Assembly: GCA_012517315.1 (NCBI GenBank)
Contig: JAAYVE010000055.1
Location: 62,001 to 126,000, forward strand
Length of the DNA: 64,000 nt
Direction of reading: 5' to 3'
DNA from: Deltaproteobacteria bacterium
Lineage (GTDB): Bacteria; Desulfobacterota; Syntrophobacteria; Syntrophobacterales; Syntrophobacteraceae
Under the pieces are notes generated by a model that saw nothing but the letters and a program-made list of their open reading frames with translations, was not told the DNA's origin and did not search any database. Both the position numbers and the translations under genes were made by a program. Shown here one piece after another: positions 1-64,000 of the stretch (its first letter is position 1; the number at the start of each line of letters is the position of its first letter).

Positions 1-2456
1 TTTTTCTCATCTTCTTTCTCAACTTCTGGGTGGCTTCCCGCTATCTTGGAACCGGCGCGCCGCCCGGTTCATCGGAGAAAAGAGCGTCGCGCCTGGCCAC
101 AAGAGAACTCGCGCGAGCCTTCAGGACAGGATCCATGTGGGTCTACACGCCCGTCTCCCTGGTTCTCTCCATTGTCATTGCACTGCCCCTGTTCGAAAAG
201 TGGGAATCCTTCCTCCTTTACCTTTCGGCCCCTCGAATGGGGGCCACGGACCCGGTATACGGCAATGACATCAGCTATTACCTCTTTTCATATCCCATAT
301 ATATCCTCATTCAACGCAGGTTGCTCATCGCCTTCGCCCTTTTGCTCATTGCCCTCGTCATTCTCTACTGGCTGGAAAGACGCCTCCTGACCGTCCAGGA
401 GCAACGTCTGCCAGGGGGGGCAAAATGGCATCTGAGTATCGTCATCATGCTGATTTTCATCATCGAAATCGGAGATTACGTCCTGCAGCGACATACTCTC
501 CTTTACGAGGGAAGTCACATGCCTCTCTTCTACGGGCCCGGATTTACGGAAATGCGGGTCATTCTTCCCCTCATCTGGATCTCTCTTCTTTTGTTGCTGG
601 CCACCAGCTTTTCCTTCATCTATTTCATTCACCGGAACAAGGGCCTGAAGGTCGTGATCCTCTTCGCCGCCGCTTTCGCCCTGTCCCTTGGCGGTCGTTA
701 TTCAAGCATCCTGCCTGATACCGTGCAAAAATATATTGTCAAGCCCAATGAGATATCGCGCGAGCGTCTATACATCGAGCGCAACATCCAGGCAACCCTC
801 GCCGCCTACAACCTGGATACGGTGGAGATCCGCAGCTTCAGTCCCATGAACCTTCCCTTGGAGGGATCCAGTCCCAATATCAAGGCGATCTTAAGAAACA
901 CTCCGGTCTGGGACGGGGAACTGCTGGAAACGGTTTACAAACAATTGCAGCAACTCCGCACTTACTACGATTTCCCAAGCGTTGACGTGGGGCGCTACAC
1001 TGTGAACAACGTCTACCAGCAGGTCTTCCTCTCGGCGCGGGAAATCAACCGTGAACTGCTCCCCGCCGGTGCCCGCAACTGGGTCAACGAGCACCTCTCC
1101 TACACCCACGGGTTCGGCGTCGTCATGACTCCTGCCAGCCAGGACGGGGATGAACCCATGACCTGGTTTCTCAGTGGAATCCCGCCCGAGTCGGAATACG
1201 GTTTCCGCGTGGAGCAACCCAGAATCTATTATGGGGAGGGCAACTACACCTACGTGATCGCGCCCAATGACAGCGGCGAGATCGATTACCCCAAAGGGGA
1301 ATCCAATGTGATGAACAACTACGACGGTAAAGGGGGGGTTCCCATCGGCTCCCTCTTCCGAAAGGCAATTTTTGCTTATTATTTCAAGGATAAAGAGATT
1401 CTGTTCACCACGAAGACAAATCGTCAGAGCAAGATCCTTTTTCGCCAGAACATCGTGGAGCAGATCCGGACCATCACTCCTTTTCTAAAACTGGACAAGG
1501 ACCCCTATCTCGTGGTGACGCCCACGAAGCTTTACTGGATCCAGGACGCCTACACCACGTCCAACCTCTACCCCAATGCGACGCCTTACACGACGGAAGA
1601 CGGCCCCATCAACTACATCCGCAATTCCGTCAAGATCGTGGTGGACGCCTATGACGGGACTGTCGACTACTACATCCACGAAGACAAGGACCCCATCGTC
1701 ATTGCCTACAGCCGCATTTACCCGGGCCTGTTCAAGTCTGCGGAGCAGATGCCGCAGGAACTCGCCTCCCAGGTGCGCTACCCTCGGGATATTTTTCAGA
1801 TCCAGATGGACATTTATGCCATATACCACCAAACCGACCCGGACGTCTTCTACCAGCAGGAGGATGCCTGGGAACCGGCCAAAGGTTATCGTGCCCAAGA
1901 GGATCTCAGCGTCCAGCCCGACTATCTCACCCTTGATCTCATTCAGCCGGGACGCTTCGACTTTCTGCTTCTCGATCCGATGAGCCCTAAGGGGAGGGAC
2001 AATCTGCGGGCCCTTGTGGTTGCCGGTTCGGACAAACCCTATTACAGAAAGCTCATCGTCTATGATTTTCCAAAGGGTGAACTGGTGTACGGACCGTCCC
2101 AAATCCACGCCCTCATCAACCAGGACACGAGAATAGCAGAGCAATTCACCCTGTGGGACCAAGCCGGTTCTCAGGTGGCACGGGGCAAAATGATCATCAT
2201 TCCCATCGGCAAGACCATCATCTACATCCAGCCCGTCTATCTCAAGGCGGCCAGCCCCCTCAAGATCCCGGAACTCAAGCGGCACATCATGAGCCAAGGC
2301 CAGATCGTGGCGATGGATCCTTCACTGGAAGGGGTTTACCTCGCGCTGGAAGAGCGCATCAAGGCGGATTTTCAGAGACGGGACCGCCGGTTCGCCCCCC
2401 TGCTGCCGGGCGCCCCACCGACAGGGGAAAGCAAACCACCCGATCCTGGGGACTAG
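1..2456 (+). CDS. UPF0182 family integral membrane protein (5' partial)
   Basis: Large membrane protein of the UPF0182 family, whose function is unknown. The reading frame is open to the left window edge (frame starting at base 3, reading LIFFLNFW before the first GTG at 30), so the gene starts outside and the GTG at 30 is probably internal. Four or more hydrophobic segments are visible in the first ~230 residues, followed by a long soluble part (~570 residues) rich in Tyr/Pro motifs such as DPYLVV and YWIQDAYTTS that are typical of the family. Family members are usually about 900 residues, so roughly 100 residues and two or three membrane segments are missing. The stop codon lies inside a perfect 16-bp palindrome. 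It converges with the DUF1992 gene. Confidence 0.85.
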   Translation, partial: FLIFFLNFWVASRYLGTGAPPGSSEKRASRLATRELARAFRTGSMWVYTPVSLVLSIVIALPLFEKWESFLLYLSAPRMGATDPVYGNDISYYLFSYPIYILIQRRLLIAFALLLIALVILYWLERRLLTVQEQRLPGGAKWHLSIVIMLIFIIEIGDYVLQRHTLLYEGSHMPLFYGPGFTEMRVILPLIWISLLLLLATSFSFIYFIHRNKGLKVVILFAAAFALSLGGRYSSILPDTVQKYIVKPNEISRERLYIERNIQATLAAYNLDTVEIRSFSPMNLPLEGSSPNIKAILRNTPVWDGELLETVYKQLQQLRTYYDFPSVDVGRYTVNNVYQQVFLSAREINRELLPAGARNWVNEHLSYTHGFGVVMTPASQDGDEPMTWFLSGIPPESEYGFRVEQPRIYYGEGNYTYVIAPNDSGEIDYPKGESNVMNNYDGKGGVPIGSLFRKAIFAYYFKDKEILFTTKTNRQSKILFRQNIVEQIRTITPFLKLDKDPYLVVTPTKLYWIQDAYTTSNLYPNATPYTTEDGPINYIRNSVKIVVDAYDGTVDYYIHEDKDPIVIAYSRIYPGLFKSAEQMPQELASQVRYPRDIFQIQMDIYAIYHQTDPDVFYQQEDAWEPAKGYRAQEDLSVQPDYLTLDLIQPGRFDFLLLDPMSPKGRDNLRALVVAGSDKPYYRKLIVYDFPKGELVYGPSQIHALINQDTRIAEQFTLWDQAGSQVARGKMIIIPIGKTIIYIQPVYLKAASPLKIPELKRHIMSQGQIVAMDPSLEGVYLALEERIKADFQRRDRRFAPLLPGAPPTGESKPPDPGD

Positions 2457-2468
2457 TCCCGGGACTAG
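2453..2468. repeat. Perfect 16-bp palindrome at the UPF0182 stop codon
   Basis: CTAGTCCCGGGACTAG reads the same on both strands and contains the stop codon TAG of the upstream gene. It lies between two convergent genes. There is no clear T tract, so it is a poor intrinsic terminator; it may be chance or a protein-binding site. Confidence 0.4.
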
Positions 2469-2517
2469 GTTCGTTTCCGTCAGTGCCTCGGGAAAATCCG
2501 GCTGAACAGATCCAGCA

Positions 2518-2913
2518 TCATTCGGAAGCCTTCTTCAGCTCCACCTTGTCCAGCAACTTTTCGTAATAGTGCTGGTTTTCCTCGAGGGCGGCAGGGACCT
2601 TGCGGCTCATGTTGAGCTTCATGATGAGATAATTGAGCTTTTTCATCTGGCGGTATTTTTCCTGGGCATCCCGAACTCCGGAGAGAAGGGTTTCCATTGT
2701 TCGGATTTCCTTGCGCAGTTCCAGTTCTGGAGGCAGGCAGTCGGCATTTTTCAGTATCTTGTAGGCAAGGCGCAGATGCGCCGGAAGGTGACGTTCCTCT
2801 TCCAAGTTCAGGGGTTTTCCCTTGCCCGGTAGATCTTCGAATTCACCGTTTTTTATGGCCTCTCGGATTTTTTCCTCGGCGATCTTATCGAACACATTGA
2901 AAAGATTGCTCAC
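2518..2913 (-). CDS. DUF1992 (DnaJ-homologue subfamily C28-like) protein
   Basis: Small soluble protein of about 131 residues with the DUF1992 hallmark near its N-terminus (IAEEKIREAIKNGEF followed by LPGKGKPL). This domain occurs in bacterial YhdN-like proteins and in eukaryotic DNAJC28; its molecular role is unknown. The longest open frame begins at 2994, but the GTG at 2913 has AGGAG seven bases upstream and places the conserved domain at the very start, so I chose it. The C-terminal half is charged and helical (KYRQMKKLNYLIMKLN). It is divergently oriented from the Rossmann protein gene at 2994. Confidence 0.85.
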   Translation of the reverse strand: MSNLFNVFDKIAEEKIREAIKNGEFEDLPGKGKPLNLEEERHLPAHLRLAYKILKNADCLPPELELRKEIRTMETLLSGVRDAQEKYRQMKKLNYLIMKLNMSRKVPAALEENQHYYEKLLDKVELKKASE

Positions 2914-2993
2914 GAAGAGACTCCTGGAAAAGGGTAAGGAAGCAGAGGGGCCTTGCCGGATTCCACCATAACACAATCGTTTCAGGGGTTCCA

Positions 2994-3698
2994 ATGAGCA
3001 CTTCGGTCACACAACCACAACAGAGGGATGTCCCTGCCCACTTTCCACCGGCGGTCATCCGGGTCCTCGGGGCGGGCCGTTTCGGTAGAATCGCGGCGGA
3101 AAGGCTCGCACGCCGCTTTCCCCGTGCGGACTTCCTCGTCGTGGACATGCACAGGGAGAGGCTGGAACCCATTGAAAGGGAGCTCGGGCTTCCTGTTCTC
3201 CAGGGGGACGCCGTGCCCTTTCTCCTGAGCGCCCCTCTTGCAGAGAGCGACTGGATCATTCCTGCTGTGCCCCTCCACGTAGCCTTTGGATGGGTTCTTG
3301 GGCACCTTGCACGGCGGTTTCCGGTCAAGCTCCTGCCGGTTCCCGAAGTCGTGGACGGGCAGGTGCCCAATCCCTTCCGGACGGAATCCGGAACCCTCTA
3401 CGCCAGCTTCGCAACCTTCAGGTGCCCCGACAACTGCAGCGAACCTGACGCCATTTGCACCCATACGAAAGAACCGAGAAAGGCTAATCTTTTTGAAGTC
3501 CTTGAGAACGTCCGGGCTAACGGGTACAGGGTGGTGGTGGTGAGAAGCCACCAGCTGGCTCCGGGGGTGGGAGGATACCCCGTGGAAGCACTGCGTGACA
3601 AGCTCTCGGAAATCCTTCGGGAACCAGGCCGTTGGATCGTGGCCACCAGCTGCCGGTGTCACGCGGTGGTGGATGCACTGAACTGGGGCCCGCCATGA
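2994..3698 (+). CDS. Rossmann-fold (NAD-binding, TrkA-N-like) protein with a cysteine cluster
   Basis: 234-residue soluble protein. The first third has a dinucleotide-binding signature (VLGAGRFGRIAAERLARRF, then an acidic strand end VVDMHRERL), as in TrkA-N/KTN domains. The middle carries a compact cysteine motif, FRCPDNCSEPDAICTH, and the end has another CRCH motif; these could bind metal. No catalytic residues of a known dehydrogenase are recognisable. The start has AGGGG five bases upstream. It appears to stand alone, divergent from the DUF1992 gene. Function unknown. Confidence 0.7.
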   Translation: MSTSVTQPQQRDVPAHFPPAVIRVLGAGRFGRIAAERLARRFPRADFLVVDMHRERLEPIERELGLPVLQGDAVPFLLSAPLAESDWIIPAVPLHVAFGWVLGHLARRFPVKLLPVPEVVDGQVPNPFRTESGTLYASFATFRCPDNCSEPDAICTHTKEPRKANLFEVLENVRANGYRVVVVRSHQLAPGVGGYPVEALRDKLSEILREPGRWIVATSCRCHAVVDALNWGPP

Positions 3699-3764
3699 AA
3701 GGGGACCAAACGGCGAAAACCCCCGTGGCAACGGCAAAAAACAATGAAGTGAGCACGAGACGCG

Positions 3765-3793
3765 TTGCATTGTTGCAGAAAACCGGTTATAGA
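3765..3793 (+). promoter_or_regulatory. Putative sigma70 promoter of the cytosolic cyclophilin gene
   Basis: TTGCAT at 3765-3770 and TATAGA at 3788-3793 are separated by exactly 17 bases, and sit about 115 bases upstream of the cyclophilin ATG. Seen in sequence; not tested. Confidence 0.45.
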
Positions 3794-3909
3794 CCGCCAA
3801 ATTTGAAATGACTTGGGAACGCCTGGACCGGAATGGCCGCCAGGCACATGCGCCTGCGTCACAAACAATGGCGGGAAACAACGCCCCATGTAGAAAGGAC
3901 CGAAAACTC

Positions 3910-4431
3910 ATGAGCATTCAAGCCAATCCTGTGGTTTGGCTGGAAACCAGCGAGGGAACCATCCGGGTGGAACTCTGGGCGGACAAGGCGCCGGGGACCG
4001 TGAAGAATTTCCTGCGTTACGTGGACGAGGGATTCTACGACGGCACTATCTTTCATCGGGTCATCCGCGACTTCATGATCCAGGGAGGCGGCCTGACTCC
4101 AGACATGAAGTCCAAGCAGACTCGGGACCCGATCAAAAACGAAGCCAAACCGGATCTGAAAAACGAGCGTGGAACCATCGCCATGGCCCGGACGGGCCTC
4201 GTTCACAGTGCCACCGCTCAGTTCTTCATCAACACGGTGGACAATCCCTTCCTGGATCATAAAAACCAGACGCCCCAGGGATTCGGTTATGCGGTCTTCG
4301 GAAAGGTGGTGGAGGGGATGGAGGTGGTGGATGCCATCCGGGAGGTCAAGACCACTTCCTTCGGCCAGTACGATGACGTGCCGGTGAACCCCGTCATCAT
4401 CAAGACCATCAGGAAAGCCGAACCTGCCTGA
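3910..4431 (+). CDS. Cytosolic cyclophilin-type peptidyl-prolyl cis-trans isomerase
   Basis: 173-residue cyclophilin that catalyses proline isomerisation during protein folding. Active-site motifs are present: FHRVIRDFMIQGG (catalytic Arg within FHR, Gln in IQGG), AMAR, and SATAQFFIN; the closing VFGKVVEGMEVVD is typical of the PpiB group. The open frame extends upstream to 3808, but the ATG at 3910 follows an AAGGA-type ribosome site and begins just before the domain. There is no signal peptide, so it is cytosolic. A close paralogue with a signal peptide lies at 50728-51345. Confidence 0.93.
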   Translation: MSIQANPVVWLETSEGTIRVELWADKAPGTVKNFLRYVDEGFYDGTIFHRVIRDFMIQGGGLTPDMKSKQTRDPIKNEAKPDLKNERGTIAMARTGLVHSATAQFFINTVDNPFLDHKNQTPQGFGYAVFGKVVEGMEVVDAIREVKTTSFGQYDDVPVNPVIIKTIRKAEPA

Positions 4432-4534
4432 GAGTCCGGTGAGGGAAGGGGGCAACCCTGATTCCGCCTCCTCCCGCGCCTTGAGCCTTTTTTGAAAACC
4501 CTTCCCTCCGTTTCCCCCCCCGGAAATGCTGCCG

Positions 4535-5434
4535 TCAAACCCAGCGGTCTCCTTCACGCAGGAGATGTTCCAGCTCCCCGCGAAGAGTTCCAGGTTTGAA
4601 GCCCATGGAAAACGCCCGGCTACTGTCCAGGGAGACGTCATGAGGCCGGGGGGCGGGCATGGGAACATCCTTTCGCAGGCACGGGACGATACGGTCATGG
4701 CCTTCTCCCAGGAATTCGGCTAGGAGTCTGCCGAACTCGTAGCGGGAAATCCTTTCCGCACCTCCCAGATGCAGGATACCACTGACGCTGCCAAGGACCG
4801 TCAAGAGCCCTTTCACGGCATCCCTCACGCTGAGGGGAGTCCTGAATTCATCGGTGAACAGGCGCAGTTGGCCTCCTCCCCGCAGCACCCCGACCATCGA
4901 CTCCAGGACGTTCTCCGATGCCGGGGCACGGTTTCCAAACAAAAGGGACAGGCGACACACGGCCGCCAGGGGATTCCGTTCCAGGACCCCGTTTTCGGCC
5001 ATGACTTTCTGTTCTCCATAAACGCTGAGGGGTGCAACCGGGTCCTCTTCCCGATACGGAGGACTCTTTCCGTCGAAGACCAGGTCGGAAGAGGTGAACA
5101 CAAAAGGGATGTTCCTGTCGGCGGCAAATCCCGCCAGGTTGCAGGATGCCTCCACGTTGATCTTTCTGGTCCGTTCCGGTGCCGTCTGACAAAAATTGGG
5201 CTGGGATGCGGCCGCTGTGTGCAAGATGACATCGGGTCTTGCTTCCCGGAGGACCTGCTTCGCTTCCGACCATTGCGTGAGGTCCGCGCGGAGAAGGGCC
5301 ACCCCTTGCAGTTCAAAAGGATGCCTGTGGAAGACTCCCAGGACATTCCACGAGTCCCTACAGTGAACGCATGCATTCCATCCAAGAAAACCGCTTGCCC
5401 CCGTAACCAAGAGCCTTTTTCGCCGTTTTTCCAC
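4535..5434 (-). CDS. RmlD/SDR-family NAD(P)-dependent sugar-nucleotide reductase
   Basis: Extended short-chain dehydrogenase of the RmlD_sub_bind type, similar to dTDP-4-dehydrorhamnose reductases. The N-terminal nucleotide-binding motif is VTGASGFLG, the substrate domain contains TSSDLVFDG and the catalytic YGEQK (YxxxK), and the middle has INVEASCNLAGFA. I chose the GTG at 5434 because it gives the usual length (~299 residues) and places the Rossmann motif at the start; the frame is open to a GTG at 5554, which would add 40 residues without resemblance to the family. No sugar-biosynthesis genes flank it, so the true substrate is unknown. Confidence 0.8.
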   Translation of the reverse strand: MEKRRKRLLVTGASGFLGWNACVHCRDSWNVLGVFHRHPFELQGVALLRADLTQWSEAKQVLREARPDVILHTAAASQPNFCQTAPERTRKINVEASCNLAGFAADRNIPFVFTSSDLVFDGKSPPYREEDPVAPLSVYGEQKVMAENGVLERNPLAAVCRLSLLFGNRAPASENVLESMVGVLRGGGQLRLFTDEFRTPLSVRDAVKGLLTVLGSVSGILHLGGAERISRYEFGRLLAEFLGEGHDRIVPCLRKDVPMPAPRPHDVSLDSSRAFSMGFKPGTLRGELEHLLREGDRWV

Positions 5435-5693
5435 GTCCTCGCACGTTCCTTGGTCAAGAAGGAAGTCTCCCCGCCATGAAGTGATTCCGTCACGATCCAG
5501 TGCCGCAATGGCCGGCTCCCTGAAAAAACCGTAAAGGAGGGAACGCTCCTTCACCCTGGGCGCAACGTCTCCCCCTCTCTAACCACTTTTCATTGAAGGT
5601 CCGTTTTGCTATGGTCTGATGCATCCCGACTGATGTATCCATGCACCGGAAGCCCTGAGTGCGGAACACGGGGCCGAGACGAGGAGAGGCGCA

Positions 5694-6746
5694 TTGATAT
5701 CTGGGGTGCCCCGAAAACGGTTCTGGCTTGCCGCCGTCATCGGCGTAACCATTTTTCTGCTCACCCTGAGGCAGGCGGATCTGAAAAGACTCGGGGAAAA
5801 CATCACCCAGATCAACGTTGCATGGGGGTTCTTCGCAATCCTTGCGAGCGCCCTGAGTTACCTGTGTATTGCTGCGGTTCTCCACCGCCTGCTTAGGGGA
5901 ACGGGTCATGCACTCTCCTTTTCAAACACTTTCAAGATTTCGCTCCTTTCATGCAGCATGAACTACGTCATGGCCATCGCAGGCCTGAGCGGAGTCGCCG
6001 CCAAGGTCTATCTCCTGGCGAGGGAGAAAATCCCGCCCAGCAAGACCCTCTCCATTTCCATCATTCATGGGTTCTTCACCAACACCGTGGCGGTGATCTT
6101 CATCTATCTGGGCTTTTTCTTCCTTTACAGCGAATACAAAATGAGCCTGAGGGAAATCGAGGTGGGTGCGGTCATACTCCTTCTCGCCTTTCTTCTCACG
6201 TGGGTCACCATCCAGACGATCCTCCACGAAGCCTTTCGAAAGAAGCTCTGGCATGTGTGTATGGGGATCGCTGCCAAGACCTGCGAAGGCTTGAGAAAAC
6301 CTCATTGGATCAACAGGGAGAGAGCCCAGGCCTTCTTCGACAATTTCAACGAAAGCATGAACCTCATCGCCGGAAACAGGGGAATCCTGATGGTGCCGGC
6401 CCTCTATGCCCTCTTCGACTGGTTGCTCATGTTTCTCTGCCTCAAGTTCTCCTTCCTTGCTCTTCACTACCCCGTCGACAACAGTTCCCTCCTCGTTGGC
6501 TTTTCGGTCGGCGTCTTCACGAGCCTGTTCTCCCTCACCCCGGCTTCCATCGGCCTCATGGAGGGCACCATGGCCGGGTCCTTCTACCTCATGGGGATGG
6601 ATTTCGAAAGAGCTCTCGTCGCAACCCTCCTCTACCGCTTTGCTTACTATTTCCTCCCCATCGTCCTCAGTTTCTTCTTCTACAGGCGGTTTTTCCCCGC
6701 CTCAGATCAGCAGGTGCAGATGGAAAAGCGCTACGAGACCCGGTGA
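5694..6746 (+). CDS. UPF0104/lysylphosphatidylglycerol-synthase-type transmembrane protein
   Basis: 350-residue polytopic membrane protein with about seven to nine hydrophobic segments (for example VIGVTIFLLTL near residue 17 and AVIFIYLGFFFLY near 130). It matches the flippase-like LPG_synthase_TM/UPF0104 family by layout and by the conserved C-terminal block LFSLTPASIGLMEG. No lysyl transferase domain is fused, so lipid-flipping or hopanoid/glycolipid transport is only a family-level guess. It starts at a TTG with GAGGAG seven bases upstream; the downstream GTG at 5706 is an alternative. Confidence 0.8.
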   Translation: MISGVPRKRFWLAAVIGVTIFLLTLRQADLKRLGENITQINVAWGFFAILASALSYLCIAAVLHRLLRGTGHALSFSNTFKISLLSCSMNYVMAIAGLSGVAAKVYLLAREKIPPSKTLSISIIHGFFTNTVAVIFIYLGFFFLYSEYKMSLREIEVGAVILLLAFLLTWVTIQTILHEAFRKKLWHVCMGIAAKTCEGLRKPHWINRERAQAFFDNFNESMNLIAGNRGILMVPALYALFDWLLMFLCLKFSFLALHYPVDNSSLLVGFSVGVFTSLFSLTPASIGLMEGTMAGSFYLMGMDFERALVATLLYRFAYYFLPIVLSFFFYRRFFPASDQQVQMEKRYETR

Positions 6747-6756
6747 TTCCTCGCGG

Positions 6757-7200
6757 TCATTTCGCGAGACGCCAAAGGGCCTCGAGGGGCCACAAGAGCA
6801 CGGGCCGCCACAGGACTTTCATTCGAAGCATTTTTCCTTCCTCCTGGAGTTGGGAGAGGGGAATCTCCGGGGCATCCTGCCACTTGAGCACGGCAGGTCC
6901 CATAGAGCCCCATTCCAGGTTCAGAGGGGAGACGCCCTCACCACCCTGGAGACGGCCGTTCCACCGGAACCTGTGGACTTCCTCAACGGGGTTACCATCC
7001 GCTAAGGAGACGTAACAAATGCGGAAGTGGCTCCAGGGGAGAACGAGACGATCCAGCACGATCTCGCCCCCGGGCCAGGACTGGAAACGGGCAATGGGAA
7101 GGGGGATCAGGAGAAGGAGAAAGATGACACCCGTTGTCCAGCGATCCCAGGCCCTTGCCCTCCGCTCGCGGGCAAAAGCCTCCTCGGATTCAGGGGACAC
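6757..7200 (-). CDS. Small single-span membrane protein, unknown function
   Basis: About 147 residues from the GTG at 7200 (a GAGG site is close upstream; the open frame reaches a GTG at 7275 without a ribosome site). One transmembrane segment, VIFLLLLIPLPIA, follows a basic N-terminal stretch; the rest looks extracytoplasmic, with tryptophan-rich strands such as FRWNGRLQGGEG and VLKWQDAPEIP. I do not recognise a family. It ends 10 bases from the end of the UPF0104 gene on the other strand, and follows the 7315-7725 membrane protein gene, with which it probably forms an operon. Confidence 0.5.
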   Translation of the reverse strand: MSPESEEAFARERRARAWDRWTTGVIFLLLLIPLPIARFQSWPGGEIVLDRLVLPWSHFRICYVSLADGNPVEEVHRFRWNGRLQGGEGVSPLNLEWGSMGPAVLKWQDAPEIPLSQLQEEGKMLRMKVLWRPVLLWPLEALWRLAK

Positions 7201-7314
7201 ATTGCCTCGAATGTGGATTCCTTTCCCGTGTTGCCCAAAATATAGGCGGCGCAAGCACCAATAGGGCGGTTTCACAAATGGTCGGGCGCGTTCCAGAGGC
7301 TAGCTGCAGCGAGA

Positions 7315-7725
7315 TCAACGTCCCATCCCCCGGGCGTCGCCCGAACCATCCGGCACGACTTCAGCATCTGTCCACTTTCTTCTGCTGAGGATACCCAACG
7401 GAAGGAACATGGGCAGCATCCAAAGGAAGTTCCACCAGTTGAGGTCCAACGCGGTGAATCCCCCAAATGCCCAAACCGCCCAGATCACCGAAAGGGTGAA
7501 GCAAGCGTAGGGAAAAAGCATCAACTTCCAGTAGGGGGTCGACGGATGCCGCCAGGGCGCCGCCCCCACGATACTTGCGGCTGCGATGGCGAAGACGCCC
7601 GCCCCTCCGGCTCCCCTGAGCCATTTTGCCTGGAAAAGGAAGACAACCGAAACGATCGGCACCCAAAGGAAAGCTCCCAGCCATCCAAGAGTCCACCCGG
7701 CCTTTTCCTGTCTTCTCGTGCTCAT
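7315..7725 (-). CDS. Hypothetical four-span membrane protein
   Basis: 136-residue protein with four predicted membrane helices (LGAFLWVPIVSVVFLF, GVFAIAAASIVGA, LMLFPYACFTLSVIWAVW, WWNFLWMLPMFLPLGIL). The ATG at 7725 has GGAGG seven bases upstream and is preferred over the longer frame from 7809. No catalytic motif seen. It lies just upstream of the single-span protein at 6757-7200, on the same strand, suggesting the two work together. Family not recognised. Confidence 0.6.
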   Translation of the reverse strand: MSTRRQEKAGWTLGWLGAFLWVPIVSVVFLFQAKWLRGAGGAGVFAIAAASIVGAAPWRHPSTPYWKLMLFPYACFTLSVIWAVWAFGGFTALDLNWWNFLWMLPMFLPLGILSRRKWTDAEVVPDGSGDARGMGR

Positions 7726-7974
7726 CTGATGCCCTCCCGCGTCATGACCGGTTCGTGTCAGTCCATGGTCACGCAATTCGATTGGAGAAGTAGCCCCTGA
7801 TCGCTTCATCCCTTTGAACTGTCAATATATTTCAGGGTAGGGTGGTTGAAAAGTATTATCTGCTCCTGTATGCTTCCCTCTCGCAGCCTTTCTATTGGGT
7901 GCGCGAAACGCCATCACAGACAGGGGAGCTCAGTCCTCTTGCTTCCTCATAATCAGGAAAAGGCAGGCTACCAA

Positions 7975-8778
7975 ATGGACACGCGGCGGGTCCTTCCAGG
8001 TGACGGGGCACTCATCATTTTGACCCAGGCAATCCGGAGTACCATCGAACGCTGGGTGGAATCCGGCAGGGGGGAAGATTACTGGCGGGAACCTCTGGTG
8101 GCTGTTGCTTCCGCCCACGACCCTCTTTTCCATCAACTGAAAGACGCCGTGAGTCCGGAACATGGCATGCCGGAAGACCTCCTGAAAGGAGCGCAATCGG
8201 TCATCGCCTTTTTCCTGCCTTTCCGGCAGTGGGTCGGGGAGGCCAACGTGAGAATCAAAGGCCTATCGGCCAGGAGTTGGGCCGAGTCCTACACGGCCAC
8301 CAACGGACTCATCCAGGTGGTGGGCGAGACCCTGAAGGAGGCCATTCAGGGCATGGGGCATGCGGTCGCCGTGACCCCGCCCACCCATAACTTCGACTCG
8401 GAAAAGCTCGTGAGCGCTTGGTCCCACAAGCATGTGGCATACATCGCAGGTTTGGGCACATTCGGACACCATCGCCTCCTCATCACCGAGGCCGGTTGCT
8501 GCGGCCGACTGGGAAGCCTCGTCACCACCATGACCCTTGCGGCCACGCCACGGCCGGAAAAGGAATACTGCCTGGCGAAACGTGGGGAGTCATGCCACGC
8601 CTGCGTCTCCCAATGCCGATACAATGCCCTTCTCAAGACACATTTCGACCGGCATGCGTGTTACCGGCAGTGTCTCGTCAACGACGCCCACTTCAGCGAC
8701 CTGCCCCTGACCGACGTGTGCGGCAAATGTGCGTGCCAAGTCCCCTGCAGCTATTCCATCCCGAACAACCCACCCTGA
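7975..8778 (+). CDS. Epoxyqueuosine-reductase-like (QueG-related) iron-sulfur protein
   Basis: 267-residue protein. The N-terminal two thirds resemble the QueG/reductive dehalogenase-like cobalamin-binding fold (AQSVIAFFLPF near residue 80, then GLGTFGHHRLLITEAGCCGRLG), and the C-terminus has cysteine motifs CHACVSQC and CGKCACQVPC that could hold one or two [4Fe-4S] clusters. True QueG proteins are longer (about 380 residues) with classic ferredoxin CxxCxxCxxxCP spacing; here the spacing differs, so this is a QueG-like paralogue rather than the tRNA-modifying enzyme. The ATG at 7975 is preferred to the longer frame starting at 7846. Confidence 0.7.
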   Translation: MDTRRVLPGDGALIILTQAIRSTIERWVESGRGEDYWREPLVAVASAHDPLFHQLKDAVSPEHGMPEDLLKGAQSVIAFFLPFRQWVGEANVRIKGLSARSWAESYTATNGLIQVVGETLKEAIQGMGHAVAVTPPTHNFDSEKLVSAWSHKHVAYIAGLGTFGHHRLLITEAGCCGRLGSLVTTMTLAATPRPEKEYCLAKRGESCHACVSQCRYNALLKTHFDRHACYRQCLVNDAHFSDLPLTDVCGKCACQVPCSYSIPNNPP

Positions 8779-8958
8779 AGGCTTGCCCCGCCGGTGGACG
8801 CAACGGGGCATCGCGAGTCGGAGCCGGCGTCGACCGCTCATGGGTCCCCGTCAGCGCCCCCCTTTGGCTGACCCGTCCCTCCAGGGGCCGTCATGGCCTG
8901 CCTGTCCAACGACACGCACCCCCTTTTCTCGTCTCTACCATCAATCCTCTTTTGTCAC

Positions 8959-9849
8959 CTACAGCCGCTCTATCGCATCCCGAAGATGATCCAGCCAAAT
9001 CTCCACGATTTCTCCGTGCTCTACCATGCCCACAAGAACGGGTTCACACCGGATGCCGTTCTTCGCGAGAACGCTCTTCCAGCTCCCTGGAATGTCCCCG
9101 GCCATGTCCTTGCGGGCATGATCCCCGGCCACGGTCATGAGGGGGACGAGGTACGCCTTTTCAACGCCCTTGGCCTTCATCCGGAAAACGACCTTTTCAA
9201 GGTCCGGATGGCCGGAAATGGTGCCCACGAATGCAAGGGGATCCAGTTCCTGAACCATACCGTTCATGGCGCAGTAAATGGCGTCGGCGGGATGCCTTTC
9301 ATTGCCGTGGCCCACGAAGACGACCCCTTCATGGGGTTCGCGTTTCGGCGGTACGGTCTTCAACATGGCCCCGGCAACCCGCACCATGTCTTCGTGGGAG
9401 GACAGAAGCGGTCTCGCCACTTCGATACGCTCGATTCCCCAGGTCATACGTGCAAACAGTCCGGCGTTCCTGACCAAGTCGTGATACTCAGCGCCGGGAA
9501 TCACGTGAAGGGAGAGCACCGCCACATGGGTGAAGCCCTCGTCCATCATGCGGGCGAGCATCATTTCAGGGGAGTCCACGGTCTGACCCGCCCGGGCCAG
9601 CTTCGTTCTCACAAATCGCGACGAATAGGCCCACCGGATGTCTGTGCCGGGGAAGGTGTTTTCCACGCGATGCTGCATTCCCTTGAAGGCCGCACCCCCT
9701 TCCGGCAGGGTGGTCCCGAAGGCGCTCAGAAGAATGCCTTTCTTCAATGGACGAGGTGAGGGACGCTTACCTTGGACGGCAAAGGTGGAGCCGAGGAAAA
9801 CCGCAGACATCACTGCCCCTAGGCCTTCAAAATACCAACTGGGATCCAC
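8959..9849 (-). CDS. cbiK: Sirohydrochlorin cobaltochelatase CbiK with N-terminal signal-like segment
   Basis: Inserts Co2+ (or Fe2+) into sirohydrochlorin in anaerobic cobalamin/haem synthesis. The chelatase domain begins with GILLSAFGTTLPEG and contains the two expected active-site histidine regions FVGHGNERHPADA and VAGDHARKDMAG. The GTG at 9849 has a strong AAGGAGG site and gives about 296 residues. Before the domain lies a hydrophobic stretch, LGAVMSAVFLGSTFAVQG, resembling a signal peptide; periplasmic CbiK enzymes are known in Desulfovibrio (CbiKP). The n-region lacks positive charge, so export is likely but not certain. No other cobalamin genes are adjacent. Confidence 0.88.
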   Translation of the reverse strand: MDPSWYFEGLGAVMSAVFLGSTFAVQGKRPSPRPLKKGILLSAFGTTLPEGGAAFKGMQHRVENTFPGTDIRWAYSSRFVRTKLARAGQTVDSPEMMLARMMDEGFTHVAVLSLHVIPGAEYHDLVRNAGLFARMTWGIERIEVARPLLSSHEDMVRVAGAMLKTVPPKREPHEGVVFVGHGNERHPADAIYCAMNGMVQELDPLAFVGTISGHPDLEKVVFRMKAKGVEKAYLVPLMTVAGDHARKDMAGDIPGSWKSVLAKNGIRCEPVLVGMVEHGEIVEIWLDHLRDAIERL

Positions 9850-10210
9850 TGGAACCTCCTTCGCGTTAAAGGCGTTCCCTTTATACAAGGAAATGAGACG
9901 GGGAGTCCACGGGGATCACAGGACTGCCTTGGAGTGACAACGCTTGCACAGGAATTCGGTCGCCGGTCTTTGCAGTATGATCTGCTTGGCCCTTCCCACG
10001 AAGGGGCTGTTCCGTCGGCACAGAAAGGAGGACGCCCGAAAAACGAAAATCCTCAGAGTCAATGTGCTCTGAGGAGCATTGCCCGATTCATCTACCCACA
10101 CGAAAGGAGCTGAGAGTAAGCCTTCTTCCACTCCCTTGCTTTCGTGCGCTTCTCTTTACACCGTTGTCTTCTCCGTCTTTACTCATCCGGGGCACTTCGT
10201 CGCAATGGGC
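9850..10210. other. Intergenic region between porin end and cbiK
   Basis: About 360 bases containing the minus-strand terminator described separately. I found no riboswitch box for cobalamin and no convincing gene; a short minus-strand open frame (9916-10131) encodes a CKRCH haem-type motif but overlaps the terminator and lacks a ribosome site. Confidence 0.4.
10040..10074 (-). terminator. Putative intrinsic terminator after the porin gene
   Basis: A perfect 8-bp stem (CCTCAGAG at 10051-10058 and CTCTGAGG at 10067-10074, 8-base loop) is followed on the minus strand by ATTTTCGTTTT. It lies about 135 bases past the porin stop. The interrupted T tract makes it a moderate terminator. Confidence 0.6.
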
Positions 10211-11552
10211 TCAGAAACTCAGCTCCACCCGGATCATCCCCGCGAAAACGGCGTCGTTGTCTTCGTTCCCCAAGGGATTGACCACCCACTGGAAATCCGG
10301 GGTGAGGGCCAAGTGCTCATTGAGAGCAATCCGGTAGTACGCTTCGGCATGGAACTCGGTCCCGTCGTTGTCGGGCTCGATGTGCCCCTTCACCCCCGCG
10401 ATCCCGATCCCCAGTTCGTCGTCGGGCCTCGACGGAATCAACCCCTTCAGATTGGCGCCCGCCGACCAGAACCAGTCGACGTCATAGGCATCCTCGTCGC
10501 TGTAGGCCACCCGGGCAAACAGCCCAAGACATTGCGTCACCTGCTGGTCGAAGCTCACCCCCACGCCCCAGCCGTTTTCGCTGAACGTGTCTTCTGAGTT
10601 GAAATGGTCATACAAGGCATTGAAAAAATAGACCCGATAGTTCCCCTCCAAGTCCCCAAACTTGGGGGAAATCTTCAACTGAGCGGCGACCATGGGGTCA
10701 TCGAACACACGGCTGTAGACCGTTTTCTGCAAAGACTCGCCCAGGTTCGGCCGGCTCGATGAGACCACCAGGGCGGAGGGAGAAGGACAGCAAATCAATG
10801 GGAGAGATCGTCATCGCGATCATGGGGGCGAATTCGTTTTCACTGTCCAAAACGGGGTTGTTCACGAACGCCTTGCCCACGAACTGCACGGCAGGGTCAT
10901 TGGCGAACGCGTTGTCATCGATGAAACCAACGGATTCCGTCTTCCCCATGAGAACCTTAAACTTCTCACCCAAAAAGTTGTGCTCGTAGTAGGCCTCCTG
11001 GAGCCAGAACACCTTGTCCTTCGGCAACTGCAGGTCACCGCTGTTGTCCGCAATGGTGTTGAGATTGGCAAAAAGCCGGTCCTCCATGTTCACGTCGGAG
11101 CCTTTCCCCTCCCCCGCATGAGCGTGGATGAAAAACTTCCCGTTTTCCAAAAACGGGACGGGGGGCGTGTAACCGATTTCCAGGTCGAACGTGATGCCCC
11201 CTGCAGACGAACTGCCGATTCTCTCGCCCTCAATGGTCCCGAACATCCCCCCTTGGCCGAAACCCACGACACTCCCATGAATCTCGAACCCGTAACGCTC
11301 CCAGCAGTACTTTTTCTCCTCACCGCCTTCACCCCCCTTTTCACCCGAGGCCGCCCCATCCCCCCCTTTTTCTCCTGCCTGGGCCAGTAGTAACGGCGTT
11401 CCGCTTCCCTCACCCCGGCTCAGAGGAAACACCCCTCTTTCTGGCGGAACCGAATCCAGGCGACTCACATCCCCTCCCCGCCCCCCTGCTGCCTGGCCAT
11501 CCACACAAAAAGACAACAAAAAAACCATCAACAGCAACAGTTTGCTCCACAT
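10211..11552 (-). pseudogene. Carbohydrate-selective (OprB-like) outer-membrane porin, frameshifted
   Basis: Outer-membrane beta-barrel gene in two frames: residues from the ATG at 11552 to about base 10775 are in one frame, and the remainder to 10211 is in the next. The N-terminus is a signal peptide (LLLLMVFLLSFCVDGQAAGG), followed by a low-complexity Gly/Glu linker and beta-strand repeats such as FWLQEAYYEHNF. The second part carries VFDDPMVAAQLKISPKFGDL and ends in RVELSF with a terminal aromatic residue, as porins do. Joining SPIDLLSFSL to ALVVSSSRPNLG by dropping one base near 10775 restores one protein of about 447 residues. Either a sequencing error or a true inactivation. The start has a strong GGAGG site. 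Confidence 0.7.
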
Positions 11553-12095
11553 CACCCCTCCTCCTCTCCGGACCAAAAATGAAATCACAAGACGCAGCCC
11601 CAATGATCACGCCGGGCCATCCTCCTCTTTGTCCCGCCCCCCAACATTTTGGTCGAAACCGATGCGATCCGTCTTCCTTTCCTCCTCTTGCCGTTTCGCC
11701 CCCAAAAAAAAAGCTGAAAAGATCCACTTCAGGAATCTTTCCAGCCTTCTTGACCGGACGTGTCCACCGAAACCGCGCACAACGGGAGCTTCTTGCTCCG
11801 AGTGCACAAGAAATTAAGCCACCGGAAAGGACTCTGTCAATCGTTTTGACGACCCTTCCTCAGGCTATTTTTAACAGTATAAACAATAGCATATACAGGA
11901 AGTCAAATCACCTTCTCGTGAAGCCCTAGCCCCCTTTCATTTTTCGGGGAATGCCGAAGCCCCTCTCTAGACCCGGCCCCAGCACTTCCTGCGGGCTGTT
12001 CAGCACCCCGGGTGTTCGGTTCAATGGTGCAGGATGCGTCACCGCATGTTGAACCCGGTAGCCGCTGCTTTCATAGCGACAACTGCCGGAGAGCG
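11553..12095. other. Long leader/intergenic region of the porin gene
   Basis: About 540 bases without a gene. It holds the putative porin promoter at 11811-11840, so the porin mRNA would have a leader of roughly 250 bases, with a small hairpin (GGAGC/GCTCC around 11784-11799) and a run of nine A at 11704-11712. The segment near 11865-11910 is unusually AT-rich for this genome. Nothing else seen. Confidence 0.4.
11811..11840 (-). promoter_or_regulatory. Putative sigma70 promoter of the porin gene
   Basis: On the minus strand TTGACA (11835-11840) and TAATTT (11811-11816) are 18 bases apart. The region immediately upstream is AT-rich, as in UP elements. The predicted start of transcription lies about 250 bases before the porin ATG. 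Confidence 0.5.
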
Positions 12096-12428
12096 TCAAA
12101 CGGCCCTGAGACTGTCCTCCACCGTGGAGTGGATGGGAAGAAAGGAGACGAAGCCGGACATTTCGAAGATTTCTTTGATGTAGTCCCTCACAGAACAGAG
12201 AGCAAGGTGCCCGTCGCTGACTTTCAGTTCTTTGACAGCCTTAAGGAGGACGCGCAGACCTGCGCTGGAAATGTAGTCCAGTTCACCGAAATCCAGAACC
12301 AGTCGGTTTTCACCCTGGCGCACCGACCCCAGGAGCATCCTCTCGAAATCCTCCGAGTTGGTGGAATCCAACCGCCCTTTCACCCCCAGCACCAGGATGC
12401 CCTCCAGTCGCGTTTCTGTGACTTCCAT
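12096..12428 (-). CDS. STAS-domain anti-sigma factor antagonist-like protein
   Basis: 110-residue single STAS domain, as in SpoIIAA/RsbV-type antagonists that bind anti-sigma kinases or other switch partners. The conserved phosphorylatable serine is in DYISSAGLRVLL; the N-terminal strands read ILVLGVKGRLDSTNSEDFE. The ATG at 12428 follows AGGAG (11 bases) and fits the domain edge; the frame is open to 12494. No anti-sigma factor or phosphatase gene is adjacent. It is divergent from the large ABC exporter gene, with under 200 bases between. Confidence 0.88.
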   Translation of the reverse strand: MEVTETRLEGILVLGVKGRLDSTNSEDFERMLLGSVRQGENRLVLDFGELDYISSAGLRVLLKAVKELKVSDGHLALCSVRDYIKEIFEMSGFVSFLPIHSTVEDSLRAV

Positions 12429-12626
12429 GCTATTCTCTTCTCCTTCCGGCAGGAGTTCTTGCCCTGGAGCACCCCGGCCAAGGGGCGGTAACAACCCCTG
12501 TAAAGCCGGCGCCGCCGATTCCGGCGCGATCCCTCCAGGGCGGGCGAGTGGATCTCAACACATTGCGTGCACTTCCCGATAACGATACTGAAAGCTAAGG
12601 GGCTCGTCAACCGGTCAACCGGACCC

Positions 12627-15188
12627 ATGTCGGAGTCGACTCTTCAAACCTTTGCCGAGGAACCTGCGAGGTTCTCCATGATCACCAAGCGCCCTTTGAG
12701 TTACTGGGTCAGGACGAGCAGCATCCGTCTGCAGATTCTCCTTCTGGCGGTCATCGCGGTCACGGTGGCCACGCGGGTCCTGCCCCTGGAGATGCAAAAG
12801 AAAATCGTCAATCACGCCATCAACCTGGGGCAGGTGGATCTGCTTCTCACCTATTGCCTTTACTACCTTCTCGCCGTGGTGACCGCAAGCTGCCTCAAGT
12901 TCGTCATCAACTGGATTCAGACCGTACTGAGCCAGGAAGCCCTGGCCAGGATGCGCAAGGAACTCTACGCGCACATTCTCACCCTGCCTCTCAGTTTCTT
13001 TCGCAGGACCTCATCGGGGATGGTGGTCTCCTCCCTTGTGACCGAGGTCGCTACAGCCAGTGATTTCGTCGGCCAGGCTGTCGCCGTCCCGGTGACGAAT
13101 GGTCTCACCCTCCTCGCGTTCGCCGCATACATGTTCTACCTGAACCCCCTTCTGGCGACCCTGAGTCTGACCATCTACCCCCTGGTGCTCCTGGTGGTTC
13201 CGCGCCTTCAGCGAAAATCGAACGAGGCCAACAAGGAGCGGGTGGACAGCACCCGGGTTCTCAGCAGCAAGATCAGCGAGACGGTCTCCGGCATCCACGA
13301 GGTACACGGCAACGGCAGCTACGCCATTGAGAACAGACGTTACGGAACCTTTGTGGATGAACTCACCCGCATCCGCGTGACCTGGAACCTCTACAAGCAG
13401 GGTGTCAAAGTGGTCAACAGTTTCTTCCTGGGCCTGGGACCCTTCGTCTTGTTTCTCATTGGGGGATACCTGACCATCCAGGGACGCTTCGATTTGGGAG
13501 CCATGGTGGCTTTTCTTTCCGCCTACGAGAAGCTGTACGACCCATGGAAAGAATTGATGGACTTCTACCAGCTCTATCAGGACAGTTCCGTGAGTTATAA
13601 GAGACTTATGGAATACTTCGACGTGGAACCGGACCACCTTCTGGAACCAATAGACCGTAAACCCCTAACATTCCGGGGAGACATCCGTATCCGGGACCTT
13701 TCCTACAGCGTGGCCGGTGGCATCCAGCTTCTCAAGCAAATCGACCTCGAATTGAAGGCGGGTGAACAGCTGGCACTCATCGGGTTTTCTGGGAGCGGCA
13801 AGAGCACTCTGGCCCAGTGCATCGCCCAGCTTGTCCCTTACACGGGGGGCAGTGTCCAGATCGACGGCGCCGAAGTGAGGGATCTCACCAAGAAAGACAT
13901 GGCGCAGAACCTCGGGATTGTTGCCCAGTCCCCGTACATCTTCGACGGGACCATCCGGGAGAACCTCATTTACTCCTGCCGGGCAATCCTGGACGAGAGC
14001 GAAGGACACCTGGAGGAGAGGCTTCCCTCCCTGGATCGGATGATTGAGGTCATTCAGCAGGTGGGACTCTTCGGGGACATTCTTCGCTTCGGATTGAACA
14101 CCGTCCTGCCGCGTGAAACCCACAATAAACTCAGGGAGAGAATCGTCCGGATTCGCCATCACTTCCAGTCCGGGTTCGGCGAGCAACTGGCCGAGGACAT
14201 CGAGTTCTTCGACGAGCATCGATACCTCCAGCACTCCTCCGTGGCGACGAACCTCACCTTCGGAGAACCCCACCGACCGGAGTACGGTCCAGAGGTGTTG
14301 CACAGGAACCCAGCCTTCCTCCGTTTTCTCGATGACGTGCAGTTGGCCAAGCCCCTCATGAGCCTCGGAGGGGAGCTGCTTCACCAATCCATGGACATTC
14401 TACGGGATCTCCCCCCGGACGAGATCTTCTTTCAGCAGACTCCCATTCGCTCGGACGAGTTCGAGGAATGCAAGGCCGTCGCCTCTCGCCTCGAGAAAGT
14501 CCGGGTTCACGAACTGCCGGAAGAAGACAGGTCCTTTCTCCTGCAGCTTGCCCTACGCTTCGTGCCGGGAGTCCACCGTGTGGTCGCCATGCCCCCGTTT
14601 CTGAAAAACCTGATCCTTGAGGGTCGGCACCAATTCATTAAGGAGATTCGCGACAAGTCTCCCCATGCGCTCTCCTTCTATCGAATGAGCGAGTACATGG
14701 ACTCCCGGACTATTTTGGACAATATCCTTTTCGGAAAACCCCGGACAGACCATCTGAGAGCCCAGGAGCGCATCAGCCAGAGTCTCGTGCACTTGCTCAT
14801 TGAAGAGGACCTGCTGGAAACCATTGTCGAAATCGGTATGGATTTTCGGGTGGGAACCAAAGGAGATCGGCTCTCGGGTGGGCAGCGGCAGAAGTTGGCC
14901 ATCGCCCGGGTTTTCCTTAAGGCGCCGCCGGTGCTCATCATGGATGAAGCCACGTCGGCTTTGGACAATGCGTCCCAGAAACGGATCCAGACCCTGCTGG
15001 AAACGGGCTGGAAAGGCCGAAGCACGCTCATTTCCGTCATTCACAGGCTGGACACCATCCGGGGATATGACAGGATTGCGGTCATGAAGGCGGGTAAAAT
15101 CATGGAAATGGGATCCTATCAGGAGTTGATGGGACGGAAGGGGATATTGTACGAACTCATTCACGGAGCCAGGGAAAATGCACAGTGA
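12627..15188 (+). CDS. ABC exporter (permease + ATPase) with ~260-residue insertion in the ATPase domain
   Basis: 853-residue type I ABC exporter half-transporter in the inner membrane. Residues ~25-340 form the six-helix membrane domain. The ATPase domain has Walker A GFSGSGKST at 386, Q-loop VAQSP at ~432, signature LSGGQ at 749 and Walker B VLIMDEATSALD at 769. The Q-loop to signature distance is about 315 residues instead of ~55, so about 260 extra residues lie in the helical subdomain. The segment following the Q-loop (FDGTIRENLIYS, 439) recurs in altered form at 533 (SSVATNLTFGEP) and 690 (SRTILDNILFGKP). Start uncertain: ATG 12627 has no clear ribosome site; ATG 12678 and a start at 12567 are alternatives. 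The stop overlaps the next gene. Substrate unknown. Confidence 0.85.
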   Translation: MSESTLQTFAEEPARFSMITKRPLSYWVRTSSIRLQILLLAVIAVTVATRVLPLEMQKKIVNHAINLGQVDLLLTYCLYYLLAVVTASCLKFVINWIQTVLSQEALARMRKELYAHILTLPLSFFRRTSSGMVVSSLVTEVATASDFVGQAVAVPVTNGLTLLAFAAYMFYLNPLLATLSLTIYPLVLLVVPRLQRKSNEANKERVDSTRVLSSKISETVSGIHEVHGNGSYAIENRRYGTFVDELTRIRVTWNLYKQGVKVVNSFFLGLGPFVLFLIGGYLTIQGRFDLGAMVAFLSAYEKLYDPWKELMDFYQLYQDSSVSYKRLMEYFDVEPDHLLEPIDRKPLTFRGDIRIRDLSYSVAGGIQLLKQIDLELKAGEQLALIGFSGSGKSTLAQCIAQLVPYTGGSVQIDGAEVRDLTKKDMAQNLGIVAQSPYIFDGTIRENLIYSCRAILDESEGHLEERLPSLDRMIEVIQQVGLFGDILRFGLNTVLPRETHNKLRERIVRIRHHFQSGFGEQLAEDIEFFDEHRYLQHSSVATNLTFGEPHRPEYGPEVLHRNPAFLRFLDDVQLAKPLMSLGGELLHQSMDILRDLPPDEIFFQQTPIRSDEFEECKAVASRLEKVRVHELPEEDRSFLLQLALRFVPGVHRVVAMPPFLKNLILEGRHQFIKEIRDKSPHALSFYRMSEYMDSRTILDNILFGKPRTDHLRAQERISQSLVHLLIEEDLLETIVEIGMDFRVGTKGDRLSGGQRQKLAIARVFLKAPPVLIMDEATSALDNASQKRIQTLLETGWKGRSTLISVIHRLDTIRGYDRIAVMKAGKIMEMGSYQELMGRKGILYELIHGARENAQ

Positions 15189-15669
15189 GTATCTCGCCGA
15201 CCTGGAACTGCTCTTGGGGCTCCCCGTTTATAACGGCGTGCCCATGGAAGCGATGAAGCTTCTCTCTTACCTGTGCGTCAGGGAGAGTTTCAAACCGGGG
15301 GAAATCATCTTTCACCAGCACGAAGTGGACTCCCATGCCTACTGCCTTGTGGAGGGCCGGGCGACGGTCCACCTGGAGAACAATCCGCAGGCCGTTCTCC
15401 GGCGGTTCGGACCGGTGGATTTCATCGGCGGTCTCTCCCTCTTTTGCGAAGCCGGGCGCCTGTTCACCCTCAAGGCGGAAACGAGGGCCGTCCTTCTCAT
15501 GCTCTCCCGGGAAAAGTTTCTGAAAATCCTGGAACAATTTCCTTCGGCAGGACCCGCGATCTTTCAGAACTTGGCCAAACGCATCCACTACTGGGAGCAG
15601 GATTACGTGAGCCGCTGTGAAAACAGGCATCCGCAATGTCTCACCGGACTGGGGGTCACGCTCCTTTGA
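15178..15669 (+). CDS. Cyclic-nucleotide-binding (CNBD) domain protein
   Basis: 163-residue protein made almost entirely of a cyclic-nucleotide-binding beta-barrel: FKPGEIIFHQHEVDSHAYCLVEG, then FIGGLSLFCEAGRLFTLKAET and a closing helix region. The phosphate-binding cassette usually reads GExA-(L/I)-RA; here it is GGLSLFCEAGRL, which departs from consensus, so ligand binding is uncertain. There is no DNA-binding helix-turn-helix. Its ATG lies inside the end of the ABC exporter gene (11-base overlap), which implies translational coupling; it is probably a regulatory partner of that exporter. Confidence 0.8.
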   Translation: MHSEYLADLELLLGLPVYNGVPMEAMKLLSYLCVRESFKPGEIIFHQHEVDSHAYCLVEGRATVHLENNPQAVLRRFGPVDFIGGLSLFCEAGRLFTLKAETRAVLLMLSREKFLKILEQFPSAGPAIFQNLAKRIHYWEQDYVSRCENRHPQCLTGLGVTLL

Positions 15670-15799
15670 CGGACGCAGGCTTTGTCGAGGCAGGGAAAGA
15701 TCCCGTTTGACGTCGTTTGAAGATTATTATAGGGTTGATGTATCGTTCTTTTCACACGCGGCCCTGTGGATTCTTTTCAACCTGAGAGGAGTGCTTACC

Positions 15800-15985
15800 A
15801 TGACGACGACCAAGCGAGAAGTTTGCCATTGCGAAAAGTGCGGAAATGAAGCGGAAATGACCATCACCTGTCAACTGATCGACGTGGAGGAAAAGCCAAA
15901 CGTGATCAAGAAGAAAGAGAAGCAAACGAGGGTGTGCAGCGTTTGTGGAAACGAAGCCGACATGATCATCGACTTCGACGAATAG
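15800..15985 (+). CDS. Small zinc-ribbon-like protein with two CxxC repeats
   Basis: 61-residue protein with two similar halves: CEKCGNEAEMTITC and CSVCGNEADMIIDF, separated by a charged linker (VEEKPNVIKKKEKQ). The four CxxC cysteines probably bind one zinc ion. The ATG at 15800 has GAGAGGAG at a good distance; the longer open frame from 15617 overlaps the CNBD gene and is not credible. A weak promoter-like TTGACG (15707-15712) with TAGGGT 17 bases further lies upstream. Specific function unknown. Confidence 0.7.
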   Translation: MTTTKREVCHCEKCGNEAEMTITCQLIDVEEKPNVIKKKEKQTRVCSVCGNEADMIIDFDE

Positions 15986-16018
15986 CGCGTGTTTGAACGC
16001 CCAGCAATCGCCACGGAC

Positions 16019-16047
16019 GCCCGGGCATGAATGCTGGCAGCCCGGGC
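16019..16047. repeat. Stem-loop between convergent genes
   Basis: Two copies of GCCCGGGC (16019-16026 and 16040-16047), each self-complementary, can pair into a perfect 8-bp GC stem with a 13-base loop. It lies between the small zinc protein and the convergent transglutaminase-like gene. No T tract follows on either strand, so a role in termination or mRNA stability is only possible. Confidence 0.4.
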
Positions 16048-16201
16048 AGCGAAATCCCCCGATCCCCCATGGATCCCGTGGCTGCCCCCATCCTGTTGGT
16101 TATCCTCGCCCCCTGGAATCAATCCCAGAATGGAGCAATACATAGGTTTCTCATTGTGGGCGCCCCCCGTCCATCGTGCAAAAGCCCTGCAGCGGATCGA
16201 C

Positions 16202-17254
16202 TCAATGTTTCAAATGGGCCAGGACCTCGGTCGCCAGGCGCTTGCAGTCCTCGAATTTTTGGAGCGCCCTGCCCCGGTACTCCAACGATTCCTGGGTAGC
16301 CGTCTTCCCGGCGAACTGATTGTTGTAGGTTCCCACAACTTCCTTGGCCTCTCTGCAGGTTTTGAAGTACGAAATCCTCAGGTCGCTGAATGCTTTGAAC
16401 TGCTTGGGGTTTTCGAACGTGATGCCGGAGAGGTAAAGACTGTAGCCGGAACTCGCCGGGTCCACGATGTAACCCCCCGTGGCCTCCAGAGGGATCCACT
16501 CGTTGGGTCTCACCTCTGCCAAAAGCCAGGCATGGTTCATGCCAGCGATGTACTCCGTTTCCGTCGTCCCGTGTCGGAGATCCCGCTCCACGTTCCCCAC
16601 CGCAATTCTGGACCGGATGCCCTGGGTCTTCAGGATATTCCACACATCGACCACCATGTCCGCACAGACGAAAAAGTCTTCGGTGCTGTACGTGTGCTTT
16701 TTGCGGTAGTCGGCCAAGGTCACCATGATTTTCGCGTAGCTTTCGATGTCTTTCAGTGAAGGGTCTTTCGTGGTCTGCGAGGGGATTTCCACGGCCACGG
16801 CGGGAGCTTTGGCGGCACGTGGTTTTCCCCATCGCTCGTAAGCGATCGCATTGAGGCTTTCCGCCTTGTCTCGCTCGCCCAGCTTTTCGTAAACTGCGAT
16901 GAGTTCACTGATGGTACCCGAAACCCTGGTGTTGCGAGGACCCAAGTTTTTTTCCTGGATCCACCTCACCCGCTCGAGGCAACGGGCGGCTTCGGGCAGT
17001 TCCCGGCGGCCCTGGTGGATTTCGGCCAGAAGCATGAGGGGACCGGCTGACTCCAGACTTCCCTCCCCGTGCTTCTTTTCTGCCTGAGCCAGGGCATCCC
17101 CCGCCGTCCGAAAGGCTTCGTCGATTTTCCCCTGCGTGTACAGAGCGGACGCCTTTACGCAAAGATCCGCAGGTTCCCCGGCGGTGGCGCCCACCTGATG
17201 GTAAATCATGAGCATTAGCCAGCATAGGGCTGCGATCACCCTTCTATTTCCCAT
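16202..17254 (-). CDS. Exported protein with TPR-like helices and a transglutaminase-like domain
   Basis: 350 residues. A signal peptide (VIAALCWLMLMIYHQVGATAG) precedes helical TPR-like repeats (residues ~30-145: ALYTQGKIDEAFRTAGDALA, LMLLAEIHQGRRELPEAARC). The C-terminal half has a transglutaminase-like core: FVCADMVVDVWNILKTQGI with the candidate catalytic Cys, then MNHAWLLAEV with the His and a downstream EATGG. Such domains act as cysteine proteases or scaffolds in the periplasm. An AGAGG site lies 10 bases before the ATG. It stands alone. Confidence 0.7.
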   Translation of the reverse strand: MGNRRVIAALCWLMLMIYHQVGATAGEPADLCVKASALYTQGKIDEAFRTAGDALAQAEKKHGEGSLESAGPLMLLAEIHQGRRELPEAARCLERVRWIQEKNLGPRNTRVSGTISELIAVYEKLGERDKAESLNAIAYERWGKPRAAKAPAVAVEIPSQTTKDPSLKDIESYAKIMVTLADYRKKHTYSTEDFFVCADMVVDVWNILKTQGIRSRIAVGNVERDLRHGTTETEYIAGMNHAWLLAEVRPNEWIPLEATGGYIVDPASSGYSLYLSGITFENPKQFKAFSDLRISYFKTCREAKEVVGTYNNQFAGKTATQESLEYRGRALQKFEDCKRLATEVLAHLKH

Positions 17255-18216
17255 CTTTTTCGAACCTCTCGCAATGAAACGCCGAAATCTTTCCCCTTGC
17301 CGCGCAGCCTCCTCCCAGGGTGAGAAAACTCCTCAATCGGGCTCTTGACCTTATTTTCCTATGAATACTCGGCATGGGGCCATTCATGCTTGAAGGGCAA
17401 TGTGAGGTCCGGTGAAATGACCCGAAGAAATGCTTAAAGAGATATGATTGGAGAGTCGGTCGGTTACTCCGGGCTGGAACAGGACGGGCACACACCTGTA
17501 CAAAAAGATGAAACCTCTCTTTTCTGGAAAGGTCGGTACCCTGCCCCTCACAAACGGTCTCAAGGCCGGGGCTCTGCCCTCGATCACCCGACCAACGGCC
17601 CAGAACACCGAGTCCACGTCACACCGCATCCGCCATAGCCACTGCAAGAGGTAAGGTTTTTGACAGCAGGTCAGGGGTGCGGCCTCCAACCCGATCGATT
17701 TGCTCCCGGCGTGTTTCCCTTTTTGGAGGAAAGCCGATTCTGTCGGAGTACTGCAAAACAGCTCGGTCTCAGGAAGAATACCGGTATGAACATTGTCACA
17801 AGGACCAAACAGCGGGAATGATCCCTCAAACCGTTCAGGGCACGTTGATCGTTTTGGAAAACGATGGCTTTTGCATTTGGAGAGCTTCGTTGACCCGATG
17901 GCACTGAAAGGGCGTTTGGAACTGGAACGAAAAGCTGGATCGCTGACTATTCTGGTAATGGTTGTGTTGTTTGCCCCTGTTAGTGCGAATGTGGGGGTTT
18001 CCCTGAATTGGACTGCAGGGTCCACCCCCGCCTGCGCGGGGAAACCGGCTGTTGCAAGGTGAGAAGAAGGCCATGGTGACGCATCTCATCATTGCCGGAT
18101 GACAAAGAGCCCTCTTCCTTGAAGAGCTTCCCTCAAAGACTTTCTTGCGGTCTTGCCCTTGCCAGGTGTTACATGAGCACCAGAGATCACGCAGCAAAAA
18201 GGAGGTTCCCAAGTGT
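17255..18216. other. Long gene-poor region with an orphan CRISPR-like repeat
   Basis: About 960 bases without a credible gene. Open frames on both strands (the longest, 17384-18025 minus) have no ribosome site and no recognisable family; part of their odd Pro/Gly-rich coding is caused by the CRISPR-like repeat near 18019. This may be a decayed accessory locus. No transposase fragment or spacer array was recognised. Confidence 0.5.
18019..18047. repeat. Isolated type I-E-like CRISPR repeat
   Basis: The ~29-bp element starting GGTCCACCCCCGCCTG and ending CGGGGAAACCG has the hallmarks of type I-E repeats: a perfect 6-bp stem CCCCGC (18026-18031)/GCGGGG (18036-18041) with a 4-base loop, and a GGTCC... 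to ...GGGGAA layout. No second copy is found one unit (~61 bp) away on either side, and no cas genes are in the window. Confidence 0.55.
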
Positions 18217-19209
18217 TCACGGAAGGGGCGAAGATGCCGCCTCCCGTTTGAGACCGAGCTCTCTTGAGACCACGACCCACGGATCCTGTGCAGGCTCCCT
18301 TGTCATCGCCCGGTAAAGCCTTTGGCAATCGGAGAAGGTCAGACGGTCTACCACGCGGTTGACCCTGGCTTCATCCAGGCAATGGGGGGTGGGTTCGTCA
18401 CCGGGAAGGAGTTCCCGTTTGTCGATGAGGCGGATGTAGACAAGGCTTCGAGCGGCGAAGAGGTCCCCCAGGGGTTCGTCGATCCTGCCGTGGATGGAAT
18501 AGTGAAGCGTCAAGACATCCCCCGGGCCGAGGTTGCGCCGTTTCCCACCGTGGCGGCGCACGGCAGGTTCCAGCAGGTGGCGGATCCGGATGCGTCCTGC
18601 TCCATCCAGGAACCTGCGGAGAAACGTGAAGAGGGGATAGTGGATGTAACCCGCTTCGATGAACAGGGATTTTCCGTGCCCGGCCAGTGGAGCGATAGCC
18701 GCCGCCCGCAGGCGCTCCCTCAGGAGCAAACGCTCGGCGTCTGCCCGCGCAAATCGTTTCACCGCCTCCACCACCCCTCTGAAGGCATCCCCCCTGCTGG
18801 CCGCATAGAAAGCAATGAGCAACCCGGTGGCCTCTCTCTCCTTCTGGTACACCTCACGCAGTTTCGATACGGCCAGAACGTCTTCCGGGGTCTTGCCGGA
18901 AGCGAAAAGCTCGTGGATCTCCAAAAGCGTTTCCAGGTAAGGTTCCACCTGCAGGATGGCCTTCCCCGTTTTCCTGAGCCTCTGAAGCTCCCGGCACATC
19001 CTTTCGTCAAAAAGAGGGAACTGGGAATCCACAGCCAGCAGGTACTCTTCCACGGGGATATGGTCCTCGATCATCTCCGCGAATCCCGGCGTAGGCGGTT
19101 CCTCCAGCACCGTCACATCATGGCGCTCCATTTCCTCCCGCATGAACGGGATGACTTCCAGGTGGTGGGTCGAAAACCCTATGGTCAGAAGCGTCTCTGC
19201 AGAGGGCAT
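18217..19209 (-). CDS. Unknown conserved-looking soluble protein (330 aa)
   Basis: 330-residue protein with no signal peptide or membrane segment. The N-terminus reads TIGFSTHHLEVIPFMREEM, then a charged helical middle (KLREVYQKEREATGLLIAFY) and a C-terminal region HYPLFTFLRRFLDG followed by GDVLTLHYSIHGRID. I do not recognise a family; the charged His/Glu-rich opening is faintly reminiscent of TraB/ChaN-type proteins, but this is weak. An AGGA site lies close to the ATG at 19209. It is followed at a distance by the gene-poor region; its upstream neighbour is the HAD phosphatase gene on the same strand, starting ~850 bases away after a gap of ~100 bases. Confidence 0.65.
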   Translation of the reverse strand: MPSAETLLTIGFSTHHLEVIPFMREEMERHDVTVLEEPPTPGFAEMIEDHIPVEEYLLAVDSQFPLFDERMCRELQRLRKTGKAILQVEPYLETLLEIHELFASGKTPEDVLAVSKLREVYQKEREATGLLIAFYAASRGDAFRGVVEAVKRFARADAERLLLRERLRAAAIAPLAGHGKSLFIEAGYIHYPLFTFLRRFLDGAGRIRIRHLLEPAVRRHGGKRRNLGPGDVLTLHYSIHGRIDEPLGDLFAARSLVYIRLIDKRELLPGDEPTPHCLDEARVNRVVDRLTFSDCQRLYRAMTREPAQDPWVVVSRELGLKREAASSPLP

Positions 19210-19315
19210 TCCTGATTTGCACCCTTTTCATGGAGAGCACGGGATGGATCCCCCTTTAGAGTGGGGCAGGGCGGCCAGCCCGATGAAACCGGTATGAGGA
19301 GACCTGCCGCTGGGT

Positions 19316-20056
19316 TCATCGCCATCCGAGTCCCCTGATGGCCCGGGGCAGTTCGGAAAATTCCCGAATGACCCTGTCGGGTTCCACTCCGGCCATTTCT
19401 TGCAGCCCCTGGTTGGATGGAAAGAAGACTGTCTTGAGGCCCAGTTGCCGTGCGCCGAAGATGTCCCTGTACATGTCGTTGCCGACGAAGAGCACCTCTT
19501 CCCCCTTGAGGTTTATGCCGCTAAGGGCCTTCTGCATCAGTCTTCCGTCGGGTTTCCTGAAACCGTGATCGCTGGAAATGACGATGGGGTTGAAGTAGGA
19601 TGCGATCCCGACGGCCTGCATCTCGGGCAGGACCCAGGCGGCCTGCCCGTCGGTCACGACGGCGAGCCGGAAGTGCGTCTTCAGTTCGTCCAGAACCTTC
19701 TTCACGCCTGGGTAGAGTTCCAGGCGCTCCCTTGAGATCCCACGATACATTTCGGCCAGAAAGAGAGGGAGCTGTTTCAGCTTGGCAGACGGGAGAAGAC
19801 CGGATCCCCCCGGATTGCGCCTGATGAATTCCCGCCAGACCTCCACGGCTTCGAATTCCGGGTATTTCTCCCGTTGTTCACGGCGCTGCTCTTCCACGAT
19901 CTGATAGTACACGCTCCGGACCTCTCCCCGGTCCAGGTGGATTCCCTGATAGGTGAGAAAGTGACTGACGGCCCGGTAGATTTCCTCCGAGTCTTCATTG
20001 GTATGAATGTCGATGAGCGTTCCATAGAGATCGAAGATGATCCCTCGGAGTTTCAT
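19316..20056 (-). CDS. HAD-superfamily phosphatase/hydrolase
   Basis: 246-residue haloacid-dehalogenase-fold hydrolase. Motif I is IIFDLYGTLID (nucleophile Asp 9), motif II VVTDGQ, motif III FRKPDGR (Lys), motif IV VGNDMYRDIFGAR. The helical cap lies between residues ~15 and 95. A Tyr in place of Asp at the second position of motif I (DLYGT) resembles the dehalogenase/phosphatase subgroup, so a phosphomonoester is plausible but the substrate is unknown. Its ATG overlaps the stop of the upstream phosphotransferase gene by the sequence ATGA, so the two are coupled. Confidence 0.88.
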   Translation of the reverse strand: MKLRGIIFDLYGTLIDIHTNEDSEEIYRAVSHFLTYQGIHLDRGEVRSVYYQIVEEQRREQREKYPEFEAVEVWREFIRRNPGGSGLLPSAKLKQLPLFLAEMYRGISRERLELYPGVKKVLDELKTHFRLAVVTDGQAAWVLPEMQAVGIASYFNPIVISSDHGFRKPDGRLMQKALSGINLKGEEVLFVGNDMYRDIFGARQLGLKTVFFPSNQGLQEMAGVEPDRVIREFSELPRAIRGLGWR

Positions 20057-21072
20057 ACCCTCGCCTCCAGTGTGTTGATGGCCTCTTCAACAAGACTTCG
20101 CCGATAGTCCGGAGTGATCCAGGAATTGCGGGCGATCCGCAGGAGGGTGATCCCCATGTAAAAGGGGAGGCGGCGCGTGATGCGGGAGAAGGCTTGCTCA
20201 CGGTCCTCCAGATGGCCGCAGTACTCCCGGAGGAAATGCCCGATATAGGGTTCTGCGGCCGACGGATTTCCGGTGCACCGGAGGAACACGTGCTTCAGTT
20301 CACCGCAGAGCCGGCCCACATCGAAAACCGGATCGGCCCATTGCATCCGTTCGAGATCGATGGCCATCACGTCCATGCCCTTTCCGAAAAGGAAGTTGGA
20401 AGGGGTTGCGTCCCCATGGACCAGCACGGAAGGCTCTTCCCACATGAAGCTTCGCTGCAGCCACCTCTCCCCGAGGGACCAAAGCCTATCGGAGCATTGC
20501 CGGTCCAACCCCCACCTCTCCTCCAGAGATCTGAGGACTCGCGCCGTGTAGTAGAGGCTCTCCCTGAAATCGACGCTCCATTCCCCCGCCGTGCGGCAGT
20601 GGAAAACGGCCAGAAAACAGGCAAGGGCCTTGAGCTTTCGAAACAGTCGGTCGACCATTCCACAGTGAATGGCGTCGTCGATGACAGCGCTCACGGAATC
20701 CCCTTCCAGGTATTCCACCACCAGCACGTTGTCAATGGACGGGTTGAAACCGAAAGGCCTCACGACGTAATGGGGACGATTGCAGAAACCCAACCGGCGC
20801 AGAAACGTCAGGTTGTTGAATTCCGTCTCGCCTTTCCTGCAAGCGTGTTGGGGGTCCCATGACTTGAAGAACTTGGCCACCCATCGGACCGTTCCCCCCT
20901 TCTCCTCGTACAGATAGACGTTCTGAGAATCGGTGAACCGAAAGACCCGGTAGCACGCGTCGGGAATATGAAGCCCCAGCTGCGGGGCGATTTGGGACTG
21001 GAGGTATTCGTAAAGGGGGTCCTCGCGCTGGAGATGTCCAAGATATCGACCGTTTTTGGATGCATTTCCCAT
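20053..21072 (-). CDS. Aminoglycoside-phosphotransferase-fold (APH) kinase
   Basis: 339-residue protein of the APH/choline kinase fold. Key residues are visible: WVAKFFKS (ATP-binding Lys region), VVEYLEGDSV (hinge), catalytic loop VLVHGDATPSNFLF (HGDxxxxN), and the metal-binding IDLERMQWADPVFD. In small-molecule kinases these phosphorylate hydroxyls of sugars, amines or antibiotics; nothing here indicates drug resistance. It overlaps the HAD phosphatase start, giving a kinase/phosphatase pair. The ribosome site before the ATG at 21072 is weak. Confidence 0.85.
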   Translation of the reverse strand: MGNASKNGRYLGHLQREDPLYEYLQSQIAPQLGLHIPDACYRVFRFTDSQNVYLYEEKGGTVRWVAKFFKSWDPQHACRKGETEFNNLTFLRRLGFCNRPHYVVRPFGFNPSIDNVLVVEYLEGDSVSAVIDDAIHCGMVDRLFRKLKALACFLAVFHCRTAGEWSVDFRESLYYTARVLRSLEERWGLDRQCSDRLWSLGERWLQRSFMWEEPSVLVHGDATPSNFLFGKGMDVMAIDLERMQWADPVFDVGRLCGELKHVFLRCTGNPSAAEPYIGHFLREYCGHLEDREQAFSRITRRLPFYMGITLLRIARNSWITPDYRRSLVEEAINTLEARV

Positions 21073-21315
21073 GTTGAAGACTCACGCCCCGACGTGATGT
21101 GTGCCTGCGGCTTGGAACGATTCCCGGAAAACGGTATGATCTTCCTGCGCACAACGCTTCCCGTTGGGCTCAGTTGAATCCTGCACGACATCATCATATC
21201 ACGGAAAAAGCGATGCGCCCCCCTTTACCGCACCCACGAAAAAGGGGAGTGATCGGGATGGTTCAGACTTTCAAGGGTTCTCTTCAATCCAGGCTTCCTG
21301 GAGGTCTTGTCCACA

Positions 21316-22593
21316 ATGTCGCGCCGGCCCTGCTCGACGGATGAAACCCGCAACCTCGTCACCGGCCGTTCGGAGTCCCCAAAGGATATTCGTATGAAAA
21401 ACATGGCAGAGATGGGGTATCGGTTGGAACAGACCGTTTTGCTGGCCGACCGTCTGCAGGCGAGAAGGGCCGACCTCCAGGAAGCAGCGGCTCTGGATGC
21501 AGGCTTTCCGGCAAGGATCACGCGCATGGAAGTGGACTTGTCGGTAGAGCATCTTCGGACCATGGCCGAAGAAATCCCCTGGGTGGAAAAGAGGAAACCC
21601 TTCGGGACCGTGGCCGCCATCTTCCCTTACGACGCCCCGGCCGTCATGCTGGCCCGAATGGGCGGGGCAGCACTGCTCACGGGAAACCGTCTGCGGTTTA
21701 GCTTTTCTTCCCTCACACCTCGCTGCGCCATAGTTTTGTCCGAAATTTGCGGCCCTGTGGAAGGCTTGGAACCCATTGCCGGGATGGACAACCGGGAATT
21801 CGGAGAGGAGTGCGTCAGAGACACCTCGGTCCGCGTGCTTTTCATATCGGGGGCATCGGCCGTGGGGGAAGCGTATCGCTCCCATGCAGACGCCTTTGAC
21901 AAGCTCTTTTTTGCAGGTCCGGGCGGCATGCCCGCAGCCGTCGTCTTCGAGGACGCCGACCCGGCCGCGGCAAGCCGCTTCATCGCCCGCCGGGCGTTCA
22001 TCAACGGCGGCCAGTACTGCACAACCCTGAAAAAGGCGCTCATCCATCAGTCGCTTTATGAGCAGGTGCGGGAGCACGTGCTGACTTCGGCGGAGAATCT
22101 GCGTGTCGGGGACCCAATGGATCCGCAGACCGCCGTGGGCCCCATCCGTGTCGCAAGGACCCGCCGCATCCTGGAAAAGGCCCTCGAAAAATGCCCCTAT
22201 GCCCACCGCCTCAGCGGAGAGATACATGGAGAAACGGTCCGTCCCTTCGTCCTCGAGGTGGAGAGCGGTGACCCGATTCCCGACATGGAACTCTTCGGTC
22301 CTTTTCTCCTGCTCAAGCCTTTCCAGGAAGCCGACCGCGCCATTGAAGAAGTCGTTCGGACCCGGTATGGATTTCTCCTGGCATTTTTCGGTTCGGTGCG
22401 GCAAGACACACGGGCGATCTTCAACGACCACTTCGGCATGGTCCACGACAATCCCGATTTCCTCTTCACACCACTTCGTATTCCATTCGGGGGGAAAAAG
22501 GAGAGCGGCTGGATCATGGAGAAGCGGGGCGGCCGCTGGGCTCTCCGGGACGGGGCGTTCCTCTACAGCCGCGAGTTGACACGGTCGGACTGA
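21316..22593 (+). CDS. Aldehyde-dehydrogenase-superfamily protein with altered general base
   Basis: About 425 residues of the ALDH fold. The NAD-binding region has VEKRKPFGTVAAIFPYDAP; the nucleophile Cys is in INGGQYCTT; the C-terminal signature is LRIPFGGKKESGW. The usual general-base motif (ELGGK) is replaced by FFAGPGGMPAAVVFEDAD, so the catalytic Glu is missing. Length is short (family 450-500). The ATG at 21316 has GGAGG 11 bases upstream; the TTG at 21307 is too close to that site, and ATG 21394 with AAGGA is an alternative. It may act as an acylating dehydrogenase, which does not need this Glu, or be inactive. Confidence 0.75.
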   Translation: MSRRPCSTDETRNLVTGRSESPKDIRMKNMAEMGYRLEQTVLLADRLQARRADLQEAAALDAGFPARITRMEVDLSVEHLRTMAEEIPWVEKRKPFGTVAAIFPYDAPAVMLARMGGAALLTGNRLRFSFSSLTPRCAIVLSEICGPVEGLEPIAGMDNREFGEECVRDTSVRVLFISGASAVGEAYRSHADAFDKLFFAGPGGMPAAVVFEDADPAAASRFIARRAFINGGQYCTTLKKALIHQSLYEQVREHVLTSAENLRVGDPMDPQTAVGPIRVARTRRILEKALEKCPYAHRLSGEIHGETVRPFVLEVESGDPIPDMELFGPFLLLKPFQEADRAIEEVVRTRYGFLLAFFGSVRQDTRAIFNDHFGMVHDNPDFLFTPLRIPFGGKKESGWIMEKRGGRWALRDGAFLYSRELTRSD

Positions 22594-22820
22594 ATGGTCG
22601 AAGCTATGGTGGGGAACACTCTTTCGTGGAAAAGGGGCCCCCATCGCGGGGATGGATCCACTTCACGCTCTTTCTTCGATCTCCCCGGTCAGGGGACCTT
22701 TCCCGTTCCGGAAACCGGGAACGCAGGCCAGCAAACCTCAGGTCGATCAGGCTTCACAGACCCCCACGCCGATTTTTGGCCGAGAAGGGCCCAGATGGGA
22801 GATTCCCCCTCTCAGATCCC

Positions 22821-24239
22821 TCACGTGGCATCCCATCCACCGCCCAATACGGCGTAGAGCTTCACCTGGCTCGAGAGTTTTTCCAAACGGATGTTGATCA
22901 GCCTCAATTCCGCAGCGTACAGGGAGCGCTGGGCGTCCAGCACACCGAGGTAGTTGTCGATCCCCTTGGTATAACGAGCGTTTGAAAGGCGGTACGTCTC
23001 CGCTTGGGCATGGACCACGGATTCCTGGGCGGTAAGCTGTTCTTCCACCGTGCCCCGCACCGCAAGGACATCGGCCACTTCCCTAAAGGCGTTCTGGATC
23101 GCTTTCTCATACTGGGCCAGAGCGATTTCCCTTTGCGCCTTGCTCGCCTTCAGAGCCGACCAGAGACGTGCGTCGAAAATGGGCATGATGACCTGAGGAG
23201 CGTAATTCCAGACGAAGGAACCCGCGCTGAAAAGCCCCGTCAGGTCGGCACTCGCTGTTCCCAGGGCGGTGGTGAGGGAGATGCGCGGAAAGAAGGCCGC
23301 CCGGGCGGCGCCGATATCGGCGTTGTTGGCCTTGAGGAGGTGTTCCGCCTGGAGGATATCCGGCCGCTGAAGGAGCACCTCGGACGAAAGGCCCGGGGAG
23401 ATATCCACGGTGGGCTTTACAGCACTCAGGTCCGGGGGCAGGAGATCGGCCGGCACCGGAGCGCCCGCCAGCAGATCCAGGGCGTTTTCCTCCTGGGCCA
23501 CCAGTCTGACAAAGAGGGCTTCATCCACGCGGGCCGCATCCACGCGCGTTTGCGCCTGACGAAGGTCCAGTTCCGGTGCGAGTCCCACCTCGTAGCGTCG
23601 GCGGATGAGGTCATAAGCTTCCTGCTGGGTCCGCAGGGTGGACCGGGTGACGTTGAGACCTTCCCTGTCCGCCGCCAGGGACAGATACACCTGAGCGATT
23701 TCCGAAATGAGGAGTATCTGAGCACTGCGGCGGGCCTCCTCCGTGGCCAGATATTCCTCCAGGGCCCTGTCTTTCAGGCTGCGGATGCGACCGAAGAAGT
23801 CAATCTCCCAGGAAAGAACGCCCAGATTGGCACTGTATTGCTGAGTCGTCTTGGACTTCCCGTCACTGGAGAGATCACCGGGGATCCGCTGCCTTTCCCC
23901 AGCGGCAAAGGCATCCAAGGTGGGGAACAGCTGTGCGCGTTGAATGCCGTAAAGGGCGCGAGCCTTCTCCACGTTCAGTGCGGCAGTCCGCAGGTCGCGG
24001 TTGTTGTCCAGCGCCATCCGGATGATCTTCTGTAGGCGTTCGTCCCTGTAAAACTCCCGCCAGTGCAGGTCGGTCGCCCTTGGAGTGGCCGGCGTGACCG
24101 GTGCCTCCTTGTAGGCGGCCCCGCTGGGCCATTCCGCAGGGATGGGCGCTTGAGGCCTTGTGTACTTGGGAGCCAGCGTGCAGCCGCCCAAGCCCACCAC
24201 CGCTGTGACCAAGAGCAAGAACTTAACGTATCTGAGCAT
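22821..24239 (-). CDS. Outer-membrane efflux lipoprotein (NodT/OprM family)
   Basis: 472-residue outer-membrane channel of the RND tripartite pump. The ATG at 24239 (after AAGGAAGGG) starts a lipoprotein signal with lipobox VVGLGGC. The mature protein has the two repeated OEP blocks: LNVEKARALYGIQRAQLFPTL and YEVGLAPELDLRQAQT, with LLQRPDILQAEHLLKANN and DNYLGVLDAQRSLYAAEL in the second half. It starts one base after the RND gene stop, so it is the third cistron of the pump operon. The open frame upstream of 24239 overlaps the RND gene and is not used. Confidence 0.93.
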   Translation of the reverse strand: MLRYVKFLLLVTAVVGLGGCTLAPKYTRPQAPIPAEWPSGAAYKEAPVTPATPRATDLHWREFYRDERLQKIIRMALDNNRDLRTAALNVEKARALYGIQRAQLFPTLDAFAAGERQRIPGDLSSDGKSKTTQQYSANLGVLSWEIDFFGRIRSLKDRALEEYLATEEARRSAQILLISEIAQVYLSLAADREGLNVTRSTLRTQQEAYDLIRRRYEVGLAPELDLRQAQTRVDAARVDEALFVRLVAQEENALDLLAGAPVPADLLPPDLSAVKPTVDISPGLSSEVLLQRPDILQAEHLLKANNADIGAARAAFFPRISLTTALGTASADLTGLFSAGSFVWNYAPQVIMPIFDARLWSALKASKAQREIALAQYEKAIQNAFREVADVLAVRGTVEEQLTAQESVVHAQAETYRLSNARYTKGIDNYLGVLDAQRSLYAAELRLINIRLEKLSSQVKLYAVLGGGWDAT

Positions 24240-24240
24240 C

Positions 24241-27200
24241 TTATAGACCCTTCCTTGAATCCGTCCCGGAGGCGACCTGACCAGAGAGGGGGACGGTTCC
24301 ACGCCGACTCTTGAAGAACCTGTAGATGAGGAAGAAAAAGAGAGGGATGAAAAACAGGTCGATGAAGGTGGCGGAGAGCATGCCACCGGTCACCGCCGTC
24401 CCGATGGCTCTCATCGCTCCGGCCCCGGCCCCCGATGCGATGGCCAAGGGGAGGACACCGAAGAAGAAAGCCAGAGAGGTCATGATGACGGGGCGTAAAC
24501 GGAGCCTGGCTGCGGCGAGGATGGCGGTCAAAAGGTCGGCGCCGTGGGCCATTTGATCCTTGGCGAACTGAATGATGAGGATGGCGTTCTTGGTGGTCAG
24601 TCCAAGGGTGGTGAGAAAGCCGATCTGGAAATAGACGTCGTTGGGAAAACCTCGCAACCAGGTGTTGAGGGCCGCACCGAAGAGACCCAGGGGCAGCATG
24701 AGCAGATTGGTAAAGGGGATGGTCCAGCTCTCGTACAGGGCGGCAACACACAGAAAGATGACCAGCACCGAAAAGGCGTACAGAAGGGGAGCCTGTGAAG
24801 TGGCCATCCGTTCCTGATAGGAAAGGCCGGTCCAATCGAAACCGATTCCCTGGGGCAACCGGGAGGCCAATTCTTCCATGGCGCGCATTGCGTCACCGGA
24901 ACTTTTGCCTGGAGCGGCCTCACCCACGATGTTGACCGACGGAAAGGCGTTGAACCGTTCGAGCCTGGGAGACCCGAAAGACCAATGGCCCGAGGCGAAG
25001 GATGTGTAAGGGACCATTTTGCCAGCAGCATTCTTCACATGGATCTTTTCCAGATCCTTCGGCAACATCCGGTAAGGGGCGTCCGCCTGAACGTAGACCC
25101 CCTTCACACGGCCCGCCTGGATGAAGTCGTTGACGTAGGCGCCGCCAAACGCCGCTGAAAGGGTGTTGTTGATGAGGGTGATGGGAACCCCCAGAGATCC
25201 CGCCTTTTCCCAATCCACGTCCACTCGGAACTCGGGAACATCCTCCATGCCGTTGGGGCGGACTCGAATCAATCGCGGGTCCTGAGCGGCCATCCAGAGC
25301 AACTGGTTCCGGGCGTTCATCAGTGCGCTGTGTCCCAGACCGCCCCGGTCCTGGAGCTGAAAGTCGAACCCCTTGGCCGTTCCCAGTTCAATGACGGCCG
25401 GCGGCGGAAAGGCGAAGACCATCGCCTCCCTCAACTGGGAAAAGGCCGCCATGGCTCTGCCCACGACGGCGTCCACCTTCAGTCCCGGGCCCTCCCGAAG
25501 CTCCCAGTCCTTGAGTTTCACAAAGGAGACCCCCATGTTCTGTCCGCGCCCTGCGAGGCTGATGCCTGCCAGGGTCAGGCAGGTGGCCACCGCGTCTTTT
25601 TCGTTTTCCAGGAAATGAGGCTTAATCTTGTTTTCCAGCAAATTCAGCGTCTGCTCAAGGGTTGCATTGGAGGGAAGGATCGCCTGGACCATCAGAATCC
25701 CCTGGTCCTCGTCGGGGAGATAGGCCGTCGGCATGCGCCAGAACACATATCCCACGGCCGATACGATGGTCAGATAAATGGCGATGTATCGAAACTTTCG
25801 TGAAAAGGACCTCTCCACCGTCCTCACGTACCGGTCCCTGAGGCCGAAGAACAACCGGTCGAACCTCCTGAAGAAAGGGCGCATGAAGAAGATGGCGTTA
25901 TCCGCCGGTTCATGGCCGGGGGGAACGGGCTTGAGAAGAGACGCACAGAGGACGGGAGTGAGGATGAGGGCCACCACCACCGAAAGGAGCATGGCGGAGA
26001 TGATGGTGATGGAGAACTGGCGGTAGATGACCCCCGTCGATCCCCCGAAAAAAGCCATAGGACCAAACACCGCCGACAGGACGAGCCCGATGCCCACCAG
26101 AGCGCTGGTGATCTGATCCATGGACTTGGCGGTCGCCTCCCGGGGGGGCAACCCCTCCTCCGCCATGATTCGTTCCACATTTTCCACGACGACGATGGCG
26201 TCGTCCACCAAGAGGCCGATGGCCAGGACCATGGCGAACATGGTCAGCATGTTGATGGAGAAGCCGAAGAAATTGAGGACCGCGAACGTCCCCAAAAGCA
26301 CCACCGGCACGGCGATGGTGGGGATGAGCGTGGCGCGCAGATTTCCCATGAAAAGGTACATCACCATAAAGACCAGGAAGATGGCCTCAAACAGGGTCTT
26401 CACCACCTCTTTGATGGCCACCCGGGTGAAAGGAGTGGTGTCGTAGGGGTAGACCACCCGCATCCCCGGGGGAAAATAGCGGCTCATTTCCTGGAGCTTC
26501 CCTTTCACCGCGTCCGCCGTGTCCAGGGCGTTGGCTCCCGCGGCTTGACGGATGCCCATGGCCGCGGAAGGCTTTCCGTTGAAATGGGCCAACACATCGT
26601 AGAACTCCGTTCCCAGTTCCGTTCGGGCTACGTCCCTGACCCGCACCACGGACCCGTCGGGGTTGATGCGGATGGGCACCGCCCCGAATTCCTCGGGGGT
26701 TTTGAGCAAGCTCTGGACGATGATGGAGGCGTTCATACGCTGACCCTCCACCGCCGGCGCCCCTCCCAGCTGGCCAGCGGAGACTTCGGCATTGTATGCT
26801 CGAAGCGCCGCGACAACATCCGCCACTGTCAGATGGTAATCCGTAAGTCGGTCCGGGTTGAGCCACACCCGCATGGCATACTGGGAACCGAAGTTCTCCA
26901 CCTCCCCCACCCCCGGAATCCTGGCCAGTGCCTTCTCCAGGTTGGACTGGGCATAGTCGCGCAGATCGTTTCCATCCATGCTTCCGTCTTCGGAGATGAG
27001 CCCCACGATCATCAGCCAGTTGCGCGTGGCCTTTCCCACAGTGACCCCGCGGCTTTGAACCACGTCGGGGAGGCTTGCCAAGGCCAGCTGCAGCTTGTTC
27101 TGAACTTTGGCCCAGGCGACGTCGGGATCGGTCCCGGGAGCGAAGGTCAGCTCAATGCGCGATGTCCCCGAGGAGTCACTCGTCGACGACAGGTAGAGCA

Positions 27201-27426
27201 TGTCCTCGAGACCGGTGAGCTTCTGCTCGATGATCTGGGTCACGCTGTTTTCCACGGTCTCGGCGGAGGCTCCTGGATAAAACGCTGCGATGTAAATGGA
27301 AGGAGGGGCGATGGGAGGGTACTGGGAAATAGGAAGATTGTGGATGGCCAGCCCCCCCAGCACCATCATGGCGATGGCGATGACCCAGGCGAAAACCGGC
27401 CGATCCAGGAAAAATTTAGACAACAT
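24241..27426 (-). CDS. RND efflux pump inner-membrane transporter (HAE1/AcrB type)
   Basis: 1061-residue proton-driven exporter of the hydrophobe/amphiphile family. The start (KFFLDRPVFAWVIAIAMM) and QYPPIAPP loop are classic, as are the porter-domain motifs (QNKLQLALASLPDVVQ, GSQYAMRVWLNP) and the TM4 proton-relay segment AIGLLVDDAIVVVENVER with its two Asp. Twelve membrane helices are visible. A GGAGG site lies six bases before the ATG. Middle gene of the acrA-acrB-oprM-type operon. Confidence 0.95.
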   Translation of the reverse strand: MLSKFFLDRPVFAWVIAIAMMVLGGLAIHNLPISQYPPIAPPSIYIAAFYPGASAETVENSVTQIIEQKLTGLEDMLYLSSTSDSSGTSRIELTFAPGTDPDVAWAKVQNKLQLALASLPDVVQSRGVTVGKATRNWLMIVGLISEDGSMDGNDLRDYAQSNLEKALARIPGVGEVENFGSQYAMRVWLNPDRLTDYHLTVADVVAALRAYNAEVSAGQLGGAPAVEGQRMNASIIVQSLLKTPEEFGAVPIRINPDGSVVRVRDVARTELGTEFYDVLAHFNGKPSAAMGIRQAAGANALDTADAVKGKLQEMSRYFPPGMRVVYPYDTTPFTRVAIKEVVKTLFEAIFLVFMVMYLFMGNLRATLIPTIAVPVVLLGTFAVLNFFGFSINMLTMFAMVLAIGLLVDDAIVVVENVERIMAEEGLPPREATAKSMDQITSALVGIGLVLSAVFGPMAFFGGSTGVIYRQFSITIISAMLLSVVVALILTPVLCASLLKPVPPGHEPADNAIFFMRPFFRRFDRLFFGLRDRYVRTVERSFSRKFRYIAIYLTIVSAVGYVFWRMPTAYLPDEDQGILMVQAILPSNATLEQTLNLLENKIKPHFLENEKDAVATCLTLAGISLAGRGQNMGVSFVKLKDWELREGPGLKVDAVVGRAMAAFSQLREAMVFAFPPPAVIELGTAKGFDFQLQDRGGLGHSALMNARNQLLWMAAQDPRLIRVRPNGMEDVPEFRVDVDWEKAGSLGVPITLINNTLSAAFGGAYVNDFIQAGRVKGVYVQADAPYRMLPKDLEKIHVKNAAGKMVPYTSFASGHWSFGSPRLERFNAFPSVNIVGEAAPGKSSGDAMRAMEELASRLPQGIGFDWTGLSYQERMATSQAPLLYAFSVLVIFLCVAALYESWTIPFTNLLMLPLGLFGAALNTWLRGFPNDVYFQIGFLTTLGLTTKNAILIIQFAKDQMAHGADLLTAILAAARLRLRPVIMTSLAFFFGVLPLAIASGAGAGAMRAIGTAVTGGMLSATFIDLFFIPLFFFLIYRFFKSRRGTVPLSGQVASGTDSRKGL

Positions 27427-27438
27427 GATGCGCCTCCG

Positions 27439-28653
27439 TCAATTGGCTCCCGAAGGCGGTTGGGCTTCTGCCCCACCCTCCTTCACCCTTTTCCCGCCGT
27501 CACGGAACGGCACCACTTTCACCGGGCTTCCGGGCCGCACTTTCTGGAAACCCTCCACAATGACTCCGTCACCGGGATCAAGACCTGAGACCACGAGCCA
27601 CTGATCACCGATGGCTCGATTCAAGGTGAGCATCTTCTGCTGGGCCTTCCCCTCCCCATCCACGATCAAAGCAATGGGATTCCCCTTGGGATCTCGAGAC
27701 ACCGCCTGCTGTGGGATCAGGATGGCCTCCCCGAGAGTTCCTTCCTTCACGATGGCCCGGGCGAACATTCCGGGGAGGAGAACGCCCTCGGGGTTTGGAA
27801 AGATCAGCCTCAATATGACCGATCCGGTTGTCGGATCCACGGTCACATCCCGAAACTGAAGGGTACCTTCCATGGGATACGCCGTTCCGTCCTCTAGAAT
27901 CAACCGGACCCGATTCTGTTCTTTGCCGTTGGGGTTGAGTCGTCCGTCTTCCAGGTTACGCTTCAATCGCAGCAGTTCCGACGTGGACTGGGGAACGTCC
28001 ACGTAGATGGGGTCCAACTGCTGAATGGTGGCGAGAGCTACGGGTTGATACGCCGTGACCAGCGCACCTTCCGTCACACTGGATTTGCCGATGCGGCCCG
28101 AAATGGGGGCCGTGATCCGTGTGTATCCCAAGTTGATCCGTGCCGTCTCCACCATCGCCTTCCAATACTGCACGTCGGCCTCAGCCTGTTTCAAGGCCGC
28201 CGCCGCATCGTCATAATCCTGCTGACTCACCGCCTTGTCCCTGAGGAGCTCCCCATAGCGGTCGGCCCTGAGGCGAATCGAAGGCAGATTGGCTTCAGCT
28301 TTGGCCAGAGCGGCCCGCGCATTGTCAAGGGCCGCTTGAAAAGGTGCCGGATCGATCTGGTAGAGCACGTCGCCTGCCTTGACTTCCGAACCTTCCGTGA
28401 AAAGGCGCTTCTTCACGATTCCGTTCACCTGAGGTCGGATGTCCGCCACGAGGAAAGGGGTGGTGCGACCTGGCAATTCGGTGGTCAGGACCACTTCCTG
28501 AGGTGAGACGCTCACAGTGGCCACTTCCGGCACAGGCGGGGGCGGCGGGGAAGCCTGACGACGGTCGCAACTCCACAACAAAAGGCTCACTGAAAGGACC
28601 GTCACGACCGCAATCCCCCCCATGACTTCACGTACCGATCTTTTTGCTGGCAT
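27439..28653 (-). CDS. RND pump periplasmic adaptor (AcrA/MFP) lipoprotein
   Basis: 404-residue membrane-fusion protein linking the RND pump to its outer-membrane channel. A lipoprotein signal (VVTVLSVSLLLWSC) is followed by the lipoyl-type half motif LTTELPGRTTPFLVADIRPQ, an alpha hairpin (QAALDNARAALAKAEANL to QQDYDDAAAALKQAEADV) and barrel ARINLGYTRITAPISGRIG. Start has GGAGG seven bases upstream. It is 12 bases upstream of the RND gene and 17 bases downstream of the TetR gene. Confidence 0.94.
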   Translation of the reverse strand: MPAKRSVREVMGGIAVVTVLSVSLLLWSCDRRQASPPPPPVPEVATVSVSPQEVVLTTELPGRTTPFLVADIRPQVNGIVKKRLFTEGSEVKAGDVLYQIDPAPFQAALDNARAALAKAEANLPSIRLRADRYGELLRDKAVSQQDYDDAAAALKQAEADVQYWKAMVETARINLGYTRITAPISGRIGKSSVTEGALVTAYQPVALATIQQLDPIYVDVPQSTSELLRLKRNLEDGRLNPNGKEQNRVRLILEDGTAYPMEGTLQFRDVTVDPTTGSVILRLIFPNPEGVLLPGMFARAIVKEGTLGEAILIPQQAVSRDPKGNPIALIVDGEGKAQQKMLTLNRAIGDQWLVVSGLDPGDGVIVEGFQKVRPGSPVKVVPFRDGGKRVKEGGAEAQPPSGAN

Positions 28654-28670
28654 GAGACATCCTCCGGGTC

Positions 28671-29351
28671 TCAGTGAGATTCAAAACGGCGGTCGCCGCC
28701 CCGTCCCTCAGAAGTTGACAACAGCCCCTCGAACAGAAGATTCAGGATGGTGTCGGGGTCCTCCGGATAGGGGTGTTTTTCGGGATCCTCCAGCCACAAC
28801 ACGAGAAATGCGTTGCAGAGGCTGTCCAGTGCGACAGCCAGGTGAAAGGACCGGCCAATGGGCCTGAAGAGACCGTTTCGAAATCCGCTCTCAAAAACAC
28901 CTGCAAGGCTATCCAGAAACTGCGCATACCGCTCCCGGATCTCCCGGTCCAAGCCGGCCATGATATTGAAGCTGGCCCCTCGCGTTTCCGCAAGATAGAG
29001 CCGAATGGAGGGTACATTGTCCCGGAAAACCGCTCCCTTGACCTCGATATAACGGCGCAGCCTCTCCACCTCGTCCCCGGCTCCCTCGATGGCCTCGGTC
29101 AGTACCTGGTGGAACCTTTCGCATTTCTCCCGGATCAGTGCCTTGTAGAGGTCCTCCTTGCCCGTGAAGAACTTGTAAAGCGTGCCGATGGCGAACTCCG
29201 ACCTTGCAGCGATTTCGTGCATGGAGACATTGTGATATCCCTTCTCGGAAAAGAGTTCGAGGGCTGCGGCGAGCATTTCCTGCCGTTGCGTCTGTCGCTC
29301 CCGTTGTCTTCTGGAAAGTTTCCGCCCTTCCATTACCGTCCTCGACCCCAT
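28671..29351 (-). CDS. TetR/AcrR-family repressor of the RND operon
   Basis: About 226-residue regulator. The N-terminal helix-turn-helix reads LFSEKGYHNVSMHEIAARS with EFAIGTLYKFF, typical of TetR. The C-terminal ligand domain is long and helical. It is the first gene of the pump operon and an inverted repeat plus promoter lie immediately upstream, implying autoregulation and induction by pump substrates. Start is ambiguous among ATG 29366, ATG 29351 (with AAAGG close) and ATG 29333 (with GAGG). Confidence 0.9.
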   Translation of the reverse strand: MGSRTVMEGRKLSRRQRERQTQRQEMLAAALELFSEKGYHNVSMHEIAARSEFAIGTLYKFFTGKEDLYKALIREKCERFHQVLTEAIEGAGDEVERLRRYIEVKGAVFRDNVPSIRLYLAETRGASFNIMAGLDREIRERYAQFLDSLAGVFESGFRNGLFRPIGRSFHLAVALDSLCNAFLVLWLEDPEKHPYPEDPDTILNLLFEGLLSTSEGRGGDRRFESH

Positions 29352-29371
29352 GCGCCTTTCTTTCATGTTTT

Positions 29372-29407
29372 AAGGTGACGTCGCATTATGAAATGTGACA
29401 TCACCTT
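29372..29407. promoter_or_regulatory. Inverted-repeat operator of the TetR regulator
   Basis: Arms AAGGTGACGTCGCATT (29372-29387) and AATGTGACATCACCTT (29392-29407) match in 14 of 16 positions as an inverted repeat, with a 4-base spacer. The operator overlaps the -10 element and abuts the -35 element, so binding would block RNA polymerase. Read from sequence; binding untested. Confidence 0.8.
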
Positions 29408-29412
29408 GTCAA
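29385..29412 (-). promoter_or_regulatory. Promoter of the tetR-RND operon
   Basis: On the minus strand TTGACA (29407-29412) and CATAAT (29385-29390) are 16 bases apart. Predicted transcription starts near 29378, only about 12 to 45 bases from the possible TetR start codons. One of the best sigma70-type promoters in the window. Confidence 0.75.
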
Positions 29413-29703
29413 GAAGTATTGCAGCCGTATCCATCCACAAGGTGAGAAGGAGAAACGGTCACCGCCCTCTCATCCTCCTGAGAGTCGCGCCCTACCCCCC
29501 CATTGCGGGTGCCGGCGTCCTGGAAGGGGAACCATTCTCTGTTGAGCCCAAAGGGGGAAGCCAAAACCGGTCTACATACGGAAATCGCTTGGAAGAAGGA
29601 GCTTTGTGGGAGTGGACACGGATCCCTGAAAATAATCCAGACATGTTGGGGTGCCACGATCTTCAAACAGGGGCGGGGGCATTGCTGCGTCTCCTTTAGC
29701 ACT

Positions 29704-30657
29704 TCAGAAGCGAAACCCAGTGGGAAGGGTGCAAAGACGGTCTGCAACGAGGAGGGCAATGCCAGCAAGAACCCAGAAAGCACCCTTCAGCCAGTCCCCC
29801 GGCCGGGCATGAAACTGGAGTTGCCCCGGCAGGGTCCCGCCGTAGCCCCTCGAGACCATGGCATCGTGGACCCTTTGAGTCCTCTCGAAGCTTCGCACCA
29901 GGAGCATGCCCAGAGAATTTCCCATGTTCCTGAGGGTCCTCAAGTCCGTTTTTTTCTGGAACCCGCGTGCGCTCATCCCCCTCGCCATCCGGTTCGATTC
30001 ATTTTGAAAGACAAAGACGTAACGATAGGCTAGCAAGATCATTTGGCACACGATGGGGGGAACTCTGAGGGCGACGAGAGCTTTCACGGTATGAGAAAAA
30101 GGCGCGGTGGCAAGGAGAGGGTCCACGAGGAGAGCGACGGCAACGGCCTTGATGCAGATGAGAAGGGCGAGATTCAGGCCACGGACGCTGAAAGGGAGAA
30201 ATGACAGGTGGTTGAAAACCAGGAGGGTATCTCCGCTCTTCACGGGCACCGTGACAGGCATCACCACCACAAACATGCCCAGGAAGCCGCCCATGGCCAG
30301 AAGTCTCCGCAATGGGTAACGCAGGGGGATCCGCGCGAAAACGACGGCACCTCCCCCGACGACGAGAGCCGCCGCCGCACAGGGCAACTGTTGCAGAAAA
30401 GCGGCACAGAACATGAAACACAGCAGTGCCGCCACCTTGATCCGTGGGTCCCATCGGTGGAAAGGCGAATCCCCTTGGGCTTGGGAATCCACCAAAGGAA
30501 TGCTGTAGTCGGGTTCCCCTCCACCCTCAGGCATCTCTTCCCGGCCTGTGAGGAATTTGAGGAGGCGACGCGCTGCGAGCCAGAGGAGCAGAGTACCCCC
30601 CAGGACGAGAAACGGGACTGGGAGGGGAAGGTGGATGACATGCACTCCCGCAGCCAT
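29704..30657 (-). CDS. cbiQ: Nickel/cobalt ECF transporter T component CbiQ/NikQ
   Basis: 317-residue transmembrane coupling protein of the energy-coupling-factor transporter. The characteristic pair of small-residue motifs ARG(M)SARGF and the later DAMVSRGYGG (A-R-G and S-R-G signatures that contact the ATPase) are present. A hydrophilic stretch near residues 35-75 precedes the CbiQ core (SPFHRWDPRIKVAALLCFMF). Last gene of the minus-strand nik operon, six bases downstream of cbiM. Its ATPase partner is the divergently encoded double-ATPase at 33547. Confidence 0.92.
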   Translation of the reverse strand: MAAGVHVIHLPLPVPFLVLGGTLLLWLAARRLLKFLTGREEMPEGGGEPDYSIPLVDSQAQGDSPFHRWDPRIKVAALLCFMFCAAFLQQLPCAAAALVVGGGAVVFARIPLRYPLRRLLAMGGFLGMFVVVMPVTVPVKSGDTLLVFNHLSFLPFSVRGLNLALLICIKAVAVALLVDPLLATAPFSHTVKALVALRVPPIVCQMILLAYRYVFVFQNESNRMARGMSARGFQKKTDLRTLRNMGNSLGMLLVRSFERTQRVHDAMVSRGYGGTLPGQLQFHARPGDWLKGAFWVLAGIALLVADRLCTLPTGFRF

Positions 30658-30663
30658 TGAGGA

Positions 30664-31284
30664 TCACCTTGCGGCGTGGGCCTGAAAAGACATGTCCAGC
30701 AGTTCCGGTTTCACCCTGAATAGAAAGGAGACGGTGAAGGCCGCAATAGCGGATTCGATAAAGAGGACAGGCAAGTGAGCATACATGGCGAGCTTGGCAA
30801 CCCCGAGAAAATCTTCTCCACCGGTCACCAGGAGCAGAGCGAGGCCGACGACAGCCAGGACGATTCCCAGCCCCCCGGCCGTTGCTCCGGCGAGGATGAG
30901 TCGGGGAAGGGAAGGCCCTCGCATGCTTCGGAAAAGCCATCCGGAAATCAATGCGGGAATGCCCATCATGCAGGCGTTGGCCCCAATGGCGGTGATTCCG
31001 CCGAATTGGAACAAAAGGCTCTGAAGGACAACGCCCAGACATACGGCAATGAAGGCGCTCCTCCCGAGGAGGATCCCCACGACGCCCGGGATCAGAAGAT
31101 GGACGCTGGTGGGCCCGATGGGGACATGGATGAGGGAGGCTACGAAAAACGCCGAACTGACCACCGCGATTTTGGGCAAATCGTCCGGATCGGTTCGGCG
31201 GGCGCTCCAAGCGGCGAAGAGAAGGGCAACAGCTGCCGTACCCACCGTAACGGAAGGGGGCAGGACACCGTCAGAAATATGCAT
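30664..31284 (-). CDS. cbiM: Nickel/cobalt ECF transporter substrate-capture subunit CbiM/NikM
   Basis: 206-residue polytopic S component that captures Ni2+ or Co2+ via its N-terminus. It starts with the invariant MHISDGVL (N-terminal Met-His metal ligands) and has about six membrane helices (for example LIHVPIGPTSVHLLIPG, whose His residues are conserved). A good AGGAAGAGATGATCC site precedes the ATG. No CbiN is present; the NikK/NikL-type genes take its place upstream, which points to nickel more than cobalt. Confidence 0.93.
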   Translation of the reverse strand: MHISDGVLPPSVTVGTAAVALLFAAWSARRTDPDDLPKIAVVSSAFFVASLIHVPIGPTSVHLLIPGVVGILLGRSAFIAVCLGVVLQSLLFQFGGITAIGANACMMGIPALISGWLFRSMRGPSLPRLILAGATAGGLGIVLAVVGLALLLVTGGEDFLGVAKLAMYAHLPVLFIESAIAAFTVSFLFRVKPELLDMSFQAHAAR

Positions 31285-31414
31285 GGATCATCTCTTCCTG
31301 AAAATACTCATTCAGGTTGACAGGGGGTGGAAGCAGCTTCCAGAGGTGAGTGGACCGTTGCCTGGGACAGCCGTTTCCACCGATTCTTTTGGGCACACAT
31401 CTTCCATCCGTCTT

Positions 31415-31831
31415 TCACGATGGATTGCCGTCTATCGTAGAGTCACTCTTTTTCCTTAGGGAAAGGCGTTCCCTGCGGGCATGCATGTAAAACGCCACTC
31501 CGGCCAGGCCGAGGATATAACCGACCCCCGCAAAAACCTCCTTGATCCCGGGCCTGGCCATGTCATCCCGCAGGGCCGCGATCTCTCTTCTGATCTGAGC
31601 CATTTCCCGGGACAGCTGCACCTTGTGGCGGTCGAGGAGGGAGGAAAACTCCCCAAAGTCCGGGGCTGGGGACACCTCCTGCCTCTCCTCGGGGGACGCA
31701 GAAGCTTCCGTTGGTTCCTTCGCCTCTTCCGTCCCAAAGGCGGGGCCGTGAAAGACGGCCAGAAGGAGCCCAAGCAGGAGCACACAGCTCCACGACCGGG
31801 TGGTGAAAAGCCTGGCGAAGTGCCGATGCAT
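31415..31831 (-). CDS. NikL C-terminal-like protein (signal peptide, coiled coil, C-terminal TM)
   Basis: 138 residues: N-terminal signal peptide (SCVLLLGLLLAVFHGPAFG), acidic linker, coiled coil (REMAQIRREIAALRDDM) and a C-terminal helix GVGYILGLAGVAFYMHARR. In NikL proteins of other anaerobes I recall these last elements following a carboxypeptidase-like domain in one chain; here the domain is a separate upstream gene. It starts a few bases after that gene, with AGGAG 10 bases upstream. Probable auxiliary subunit of the nickel ECF transporter. Confidence 0.7.
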   Translation of the reverse strand: MHRHFARLFTTRSWSCVLLLGLLLAVFHGPAFGTEEAKEPTEASASPEERQEVSPAPDFGEFSSLLDRHKVQLSREMAQIRREIAALRDDMARPGIKEVFAGVGYILGLAGVAFYMHARRERLSLRKKSDSTIDGNPS

Positions 31832-31835
31832 GCCC

Positions 31836-32171
31836 CTATTCTCCTAGATCGCTTTTCTTGAGGGTGAACGAATTCTTGTGCCCCATGGAAGCGTCAATGA
31901 CGATGGTGAGGTCGTCCTTTTTGGGAACGGGCAGGGTACACTTTCCCTCCTTGTCCGTCACCCCCTCGGCGACTTTGTTGTTCTGGCTGTCCAGGACCTG
32001 GATGGCTCCGCCTCCCGCCGGTTTTCCATCGGGGAAATAGCTCTCGATGAAGATCTGCCCGTTCTCCACGTAGGCAAACAGGTTCACCTTGTGTGCCGAC
32101 GCAATATCCCAAAGGGCCGACATGGAGAAAACCAACGCCGATACGAATCCTGCGAGGAGAAACCGCCTCAT
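31836..32171 (-). CDS. NikL-like carboxypeptidase-regulatory-domain exported protein
   Basis: About 111 residues. Signal peptide (RRFLLAGFVSALVFSMSALW) with mature start near ASAHKVNLFAYVENG; the rest is a beta-sandwich of the carboxypeptidase regulatory-like type (GAIQVLDSQNNKVAEGVTDKEGK). The His after the cleavage site could bind metal. ATG 32171 follows GGAGG by eight bases; an in-frame ATG at 32177 is too close. In the nik operon between nikK and the NikL C-terminal-like gene. Confidence 0.75.
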   Translation of the reverse strand: MRRFLLAGFVSALVFSMSALWDIASAHKVNLFAYVENGQIFIESYFPDGKPAGGGAIQVLDSQNNKVAEGVTDKEGKCTLPVPKKDDLTIVIDASMGHKNSFTLKKSDLGE

Positions 32172-32197
32172 GATCATTTCCTCCCTTTGACCAGGGA

Positions 32198-33001
32198 TCA
32201 CTGCATGGGGGTCGTGCGGACCCACATGACGGCGCCTATCTCCACGTCCTTGGGCTTGCCGTCTTTCTTAAGCTTCCAGGAGGCGTCGCTCAGGGCCGCA
32301 AATCCCCACCACCCGGCCCGGGGCATTGCATAGGAGAAAACCCCGTTCTTGTCAGCCTTCACCACCTGGGTGATGAAAGGATCCGATGGAGCTTTGACGA
32401 TGCTCTTGTTTTCGGAGGACTCGTTGAGATACTCCACTTCCACCTCAGCGTAGGGAACCGGTTTTCCCTTGATCAGGACCTGGCCTGTGAAGAGGTTACC
32501 CACCCACAGACCGTATGGGCGTGTCAGCGGGATGATCTCCGTTTCCAACCCTATGGGCTCGTCCCAACCCTCTTCGAGACCAAGGGCGCTCACGCACACT
32601 TTGGTGTAGTGGACGATGAATTTGTCTTCAGCAGGTTCCCAGTAGGGAGCGGGTCCCACGAAAAAGACGTGATCCCCGGGTTTCTTGATGGTGTAAGAGG
32701 CCTTCCATATGGAAAAGGACCGATCCTGGTCCGGACCCTTTCCCTCGGCCTTTTCCAGCGTCTTCAGCAGGTCTTCCCTCTTTCCCCTGTGAACCACCCC
32801 AAAGGCCTTTGGCTTTTCCATCTCCATGTAAAGCATTTCCATGGGATGAATGAACATCACCTGCAGGGAAACAGTCTTGGGATCGTCTTGAGTGACGATC
32901 TCATCGGAGGGAATGACGGTACCAAAATGGGCCTGGCCCGAGGCGGCGAAAAACAGGCAACCGGCGAAGATGAAGCAATAGGTACTGAGATGTCTGAACA
33001 T
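32198..33001 (-). CDS. NikK-type DUF4198 periplasmic protein
   Basis: 267 residues of the DUF4198 family, the NikK component of Ni ECF systems. Signal peptide ([20 protein letters not shown]) leaves an N-terminal His-Phe that may ligate metal; beta-strand domains follow ([38 protein letters not shown]). The strong GAGGAGGAGAGG site fixes the ATG at 33001; the frame is open upstream to 33115. First gene of the minus-strand nik operon. Confidence 0.85.
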
Positions 33002-33065
33002 CCTCTCCTCCTCTGCAGGGGGGTTTTTGGAAGCAGCCCGCCGCCGGTGCAACCGTTCACACGAA

Positions 33066-33165
33066 CGCCACCGCAATGGCAGTGGCGGGCATTTCACGAA
33101 ACGGCATTGATCCATGCACCTTCAGGTGCTCCCTTGGGAAGGGGAGAGGAAGTTCCGGCTTCCTC
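33066..33165 (-). promoter_or_regulatory. Structured 5' leader of the nik operon (three hairpins)
   Basis: Three consecutive stem-loops lie between the predicted transcription start (~33176) and nikK: GAGGAAG/CTTCCTC (33146-33165, 7-bp stem, 6-base loop), GCACC/GGTGC (33116-33129) and CGCCAC/GTGGCG (33066-33087). All stems are perfect. This may be a metal-sensing or attenuation leader, but no known riboswitch consensus was matched. Confidence 0.45.
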
Positions 33166-33182
33166 CTTGCATAATGGACCTT

Positions 33183-33211
33183 TCTTTAGAACAGGTTTAC
33201 AATCCTGTCAA
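33183..33211 (-). promoter_or_regulatory. Putative promoter of the nikK-nikL-cbiM-cbiQ operon
   Basis: TTGACA (33206-33211 on the minus strand) and TAAAGA (33183-33188) are 17 bases apart. The leader to the nikK ATG would be about 175 bases. Confidence 0.6.
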
Positions 33212-33220
33212 CACGGGATT
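33201..33220. promoter_or_regulatory. Inverted repeat overlapping the nik promoter -35 box
   Basis: AATCCTGT (33201-33208) and ACGGGATT (33213-33220) form an inverted repeat with one mismatch and a 4-base spacer. A candidate operator for a metal-responsive repressor; it does not match the E. coli NikR site. Confidence 0.4.
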
Positions 33221-33546
33221 GCTCCTCTTGCGTCTTTCGCCGGGTCGCCCCGGACGCCCATCGACTTCCCTTTCCTCTCTTTGGTTTTGACCGGTCTCGA
33301 ACTTCGTTCCTGGATCTTTCAATTCCCTGCAAGATGGGGTACAAAAGTTTAACGGATTCCGAAGAATCCCTTCGAAAGTCTGAAGACTTCCTTGCTTCAA
33401 GGGTCCTGCCTGGAGTCTCTCAGGATCATCCAAGTATTGGACAAAAGCAGCCGTGAAGCCGTCTCGATGCCTTTCACGCCGGCCCTGTATCCCACAGACT
33501 CGGCAGAAAGCGGAAAAGCCATCTGGGCCCCTGGGAACCACCAAAT

Positions 33547-35238
33547 ATGAACATTCTTCACGAGGAAGGGATTTGTAGAAAACCGTGGAGGGACCGGTTA
33601 CCTTTCGGCGAGGGTGAGTCTGGGCGTCGCGCCCGTGATTCCAGGCCCCTCTTCGAGATTCGATCCCTCGTTTATCGATACCCCGACGGGCTGACGGCCC
33701 TGAAGGGAATCGACCTCACCCTGTTGCCAGGGGACCGTGTTGCCCTTGTGGGTCAAAATGGAGCCGGCAAGACCACGCTGGTGAAGCACCTGAACGGGCT
33801 CGCGAAGCCCAGCGAGGGAGTGGTCCGATATAAAGGCGATGTTCTTGAAGGCCCTCATCTCAGGACCGCACGCCTGGAGATCGGCATACTCTTCCAGGAT
33901 CCGGACGATCAGTTGTTCTCCAACACTCTGGACGAAGACGTGGCTTTCGGCCCCTTGAACCAAGGTCTCAGGAGCAGGGAGGTGGAAGAGCGCGTTTTGA
34001 GCGCTTTGAAGAAAGTGGGCCTGGAACAGTTCCGCTACCGCCCTCCGCATTTCCTGAGCTTCGGGCAGAAAAAGCGGGCCGCACTCGCCACCATTCTCGC
34101 CATGGAGCCGCAGGTTCTCATCCTGGACGAGCCCACAGCCAACCTGGACCCGAAGCAGGAAAAGCTCTTTCAGGATCTCATCTCGGATTTCTCCGGGACC
34201 GTCATCTGCATCAGCCACGACCTGCCGTTTCTCTACGGACTTTGCCATCGGGCGGTCGTTTTGGAGAAAGGCAGGGTCCACCATGACTTCACCATGGAAG
34301 AACTGGTTGCCAGCCGGCCATATTTGAGAGACCACGGCCTGGACTTCACCTTCCGCCTGAGTTGCTGCCGCGACAATGGCGATCCTCCCTCGCGTGATCC
34401 TGTGCACACGGTCGATGCCTTAACGGTCAATTTCCCAAGGCCTTCAGGCAAAACGGAAGAACACGGAAAGGCCAACGGGCCGGAACCTCTCATCACACTC
34501 CGGGATTACTCTTACCGTTACCCGGACGGTACATGGGGTTTCAGGGACGTCTCCCTTGACGTGGCCACGGGGGAACGCATCGCCATCGTGGGAGAGAACG
34601 GGGCAGGAAAATCCACGCTTTTGTCCTGTCTTGCGGGGATTCTCGAAGGAAAAGGGGAATATTACATGGAAGGGAAGCCTGTGAGCGGAAAGGTGAGAAA
34701 ACACCTGTGGCGGTCCATCGGGATGGTTTTCCAGGACCCCACCGATCAGCTGTTCTGTCCTTCCTGCTGGGACGAGGTCGCTTTCGGTCCGCGGCAGCTC
34801 GGATTGCCCAAATCCCTGGTGGAAGCACGCGTGAAGGAATCCCTGGCGCTGGTGCGGCTCTCAGGGTTCGAGAACCGCGTCCCTCATCACCTCAGCGCCG
34901 GTGAACGGAAGCGGCTCGCCATCGCCGCCGTCCTCGCCATGAAACCGCAAGTGATGATCCTGGACGAACCCACCAGCAACCTGGACCCTCGAAGCGAAGA
35001 ACTCTTGTGTGACATCCTTCAGGAGATCCACACCACCACCCTGCTCATCAGCCACGACATCGACATCATCTCCCTGCTGTGCGACAGAACACTGGTCATG
35101 CATCACGGAAGGATCATTCGGGATTACTCCACAACGGATTTCATCCACGACGGACATCTCCTGACACTGAACGGACTCGATTACACCTACAAGAATGCTT
35201 GCTGCAGAGAAATCCTGAGACTACAGGGAGGTGCCTGA
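33547..35238 (+). CDS. Double-ATPase NikO/CbiO of the nickel/cobalt ECF transporter
   Basis: 563 residues with two complete ABC ATPase domains, which fits an ECF module needing two ATPases. First domain: Walker A GQNGAGKTT (~residue 75), Q-loop FQDPDDQLFSNT, signature LSFGQKKRA, Walker B VLILDEPTANLD, switch HD in CISHD. Second: GENGAGKST, FQDPTDQLFCPS, LSAGERKRL, VMILDEPTSNLD, LISHD. The FQDP-DQLF Q-loops are typical of CbiO. Start at 33547 lacks a clear ribosome site; internal starts could remove some of the 30 unmatched N-terminal residues. It is divergent from the nik operon. Confidence 0.92.
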   Translation: MNILHEEGICRKPWRDRLPFGEGESGRRARDSRPLFEIRSLVYRYPDGLTALKGIDLTLLPGDRVALVGQNGAGKTTLVKHLNGLAKPSEGVVRYKGDVLEGPHLRTARLEIGILFQDPDDQLFSNTLDEDVAFGPLNQGLRSREVEERVLSALKKVGLEQFRYRPPHFLSFGQKKRAALATILAMEPQVLILDEPTANLDPKQEKLFQDLISDFSGTVICISHDLPFLYGLCHRAVVLEKGRVHHDFTMEELVASRPYLRDHGLDFTFRLSCCRDNGDPPSRDPVHTVDALTVNFPRPSGKTEEHGKANGPEPLITLRDYSYRYPDGTWGFRDVSLDVATGERIAIVGENGAGKSTLLSCLAGILEGKGEYYMEGKPVSGKVRKHLWRSIGMVFQDPTDQLFCPSCWDEVAFGPRQLGLPKSLVEARVKESLALVRLSGFENRVPHHLSAGERKRLAIAAVLAMKPQVMILDEPTSNLDPRSEELLCDILQEIHTTTLLISHDIDIISLLCDRTLVMHHGRIIRDYSTTDFIHDGHLLTLNGLDYTYKNACCREILRLQGGA

Positions 35239-35591
35239 AGTTTCGCAACCCTTGGGCCAAGGCTGTGTGTCGGCAAAGGGTGGGCGGACTCCCGTGGGAA
35301 ACCTCGGGGGCTTGCAACGAGATAACGCAGCCGGAGCTGCAGCCTTGGACTCATGGGGGAAGCTCTCCCCCCCTTCCGCCATTCCAAGGGATGCAGGCAA
35401 AACCGCCGTTTCTCAGGGTCTTCGGGGACAGTCGAGGTCCGCGCCTTGTTGAATCGGATTCCGTCACCCAAGGTGGGGAGTCGCTTAACGGAGAGACTTT
35501 GGCGTCAACTCTCGCGTTTTACGCTCTGTGCGGGGAGGGTATCTGCTCACACACAGTGGTCCTAATGCAAACCAAGAAGGGAGAAGCTCTC
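35239..35591. other. Intergenic region before the His-rich protein gene
   Basis: About 350 bases. The open frame that runs through it into the His-rich gene has no ribosome site and shows no family resemblance. Contains short inverted repeats (for example GCAGCC/GGAGCTGC near 35325-35340) and no identified promoter. Nothing else seen. Confidence 0.35.
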
Positions 35592-35933
35592 ATGCATCAA
35601 CACCATTCGGGATCTAAGGGTCATCACCACGATCACCACCACGATCACGGGCATGACGCACATGAATATGACCATGAGCAGCCGGCAGCGAGAAAGCCGG
35701 TCGCCCTCTCCAAAAAAGAAAAGCTCATTCTGCGTATCCGCCATTCCATTCGTCACAACTCGGAACACGGCGACTCCTATAAAACCATGGCCAGGGAAGC
35801 GGAAGAACTAAGCGGCAACGAAGCCGCCCAACTCATCCTTTCCGCCGGGGAAATGACGGCCATCCAGAACGAGCGACTGGAAAAGGCGCTCCGCCTGCTC
35901 GAAGGGATCGATGATTCGGATGACCGGCCCTGA
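35592..35933 (+). CDS. Histidine-rich metal-binding small protein
   Basis: 113 residues. The N-terminus has about 13 His in the first 30 residues (HHHDHHHDHGHDAHEYDH), a likely Ni/Co/Zn-binding tail. The rest is a soluble helical region (LILRIRHSIRHNSEHGDSYKTMAREAEELS). The ATG at 35592 has GGGAG about eight bases before it; an in-frame ATG at 35566 is less likely. Downstream of the NikO/CbiO gene on the same strand, consistent with metal storage or chaperone activity for nickel. Confidence 0.75.
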   Translation: MHQHHSGSKGHHHDHHHDHGHDAHEYDHEQPAARKPVALSKKEKLILRIRHSIRHNSEHGDSYKTMAREAEELSGNEAAQLILSAGEMTAIQNERLEKALRLLEGIDDSDDRP

Positions 35934-36127
35934 GCGGCAGGAGCCTGGATCGACTGTTACCGCCTTTTCCCATCTGCCCCGTCACGTAGCCATCGCCCCT
36001 GTTCATTGTGGAAGAAGGGTCCCCTTGACCGCCGATGGGATCAGAAAGCCCGGCATGGGCGCGCCGGACAAGGTGCAACGTAAGCAACCCGGCAGCGTAC
36101 TGAAGGTATGGCAGGCGCCGGGACTCT

Positions 36128-36373
36128 TCACTTCGCACCTGCATCCCTGACCGCTCGATCGCTGGCTTCCAGGCGGACATCACCCAGGTTGCAGGTCGAT
36201 TTGGCCTTGTTCAACGGATTCCTTGAATATTCTTGAATGGCCGCCGCAGTGGGGTTCGGCTCCGAGGCCGTCCGGGACGGCCGTCCCGCGGAATCCTTTT
36301 CCCCGGAACAGGCCGGGGTCCCAACGATGAAGAACAGAAAAACGAGGATCAGGGTGAAGCTTTTTCGCGTCAT
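36128..36373 (-). CDS. Small hypothetical lipoprotein
   Basis: 81-residue protein from the ATG at 36373. Lipoprotein signal (FTLILVFLFFIVGTPAC) with lipobox GTPAC, then a short polar tail (EYSRNPLNKAKSTC). An AGAGG site lies eight bases upstream. No family recognised. Confidence 0.55.
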   Translation of the reverse strand: MTRKSFTLILVFLFFIVGTPACSGEKDSAGRPSRTASEPNPTAAAIQEYSRNPLNKAKSTCNLGDVRLEASDRAVRDAGAK

Positions 36374-36835
36374 GGCGGTACCCTCTCTAGCCCTTGGAAA
36401 GCGAGCGGAAAGCCGGGAAATCTCAACCGGCTGTTTCAACAGGGCGGGCAGGCCGTTGGTGCACCCCCCGTCGACACTCTGCCACGCCTGTTCATTCGTC
36501 TGCCGGGCCCATTTGCTTGAGTCCCCGGCCCTGTTTCTTTGATCCCTATTGTCTCAGGACGGAAGGGACCACACCCATGAATCGCTGCTTCCCTGACTTC
36601 CAGTCTCTGCCGCGTTCATGGGACGACAGGCATTTTGGGCCGAAAATCCGGCCCCGTAGAGAATCTGGGTTGACATCCCATGCCACCGGAAAGGTCGCAC
36701 AAGACATTCCGGCCTTCGGGTGCCGAAATCTCCCAACCGGCCACTCTGAGAAGAAGCGTCAACCTGACTGCGGCACGGAAACCGCGACCCATCTCCCTGC
36801 AGCCCTTTGCCGGCGGCGTGTGGTTTTGGGAAAAA
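36374..36835. other. Gap between small lipoprotein and cysteine-cluster gene
   Basis: About 460 bases. Several short open frames on both strands lack ribosome sites and homology signs. No RNA or repeat found. Confidence 0.35.
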
Positions 36836-37354
36836 TCATCCGTCCAACAAGGATTCGAGGAGAAGGCGGTTTTCCCTGATCTTTCCGAGCACACGGACAA
36901 TCTGCCGCTGTAACCTGGCTGATTCGCCCTGAAACAGGACCATCTGAGGTTCGCACAGAAACCAGACGCACACGTAAGGCCTTCGGGTTCGGGAAAGGGA
37001 GCAACCGCTCGAACGGAGGTAACGGCAGGCTTCATCGGCCGTTTTTCGGGTTTGTCCTGGAGGAAGCGGTTCCCCGCATGCAAGCAGGGTGATGAGATCC
37101 GTCCGGTTATAGAAAACGTTCCGTCCGTTGCAGCAGGGATCCTGGCAGGAGGGACAGGTTTCCCCGCAATAGCGTTCCATGATCGGGTCGAGCCACTCGA
37201 TGGCGGCCCTGATTTCCAACGCTTTCTTGTGAAAGCGGTGCATCCCCAAACCGTTCATGCGTTCCCGGAGACTCTCCCCCACCTGTTTCCATTCCCAGTC
37301 TCCACAGGGGAATCTATACAAGGAAGTCTCCTCGCTCCGGGCGGTCCGGTCCAT
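36836..37354 (-). CDS. YkgJ-type cysteine-cluster protein
   Basis: About 172 residues with cysteines grouped as in YkgJ family (zinc/iron-chelating) proteins: CGETCPSCQDPCC, then CRYLRSSGCSLS and PYVCVWFLC. Such proteins bind a metal cluster; their role is unknown. ATG 37354 (after GGAG eight bases) is used; TTG 37384 with AGGAAGG is an alternative. Confidence 0.75.
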   Translation of the reverse strand: MDRTARSEETSLYRFPCGDWEWKQVGESLRERMNGLGMHRFHKKALEIRAAIEWLDPIMERYCGETCPSCQDPCCNGRNVFYNRTDLITLLACGEPLPPGQTRKTADEACRYLRSSGCSLSRTRRPYVCVWFLCEPQMVLFQGESARLQRQIVRVLGKIRENRLLLESLLDG

Positions 37355-37705
37355 TTCCAACTCTCCGCAATTCTTCTCGGACAATGGACCTTCCTTTCAT
37401 CGGTCCTGCCTACAGCGTCCAACACCGACAACCGGCAGGAAACTCCATGGCCGATGAAGGCAATCCTCGGACTGCGCCATGACAAGAATAATCTTGCGGA
37501 TGGCAGTCCATTGTCGGTAATAATGGTTTTGTTCAAACATACTTCCCAAGGCCCATGTTTCCGGCGACCGGAGAAAATCCCGAAGTTTTGCATCCAGGCA
37601 ATCATCCCCATTGAGGAGCACGAGAACCGAACGACATGGGGGATGCCCGGAGGGGGATCCAGCCGCTCATTCATTTGTCGCCTTCCTCCAGCAGAAGGGA
37701 ACATC
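37355..37705. other. Divergent intergenic region
   Basis: About 350 bases separating two divergent genes. A small perfect hairpin CAAGA-ATAA-TCTTG lies near 37487-37500. No clear promoter consensus seen, though expression of both flanking genes must start here. Confidence 0.35.
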
Positions 37706-38476
37706 ATGGCAATCTGCCCTAACTGCGGTCATGAATTCGAACCGGAGGAGCAACCTTCGGTCCCCTTCGATGAACCCGTTCGCGAGGACGCGGGCGTCGA
37801 AGCGACATCCGATGCCGCCTTGTACCTGATGCGCAAGGCGAGGAGAAGGAAAGCCCTCTTCGCCGGCGGCGTCGCAGGAGGCGTTTTCGTTTTGGTGCTC
37901 GTCATCGCACTGGCTTTTCTGATACAGGGCGGCAGCGACAAGCCCGCCAAGCTGGTGAAAAAGATTGAGAAAGAAAGAGCCGGTGGACCGGACGCAGTAA
38001 ACATTTCCAATGCCTTAGAGGCTTTCTTTAAGGTGAGGGCAACTGCGGTGCCCGCTGCGACTTTTTCCGATTACAGCAAGGATTTGAACAACGCGATCAT
38101 CGAACTGAACGCTCTACCCGCCGAATCGGCCAAGGTTGAAAAACTTCGAATCATCGGGCAGCACTACCAGACGGCCAAGGACATTTGGATCGGCACCATC
38201 CTCATGGAGAGCACACCTCTGGCAACCTTGGAGGAGAAGACTCTATCAGCCCTCAGTCTACTCAACCTGATCGATCCCTCCACCGGCAACTGCAAAAAAG
38301 AACTGGACAAGAAAGATGGACCGCTCTGCTCCTCGCTCGCGGCTTTCCACGTATGGAAGCAGAAGGGCACTCACGCGGCCAAAGATGACAAGGCCCGGAT
38401 CCGAGAGCGCCTGGACCCGATACGTTTCGAATTGTGGAAGAAGGCCTCCGACCTGTTGGACGCATTGGAGCCCTGA
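37706..38476 (+). CDS. Zinc-ribbon plus transmembrane hypothetical protein
   Basis: 256 residues. The start has a one-sided zinc-ribbon motif (MAICPNCGHEFEPEE), then a basic region and one membrane helix (FAGGVAGGVFVLVLVIALAFLI, residues ~52-73). The remainder is a soluble helical domain likely outside the cytoplasm (LRIIGQHYQTAKDIWIGTIL). Function unknown. The ATG at 37706 has a GAAGGGA site; the frame is open far upstream but that part is not coding. Confidence 0.65.
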   Translation: MAICPNCGHEFEPEEQPSVPFDEPVREDAGVEATSDAALYLMRKARRRKALFAGGVAGGVFVLVLVIALAFLIQGGSDKPAKLVKKIEKERAGGPDAVNISNALEAFFKVRATAVPAATFSDYSKDLNNAIIELNALPAESAKVEKLRIIGQHYQTAKDIWIGTILMESTPLATLEEKTLSALSLLNLIDPSTGNCKKELDKKDGPLCSSLAAFHVWKQKGTHAAKDDKARIRERLDPIRFELWKKASDLLDALEP

Positions 38477-38565
38477 CCTTGATCCAGCGGTGAATGCAGA
38501 AGGACGGGACGATTGCCTCGCTCGTCCCGTCACCCTCTCTGAGGTCCCGACCCGCTGCCGAGTCC

Positions 38566-39342
38566 TCAGGGATCCGTTTGTTTCTGGAGGGCTCCGTCGG
38601 TCACGGAAGAAGGCAGGTGTGCAGGCTGCAGTTGCTGATCCAGCCGTTTTTTTTCGAGACGGTATTGATAGTCCATCATCCTTCTTGAGAGGCGGTAGCG
38701 AAGATAGACCGCCCAGCTTGCGAAGCCGGCGAGGAAAATCGCCGAACCAAGGACCAGCCACCCGCTGTCTTTCACTGCAGCCGTGCTGAAAAGCAGCACT
38801 TCACCGAAAAAGTTGGGAACCATCCAGAAAGAAAGGGCAAGGGCGGAGACGATCACCCCCACCATGAAAACGGAGGAACTGCGTAGGAAAAGGGACCACG
38901 AAATGAGCATGGGGGTTCTTCCGTAGATCACGGGATAATCGCCCCGATCCACCGGGTCCGTGCCCTGGAGGAGCGTCACATACACCTTCACCAGGTAAGC
39001 AATAAGGAGCATCAGGGCCGTGGGCACGCCGACGGACGCGGACACCCAGGCACGCACGGGGAAAGGTGTCTTCACCGTCTTGACCTGGACGTCATAATTG
39101 CTCAAGTCCCCGTATTTTCTTTCGAAGTAGGAAAAGTTGATATGGGACAAAGTGGTTCCTGCAACATCGTAGACGATTTTTCCACTCTTGTCTCGGACTT
39201 CGATTCGCGAACGTTCCCCGGAAGAGGCTGCAAAGATCACGAAGATGAGGATTTCGAGGGCGAGAAATATGAGAACGCTGATTCCCAGGGCAATGAGCAT
39301 GTTTTTCTTTCCCTGGAACACATCTTGAAGACTGAGTCTCAT
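38566..39342 (-). CDS. Hypothetical four-span membrane protein
   Basis: 258 residues from the ATG at 39342 (CAGGAG site). Helices: LIALGISVLIFLALEILIFVIF near residue 18, VGVPTALMLLIAYLVKVYV, SVFMVGVIVSALALSFWM and SGWLVLGSAIFLAGFASWAVYL, with a ~70-residue extracytoplasmic loop after the first helix (RSRIEVRDKSGKIVYDV). A charged cytoplasmic C-terminus follows (RMMDYQYRLEKKRLDQQL). No family recognised. Confidence 0.65.
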   Translation of the reverse strand: MRLSLQDVFQGKKNMLIALGISVLIFLALEILIFVIFAASSGERSRIEVRDKSGKIVYDVAGTTLSHINFSYFERKYGDLSNYDVQVKTVKTPFPVRAWVSASVGVPTALMLLIAYLVKVYVTLLQGTDPVDRGDYPVIYGRTPMLISWSLFLRSSSVFMVGVIVSALALSFWMVPNFFGEVLLFSTAAVKDSGWLVLGSAIFLAGFASWAVYLRYRLSRRMMDYQYRLEKKRLDQQLQPAHLPSSVTDGALQKQTDP

Positions 39343-39739
39343 CTTTGCTCCTGTTGTTCGATCCCTCAACGGTCGCTCCTCCAGACTCAGACATGGGCGT
39401 CACTTGAAACACAGACTCAAACCGGCCGGCCGGGCTCTTCTCACCCCCAAGACCCTTCGGATTTGGCGCCGCCATGGAGTCGTCTTCTACAGAGAAGTCA
39501 CCGTGACCGCCGGCAACAACAACCCCTGGGGGAAAAGAGACGAAAAGACACCACCTTATAACACTCCCATCAGCCTTTGAGCAACCTTGTGAAACCGGCA
39601 GGAGACTCTGATCCGAGGAACGATTCGGCCGGAAGGCCCGGCGATTGGGGCCGATGGGATTCAGAAAGGGAGGCTGGCAACAGCACCGTTATGACAGGAC
39701 TCCTGTTCCGGCGTCGTGATCCCGCGGAGAGTTTTACTC
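39343..39739. other. Divergent intergenic region before the PabB-PabC gene
   Basis: About 400 bases with no supported gene. The short open frames on the two strands have no ribosome sites. No regulatory motif recognised. Confidence 0.35.
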
Positions 39740-41584
39740 ATGGCATCTGACGGGGAAGCAAAGAAAGGGGGGAAGGTGTTCGTCCAGGATGCCGCGCACC
39801 GGCGCTGGCTCCTCTTCTACAACCCCCGTTTCGTTGTCCAGGCGGACTGCTCGGAGCAAGTGCTCACTGCTTTGGATCAAGTTGAGCGGTGCGTGGATAC
39901 CGAGGGTCTCTACGCCGCTGGTTTCATCAGCTATGAGGCGGCTCCTGCCTTCGATACGGCCCTGGAAGTCCGGGAAGCCGCGGATTTTCCCCTGCCTTGG
40001 TTCGGGTTGTTCGAAAGACCCGGTATTGCCGGAGGTCCGCCCCCTTCCGCCGCCGAATGCTCCATAGCCGAGTGGGTCCCGTCTATCGACCGGGAAACTT
40101 ACAACTGCGCCATCCGTCGCATCAAGGAACTCATTGCGGCTGGAGAGACCTACCAGGTCAACTTCACCATGCGGCTGAGGTCGGCTTTCCGCGGCGACCC
40201 CATGGCACTTTTCCATCGTCTTGTTCAGGCACAGCGCGCGGATTATGCCGCTTTCGTCGACACGGGGCGTTTCGCCTTGTGTTCCGCTTCTCCCGAACTC
40301 TTTTTCCACCTGAACGGCGATCGCCTCACTTCCCTGCCCATGAAGGGAACCGCCGCCCGCGGCCGATGGTTCGAAGAAGACCTTGCACAGGCCCAATGGC
40401 TCCGGGATTCCGTCAAGAACAGGGCGGAAAACGTGATGATCGTGGACATGGTGCGCAATGACATGGGGCGCATCGCCAAGGTGGGAACCGTCCGCGTTCC
40501 CCGCCTTTTTCACGTGGAGCGATATCCCACCCTCTGGCAGATGACTTCTACGGTCAAGGCCGTGACAACGGCCCCTTTCTCCCAAATCCTCAAGGCCCTC
40601 TTCCCCTGCGCATCCATAACCGGGGCGCCGAAACCCCGCACCATGCATATCATTGCACAACTGGAGACGACTCCCAGAAAAGTCTATACGGGTTGCATCG
40701 GTTTTCTTGCCCCACGTCGCCGGGCGCTTTTCAACGTGGCCATCCGCACAGTCATCGTGGACAGGGACGCCGAAATCGGGGAGTACGGGGTAGGGGGAGG
40801 AATCGTGTGGGATTCCCAGACGGGCGACGAGTTCGAAGAGTGCCGCATCAAGGCGCAGGTACTGACGGCGAAACAACCCTCCTTTGAGCTGGTGGAAACC
40901 CTTTTGTGGGAGGAAAAAAGCGGCTTCTTTCTCCTCGAATACCATCTGCAGAGAATGGAGGGCTCCGCCCAATACTTCCAGTTCCCCTTTGATCGGGAAA
41001 AGGCCCTTGCAAAGCTCCGTCACCTTGAAAACCGATTGTCCCCCGGGACCCAGAAAATCCGCCTGCTTCTCGCCCGAGACGGATCCATCAAGTGCTTGTC
41101 CAGCGCCATCGCACAGAGCCTTCCTGGGGAAGTCCTTCAATTGGGCATCGCAGCAAGGCCCGTTCATTCGGGAAACGTCTTCCTTTACCACAAGACGACT
41201 CATCGAGACGCTTATGACAATGCCTTGAAAGACCGCCCCCAATGTGACGATGTCCTCCTTTGGAATGAACGGGAACAAATCACGGAATCGACCATAGCCA
41301 ACGTGGTGATTCGGCATGGAGGGCGATGGATCACCCCGCCGGTTTCCTGTGGTCTGCTTCCCGGTACTTTTCGGGCCTGGCTTCTGGACAGGGGCAAAAT
41401 CCATGAAAGCCCCGTCACTTTCAACATGCTGGAGGAAGCAGAGAGAATATACCTCGTGAATTCCGTTCGAAAATGGAGGGAGGCCAGACTTGTCGCCCCG
41501 GTCGAGCCGGCGTCACAGGTCTCAAGCCACTCCGCGAGGGCATCAAGGCAGGCGGCGTCATGCACAAGGGAGGATGAAAGATGA
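39740..41584 (+). CDS. pabB: PabB-PabC fusion: aminodeoxychorismate synthase I + lyase
   Basis: 614-residue bifunctional enzyme of the folate p-aminobenzoate branch. Residues ~1-390 are the chorismate-binding PabB part: GETYQVNFTMRLRS, MKGTAARGRW, MIVDMVRNDMGRIAKVG, PCASITGAPKPRTM and GGGIVWDSQ. Residues ~400-614 are an aminotransferase class IV (PabC) lyase with the PLP lysine region YHKTTHRDAYDN and NEREQITESTIANVV. The ATG at 39740 has GGAG 10 bases upstream; GTG 39716 is alternative. The amidotransferase partner PabA is not in the window. Its stop overlaps the next gene by ATGA. Confidence 0.93.
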   Translation: MASDGEAKKGGKVFVQDAAHRRWLLFYNPRFVVQADCSEQVLTALDQVERCVDTEGLYAAGFISYEAAPAFDTALEVREAADFPLPWFGLFERPGIAGGPPPSAAECSIAEWVPSIDRETYNCAIRRIKELIAAGETYQVNFTMRLRSAFRGDPMALFHRLVQAQRADYAAFVDTGRFALCSASPELFFHLNGDRLTSLPMKGTAARGRWFEEDLAQAQWLRDSVKNRAENVMIVDMVRNDMGRIAKVGTVRVPRLFHVERYPTLWQMTSTVKAVTTAPFSQILKALFPCASITGAPKPRTMHIIAQLETTPRKVYTGCIGFLAPRRRALFNVAIRTVIVDRDAEIGEYGVGGGIVWDSQTGDEFEECRIKAQVLTAKQPSFELVETLLWEEKSGFFLLEYHLQRMEGSAQYFQFPFDREKALAKLRHLENRLSPGTQKIRLLLARDGSIKCLSSAIAQSLPGEVLQLGIAARPVHSGNVFLYHKTTHRDAYDNALKDRPQCDDVLLWNEREQITESTIANVVIRHGGRWITPPVSCGLLPGTFRAWLLDRGKIHESPVTFNMLEEAERIYLVNSVRKWREARLVAPVEPASQVSSHSARASRQAASCTREDER

Positions 41585-42366
41585 AAACCCTGCTCAAGGT
41601 ACTTGCTGTTCTGGCATCTTTGGGGATTCTGGGCCTCTTGCTGGCCCTCTTCCTCACGTCGGGTCTCACCGACACGGCAGACAAGTTCTTCACCGCAATC
41701 CGTTCAAAGCAGTACCAAGTGGCCTACGGGCTGCTTTCCGAGGACTTCAGGAGTTCAACCTCTTACGAGGAATTCATTGCGTTCCTCAACAAGAATGCGC
41801 TGCTGGGCTACAAGGAAGCATCCTGGACCAACCGCTCCTCGTCGGGAAGCAAAGGGGAACTCGATGGGACCGTCACCACTGAAACGGGCGGAACCATCCC
41901 TGTCAAGCTGAGTATGGTGAAGGAAAACAACTCCTGGCGGATCTATTCCATCCAGAAAGTCAGGTCGGGAATTCTGGCCGACGACGCAACCGAGGGTTCA
42001 TCCGGCGCCTTGGATCATGTCGCCCTGGTGCGCGGCAGCATGAGAGATTTTGCGGAAGCCGTCATGGCCAAGGACTTCACCGAATTTCACCGCAAGATTT
42101 CTCAATTGTGGCAGCGCCAGATCACTCCAGAAGAATTCAACCGGATATTCAAAGGGTTCATTGACGCGAACCTGGATCTTCTCTTCCTCGACAACTACGT
42201 TCCCGTGTTCGAGAAGTCGCCTGAGATCGATGAGCACGGCGTGCTCTCTATAAAGGGATACTATCCCACAAAACCCTCGAGGGTCATGTTCGACTTCGGC
42301 TACATCCGGGAAGGAAAAGCCTGGAGGCTTGTGAAAACCAACATCAATATCAAGCCCGTGGACTGA
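41581..42366 (+). CDS. Membrane-anchored protein with two NTF2-like domains
   Basis: 261 residues. One N-terminal membrane anchor (VLAVLASLGILGLLLALFL), then two apparently repeated NTF2/SnoaL-like units: TADKFFTAIRSKQYQVAYGLLSEDFRSS and LWQRQITPEEFNRIFKGFID, each ending in a beta-strand segment with Trp. Function unknown. It overlaps the pabB-pabC stop (ATGA), so it is translationally coupled to it, though no metabolic link is evident. Confidence 0.6.
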   Translation: MKTLLKVLAVLASLGILGLLLALFLTSGLTDTADKFFTAIRSKQYQVAYGLLSEDFRSSTSYEEFIAFLNKNALLGYKEASWTNRSSSGSKGELDGTVTTETGGTIPVKLSMVKENNSWRIYSIQKVRSGILADDATEGSSGALDHVALVRGSMRDFAEAVMAKDFTEFHRKISQLWQRQITPEEFNRIFKGFIDANLDLLFLDNYVPVFEKSPEIDEHGVLSIKGYYPTKPSRVMFDFGYIREGKAWRLVKTNINIKPVD

Positions 42367-42780
42367 TTTCAGACGGGGGCGGCGGTCCGACGGAAACCGC
42401 TCAGGTGAGGGCACCTCCGCGAGCATCCCCACTCGGAAGGAATGGTATCGGTTCTGAAGCGGGCTTCGGGGGGGGTGCTTTCCATTTCTCCCGTGACCCG
42501 TTTTGAGAGGGATGGACAGTAGGTTGCATTCAAGGTGAGATACGGCTCCAAGTTCCACAATGCCGAGGGTTGACGCTCTGTCGCGGGGGGAGCTTTCAGG
42601 GCATGTCTGCCTATGTTGAATGGATACCTGTGGGCAGAATGGGCCATTCAGTTTTCGCGGTGATTTCCACGTGCATCCGGTGCCGGTCTTTTTCCCCATA
42701 CGTGATACGTTGGGCTCCAGGCAGGAATCCGGGCCACACCTTGATCTGACACCAAAGGGGGGAAAATGGGGGAGGCCGCA
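42367..42780. other. Gap after the NTF2-like gene
   Basis: About 410 bases between convergent genes. Open frames on either strand are without ribosome sites. No terminator-like hairpin with a T run was found. Nothing else seen. Confidence 0.35.
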
Positions 42781-44895
42781 TCAAAGGACGCTGTCAATCT
42801 TGGCCAGGAGCTTCTCCCAGCTGAGAGGCTTCGACAGAACCGAATCCACTCCCCTGCCGGTGAGATCTTCATCCTCATATTGTCCACCCCAGCCCGTAAT
42901 GAGTATGACGGGGGTCTTGGGGGTCCTGGCCTTGACCCGCTTGGCGATTTCCCATCCGCTCACCACCGGCATTCCCAGGTCCGTGAGAACCAGGTCGAAC
43001 TCCTCCCGGTCGATCACGTCCAGAGCTTTCTCTCCTTCATCGACGGCCACCACCCTGTGGCCCTTCAGGAATAGCATATCCTGCAGGATTCCCAGCACTT
43101 CCTTGTCGTCATCCACCACGAGAACACGGCGTGAGACGGGAGTCCTTGCAGGGATCAGCCCTGCGGCTTGGGTCTTGGGGACACTCGCTTTCGGAAGTTT
43201 GATGAAGAAGACGCTCCCTTTTCCCGGCTTGCTCTTGACGAAAATCTCCCCCCCGGCACGCACCACCAGGCTCCAGGACACACTGAGGCCGAGCCCCGAG
43301 TTGCCCACACCTTTGGTGGTATAGTACGGGTCGAAGATCCTTGACATCACCTCTTCCGTCATGCCAATTCCCGTGTCCCCCACCTGGACCACGATCCTGT
43401 CCTTGAGAGCTTCAGTCCTCAGGGTGATCTTTCCCCCCTCCGGCATGGCTTCGATGGCATTGAAAAGAAGATTCGTGAGGACCTCGCGGAAGTCGGACGC
43501 GTGGATGGCGGCCAGGCAATTGGGCTCCATGTCCATCTCGAACTCGATGATATGTCCCTGCCTCTGCAAACTGTCCTTCCAGCGGGGCCGGGTCAATTCC
43601 ACCACGTCCCGGATGGCCTCGTTCACGTCCACGGCACTGGACTGAGACTTGTTCTCCCGTTCCCGTTCCGTGAACTTCTGCAGGCGCCTCACCGTGTGGG
43701 CACCGTCGTGAACCGCCTTTTCCACATTGAGGAGCCTTCGGCGGACTTCTTCATCTTCGAGTGCGGGCAGAACGAGCTGAATGTTTCCCAGAATGGCCAT
43801 GAGCAGGTTGTTGAAATCGTGTGCCACACCCCCCGCCATGGTGCCCAACGCGGCAAGTTTTTCCGTTTGAAGGATCTTTTCCGCAAAGGCCTTCTTTTTG
43901 GTCGTGTCGTTGATGACCAAGAGGTACCCCCCCAAGTCGCTCTCCTGATCCCCCAATCGCACCAAGTGGACGTCGGCCAGATAGATGTCGCTTTCGGCAT
44001 TGATGAGTTGAGCGTCCGAAAGCTCCTCCTGCCCGGTCTTTGCAGCCCTTGCGAGCAGGGACTCGAAGACGCCGGAATCCTTGAAGAGAACGGCGGGAGA
44101 CCTTCCGAGCATCTCTCCCGATCCCTTTCCCTGCAGCTTCTCGACACTTTCGTTGATTCGGACCACTCTCCCCTCTGCATCGAGAATACAGACCCCGAGA
44201 GGCATTCTCTCCAACGCCTTTTCGAGAAAAGACGACGACCGGCAGTCATTCCGGGAGTTCTGCACGAGCAGGTGGGGCTCTAGGGGAACGACGTCCTCCG
44301 AAGGCCTTTCGACTCTACGGAATTGTTCATGCAAGTGGATACTGACCAGCAGATGCCCGATGACGCGGCTCACAAGTTCCCAGTTTCTCCGCAACTGGGG
44401 AGGGAATTTGCATGGCCGCCGCGCGCTGATATTCATGACCCCCAAATCCATGAGGGGGAGGCAGGCGAGGGCTGTAGGCCGTATGGTCGCATTCCGCACC
44501 AAGGGAAAGGCCTGTTTTGTGGTATTTTCGATGAATATGGGACTTCTCGTCTGGAAGACCTGCCCTGCGATGCCTTCTCCTCTGGAAAACGTCAGCATTG
44601 GATTATAGTTCTGGCGGAACCGCCCTCCCAGCAGATCGTCAAGGCCGTAGGCAGCGGAGAGGCAAAGGGATTGTCTCTCCCCATTCCACAAAACGATGGA
44701 GCAATTCTCGAAATTCGTTTCCTCGATGACGATCTTCACCAGTTCTCCGCAGACCTGCTGAACGCCGGCGCTGAGGGGGAGCAACTCCGCACAACGCTGG
44801 ATGATTCCCAGGAATTGAATCATCTCATGTTGTGGGCATTGGGACTCGAAAACTCCCATGTCCAGGACTTCCTTTATCCAGTCGGCGTGGTCCAT
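42781..44895 (-). CDS. Hybrid sensor histidine kinase (GAF-PAS-HK-receiver)
   Basis: 704 residues with no membrane helix. GAF domain ~50-200 (GEGIAGQVFQTRSPIFIENT), PAS ~240-350 (MPLGVCILDAEGRVVRINE), HisKA with the phosphoacceptor His in GGVAHDFNNLLMAILGN, HATPase with NLLFNAIEAMPEGG, GDTGIGM and NSGLGLSVSWSLV, and a C-terminal receiver (LVVDDDKEVL, phospho-Asp in LVLTDLGMPVVSG). The ATG at 44895 is preceded by AAGGAC and lies 13 bases after the HDOD gene stop, so they form an operon. Output pathway unknown. Confidence 0.9.
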   Translation of the reverse strand: MDHADWIKEVLDMGVFESQCPQHEMIQFLGIIQRCAELLPLSAGVQQVCGELVKIVIEETNFENCSIVLWNGERQSLCLSAAYGLDDLLGGRFRQNYNPMLTFSRGEGIAGQVFQTRSPIFIENTTKQAFPLVRNATIRPTALACLPLMDLGVMNISARRPCKFPPQLRRNWELVSRVIGHLLVSIHLHEQFRRVERPSEDVVPLEPHLLVQNSRNDCRSSSFLEKALERMPLGVCILDAEGRVVRINESVEKLQGKGSGEMLGRSPAVLFKDSGVFESLLARAAKTGQEELSDAQLINAESDIYLADVHLVRLGDQESDLGGYLLVINDTTKKKAFAEKILQTEKLAALGTMAGGVAHDFNNLLMAILGNIQLVLPALEDEEVRRRLLNVEKAVHDGAHTVRRLQKFTERERENKSQSSAVDVNEAIRDVVELTRPRWKDSLQRQGHIIEFEMDMEPNCLAAIHASDFREVLTNLLFNAIEAMPEGGKITLRTEALKDRIVVQVGDTGIGMTEEVMSRIFDPYYTTKGVGNSGLGLSVSWSLVVRAGGEIFVKSKPGKGSVFFIKLPKASVPKTQAAGLIPARTPVSRRVLVVDDDKEVLGILQDMLFLKGHRVVAVDEGEKALDVIDREEFDLVLTDLGMPVVSGWEIAKRVKARTPKTPVILITGWGGQYEDEDLTGRGVDSVLSKPLSWEKLLAKIDSVL

Positions 44896-44908
44896 CCCCC
44901 GTCCTTGT

Positions 44909-45769
44909 TTACTTGAGCAAGTTCCAGAACTGGTCAACTTCAGGCCAGATGGCGTCCATGCACACCTGATAGCTACCCCACTCCTCCTCGGTGATGAAAA
45001 GATCCCTACAGCAGTTTTGCGTCTCCATGTCCGTAAGAAGGGCGGGATGTTCTCTCGATAAAACGAGGGCATTTGCCAGATGGATGATCTTGACCTCTGA
45101 CCTGTAGGAAGGACTCCTGTCGGGATGGTGGTGATACTCCATAACCCTCTGAAATACCTCCGGCAGGTTCCATTTCACAGCGATCCATTTGCCGATCATG
45201 TTGTGGCCGATTCCGTATTCCGACTCCACATACCAGATGTAAACGCCCCTGTGCGCCGCCAAGTCATGGATCACCTTGTAGTGCTTGGGAAAGTAAACCG
45301 CCATGACCAGGTGGCCGATATCGTGGAGCAACCCCAAAAGGTACGCCTCATCCACGGTGGTCCAGGGTCTCCTGGAAGCGATTTCACCGGCTATTCTCCC
45401 TGTTGCGAACGCGTGCTTCCAGAGTCTCTCCCTTTCCTGGGCATCCAGGCTCCTTCCCGAGGAGAAGAGTTCCAGGAGCAGGGCGCATAGGCAAAGTCTT
45501 CTCGCCTGTTCAAAGCCGATGAGGACCAAAGCGCGGCTGAGAGAACTCGTCTGCCCCCTGCATCCGTAGAACGAGGAGTTGGCCACGCGCAGGATCCGCG
45601 CCGTGAGTCCCTGATCGTATCGAATCAACCGTTCCAGTTCGCCAAGGGAGGTGATGTCATTTTGCAGCAGATCCGCAAGCCGTTGCAGGGCAAGGGGCAA
45701 TGGCGGCACATCGGTGACCAGGGAAACCCGATACTTTATTTCCTGCTCTTCTGAAAAGGAAAGCTCCAT
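44909..45769 (-). CDS. HDOD-domain signalling protein
   Basis: About 286 residues of the HDOD family, a metal-free relative of HD phosphohydrolases. The core reads VTDVPPLPLALQRLADLL near residue 20 and GLLHDIGHLVMAVYFPKHY, an intact HD-like pair, then MEYHHHPDRSPSYRSE. The TTG at 45778 is open but ATG 45769 is more likely; no strong ribosome site. Upstream of the hybrid kinase gene, likely a signalling pair. Confidence 0.85.
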   Translation of the reverse strand: MELSFSEEQEIKYRVSLVTDVPPLPLALQRLADLLQNDITSLGELERLIRYDQGLTARILRVANSSFYGCRGQTSSLSRALVLIGFEQARRLCLCALLLELFSSGRSLDAQERERLWKHAFATGRIAGEIASRRPWTTVDEAYLLGLLHDIGHLVMAVYFPKHYKVIHDLAAHRGVYIWYVESEYGIGHNMIGKWIAVKWNLPEVFQRVMEYHHHPDRSPSYRSEVKIIHLANALVLSREHPALLTDMETQNCCRDLFITEEEWGSYQVCMDAIWPEVDQFWNLLK

Positions 45770-46290
45770 GGTGTCCAAATATTATCCGCCCACGTGTTCC
45801 GACGTATCAGGGATGACCGGAATCTCCCGCCAGTGGAAGTCGAGCCCCGACCGGCGACCCGACAGATTCTAAATCGGCAGTCATTCTCCACCTCAAAAGA
45901 CTTGTTTACCCTTCCGCCCAGCCCACACCCGCGAGGCAAGGAACTCTTCCGGTCGTCCGAGGCTCCCACGGAGCGCAACCTGTGAAGACACGCAGTTGGA
46001 AGCCGAACCGGAATCTGCCGGCAACGTTGTCCCGGAACCAAGACCCGCCCCGCAGGAAACCCCCTCCCCTCGATTTTCCCGGCGAGGAGGTCGTCCTTCG
46101 TCCTTTTTTCGATTCTTTTGTTAAAGCAGTGAGTGATCAGCAAAACGCCGCATGAACGCTCTTGTCCCGCTCCCGCGAGCCTTGATAGCACAATCTTGAC
46201 GTCTCCGCCAGAGTAAAATACGTATAATCATAAAGTTACGGAAACAATCCTTTTCCGGGACGTTTTTCAGTTCAAGAAGATGGAAGTCCC
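45770..46290. other. Intergenic region between HDOD and DUF2231 genes
   Basis: About 520 bases without a supported gene. A perfect TATAAT at 46223-46228 on the plus strand follows TTGACG at 21 bases, too far for a standard promoter; a weak hairpin CGGAAA/TTTCCG lies near 46240-46258. Nothing decisive. Confidence 0.35.
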
Positions 46291-47004
46291 TCATTCTCCT
46301 TCCACGGGGAAGGTCATCTGCGCGCCGTACCAGCCCATGACCATGACCATTGGCGTCAAGGCGAAGACGATCAGCAGATAGGCCATGCTCTCCCCTTGAA
46401 AGTCTTCGAGGATGTCGGGCGTGGAGATTCGCCAGACAACCGCAATGAGACAAGAGACAAAGAGGATGATGGAAAGGAAAACCTTGATGAGAACAGGTCT
46501 CATGGGTTTTGCCATGTAATTGTACCACCAAGTGAACAAACCGGTGATGATGACAACCGGTGTCATGACCACTCCTGAGATCATGCAATGAAGACCTGTG
46601 GTTTCCAGGGACTTGATACCCGTCATGAGGTAGAGCATGGTGAAAAATGTCGCGGAGAGCATGAACACGATGGGGAAATGGACAGTCATGGGGTGAGGAT
46701 GTCGTTTCAGCATGGGGTAGCGCGCCAGAAGTTTCGCCAGCAACACCGGCATCGGCCTCTCCAGCGGCTGTGCGGTTTTCAGAACCCCAACCTGGGAGAC
46801 TCTCTCAAAAACCTCCGTTCCATGGGGGGCTGCCTGGAAGTCCGTCGTGAGGTCCTTACCCGCATGATGGCGCCTCATGTGTAATCCGTTTTTCCAAAGC
46901 CTGCTGCCGGTAACGTCATAGACCTTTCCCTGGTGAACGACGTAAACGGGGCTGCCATCCTGACCATTGAAACCGGCTAGTTCCTCGAGATCGAACTCAC
47001 GCAT
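46291..47004 (-). CDS. Cytochrome b5-like heme domain fused to DUF2231 membrane protein
   Basis: 237 residues. The N-terminal ~75 residues are a bacterial cytochrome b5-like domain: ELAGFNGQDGSPVYVVHQGKVYDV, with heme ligand candidates in HMRRHHAGKDLT and AAPHG. The C-terminal part is a DUF2231-type four-helix membrane domain starting with the conserved HPHPMTVHFPIVF. Start at ATG 47004 with GGGAG eight bases upstream; the longer frame to 47244 is not used. Likely an inner-membrane redox protein. It is divergent from the TauE/copper ATPase genes. Confidence 0.85.
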   Translation of the reverse strand: MREFDLEELAGFNGQDGSPVYVVHQGKVYDVTGSRLWKNGLHMRRHHAGKDLTTDFQAAPHGTEVFERVSQVGVLKTAQPLERPMPVLLAKLLARYPMLKRHPHPMTVHFPIVFMLSATFFTMLYLMTGIKSLETTGLHCMISGVVMTPVVIITGLFTWWYNYMAKPMRPVLIKVFLSIILFVSCLIAVVWRISTPDILEDFQGESMAYLLIVFALTPMVMVMGWYGAQMTFPVEGE

Positions 47005-47397
47005 GCTTACTGCTCCCACTGGTGGCTGCGGTTTACGCGTTGGACGATAAGAGCTTTCTTTGCACTCCCCCGCCTGCCGTACCGGGAGGGAAACGGACAT
47101 TTCGGCCCCATGCCCCAAAACCCCCATGCCGGTATGGCACGCTTTGACGATTCTGTTTCGTTGGGGAATGGTTTTGGGCAATGTTGCAATGGGGAGATTG
47201 TTTGTCAAGTAGCATCGCGCAAAAGACTCCCGCCCCCGTCGCATGGCATGATGGTTTCTTCCCGTGGGACTCCAATACCCCGTTGACCATCCGGACCCTG
47301 TCGTTTAGAAGAATCCAGGGGAAGGGCACTTCCGATGTTGCCGCCAGGCCGTGCACTTCCGTTGAAAAATCAACGCATTCAACCCCGGTTAGCATTG
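47005..47397. other. Divergent intergenic region
   Basis: About 390 bases. The upstream open frames of both flanking genes extend into it but have no ribosome site. No clear sigma70 promoter was recognised. Confidence 0.35.
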
Positions 47398-48111
47398 ATG
47401 ATCGATTTCATTGCTCCCTTGACCATCGGCTTTTTCGGAAGTCTGCACTGCCTGGGCATGTGCGGTCCGCTTGTCGTTGCCTATTCCATCAAGGTAACCC
47501 CCCCCCGTACGGATGCGTCCCCCGAAGTTCTCCTTTCAGCAAGGCAGCTCTGGGGAAAAAGGCTCCTGCATCACGGTGCCTTCCATTTTGGCCGTCTTCT
47601 TTGCTACGGACTGCTTGGGGCCGCCGCCGCCGGCCTTTTCCGTGCCGCTGACCTAAGCAGGCTCTTTTTCCACATCCGCGTGGACGTGCATCTGGTGAGT
47701 GGAATGCTACTCATGGTTTTGGGAGCACTGCTCATGCGGGTTGTGCCGGTGCCGGCCTTTTTCGGCAGCTCCTCCTCCTCCGCCGCCGCCTTTCTGGGCA
47801 AGCCGATTCAACGGCTCTTGACATCGCGCAGCCTCGTGTCCAAGGCCGCCCTCGGTTTTTCCATCGGTTTTCTCCCCTGTTGCCTTTCCTGGGCCATGAT
47901 CCTCACCGCAGCAAGCACTATGCATTTCGCCAAAGGATTTCAGACCATGATCGCCTTCGGACTGGGGACCCTCCCCGCCCTCTATTTGACCGGTCTCATG
48001 TCCACCATGCTGACGGTCAGGATCCGTTCCATGGGGGAGCGGTTCGCAGGTCTCTCCGTCATGGTCATGGGCATCCTTCTGATGCTGAGAGGCTTTGGAA
48101 TCATCTCGTGA
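47398..48111 (+). CDS. TauE/SafE (UreH/CcoH-like) membrane protein
   Basis: 237-residue polytopic protein of the sulfite exporter TauE/SafE (urease-accessory UreH-like transmembrane) group. It starts with the conserved IGFFGSLHCLGMCGPLV (CxxxC/H region) and repeats a similar motif as FSIGFLPCCLSWAMI in the second half, the two-fold repeat of the family. In oxidase-assembly loci such proteins accompany copper ATPases. Its stop overlaps the next gene start (GTGA). Confidence 0.85.
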   Translation: MIDFIAPLTIGFFGSLHCLGMCGPLVVAYSIKVTPPRTDASPEVLLSARQLWGKRLLHHGAFHFGRLLCYGLLGAAAAGLFRAADLSRLFFHIRVDVHLVSGMLLMVLGALLMRVVPVPAFFGSSSSSAAAFLGKPIQRLLTSRSLVSKAALGFSIGFLPCCLSWAMILTAASTMHFAKGFQTMIAFGLGTLPALYLTGLMSTMLTVRIRSMGERFAGLSVMVMGILLMLRGFGIIS

Positions 48112-50594
48112 AAGAACCGGCCGGTCGCCTCCACCCTTCTCACGCCGCGGGCGGAGGGGAGAATCTCTGTTCCTTGTGCGGTCTCCCCACCAGCAGGTCG
48201 CGGGTCCGCGCCGACATCAACGGAACTCTTCACGCTTTTTGCTGCACGGGATGCCTCAGTGTGTTTCAGATCCTTAGTAACAGTCCTGAGGGACCTCCGG
48301 CCGATTTCAGAAAAACGGAACTCTACCGCACCTGCCTGGCGCTGGGGGTGATCGCGAACCCCGGACCCGAAAATGATGCAGGCGGGGCGGAATCGCCCGA
48401 CCCCGAACCGGAGCGCCTTTCCCAGGAACTGACTCTTCAGGTGGAAGGGATGTGGTGCACTGCATGCGCCTGGATCATCGAACACGCCCTCAAGAAGACC
48501 CGAGGGGTGACACAGGCCACTGTCTCATTCTTTGCCGATGTGCTGCAGGTGAAATACTTCCCTCACATGATCACTCCTGAGGAACTCCAGAAACGCGTCC
48601 GGCGACTGGGATACCGAGTTCAGCCCATCTCCGACAAACAGGCGGAGGGAGGGATGAATGAAGGCCTCTTCGTGCGTCTTTGCGTTTCGGCGGCCCTTAC
48701 CGCCAATATCATGATGATTTCTTTTGCCCTGTATTTCGGTTTTTTCCAGGATTTGGAGGGAGACTCCATCCGGTATCTTTCCCTGGTGCTCCTGGCACTG
48801 GCCACACCGGTGGTTTTCTACGGTGGGTACCCTATCTTCAGGAGAGGACTGGGGGGGATTCGCCACGGAATCATGTCCATGGAGACTCTCATCTCAGTGG
48901 GTGTACTCGCCGCGTACTCTTGCAGCGTCGCCCAAATCAGCATGGGAACTCTTCATCTCTACTTCGACACGGCATCAATGCTCGTGACGGTGGTCATGAT
49001 CGGGAAATTCATTGAAGGCCGCGCCAAGGAAAAGATTTTTCGAGGGATCTCTCACCTATACAGCCTCTACCGCACCAAGGTCCGCTTGGTACAGGACGGT
49101 CGCGAGCGATGGGTCAACTCCGAGGCGTTGCAGGTGGGAGACATTTTCTGGGTCCTCGCGGGGGAGCGAATCCCTTTGGACGGCACAGTCCTCTCCGGCA
49201 AGGGCGGAGCGGACGAGTCGATTCTCACGGGGGAGGTTCAGCCCGTAGGGAAAAGCCCCGGGGACCGGGTTGTCGCGGGCGCCGTGCTTCTGGAAGGTAA
49301 ACTGGAAGTGAAGACATCCCGCCCTGCCGAAAACGGCACGATCATGGAAATGATTCGAATCATCCGGTCGATTCTCGCCGAAAAGAGTCCCTTCGAACAC
49401 CTGGCCGATCGCATCACCCGGCGCCTTGTCCCCCTCGTCCTTCTTCTCGCCGGCGCCGTTTTCTGCACACTATGGCTAATGGGGAGTTCATCCCATGACT
49501 CCTTGATGCGTGCGCTGACAGTCCTCGTCATCACCTGCCCCTGCGCCCTTGCCGTGGCCACTCCCCTGGCCAAGATCGCGTGCATTCAGGCCGGGAAGGC
49601 GGCGGGGATTCTCATTCGAGACCACCAGGCCTTCGAAACTGCGCGGAACCTGACGCAAGTCGTGCTGGACAAGACAGGCACATTGACGAAGGGAGAATTT
49701 TCCCTCAACGGGATCATCCCCGTCGGTTCGTCGGAAGAGGAGGTTCTCAGGCGAGCTGCTTCTGTGGAAATCCATTCGGACCACTTCCTCGCCCGGGTGA
49801 TCCTGCAGAGAGCGAGCGGATTGCCCCTTGAGACGGTCCTGTGTTATGAGGCTTTGCCGGGAATGGGAATTCGGGGGACCCTAACATGCGGAGATGTGGG
49901 CGTGGGAAACCGTGCCCTTATGGGGCACATGGGGATCCACATACCCCATTTCTTGGAGGAAGTGGCCAGGGGACTCGAAAACCGAGGCTCCACCGTTCTC
50001 TTCTGTGCGTGGGACAATGGGGTCCAGGGGGTGATGCACTTCGGAGATGTGGTGAGGGAGAGCGCCATTTCTCTCGTGCAGCGACTGAAATCGAAAGGCA
50101 TTATCGTTCGGATGGCATCAGGGGACTCCAGGAAGACGACAGAAGCTCTGGCCGGAACACTGGGAATCGAATTCTGGCATGGAGAATTGCTCCCCTTAGA
50201 AAAGAAGATAATCGTTGAAGACCTTCAGCAGCAAGGGCAATGTGTGGGTTTCGTGGGAGACGGGATCAACGACGCCCCGGCCCTCACCCAGGCGGATGTG
50301 GGGTTCGCCTGTGGCACGGTCGCCCAGGTGCTTCACGAAGCAGGGCATGTCAATCTGCCTTCGGGCAACCCTTCTTTGGTGATTCAATCCATCGAACTTT
50401 CGAGGGAGACATGCAGGACGATCCGGCAGAATCTTTTCTTCGCCCTTCTCTACAACGCCCTGGCAATCCCTCTTGCGGCCCTCGGATTTATGAACCCCAT
50501 GGTTGCCGTTTTCGCCATGTTTGCGAGCAGCTTGAGCGTCATTGGAAACACCTTGCGACTCACACGCCGCTGGAACACCGCGGACAGGTATTGA
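48108..50594 (+). CDS. Copper-type P1B-ATPase (CcoI/FixI-like)
   Basis: 828-residue heavy-metal ATPase. N-terminal cysteine domain CSLCGLPT... FCCTGC, then a heavy-metal-associated domain with WCTACAWII, eight membrane helices, the ion motif ITCPCALAVATP, phosphorylation motif DKTGTLT, TGE-type ILTGEVQP, and hinge GDGINDAPAL. The N-terminal domain order is that of CcoI/CtpA copper transporters that load cytochrome oxidases. The GTG start at 48108 overlaps the TauE stop; no cytochrome oxidase genes are in the window. Confidence 0.93.
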   Translation: MKEPAGRLHPSHAAGGGENLCSLCGLPTSRSRVRADINGTLHAFCCTGCLSVFQILSNSPEGPPADFRKTELYRTCLALGVIANPGPENDAGGAESPDPEPERLSQELTLQVEGMWCTACAWIIEHALKKTRGVTQATVSFFADVLQVKYFPHMITPEELQKRVRRLGYRVQPISDKQAEGGMNEGLFVRLCVSAALTANIMMISFALYFGFFQDLEGDSIRYLSLVLLALATPVVFYGGYPIFRRGLGGIRHGIMSMETLISVGVLAAYSCSVAQISMGTLHLYFDTASMLVTVVMIGKFIEGRAKEKIFRGISHLYSLYRTKVRLVQDGRERWVNSEALQVGDIFWVLAGERIPLDGTVLSGKGGADESILTGEVQPVGKSPGDRVVAGAVLLEGKLEVKTSRPAENGTIMEMIRIIRSILAEKSPFEHLADRITRRLVPLVLLLAGAVFCTLWLMGSSSHDSLMRALTVLVITCPCALAVATPLAKIACIQAGKAAGILIRDHQAFETARNLTQVVLDKTGTLTKGEFSLNGIIPVGSSEEEVLRRAASVEIHSDHFLARVILQRASGLPLETVLCYEALPGMGIRGTLTCGDVGVGNRALMGHMGIHIPHFLEEVARGLENRGSTVLFCAWDNGVQGVMHFGDVVRESAISLVQRLKSKGIIVRMASGDSRKTTEALAGTLGIEFWHGELLPLEKKIIVEDLQQQGQCVGFVGDGINDAPALTQADVGFACGTVAQVLHEAGHVNLPSGNPSLVIQSIELSRETCRTIRQNLFFALLYNALAIPLAALGFMNPMVAVFAMFASSLSVIGNTLRLTRRWNTADRY

Positions 50595-50727
50595 GACTTG
50601 CGAACCACCGCGTTGAAAGGGCTCCCACGAGACCCCCGGCACATGGGAAAGCGCTTGAACGGAACTCTGGATCGCCGGGACGACGGGAGTGCAGTCACGA
50701 ACAAGCAGAAAAGGAGGCACGAACATC

Positions 50728-51345
50728 ATGCAGAAACGGCGCTCGACACTGTTGGCGTGGATCTTGGCCGGATCCCTTCTCCTGGCGCGGGGAGCGGACC
50801 TTTTGGCCGCAGGGACTGAGGGGGGACCGCAAACCGGGAATCCGGTCGTCGTCATGAAAACGTCGGAAGGACCCATCCACATAGAACTATGGGCCGAGAA
50901 AGCTCCCGAGACGGTCAAGAACTTCCTGCGCTACGTGGATGAGGGGTTCTACGAGGGCACCATCTTCCACCGGGTCATCGACAATTTCATGATTCAGGGA
51001 GGAGGGTTCACCCGTGATATGAAGCAGAAGCAGCCCCATGAACCGATCAAGAATGAAGCGACGCCGGATCTCAAAAACGATAGGGGGACCATTGCCATGG
51101 CGAGGACCTCCGTCGTGGACAGTGCCACCAGCCAGTTTTTCATCAATGTCCGGGACAACGACGCATTGAATCAGAGAGACCGGACCCCTTCAGGGTTCGG
51201 GTACGCCGTTTTCGGCAAGGTCATCGACGGAATGGATGTTGTGGATCGTATCCGCAAGGTTCGAACCACTAGTGTCGGCCCCCATCAGAACGTCCCCGTG
51301 AACCCTGTGGTGATCGAGAGCGTTCAGCGCGCCAATCAGCACTGA
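50728..51345 (+). CDS. Exported cyclophilin-type peptidyl-prolyl isomerase
   Basis: 205 residues. A signal peptide ([25 protein letters not shown]) is followed by a cyclophilin domain nearly identical in plan to the cytosolic one at 3910: [31 protein letters not shown] and [14 protein letters not shown]. It assists folding in the periplasm. An AGGAGG site lies 10 bases before the ATG at 50728. Downstream of the copper ATPase on the same strand. Confidence 0.93.
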
Positions 51346-51478
51346 TGCCCATTAGTGAGTGGTCCCGAGGATCCCGCCCCCAGAGGGCAGGGGACCGGGA
51401 CAGGAAATCCTCCTTTGTGGAAGAGACTCACCAAAGAGTTGATGTGGGGAGAGAAAATTCGGAACGGAGATCTGTGAC

Positions 51479-51667
51479 ATGGGAAAATGCGCCGCCCTCT
51501 ACTGGAAGACGAAGGCACTCCTCGACTACATCGCAAGCGAACATGTCTACGACAAATTGGGAGACGCCGGTTGCGGCGGTGTCGATCCCTACAGGTCCGA
51601 GACGTTCCATCGGCTCATTGTGGATGCGGACGCCGCCTTGAAGAATTTTGAAGAGGGAATGTCCTGA
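51479..51667 (+). CDS. Small hypothetical protein (62 aa)
   Basis: 62 residues starting at ATG 51479, with GGAG 10 bases upstream. Sequence is soluble and helical (KTKALLDYIASEHVYDKL, then LIVDADAALKNFEEG) with one CGG motif. Plausible but unproven gene; family not recognised. Confidence 0.5.
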   Translation: MGKCAALYWKTKALLDYIASEHVYDKLGDAGCGGVDPYRSETFHRLIVDADAALKNFEEGMS

Positions 51668-51807
51668 GAAGAATTGCCTTAGGCGGGAGTCCTCCTGAAG
51701 GGACGGTAGAATGCCCTCTCTTGCGGGCGGCTAGAGCCCAGCCGTGGATGACACGGGGAGCTCCGAAACGCCCTTTCCGGGCAGAACTGCGGCGGCGCTG
51801 TGAAGGA

Positions 51808-53610
51808 CTAAAGTCCCCTGGAAAAGTAGCAGTAGAAAGTCACCCCCCCCTTGCGGCCCGGTTTTGCCATGACCTTCCCCCCGTGTTTTTCAGCAATCTC
51901 CTTGACGATGGCCAAACCCAAACCGGTCCCCTGAATGCCCCTTGCCGTCTCGTTTCGTTGAAACACACCAAAAATCTTCTCGCAATCTACGTCTCGGATC
52001 CCGACACCGTCATCGGTCACGGAGAAGATGTGGAAATCTTCGTCCTGTTCGTAGCCGATCCTCACCTCGCTCAGATCGGGGCCTCCATATTTGAGAGCGT
52101 TGTCCACAAGGTTCCTCAGAACGCGCAAAAGAGACATCCGGTCTGCCCGAATGGAGGGAGTGCTGTCGGGCTGAACCCAGTCGATCCCACGGACACTGAG
52201 CAAAGCGTCGAATTCGTCCCGCACCATCCTAATGACCTCGATGGGCTTGAATTCCTCATAGTGTACCGGGATTTCCTTTGTCTTGATGTACTCATTGATC
52301 TCCTCAATCAACCCGACGGCCTGTTCTGAAGCCTTCAGGATCTGCTCGCAGTACCTGCGTCCCTTTTCGTCCAACACATGAGCGTACTGCCTGTGCAGAA
52401 GTCTCACGAGGCCGTTGATGCCGATGATGGGGCTCTTCAAGTCATGGGACACGGAGTATGCGAACAGTTTGATCTTTTCAGCATTGTTCCTCACTTCCTG
52501 TTCCATCAACTTGTGTTCGGTGATGTCCCGAATGGATTCGATGGCGCCGATGATCCTGCCGCTATCATCGAGGAGAGGAGACGCCATGATCCACAGGTAT
52601 GCTCCCTCTCCGAGATAGGTCTGAGGAACGAATGCCTCGGCGTAGATCGTGTTTCCCTTCTTCCTGATGAAGTCATAGGCATGGGGAAAATCGATCTCCC
52701 CACAGAAAACCAGGTCGATGAGCATGGGCCGGCTGTCTCCGTAGAACGGAACGGCATAGGCATGGTTGCCCTTCCCCAGAATGTCCTCTTTCGGAACCCC
52801 CGTCATGATCTCAATGGCCCTGTTCCAAGCGATCACTTTTCGGTCCTCATCGATGACCAGCGTCGCATCGGGGAGAAACTCGATGATCCCGAGGAGCTTC
52901 TGGTGGGCAACCTTCAATTCCTCCTCCGCCTTCTTTCGCTGGGTGATGTTGCGGGCAATGCCCTCCACGGCGACAATATTGCCCTCTTCGTCGTAGATCG
53001 GTGCCGTGTGCTCCTCGGTCCAGATGATGGTGCCATCCTCACGCACCCAACGAAGCTCAGGCAAGCACAAGGCCGGAACCCCCTCTTGAAATGTTCTTGC
53101 ACGGAACACGCACTCCAGCAGGGGGGTGTCCTCAGGATGAACCAGCTTGAAGGGAAGATCCGGGTCGGCGTAGTATTCATCGGGGGTACAACCGGTGATG
53201 CGCTGTACGGAGGGACTTATGAAAGTAAAGCGACGGCGGGGGATGAATTCAAAACGATAGACGATGTCCGGGGCATTCTCGGCCAGGCGCCTGTAACGCT
53301 CCTCGCTTTTCCGCAAAGCCTCTTCAGCCCTGCGCCGCTCCGAAATTTCCTGCTGGAGTTTGTGGTTCGCATACTCCAGTTCGGCCGTACGCTCGGCAAC
53401 GATGTTCTCGAGGTAAGCCTGGTTCCGCCTCAGCTCATCTTCGAGTTCCCTTGTGGAGGCGGGGTGCGGCATGAAGGAGACGTCACGGAGTCCCCCCCCA
53501 CGCTGAGAGGCCGACTGCCTCTCCTCCATCCGGGCGATGTGCAAGCGAAGAACTTCCAGTTCCCGTAACAGCTCCTCCTTGCTTTTCTCTGTGTCTTTCA
53601 TCCGTTCCAT
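51808..53610 (-). CDS. PAS-domain sensor histidine kinase
   Basis: 600-residue cytosolic kinase. N-terminal coiled coil (RNQAYLENIVAERTAELEYA), then PAS ~100-225 (YRFEFIPRRRFTFISPSVQ) and PAS ~230-345 (GIIEFLPDATLVIDEDRKV), each with a PAC segment, HisKA His in SHDLKSPIIGINGLVRLL, HATPase with VDNALKYGG, TDDGVGI and GIQGTGLGLAIVKEIAEKHGG. No receiver domain and no adjacent response regulator. The start is 53610 or 53601. It is downstream of the L,D-transpeptidase gene, three bases away, so likely in one operon. Confidence 0.9.
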   Translation of the reverse strand: MERMKDTEKSKEELLRELEVLRLHIARMEERQSASQRGGGLRDVSFMPHPASTRELEDELRRNQAYLENIVAERTAELEYANHKLQQEISERRRAEEALRKSEERYRRLAENAPDIVYRFEFIPRRRFTFISPSVQRITGCTPDEYYADPDLPFKLVHPEDTPLLECVFRARTFQEGVPALCLPELRWVREDGTIIWTEEHTAPIYDEEGNIVAVEGIARNITQRKKAEEELKVAHQKLLGIIEFLPDATLVIDEDRKVIAWNRAIEIMTGVPKEDILGKGNHAYAVPFYGDSRPMLIDLVFCGEIDFPHAYDFIRKKGNTIYAEAFVPQTYLGEGAYLWIMASPLLDDSGRIIGAIESIRDITEHKLMEQEVRNNAEKIKLFAYSVSHDLKSPIIGINGLVRLLHRQYAHVLDEKGRRYCEQILKASEQAVGLIEEINEYIKTKEIPVHYEEFKPIEVIRMVRDEFDALLSVRGIDWVQPDSTPSIRADRMSLLRVLRNLVDNALKYGGPDLSEVRIGYEQDEDFHIFSVTDDGVGIRDVDCEKIFGVFQRNETARGIQGTGLGLAIVKEIAEKHGGKVMAKPGRKGGVTFYCYFSRGL

Positions 53611-53613
53611 CCC

Positions 53614-54432
53614 TTAGGGAGAAGCGGCTCTCAAAGGCTTGGACAGCAGTCTACGCAGATCTTCCAGGGATTCGGTGATGACCACAACAGTCTGTGTGTC
53701 GCTCCAGTGGAAAAGCTCCTCGGCCGCCTCCACAGGAAGGATCAGGCAACCGTGTGAACAATAAGGCCCCGTGAGATATCCCGCGTGAATCCAGACCGCG
53801 TCGTAAACCCTCAGGGCCCAGGGCATCCATGCAGGTTCTCCGAAATCGTTGCGGTAACTGCGGGAATACTTGTCCGCCTCCTTTTCCAGGACTCTGAACA
53901 CCCCGGCCTCAGTGGCTTCCCCAGGCTTTCCCAACCCCACGTGGGACCCGCCCACGCGCTTCCCGCGCGCATACCACCCCAGGAAGGGAATATCCTTCAC
54001 CACCACGATGGACCTCGGCAAATGGGAGAGGTTCGGGAGCACGTCGGGCAGAGGGTTCCAGTCACGAAACGCCCTGAAATCGTTGGGAACCTGGAGAGGC
54101 CGCCCATCCCGGATGTCCCCCGTGATGCTGAAATCAGCCTTGGTATTCAATCTGGCCAAAATCTTCACACATTGGGAGCGGTCAAGGGTTGGATCCAACT
54201 TCTCCCAACGGAGGAATTCCTCCTCCTTGAACACCCGCCTCGTCCACCCATGATCGGTAATCCTCTCCGGCACCGGTGGCCGCTGCAACTCTTCATCCGG
54301 CAGGCCGGCCTTCTCTTCCTGCGCTGCAGGATGAACCCGCCCAGACCCCTTGGACTCCATCAACGGTGCGCATCCGAGAAGCACCAGACAGATGAGCATT
54401 GCTCCCATGGCAGTAAAACCACGTCGTCCCAT
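53614..54432 (-). CDS. L,D-transpeptidase (YkuD) lipoprotein
   Basis: 272 residues. Lipoprotein signal (GAMLICLVLLGCAPLM, lipobox LLGC). The YkuD domain carries the catalytic cysteine motif GPYCSHGCLILP and upstream His in AVWIHAGYLTG; this cross-links or anchors to peptidoglycan in the periplasm. ATG 54432 follows AAGGAG by about 12 bases; the frame is open to 54501. It precedes the PAS kinase gene. Confidence 0.88.
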   Translation of the reverse strand: MGRRGFTAMGAMLICLVLLGCAPLMESKGSGRVHPAAQEEKAGLPDEELQRPPVPERITDHGWTRRVFKEEEFLRWEKLDPTLDRSQCVKILARLNTKADFSITGDIRDGRPLQVPNDFRAFRDWNPLPDVLPNLSHLPRSIVVVKDIPFLGWYARGKRVGGSHVGLGKPGEATEAGVFRVLEKEADKYSRSYRNDFGEPAWMPWALRVYDAVWIHAGYLTGPYCSHGCLILPVEAAEELFHWSDTQTVVVITESLEDLRRLLSKPLRAASP

Positions 54433-54808
54433 CAGGTCGCTCTCTCCTTTGCTCTGCAAGCCTGGAACACGGTCCTGCCACGGATCGCGGCAGGACAGCA
54501 CCCTTCATGGCTCAAATTGAAGGCTTTGTCCACTCCATTGTTTCTTCGCACGGGGGGAAAAGACCTTCTTGATTCTCCTCCCGGAACCCGGCTACAGCGC
54601 TCATGCTCTGGATTGACGCCATGCGTCCGACATGCTAGAAGTCCGCATCAAGATGCACTTTGAAACACCGTTGACAGTCCAAACGGTGTTTTCGGCGCCC
54701 CCATCGCTTTCGGCGCAAACGCGTCTTCCGGCAGTCGGAATCTTCGATTTACGCGAAGCAATCCCTTCCCCTTTGTTTGATTTTGACAACCGCCGATGGA
54801 GGACCGTC
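54433..54808. other. Divergent intergenic region
   Basis: About 375 bases between divergent genes. An imperfect inverted sequence CCGTTGACAGTCCAAACGG lies near 54668-54686 and contains a TTGACA, but no -10 partner at a standard distance was found. Confidence 0.35.
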
Positions 54809-55381
54809 ATGTGGAGAAAAGGAACGAAGGCCTTGCTGGTTTGGTCCGCAGCAACCCTGGTCATCTTTTGTGGACTGCCTTCCGCTCACGGAAAGCGCCT
54901 CCGCCTTCTTGATACAAGAAACGAGTATGGCGGCAGAACCCACGAGGAAACCTATTCCGCCCAAGATGGGGAGCACCGCGAAGGAATCCTTCGCATTGTT
55001 TTCCATCGTGATGCAAAAGGATTGGTCAAACAGACGGATACGCACTTCCTCCACGAACATGCGCAGGCCCATCACATCATTCTCAGGAGGCAATTTTACT
55101 CTCATGCCCCCCAGCGCAAGCCGGTGTTGACAAGGGTCGAATTCTATTACACGCCCCGTTTCTCCGACTCGCAAGGCATACACAGGTGCGAAAGACACTA
55201 TGATGAGGAGGGAAAGGAGAGCAGGGCCGATTTCCATTTCACGAGTGAATGGGAGAAAAGAAAAAACTACGCAAAACTTGAAGTCTATTATGACGACAAG
55301 GGGGAGATCACCAAACAGGTTTACGTGGACTCCATGGGAAGAATCATTGCCTCCGAAGACCGGGACGGGAACCCCCTCTGA
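54809..55381 (+). CDS. Exported hypothetical protein (190 aa)
   Basis: 190 residues. Signal peptide (TKALLVWSAATLVIFCGLPSAHG), then a basic, Tyr-rich beta domain (RRQFYSHAPQRKPVLTRVEFYY, LEVYYDDKGEITKQVYVDSMG) with short YD/GR repeats like those of RHS or secreted YD proteins. GGAGG six bases before ATG 54809. Function unknown. Confidence 0.6.
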   Translation: MWRKGTKALLVWSAATLVIFCGLPSAHGKRLRLLDTRNEYGGRTHEETYSAQDGEHREGILRIVFHRDAKGLVKQTDTHFLHEHAQAHHIILRRQFYSHAPQRKPVLTRVEFYYTPRFSDSQGIHRCERHYDEEGKESRADFHFTSEWEKRKNYAKLEVYYDDKGEITKQVYVDSMGRIIASEDRDGNPL

Positions 55382-55477
55382 CCGCTGCACTGGCTCTGGC
55401 AGTGAAAAGGGTGAAAGGGGCACCCGCCGCTTCCTGATTTCCCGTCCAGCCCGAGAGGCACTTTTCTATCCTCTTTT

Positions 55478-55915
55478 TCAACGCGGGCCAAATATCCCTT
55501 CCTCGCTGTCCTCTTCTTCAACGTCCTGCGGGAGTCGACCCGGATGGGATGGCGGTCTGGTTTTCCTGGACCTGGTTCGGGGAGCTGTTGAAGCCTTTGG
55601 CTGCTCACTGTGGACCGAGGCCATGCTCACCGGCACTCTCACGATGTCATTTTTCTTGAGGCGCCAAGGGTCCAGGGAAGGGTTGTGTTCGGCCAGTCGG
55701 CGCCAGTGACTCTCTTTCCCCGAATACCATCGGGCAATGCTGGCCATGTTCTCGCCGGCCATCACCCTATGGAAAATGAATTCCGATTGCCGGAATGTGG
55801 GGGGCGACAGGTCGGCCTCTTTGTGGATCGCATCGTTTGAGAGAGAGCAGCCGGCCCCCAGGAGCGAAGCGACCACCAGTCCGCAGAGCAGCAGCGCGTT
55901 GATGGTTTCTCTCAT
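55478..55915 (-). CDS. LysM-domain lipoprotein
   Basis: 145 residues. Lipoprotein signal LCGLVVASLLGAGC (lipobox), then a peptidoglycan-binding LysM motif (HRVMAGENMASIARWYSG to NPSLDPWRLKKNDIVRVP), followed by a low-complexity basic-acidic tail. GAGGAAA site. It lies 19 bases downstream of the Ser/Thr kinase stop on the same strand, probably in one operon. Confidence 0.8.
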   Translation of the reverse strand: MRETINALLLCGLVVASLLGAGCSLSNDAIHKEADLSPPTFRQSEFIFHRVMAGENMASIARWYSGKESHWRRLAEHNPSLDPWRLKKNDIVRVPVSMASVHSEQPKASTAPRTRSRKTRPPSHPGRLPQDVEEEDSEEGIFGPR

Positions 55916-55934
55916 CCCATTTCCTCACCCTTTT

Positions 55935-58268
55935 TCACAGCTTTCTTTTCTTCTTTTCCGCCATCTTTTTCAGATAATTCAGGGCAATCCTATTGTCGGG
56001 ATTCATCTGCGTCGCCTCCCGGAAAAGCTCCTCCGCCTGCCTGAGGTTGTTCTTCTTCAGGTGACTGATCCCCAGGTTGGTCAACACCTCGTCCTGGTAG
56101 GGAGGTGACAGCGCCCGGCACGCTTCATAGTATGCAATAGCCGAATCATAGTTCTTCAAGATCATGTGCACATATCCGAGGTTGAAAAAGACGTCAGGAG
56201 ACTTGTCGTTGACCTCAAGGGCTTTTTCATAGTGTTCCATGGCCTGCTTGAATTGCTTTTGGAATGTGAGGAGGCGTCCAAGCTGGAAGCGGGCATCGAA
56301 ATGAAAAGGGGCGATGAGGATCGCCTCTTCCAAGAGTCTCCTGGCATTTTCAGGATCTTTGTCGAACATCTCCTTGGCTTCTGCGACCAGATGATCCGCC
56401 GAGTCCTGGTCATTCCCCCCAAGGAGAGCCTCTCGGGGCAAGGTGGAAGCAGCGGATACCCGCATTTCCCCGGGACGTTCCGCATATCCGATCCCGGGGG
56501 AGACTGAAGAAAGGGCCTGCTGGTAGGTTGTCCGCTGCGATTCCATGAGGTGTTTGCGTGCAATGGCGTTCTCAGGGTTGAGAACGAGGGCCTTCCTAAA
56601 GAACTGCTCGGCCTTCTCCGGATCGTCCTTTTTCAGGTAAATGACGGCAAGGTTTGTGAGGACCTCATCCCCGTATGCCGGTTTCAATTCCAAGCAGGAC
56701 CCGTAACTCCGGATCGCCGCGTCCAATTCCCCAATGGCCATGTAGGCGCATCCCAGATTGAAATACAGCTCCGCCGAACTTCCATTCAATCGGAGCGCTT
56801 CTTCATAGCGTTTCACTGCGCCTTGGTAGTCACGCCTGTTGTGCATAAGTTGTCCGAGTAGAAACAGGGCCTCAAAATGCTTTGAGTGGCGGGCAACCGC
56901 TTTTTCGAGCAGACTTTGGGCTCTTGCCGGGTCCCTCTCCATAGCCGCTTTGGCCTCCATGACCCAGGATTCCGCCTGCTTCAAGGCATCAGAGGAACCG
57001 GTCTCCCCCCCCGGACCCGCAGAACTTGGAGGAGTCATTCCCCCAGGTTCCCGGAAGTACTGCCACCAAAGGATTCCTCCACCTATGAGGACAAGGAAGA
57101 AGCACAACGCCGAAACCCACCCCCAGATTACCCGCCCCTTCTTTGGGACGCAGGCGTAACCGGAGCCACCTGCGCGGGAAACCAGATCCTCCCACCGAAA
57201 CGCGGCAAGCGTGGGCCGCCTGGGCGCTGCAGCGGAGTCGGCAGGAGTTTGGCAGGCAGTCTGTTCCGAGAGGCGATGAGCAGAGGGTTTCCCCCCTTCC
57301 TCGTCTCCCCCTTCGGCCAGCAACGGGACGGTGGCAGCATCCTCCCCTGACTCCGCCGGTTTCGAAGATGGCGCGGCGTCCTGTCTGTCATGGACATGAA
57401 CGTGCTCCTCGGGCTTTGCCGCCCGCAGGGCCCGAAGCATTTCCATCGGATCCTGGAATCGCTCGCCGGGATGTTTGGCCAGGGCCCTTCGAATGATGTT
57501 CGCCCAGGCTCTGGGAATGTGGATGTTGAGCACATCGGGCGGAATCGGTTCCATCTGAACGATCTTGTAGGCGAGGGTGGCGGTGTTGTCCGCCTCAAAG
57601 GGCCTCTCTCCCGTGAGGGCCTCGTAAATCACCGCCCCCAGGGAGAAAATGTCCGACCGGATATCCACTTCCTGACCGGTGATTTGTTCGGGAGACATGT
57701 AATAGGGGGTTCCGTAGACCGTTCCCGTTCTCAGCATGGAAAGGGAGGGCATTTTGGCGACGCCGAAATCCATCACCTTGACGATGCCCTGGTCGGTGAT
57801 CATGATGTTGCCGGGTTTGATGTCCCGGTGCACGATCCGCCGATCGTGAGCCGCATTCAGTGCCATGAGCACCTGTTCAAAGATCCCGGCTGCCTCCTGG
57901 ATCGTCAATATCCGGTCCTCGTTAAACACTTGCGTGAGGGTCCTGCCTTGGAGAAACTCCATGCAGACGTAATCGAAATCGCCCGTTTGGCCGTGGGCGT
58001 AGATGCTCACAATATTGGGGTGAGCAAGACAACCCGCCGCTTCGACTTCCCTCACGAGCCTCTTACGTGCTTCCTCCAGGCGAATCCGGTCTTTTTCGGG
58101 CAGAGCAGCATCCTCTTTTCCCGGGATGACCTTAATGGCCACCGTCTGAAGATGCTCAGTATCGAAGGCTTTGAAGACAAGGCTCTCTGTGCCGCCACCG
58201 AGGAACGCATCCAGCCTGAACCGATCGATGGTCTGTCCCAGGAGGCTGTCTGGGGACGCCCATTCCAT
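55935..58268 (-). CDS. Membrane Ser/Thr protein kinase with a duplicated TPR module
   Basis: 777 residues. Hanks-type kinase domain ~12-275 (FLGGGTESLVFKAFD; ATP Lys in VAIKVIP; VHRDIKPGNIMI; DFGVAK; YMSPEQ), a Pro/Ala/Asp linker, one membrane helix ~379-403 (VSALCFFLVLIGGGILWW), then TPR repeats outside. The TPR region holds two similar blocks, ~432-573 and ~624-767 (WVMEAKAAMERDPARAQ versus LVAEAKEMFDKDPENAR). A strong AGGAG site precedes the ATG at 58268. Followed by the LysM lipoprotein gene. Likely cell-envelope signalling. Confidence 0.92.
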   Translation of the reverse strand: MEWASPDSLLGQTIDRFRLDAFLGGGTESLVFKAFDTEHLQTVAIKVIPGKEDAALPEKDRIRLEEARKRLVREVEAAGCLAHPNIVSIYAHGQTGDFDYVCMEFLQGRTLTQVFNEDRILTIQEAAGIFEQVLMALNAAHDRRIVHRDIKPGNIMITDQGIVKVMDFGVAKMPSLSMLRTGTVYGTPYYMSPEQITGQEVDIRSDIFSLGAVIYEALTGERPFEADNTATLAYKIVQMEPIPPDVLNIHIPRAWANIIRRALAKHPGERFQDPMEMLRALRAAKPEEHVHVHDRQDAAPSSKPAESGEDAATVPLLAEGGDEEGGKPSAHRLSEQTACQTPADSAAAPRRPTLAAFRWEDLVSRAGGSGYACVPKKGRVIWGWVSALCFFLVLIGGGILWWQYFREPGGMTPPSSAGPGGETGSSDALKQAESWVMEAKAAMERDPARAQSLLEKAVARHSKHFEALFLLGQLMHNRRDYQGAVKRYEEALRLNGSSAELYFNLGCAYMAIGELDAAIRSYGSCLELKPAYGDEVLTNLAVIYLKKDDPEKAEQFFRKALVLNPENAIARKHLMESQRTTYQQALSSVSPGIGYAERPGEMRVSAASTLPREALLGGNDQDSADHLVAEAKEMFDKDPENARRLLEEAILIAPFHFDARFQLGRLLTFQKQFKQAMEHYEKALEVNDKSPDVFFNLGYVHMILKNYDSAIAYYEACRALSPPYQDEVLTNLGISHLKKNNLRQAEELFREATQMNPDNRIALNYLKKMAEKKKRKL

Positions 58269-58541
58269 GGCATCTCCTTGCGGTGACGGGAGAGACTGAG
58301 AGAACCTCGTGTCCGGTCACCACCCATGGGATTTCCCGTTGCACTGCCGGGCGCCTGTACCATGAGACATCAGATCGAACTGGAGGGAACTGGCAAAACG
58401 GGCCCAAAGGCGGCATTTTCATGCATAACGACTCGTTAAGAGTCATCTAACTCATTTGTGCGTGGGGAGCAACCGGCAAGTTGCGTAGGTATGGGCACGA
58501 ACCGCCCTCTTACCATTTGTGCATTCCAGGCTCCGCTTCCT

Positions 58542-59609
58542 TCAACGCCTCGAGGTCAGGAAGAAATGCGCCAGGCCATCCACCACCCGCTCCATGAAGG
58601 CATAATCCAGCTTTTCCATTGTATCACCCCGGGTGTGGTAATAAGGATTCCTGTAGAAAGCCGAATCGGTGATCATGACGGCGGGGTACCCATGATCCCA
58701 GAAGGAGACGTGATCACTCAGACGAACGGAAGGCAGCAGCCAACCATTGAAGGGAACGGCCAAGGCTACCGCAGGCAGGGAAGCCTTTTGCCGGAAGGCA
58801 TGCAGGAGACCGTGTGTGAGACCCCTGGATGCCAAATTCCCCACAATCCCGATGAAATCCCCCCGTTTGGGATAGTTGAGGAACATGAGGGGAAAAGGAT
58901 AACTCTGACAGCCAGGTTCATGACAGGTGTACCCCACCATTTCAAGGCAGACCATTCCGTCAATCCGAACCCCTCCTCTCTTGGCATCGGCCGCGTGAAT
59001 CCTGCTTCCCATTCCCTCGGTCATGAAGACGGGTGGCTCCTCAAGGGCAAAGGATACGAACGTCAAGGCAAGATCCGCCCGTTCCGCCCCTTGGAGAGAG
59101 GCAAGGCGCCTGGCCAGTTCGAGCTGCACCGCAATGGCACTTGCGTTATCGTCCGCTCCCACCGTGCCTTCCAGCGAATCGTAATGGGCTCCGACCACAT
59201 AGTGGAGAGTCGGGCTGGCACTCAGCTCGATCCGCCCGATGACGTTGGCGACCTCCATTCCATCCCATTCGTAATGGCGCAACTGCACAGGGATTCCTGC
59301 ATCCTCGTAGACTTGGCGCACATAATCCCTTGCACTGGCCAGACTCTTCGGGAAACGAACGCTCCGCTCTCCGATACGCACCGTCAACTGTTCCACGTGC
59401 CTGCGGAGCTTCTCCTGGACACGCCCCATTTCCACCATTTTCGATTCCTCCCCACTTGTCGCAATGCCAACCGGAGTTCGATGCAGGGCATGAACCGCGA
59501 CCAAAAGGCAGAAGGTCGACAACGTGAATTTCAAAGGCCACCTGGAAAATCCATTTTTCCCCGTTGCACAACGGTCTTCAGGCTTTAACTTCCCGTTGGA
59601 CCGCAGCAT
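58542..59609 (-). CDS. M28-family zinc aminopeptidase
   Basis: 355 residues with an N-terminal hydrophobic segment (LKFTLSTFCLLVAVHALH) that may be a signal or anchor. The M28 core reads YVVGAHYDSLEGTVGADDNASA (first zinc ligands His and Asp), ALEEPPVFM, LEMVGYT and SDHVSFWDHGYPAVMITDS, all expected ligand positions. A peptidase of the bacterial aminopeptidase S type, periplasmic or exported. ATG 59609 is used because the frame beyond 59651 runs into the divergent photolyase start. Confidence 0.85.
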   Translation of the reverse strand: MLRSNGKLKPEDRCATGKNGFSRWPLKFTLSTFCLLVAVHALHRTPVGIATSGEESKMVEMGRVQEKLRRHVEQLTVRIGERSVRFPKSLASARDYVRQVYEDAGIPVQLRHYEWDGMEVANVIGRIELSASPTLHYVVGAHYDSLEGTVGADDNASAIAVQLELARRLASLQGAERADLALTFVSFALEEPPVFMTEGMGSRIHAADAKRGGVRIDGMVCLEMVGYTCHEPGCQSYPFPLMFLNYPKRGDFIGIVGNLASRGLTHGLLHAFRQKASLPAVALAVPFNGWLLPSVRLSDHVSFWDHGYPAVMITDSAFYRNPYYHTRGDTMEKLDYAFMERVVDGLAHFFLTSRR

Positions 59610-59651
59610 GATTGGGCGGAGCAGCAATTCAACGATTATACGGAGTCGCCC

Positions 59652-61118
59652 GTGATCACACAAGTACCACATATCAGAATCCGGTCCGTGAACGAGGCAC
59701 AGGTCAACACCAACGGTGCGTTCGTGTTGTATTGGATGATCGCCTTTCGAAGGATCCAGTGGAATTTCAGCCTACAGCGCGCGGCGGAATGGGCTTTGGG
59801 GCTGGGAAAGCCCCTTTTGATTCTGGAAGCCCTTCGATGCGACTACCCCTGGGCGAGCGACCGCCTTCACCGATTCGTCCTCCAGGGAATGGAAGAAAAC
59901 GCCAAGCGCCTTGAAGACCGTCCCGTTCTCTATTTTCCCTTTGTGGAACGGGAAAAGGGACAGGGGAAAGGGCTCCTGGAGGCTCTGTCGACCCTTGCCT
60001 GCGTCGTGGTCACGGATGATTACCCGGCCTTTTTCCTTCCCAGAATGGTCGCAACCGCAGGCAGGAAGCTTCCCGTCAAGCTGGAGGCGGTGGATTCCAA
60101 CGGATTGCTTCCCCTTCGCGCAGCGGACCATGTCTTCTATTCGGCCTTCCTTCTTCGCCAGTTCCTTCACAGGGAACTGCCCAACCATCTGGTGGAGTTT
60201 CCCCTCGAAGATCCACTGGCCCATTTGCAGGTGCCCCCTCTTCATAGACTGCCAAAAGAGGTCCTCCAAAAATGGCCTCCCTCGACGGAAGACCTCCCAT
60301 CTCTTCTTGCCGGGGCCTTGACCGGCCTTCCCATCGACCATTCGGTGGGGAATGCTCCTGTAACGGGGGGAAGCCGGGCCGGTGAAGAGACCCTCCGCTC
60401 ATTCGTAGAGGAAAAAGTACCCCTTTACCACACGGGGCGGAACCACCCCGACGAAAAGGCAACCAGCGGCCTTTCTCCATACCTCCACTTCGGTCACGTT
60501 TCCGTGCACCAAGTTTTCTCGGAATTGGCCCGGGCCGAAGGCTGGTCCATTGAGAAACTGGCTTCCAAAGGGGGAGGACGACGAGAAGGCTGGTGGGGCA
60601 TGTCCCCGGGAGCGGAGGCATTTCTCGATGAACTGGTCACTTGGAGGGAATTGGGGTTCAACCTGTGCTCCAGGCAAGATGATTACGACCGTCTCCATTC
60701 CCTTCCCCCATGGGCATTGGATGACCTCCTGCAACACGCTGCGGACCCGCGCCCATACCTATACTCCCTAGAGGAGTTCGAAGGAGCCCAGACGCACGAT
60801 CCCCTGTGGAACGCCGCCCAGATCCAACTGGTGCGCGAAGGCCGCATCCACAACTATCTGCGCATGCTGTGGGGAAAGAAGATCCTCCATTGGTCCGCAT
60901 CACCGCAGGAGGCCCTGGAAATCATGATCGAACTCAACAACAAGTACGCCCTCGACGGACGAGACCCCAACTCATACACCGGGATCATGTGGATCCTGGG
61001 AAGATATGACAGACCCTGGGCCCCTTCTCGTCCCGTCTTCGGCAGAGTCCGTTACATGAGTTCCAGGAACACCTTGAGAAAGCTGAAAGTCGCTGAGTAC
61101 CTGAAGAAATACCGGTGA
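59652..61118 (+). CDS. Class II CPD photolyase
   Basis: 488-residue FAD enzyme that repairs UV cyclobutane pyrimidine dimers using light. The N-terminus (VLYWMIAFRRIQWNFSLQRA) and the FAD-binding C-terminal region with WRELGFNLCSRQDDYD, EFEGAQTHDPLWNAAQIQLV and HNYLRMLWGKKILHW are those of class II photolyases. GTG start at 59652 with GGAG six bases upstream. Divergent from the M28 peptidase. Confidence 0.88.
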   Translation: MITQVPHIRIRSVNEAQVNTNGAFVLYWMIAFRRIQWNFSLQRAAEWALGLGKPLLILEALRCDYPWASDRLHRFVLQGMEENAKRLEDRPVLYFPFVEREKGQGKGLLEALSTLACVVVTDDYPAFFLPRMVATAGRKLPVKLEAVDSNGLLPLRAADHVFYSAFLLRQFLHRELPNHLVEFPLEDPLAHLQVPPLHRLPKEVLQKWPPSTEDLPSLLAGALTGLPIDHSVGNAPVTGGSRAGEETLRSFVEEKVPLYHTGRNHPDEKATSGLSPYLHFGHVSVHQVFSELARAEGWSIEKLASKGGGRREGWWGMSPGAEAFLDELVTWRELGFNLCSRQDDYDRLHSLPPWALDDLLQHAADPRPYLYSLEEFEGAQTHDPLWNAAQIQLVREGRIHNYLRMLWGKKILHWSASPQEALEIMIELNNKYALDGRDPNSYTGIMWILGRYDRPWAPSRPVFGRVRYMSSRNTLRKLKVAEYLKKYR

Positions 61119-61145
61119 GGCGGCAACCTCCCCCTGCCGAAACGC

Positions 61146-62270
61146 TCACAAGGTCTCGTCCGGCTCCTCTGCCGTAAAACCACTCATGATTCCCAAGGGC
61201 TCGATGATTTCAGAAAGGATTCGTCCCCGGGACCAACCACTCTCCTGCTCTTTTCCCTGTGAATACAAAGCCACCAGATGCTCTGCCCGGCTTCTCCCGT
61301 TTTCCTGACCCCTCTGCCTCGCCTCCTCGATGACCTCCCAATCCGCTCCCCGAAGGAAACGCCCGAAGGCGCCGTGAATCTCCGGAAAAAGAAGGCGCAT
61401 GAATGCGCGGGCGTTTGCAACGTAAAAACCGAGGGAGGACTTGATGCGATGGCGGACGATATGACCCAGGAGGCCCTGGGGATGGGTATCCGCAAGAAGG
61501 TCCTTCACCACTCTCGCATAGATCTCGATGGGAGTGCCGCAGTAAGTCGAGACAATCTCGTGCCAAACCTCTCCCGGGAAGATGTTTTCGTGATACTCGC
61601 CCACCTCGTGATGGATCCATGTGTCCATTTCCCCATCGGCGATGCGGACCAGCTCAGGGCCGAGACTTCCGGAGTCCCGGCGTACTCTTTCCACGTCCAG
61701 GCCATATTGTGCGAGGGCGAATTTCAAAGCTTCCCGTGCGGATGGACGCATTTCCAGGATCAGATCCCAGAGTGCGAAGAGCATGACGGAGCGCCTCGCC
61801 ACGATGCGGTCCCCCTGGCGCATGATCGGTGTTGCGAAGATGTCCCTGGCAAGTTCACGATCGACAACATCCACATGAAGACCGTCCATCCGGTGCGACT
61901 CCCCCAGTCTTCCCAGAAAGAACGACGGCTTCATTCCCAGGACGTAGCCTGCTCCATACACAAGTCCCGAAGGTTTCAGGGCAGCGGAGATGAAACGGGC
62001 GTCGAAGGGATCCTGGTCGCCTTCTCCAGTGGGAATGAGGTGAAACTCTTCCTGAAGGAGGGATTCCCAGAGGTCTTCCCGCCGATCAACCCATTCCATT
62101 AGGATCGAAGGCTCCGGTTCCTCCCAGGGATTCATCTCCTGCTCCCACTTGAACAAGTCCCGCAAGCGCAGAAGCAGTCCACAAAGGGAAAAGAGACCCG
62201 CATGCCGTGCGTCGGAAATGTGACAGTTGGCCTGCACCAAGGTGATGAGATTCCTTACCTGATCGTCCAT
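61146..62270 (-). CDS. DUF6866-like conserved hypothetical protein
   Basis: About 374 residues, soluble, helical. Sequence includes VQANCHISDARHAGLFSLCGLLLRL and MDTWIHHEVGEYHE with His and Glu that could bind metal. It resembles proteins recorded only as hypothetical or DUF6866 in Syntrophobacter-type genomes (family memory, not searched). ATG 62270 has only a distant GGAG. Ends near the photolyase gene, convergent. Confidence 0.65.
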   Translation of the reverse strand: MDDQVRNLITLVQANCHISDARHAGLFSLCGLLLRLRDLFKWEQEMNPWEEPEPSILMEWVDRREDLWESLLQEEFHLIPTGEGDQDPFDARFISAALKPSGLVYGAGYVLGMKPSFFLGRLGESHRMDGLHVDVVDRELARDIFATPIMRQGDRIVARRSVMLFALWDLILEMRPSAREALKFALAQYGLDVERVRRDSGSLGPELVRIADGEMDTWIHHEVGEYHENIFPGEVWHEIVSTYCGTPIEIYARVVKDLLADTHPQGLLGHIVRHRIKSSLGFYVANARAFMRLLFPEIHGAFGRFLRGADWEVIEEARQRGQENGRSRAEHLVALYSQGKEQESGWSRGRILSEIIEPLGIMSGFTAEEPDETL

Positions 62271-62884
62271 GTCCGTTGCAACTCCGTTCTTCGCGAGTCC
62301 TGGAGACCTCCTGCAATAGCCGATACACTGGACCAGGAACCGACACGAGATCAAGCCGTAACATACCGAAGAGAAGATTCCATCTCACCGGCGAAGTATG
62401 TCGGAGAAATGGTGGGAGCACGATTTCTCCTGGTGGAAGCGTTCCGCGCGGTTACTCTATCATACGGCCCTTTGAAATCAGTATAACGCCTCTTTCAGGA
62501 ACAATCACCCCAACCCCATCCCCAACGGGTGATTCCGCTACGACAAAGAAACCAACCGCAATTCTCCACCGCGAAATCATCTTTCCGCTGCTCCTTTGTT
62601 GCCTCATCCTTGTAATATCTCTGCAACAACGGCCCAAGGCTCTCAAGGAGCAACTGCACCATATTCAGGACGTGGACGCTCTGGACGGAAGCCTTTTTAT
62701 GGACAGCAAACCATATGTTCCGGAGTTCGGAGACACGCACGCGGAAAAGATCGGCTGGTTCCCCCAGAAGCAACGGAATATTGAGGAGACGGGGGCTGAC
62801 GAGCGGTTCAAGTGAGATCTGCAAAAGGAGGGAAACGTGAGGGGGATGACTTTCCTATCGGCTCCGTGGAACCTGGTACAGCCT
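62271..62884. other. Region upstream of the DUF6866-like gene
   Basis: About 610 bases without a gene I can support. It contains the inverted repeat at 62403-62430. Open frames on both strands (for example 62495-62824 minus) lack ribosome sites and family resemblance. Confidence 0.4.
62403..62430. repeat. Perfect 8-bp inverted repeat with 12-base spacer
   Basis: GGAGAAAT (62403-62410) and ATTTCTCC (62423-62430) pair perfectly. It lies about 130 bases before the start of the DUF6866-like gene. Possibly an operator or RNA hairpin. Confidence 0.35.
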
Positions 62885-63607
62885 CTAATCCCTTTCCCAG
62901 GGGACCCAGACTCTACGGTCCAGGATTCCATGGCCGAAGACCTGCACGACCGGACCGGACTTGACGATCTTACCCTCGAAGAGGACCGCGACCTGTCTGG
63001 CGAGATAGGGAATCTCCGTGTAGTCATGGGTGACGAAAAGGGTGGTCATGTTCAGCTCTTCCAGTATCCCCCCAAGGTCCTCCAGAAGAACTTTTCGGGT
63101 GGGGTAGTCGAGGGACGCAAACGGTTCGTCCAGAAAGAGCAATTCCGGTTCCACGGCAAATGCCCTCGCGAGGCTTGTCCTTTGGGCCTCCCCCCCAGAC
63201 AGGTTCCTAGCCGGCCGCTTGGCCAGGTGGGCCACACCGAAGCGCTCCAGCCATTTCTCGCATCGATCGGCGGCATCCTTTCTAGACAGTCCCCTGATGC
63301 GCAGGGGGATCGTGATGTTTCGGGCCACCGTCGTGTCCAGAAGAAGGGCGTCTTGAAAAACAAGGGCCATGCGCCGGCGGATGGCCAGAAGATTGCCGTT
63401 GCCGGCAGCAACCCCATCGATTTGAATCGTTCCCGAAGTGGGCTTTTGCAGAAGGGCCAGGGTCAGCAGTAGGCTGGATTTCCCGGCCCCATTTGGACCC
63501 ACCAGAGCCAGGACCTCCGCCTTGTGCAGGACGAGATGCTCTACGCTGAAAATCTCCCTACCGGACAGCGTCAGGCGAAGGTCCCGAGCCTCGAGCATCG
63601 GCTTCAT
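62885..63607 (-). CDS. tupC: Tungstate-type ABC transporter ATPase (TupC-like)
   Basis: 240 residues with one ABC ATPase domain: Walker A VGPNGAGKSS, Q-loop FQDALLLD, signature NLSGGEAQRT, Walker B LLFLDEPFASLD, switch VTHDYTE. The upstream permease matches TupB/WtpB rather than a sulfate or phosphate permease, which points to tungstate (or molybdate). The start (ATG 63607) overlaps the permease stop by ATGA. Assigned to tungstate by context. Confidence 0.8.
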   Translation of the reverse strand: MKPMLEARDLRLTLSGREIFSVEHLVLHKAEVLALVGPNGAGKSSLLLTLALLQKPTSGTIQIDGVAAGNGNLLAIRRRMALVFQDALLLDTTVARNITIPLRIRGLSRKDAADRCEKWLERFGVAHLAKRPARNLSGGEAQRTSLARAFAVEPELLFLDEPFASLDYPTRKVLLEDLGGILEELNMTTLFVTHDYTEIPYLARQVAVLFEGKIVKSGPVVQVFGHGILDRRVWVPWERD

Positions 63608-64000
63608 GGCCGCCTTCCCCTCTGCTGCAAATAACTCAGCGATGCCATGATGGAAAAGCTCAGGAGCAGCAAAATGATGCTCAGGGCTGTCGCCATTTCG
63701 AAGCTTCCCTTGGAAACCTCCAGGACGGTAGCCGTGGTGAGGACACGGGTGTAGCCCCGCACGTTCCCCCCCACCATCATGGAGGCCCCCACTTCACTGA
63801 TGACCCCGCCGAAACCGGCGATAACCGCTGCAAGGATCCCCAACCGCGCTTCCCATATGATGAGGAAGAGAAACTGAAACTGCGTCGCCCCCAGGGACAG
63901 GATCTGCAAACGGAGTTTGGGGTTGACGGACTGGATGGCGGCCATACTGAAACCCGCCACAATGGGTGAGGCGATCACGGCCTGAGCGATGATCATGGCG
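63604..64000 (-). CDS. tupB: Tungstate-type ABC transporter permease (TupB-like, 5' partial)
   Basis: Carboxyl-terminal ~130 residues of a permease that continues past the window's right edge. Visible features: the EAA-type loop LSLGATQFQFLFLIIWEA, then AAVIAGFGGVISEVGASMMVGGN and TRVLTTATVLEV, characteristic of TupB tungstate permeases. Two to three helices are seen; about 100 residues of the N-terminus are missing. Overlaps the ATPase start. The substrate-binding protein gene is expected outside. Confidence 0.8.
   Translation of the reverse strand, partial: AMIIAQAVIASPIVAGFSMAAIQSVNPKLRLQILSLGATQFQFLFLIIWEARLGILAAVIAGFGGVISEVGASMMVGGNVRGYTRVLTTATVLEVSKGSFEMATALSIILLLLSFSIMASLSYLQQRGRRP

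Follow-up and report, generated by a model that had tools for sequence, protein, structure and literature searches.

The exporter gene and its surroundings

The window analysed here is a 64,000-nucleotide stretch from a genome of 4.43 Mb in 61 contigs, whose nearest named relatives are the Syntrophobacteraceae and other Desulfobacterota. It contains a gene for an 873-residue ABC exporter, a gene for a cyclic-nucleotide-binding-fold (CNBD) protein that overlaps the end of the exporter gene by 11 bp, and a STAS-domain gene (Table 1). Homologues of the exporter have N-termini that fall near residue 36-38 of the 873-residue frame, so its start is uncertain and is more probably ATG 12627 or ATG 12678 than GTG 12567.

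Table 1. Genes and exporter features of the locus; coordinates are those of the window and residues those of the 873-residue frame
Feature	Position	Strand	Basis or remark
STAS-domain gene, RsbV/anti-sigma-antagonist type, divergent	12096..12494	-	Pfam STAS E 6e-22
ABC exporter, 6-TM type IV TMD-NBD fusion, post-Q-loop segment triplicated	12567..15188	+	Pfam, AF2
Walker A, residues 406-414, GFSGSGKST	13782..13808	+	Lys412 invariant 88/88
Repeat 1: strand, true Q-loop (Gln454), α3, α4, α4b; residues 449-510	13911..14096	+	hhalign, AF2
Linker helix joining repeats 1 and 2, residues 520-537	14124..14177	+	hhalign, AF2 helix
Repeat 2: strand, Q-loop-like turn, α3, strand, α4, α4b; residues 545-612	14199..14402	+	hhalign
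All-helical extension of repeat 2, residues 613-697	14403..14657	+	Confident model, ABC likeness not detected
Repeat 3: strand, Q-loop-like turn, α3, α4, α4b; residues 702-758	14670..14840	+	hhalign
ABC signature LSGGQ, residues 769-773	14871..14885	+	SGGQ invariant, 78-sequence family alignment
Walker B and catalytic Glu794, residues 789-796	14931..14954	+	Glu794 invariant 88/88
CNBD-fold protein, 163 aa	15178..15669	+	Pfam cNMP_binding E 2.6e-17

Pfam recognises an ABC_membrane domain at residues 59-319 (E 2e-30) and an ABC_tran domain (E 1e-28) that is split by an insertion into residues 389-501 and a C-terminal piece. Judged by its sequence, the protein belongs to the homodimeric type of ABC exporter, and its ATPase looks normal and active. 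The Walker A Lys (K412), the Q-loop Gln (Q454), the Walker B Glu (E794) and the H-loop His (H826) are each invariant in 88 of 88 homologues, so the Desulfobacterota exporters with the triplicated segment should hydrolyse ATP. In being a TMD-NBD fusion with all catalytic motifs it resembles the known type IV ABC exporters (Sav1866, MsbA, TmrAB, TAP1, PglK). However, these have one post-Q-loop segment, while this protein has three and an 85-residue helical extension. The post-Q-loop segment is the ABC ATPase's contact with the membrane domain and its size is usually near constant. Ordinary ABC exporters have about 55 residues between the Q-loop and LSGGQ; here there are 315, and in the homologues about 300 or more. 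The first-pass annotation had this spacing exactly right, and the positions it gave (Q-loop near 434, LSGGQ at 749) are residues 454 and 769 renumbered from ATG 12627. The long spacing is a variant feature and membership in the ABC exporters stands.

Three copies of the post-Q-loop segment

Three stretches of the exporter share a T-I-x-x-N type motif: FDGTIRENLIYS at residues 459-470, SSVATNLTFGEP at 557-568 and SRTILDNILFGKP at 713-725. The resemblance was first noticed from the sequence alone, and it holds up well. We built profiles of the three segments from 88 distinct sequences and compared them with hhalign, using 150 column-shuffled controls for each pair. Repeats 2 and 3 match with a score of 53.3 (E 6.8e-9; shuffled maximum 18.2), repeats 1 and 3 with 36.7 (E 2.5e-6; shuffled maximum 20.1) and repeats 1 and 2 with 33.1 (E 2.7e-5; shuffled maximum 22.8). 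The likeness spans about 60 residues per copy and so extends beyond the motif. The Asn of the motif (466, 562 and 719) is invariant in all three copies across all 88 aligned distinct sequences, and the same cross-matches between repeats appear when the Desulfobacterota profiles are compared with the corresponding segments of alphaproteobacterial homologues.

The copies also resemble ordinary ABC ATPases. Scored against the genome's own ordinary exporters, repeats 1, 2 and 3 reach 47.4, 26.5 and 110.5, where the shuffled maxima are 16.7 to 19.0, and repeat 3, which runs into the true LSGGQ signature, matches canonical exporters at E 3.5e-21. Because repeat 2 matches these ordinary exporters, its likeness to ABC ATPases is direct and is not just a likeness to its neighbours in the protein.

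Public models and structures say little about the insertion. It is described by no Pfam or NCBIfam model. Searched as a profile against PDB sequences it returns weak matches only, the best being ABC exporters at E 0.6. The repeat 2 profile has the ABC flippase PglK as its top match among PDB sequences, in the same register, at an E of 0.15 that is not significant alone. When repeat 2 and its extension are modelled by themselves the prediction is confident (pLDDT 92), and in a limited search this model has no Foldseek match at E<=0.001 (best E 2.2) and a best VIA Z of 3.2. It could be argued from the missing PDB match and the poor E-value to PglK that the middle segment came by its resemblance through convergence and that the insertion is an unrelated helical domain. 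We consider this very improbable. The repeat 2 profile scores above every shuffle against both repeat 1 and repeat 3, it exceeds the shuffled maximum of 19.0 against the exporters of its own genome, and the invariant Asn falls in register across the three copies. The predicted structure adds that the distance from the start of the strand to the start of α3 is the same in every copy, 14 residues (414 to 428, 510 to 524 and 667 to 681 in model numbering).

That structure is an AlphaFold2 model of the full-length protein (mdb0bae23e7e6), made from the 78-sequence alignment, in which model numbering plus 35 gives window residues. Its mean pLDDT is 84.7, and across the insertion the values are about 77-94 per 10-residue block with one block at 61. 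The model aligns by VIA-align with Sav1866 (Z 32.3, 439 residues, 3.1 Å) and with MsbA (Z about 32), and the NBD of TAP1 can be fitted nearly whole, over 248 of its 251 residues at 1.9 Å. Because of this last fit, one complete canonical NBD is present in the model and the insertion is additional to it. Two extra partial ATPase folds had been envisaged between residues 430 and 760, counted from ATG 12627. There are none; no second Walker motif or signature is present.

The linker helix after copy 1 resembles the linker helix before copy 3 (20.3 against a shuffled maximum of 16.8). Copies of the signature helix in repeats 1 and 2, a first impression by eye, lack profile support, the comparisons of these two regions with their counterpart in repeat 3 scoring below the shuffled maxima. 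By these profiles the repeated unit is about 60 residues long (strand, Q-loop or turn, α3, α4, α4b) and is without a recognisable signature helix. Residues 613-697 show no similarity in hhalign to the canonical NBD segment of the same-genome exporters; the middle copy is elaborated, having gained about 85 residues of new helical sequence. Profiles and model together tell us that the post-Q-loop (helical-subdomain) segment was duplicated twice in tandem, which lengthens each NBD by about 260 residues. The first-pass annotation had proposed a helical subdomain duplicated in tandem, with diverging copies and a single Walker B and signature. The triplication and the single set of motifs are borne out by the profiles, the same-genome exporters and the model. 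The proposal has to be trimmed in two places, since the unit is only about 60 residues and the roughly 85 residues of the middle copy are unlike any part of an ABC ATPase.

The family and its gene neighbours

The distribution given here covers searches centred on the Desulfobacterota, a scan of 84,980 species genomes and plasmid records. The insertion is kept in about 90 distinct Desulfobacterota proteins. Its profile has matches in 36 of 60 near-relative genomes and in 20 of 297 genomes sampled across the phylum, and the 84,980-species scan returned 70 loci, nearly all of them in Desulfobacterota; pooled, these finds gave the 88 distinct full-length sequences. The window's genome also carries a paralogue with the insertion on contig 47 (847 aa, 49% identity overall and 38% in the insertion). 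An assembly or frameshift artefact can be rejected, since many genomes have the insertion and the paralogue that carries it lies on a different contig. Sharing by other genomes, which had been put forward as a check, is confirmed, and it extends to rhizobia. The family is a variant of the known type IV ABC exporters and is apparently undescribed; neither the architecture nor the gene cluster was found described earlier in the literature searched, whose scope excluded preprints and most subscription papers.

With tblastn, plasmids yielded another 252 records; almost all belong to Rhizobium, Sinorhizobium and related alphaproteobacteria, and the top ones have about 25-28% identity across the insertion. 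Five of these homologues were looked at closely: Sinorhizobium sp., S. meliloti pSymB, Rhizobium binae, Phyllobacterium and Methylobacterium (ABC genes at L120 6420-9134, L121 6636-9350, L122 2826-5621, L123 6381-9131 and L124 6420-9137). The homologue of Sinorhizobium meliloti 1021 lies at about 842 kb of pSymB. In all five the Walker A Lys, the Q-loop Gln, the signature, the Walker B acids and the H-loop His are replaced, and in all five the three segments and their Asn are retained. This suggests that the rhizobial homologues, the one on S. meliloti pSymB included, are pseudo-ATPase ABC proteins. The appendage is able to outlive ATP hydrolysis, since relatives without the ATPase motifs keep the insertion.

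The persistence of the insertion in homologues without ATPase residues could also mean that the extra segments are structural, bracing the NBD dimer, tying two exporters together or adding coupling-helix contacts, with no regulatory partner. The model gives this idea something to work with. The full-length prediction shows ordered short strands in repeats 2 and 3 that are absent when repeat 2 is modelled alone, which suggests packing between repeats. We nevertheless think a purely structural role unlikely, because it leaves a near-obligate CNBD neighbour and a set of switch genes unexplained.

In 86 of 88 distinct family loci the gene after the exporter is the CNBD gene, which usually overlaps the ABC stop codon. 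To the question whether it always adjoins the exporter the answer is nearly always; L038 and L070 are the only distinct family loci without a detectable downstream CNBD gene. Association of an ABC exporter with a CNBD is also seen in the NHLP/NHLM bacteriocin ABC type exporters, where a cyclic-nucleotide-binding domain is fused to the transporter. Here the CNBD is instead a separate overlapping gene, and it is the NBD rather than the N-terminus that is expanded. The Glu of the phosphate-binding cassette serves cyclic-nucleotide binding. Among 94 CNBD partners compared, this Glu is replaced by Gly in 67, the window's included, and the Arg is mostly kept; both canonical residues are kept in four alphaproteobacterial partners. 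Most members therefore do not have the CRP-type cassette (Glu and Arg) that binds cAMP or cGMP, and with the Glu missing from most of them the ligand may be something other than cAMP, or the CNBD may be purely structural.

The remaining neighbours were counted in 52 family loci flanked on each side by more than 2.5 kb, taking genes within about 6 kb; these loci are mutually related, so the counts are not independent. CNBD is found in 51 of the 52, STAS in 47, a gene for an RsbW-like (anti-sigma-kinase-like) HATPase_c_2 protein in 42 and one for a SpoIIE-type phosphatase in 19. Most often the genes run ABC, CNBD, HATPase, STAS. The switch residues are kept too, with the STAS motif Y-[IV]-x-S-A-G-L in 44 of 47 and the kinase N-box in 42 of 43. 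The family as a whole encodes together the RsbU/V/W-type gene set, which is a STAS protein with a phosphorylatable Ser, a HATPase_c_2 protein and a SpoIIE phosphatase. At the window's own locus STAS is the sole adjacent switch gene, without kinase or phosphatase. In one Halodesulfovibrio locus the gene that diverges from the exporter gene (L109:2290-4566) encodes a SpoIIE phosphatase carrying Cache and HAMP domains. From its domains this phosphatase is likely an outside-facing sensor and a candidate for the signal input of the switch.

It is fair to ask whether the switch genes have anything to do with the exporter. The appendage might mainly bind a ligand-sensing CNBD protein that opens and closes the exporter, with the STAS and kinase genes merely co-regulated or acting on transcription. 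The CNBD is the only partner retained nearly throughout the family, most of the alphaproteobacterial members included, and its gene overlaps the ABC gene, while the STAS and kinase genes vary in position among loci, lying downstream or divergently upstream. Against this, STAS genes occur beside the Desulfobacterota exporters at a rate that mere closeness would hardly produce: with just 7 STAS domains in the window's genome, of which one adjoins the exporter, about 0.02 STAS genes would be expected by chance in a stretch of this size. The genes conserved around family loci include none recognised as a sigma factor, which does not favour an action on transcription either. We regard the idea of CNBD as the main partner as possible but somewhat doubtful.

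The alphaproteobacterial loci limit the opposite idea. A CNBD gene adjoins the exporter gene in four of the five and glycosyltransferase genes are found in those same four; STAS and kinase genes are absent from the annotated neighbourhood. The locus of the same-genome paralogue likewise has a CNBD gene and no adjacent STAS or kinase. Since these members do without the switch genes nearby, a partner switch cannot be the appendage's only role.

A possible docking platform

The first-pass annotation had suggested a regulatory or partner-binding platform, and the genes around the exporter put that suggestion ahead of the others. We believe the chance is about even that a sensor and a partner switch gate the exporter by docking on such a platform. 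The extra copies and the new helical extension would make up an appendage placed, as we infer, on that region of the motor which contacts the coupling helices and swings on ATP binding. The CNBD-fold protein and a phosphorylation-controlled switch of STAS protein, anti-sigma-type kinase and SpoIIE phosphatase would dock on the appendage. Once docked, they would permit or prevent transport in response to a signal from outside. The idea comes from the linkage of the CNBD, STAS, kinase and phosphatase genes and from the precedent of MlaB and MlaF. MlaB, itself a STAS protein, binds MlaF on its helical subdomain and is required for proper assembly and function (PMC7367683). In both MlaFEDB and the present family a STAS protein is genetically tied to an ABC transporter, here known from gene linkage. 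The two differ in that MlaFEDB is an MCE lipid transporter built of separate subunits, with a helical subdomain of normal size, while the STAS protein here belongs to a kinase/phosphatase switch set.

The other obvious comparison is with RsbU/RsbV/RsbW (SpoIIE/SpoIIAA/SpoIIAB), which the STAS, HATPase_c_2 and SpoIIE neighbours resemble with their switch residues kept. Classical partner switches end in a sigma factor, whereas the conserved neighbour here is an exporter. A bolder reading, which we offer tentatively and think rather less probable than not, is that an exporter motor was rebuilt by triplication so that a sigma-factor-type partner switch and a CNBD sensor gate transport directly. 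The pump would then replace the sigma factor as the output, and the rhizobial form, its ATPase lost, would perhaps be a non-pumping receptor or regulator. If the switch does act on the exporter, partner switching would extend from transcription to membrane transport. A conserved triple-copy family with one ATPase site and near-obligate sensor and switch genes is a natural experiment on the post-translational regulation of ABC proteins.

As for what is exported, the glycosyltransferase neighbours of the rhizobial homologues and the likeness of repeat 2 to PglK, not significant alone, hint weakly at a glycolipid or polysaccharide.

Some family loci carry features of their own. In roughly 18-26 loci the module is followed downstream by two convergent genes, one encoding a PqqD-like protein and the other a protein of 293 aa that matches no Pfam family (for example L064:8762-10028 and L101:8915-9796). 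One family member (L071) lies on a 3.4-kb contig labelled Candidatus Aminicenantes, where mis-binning or transfer is possible.
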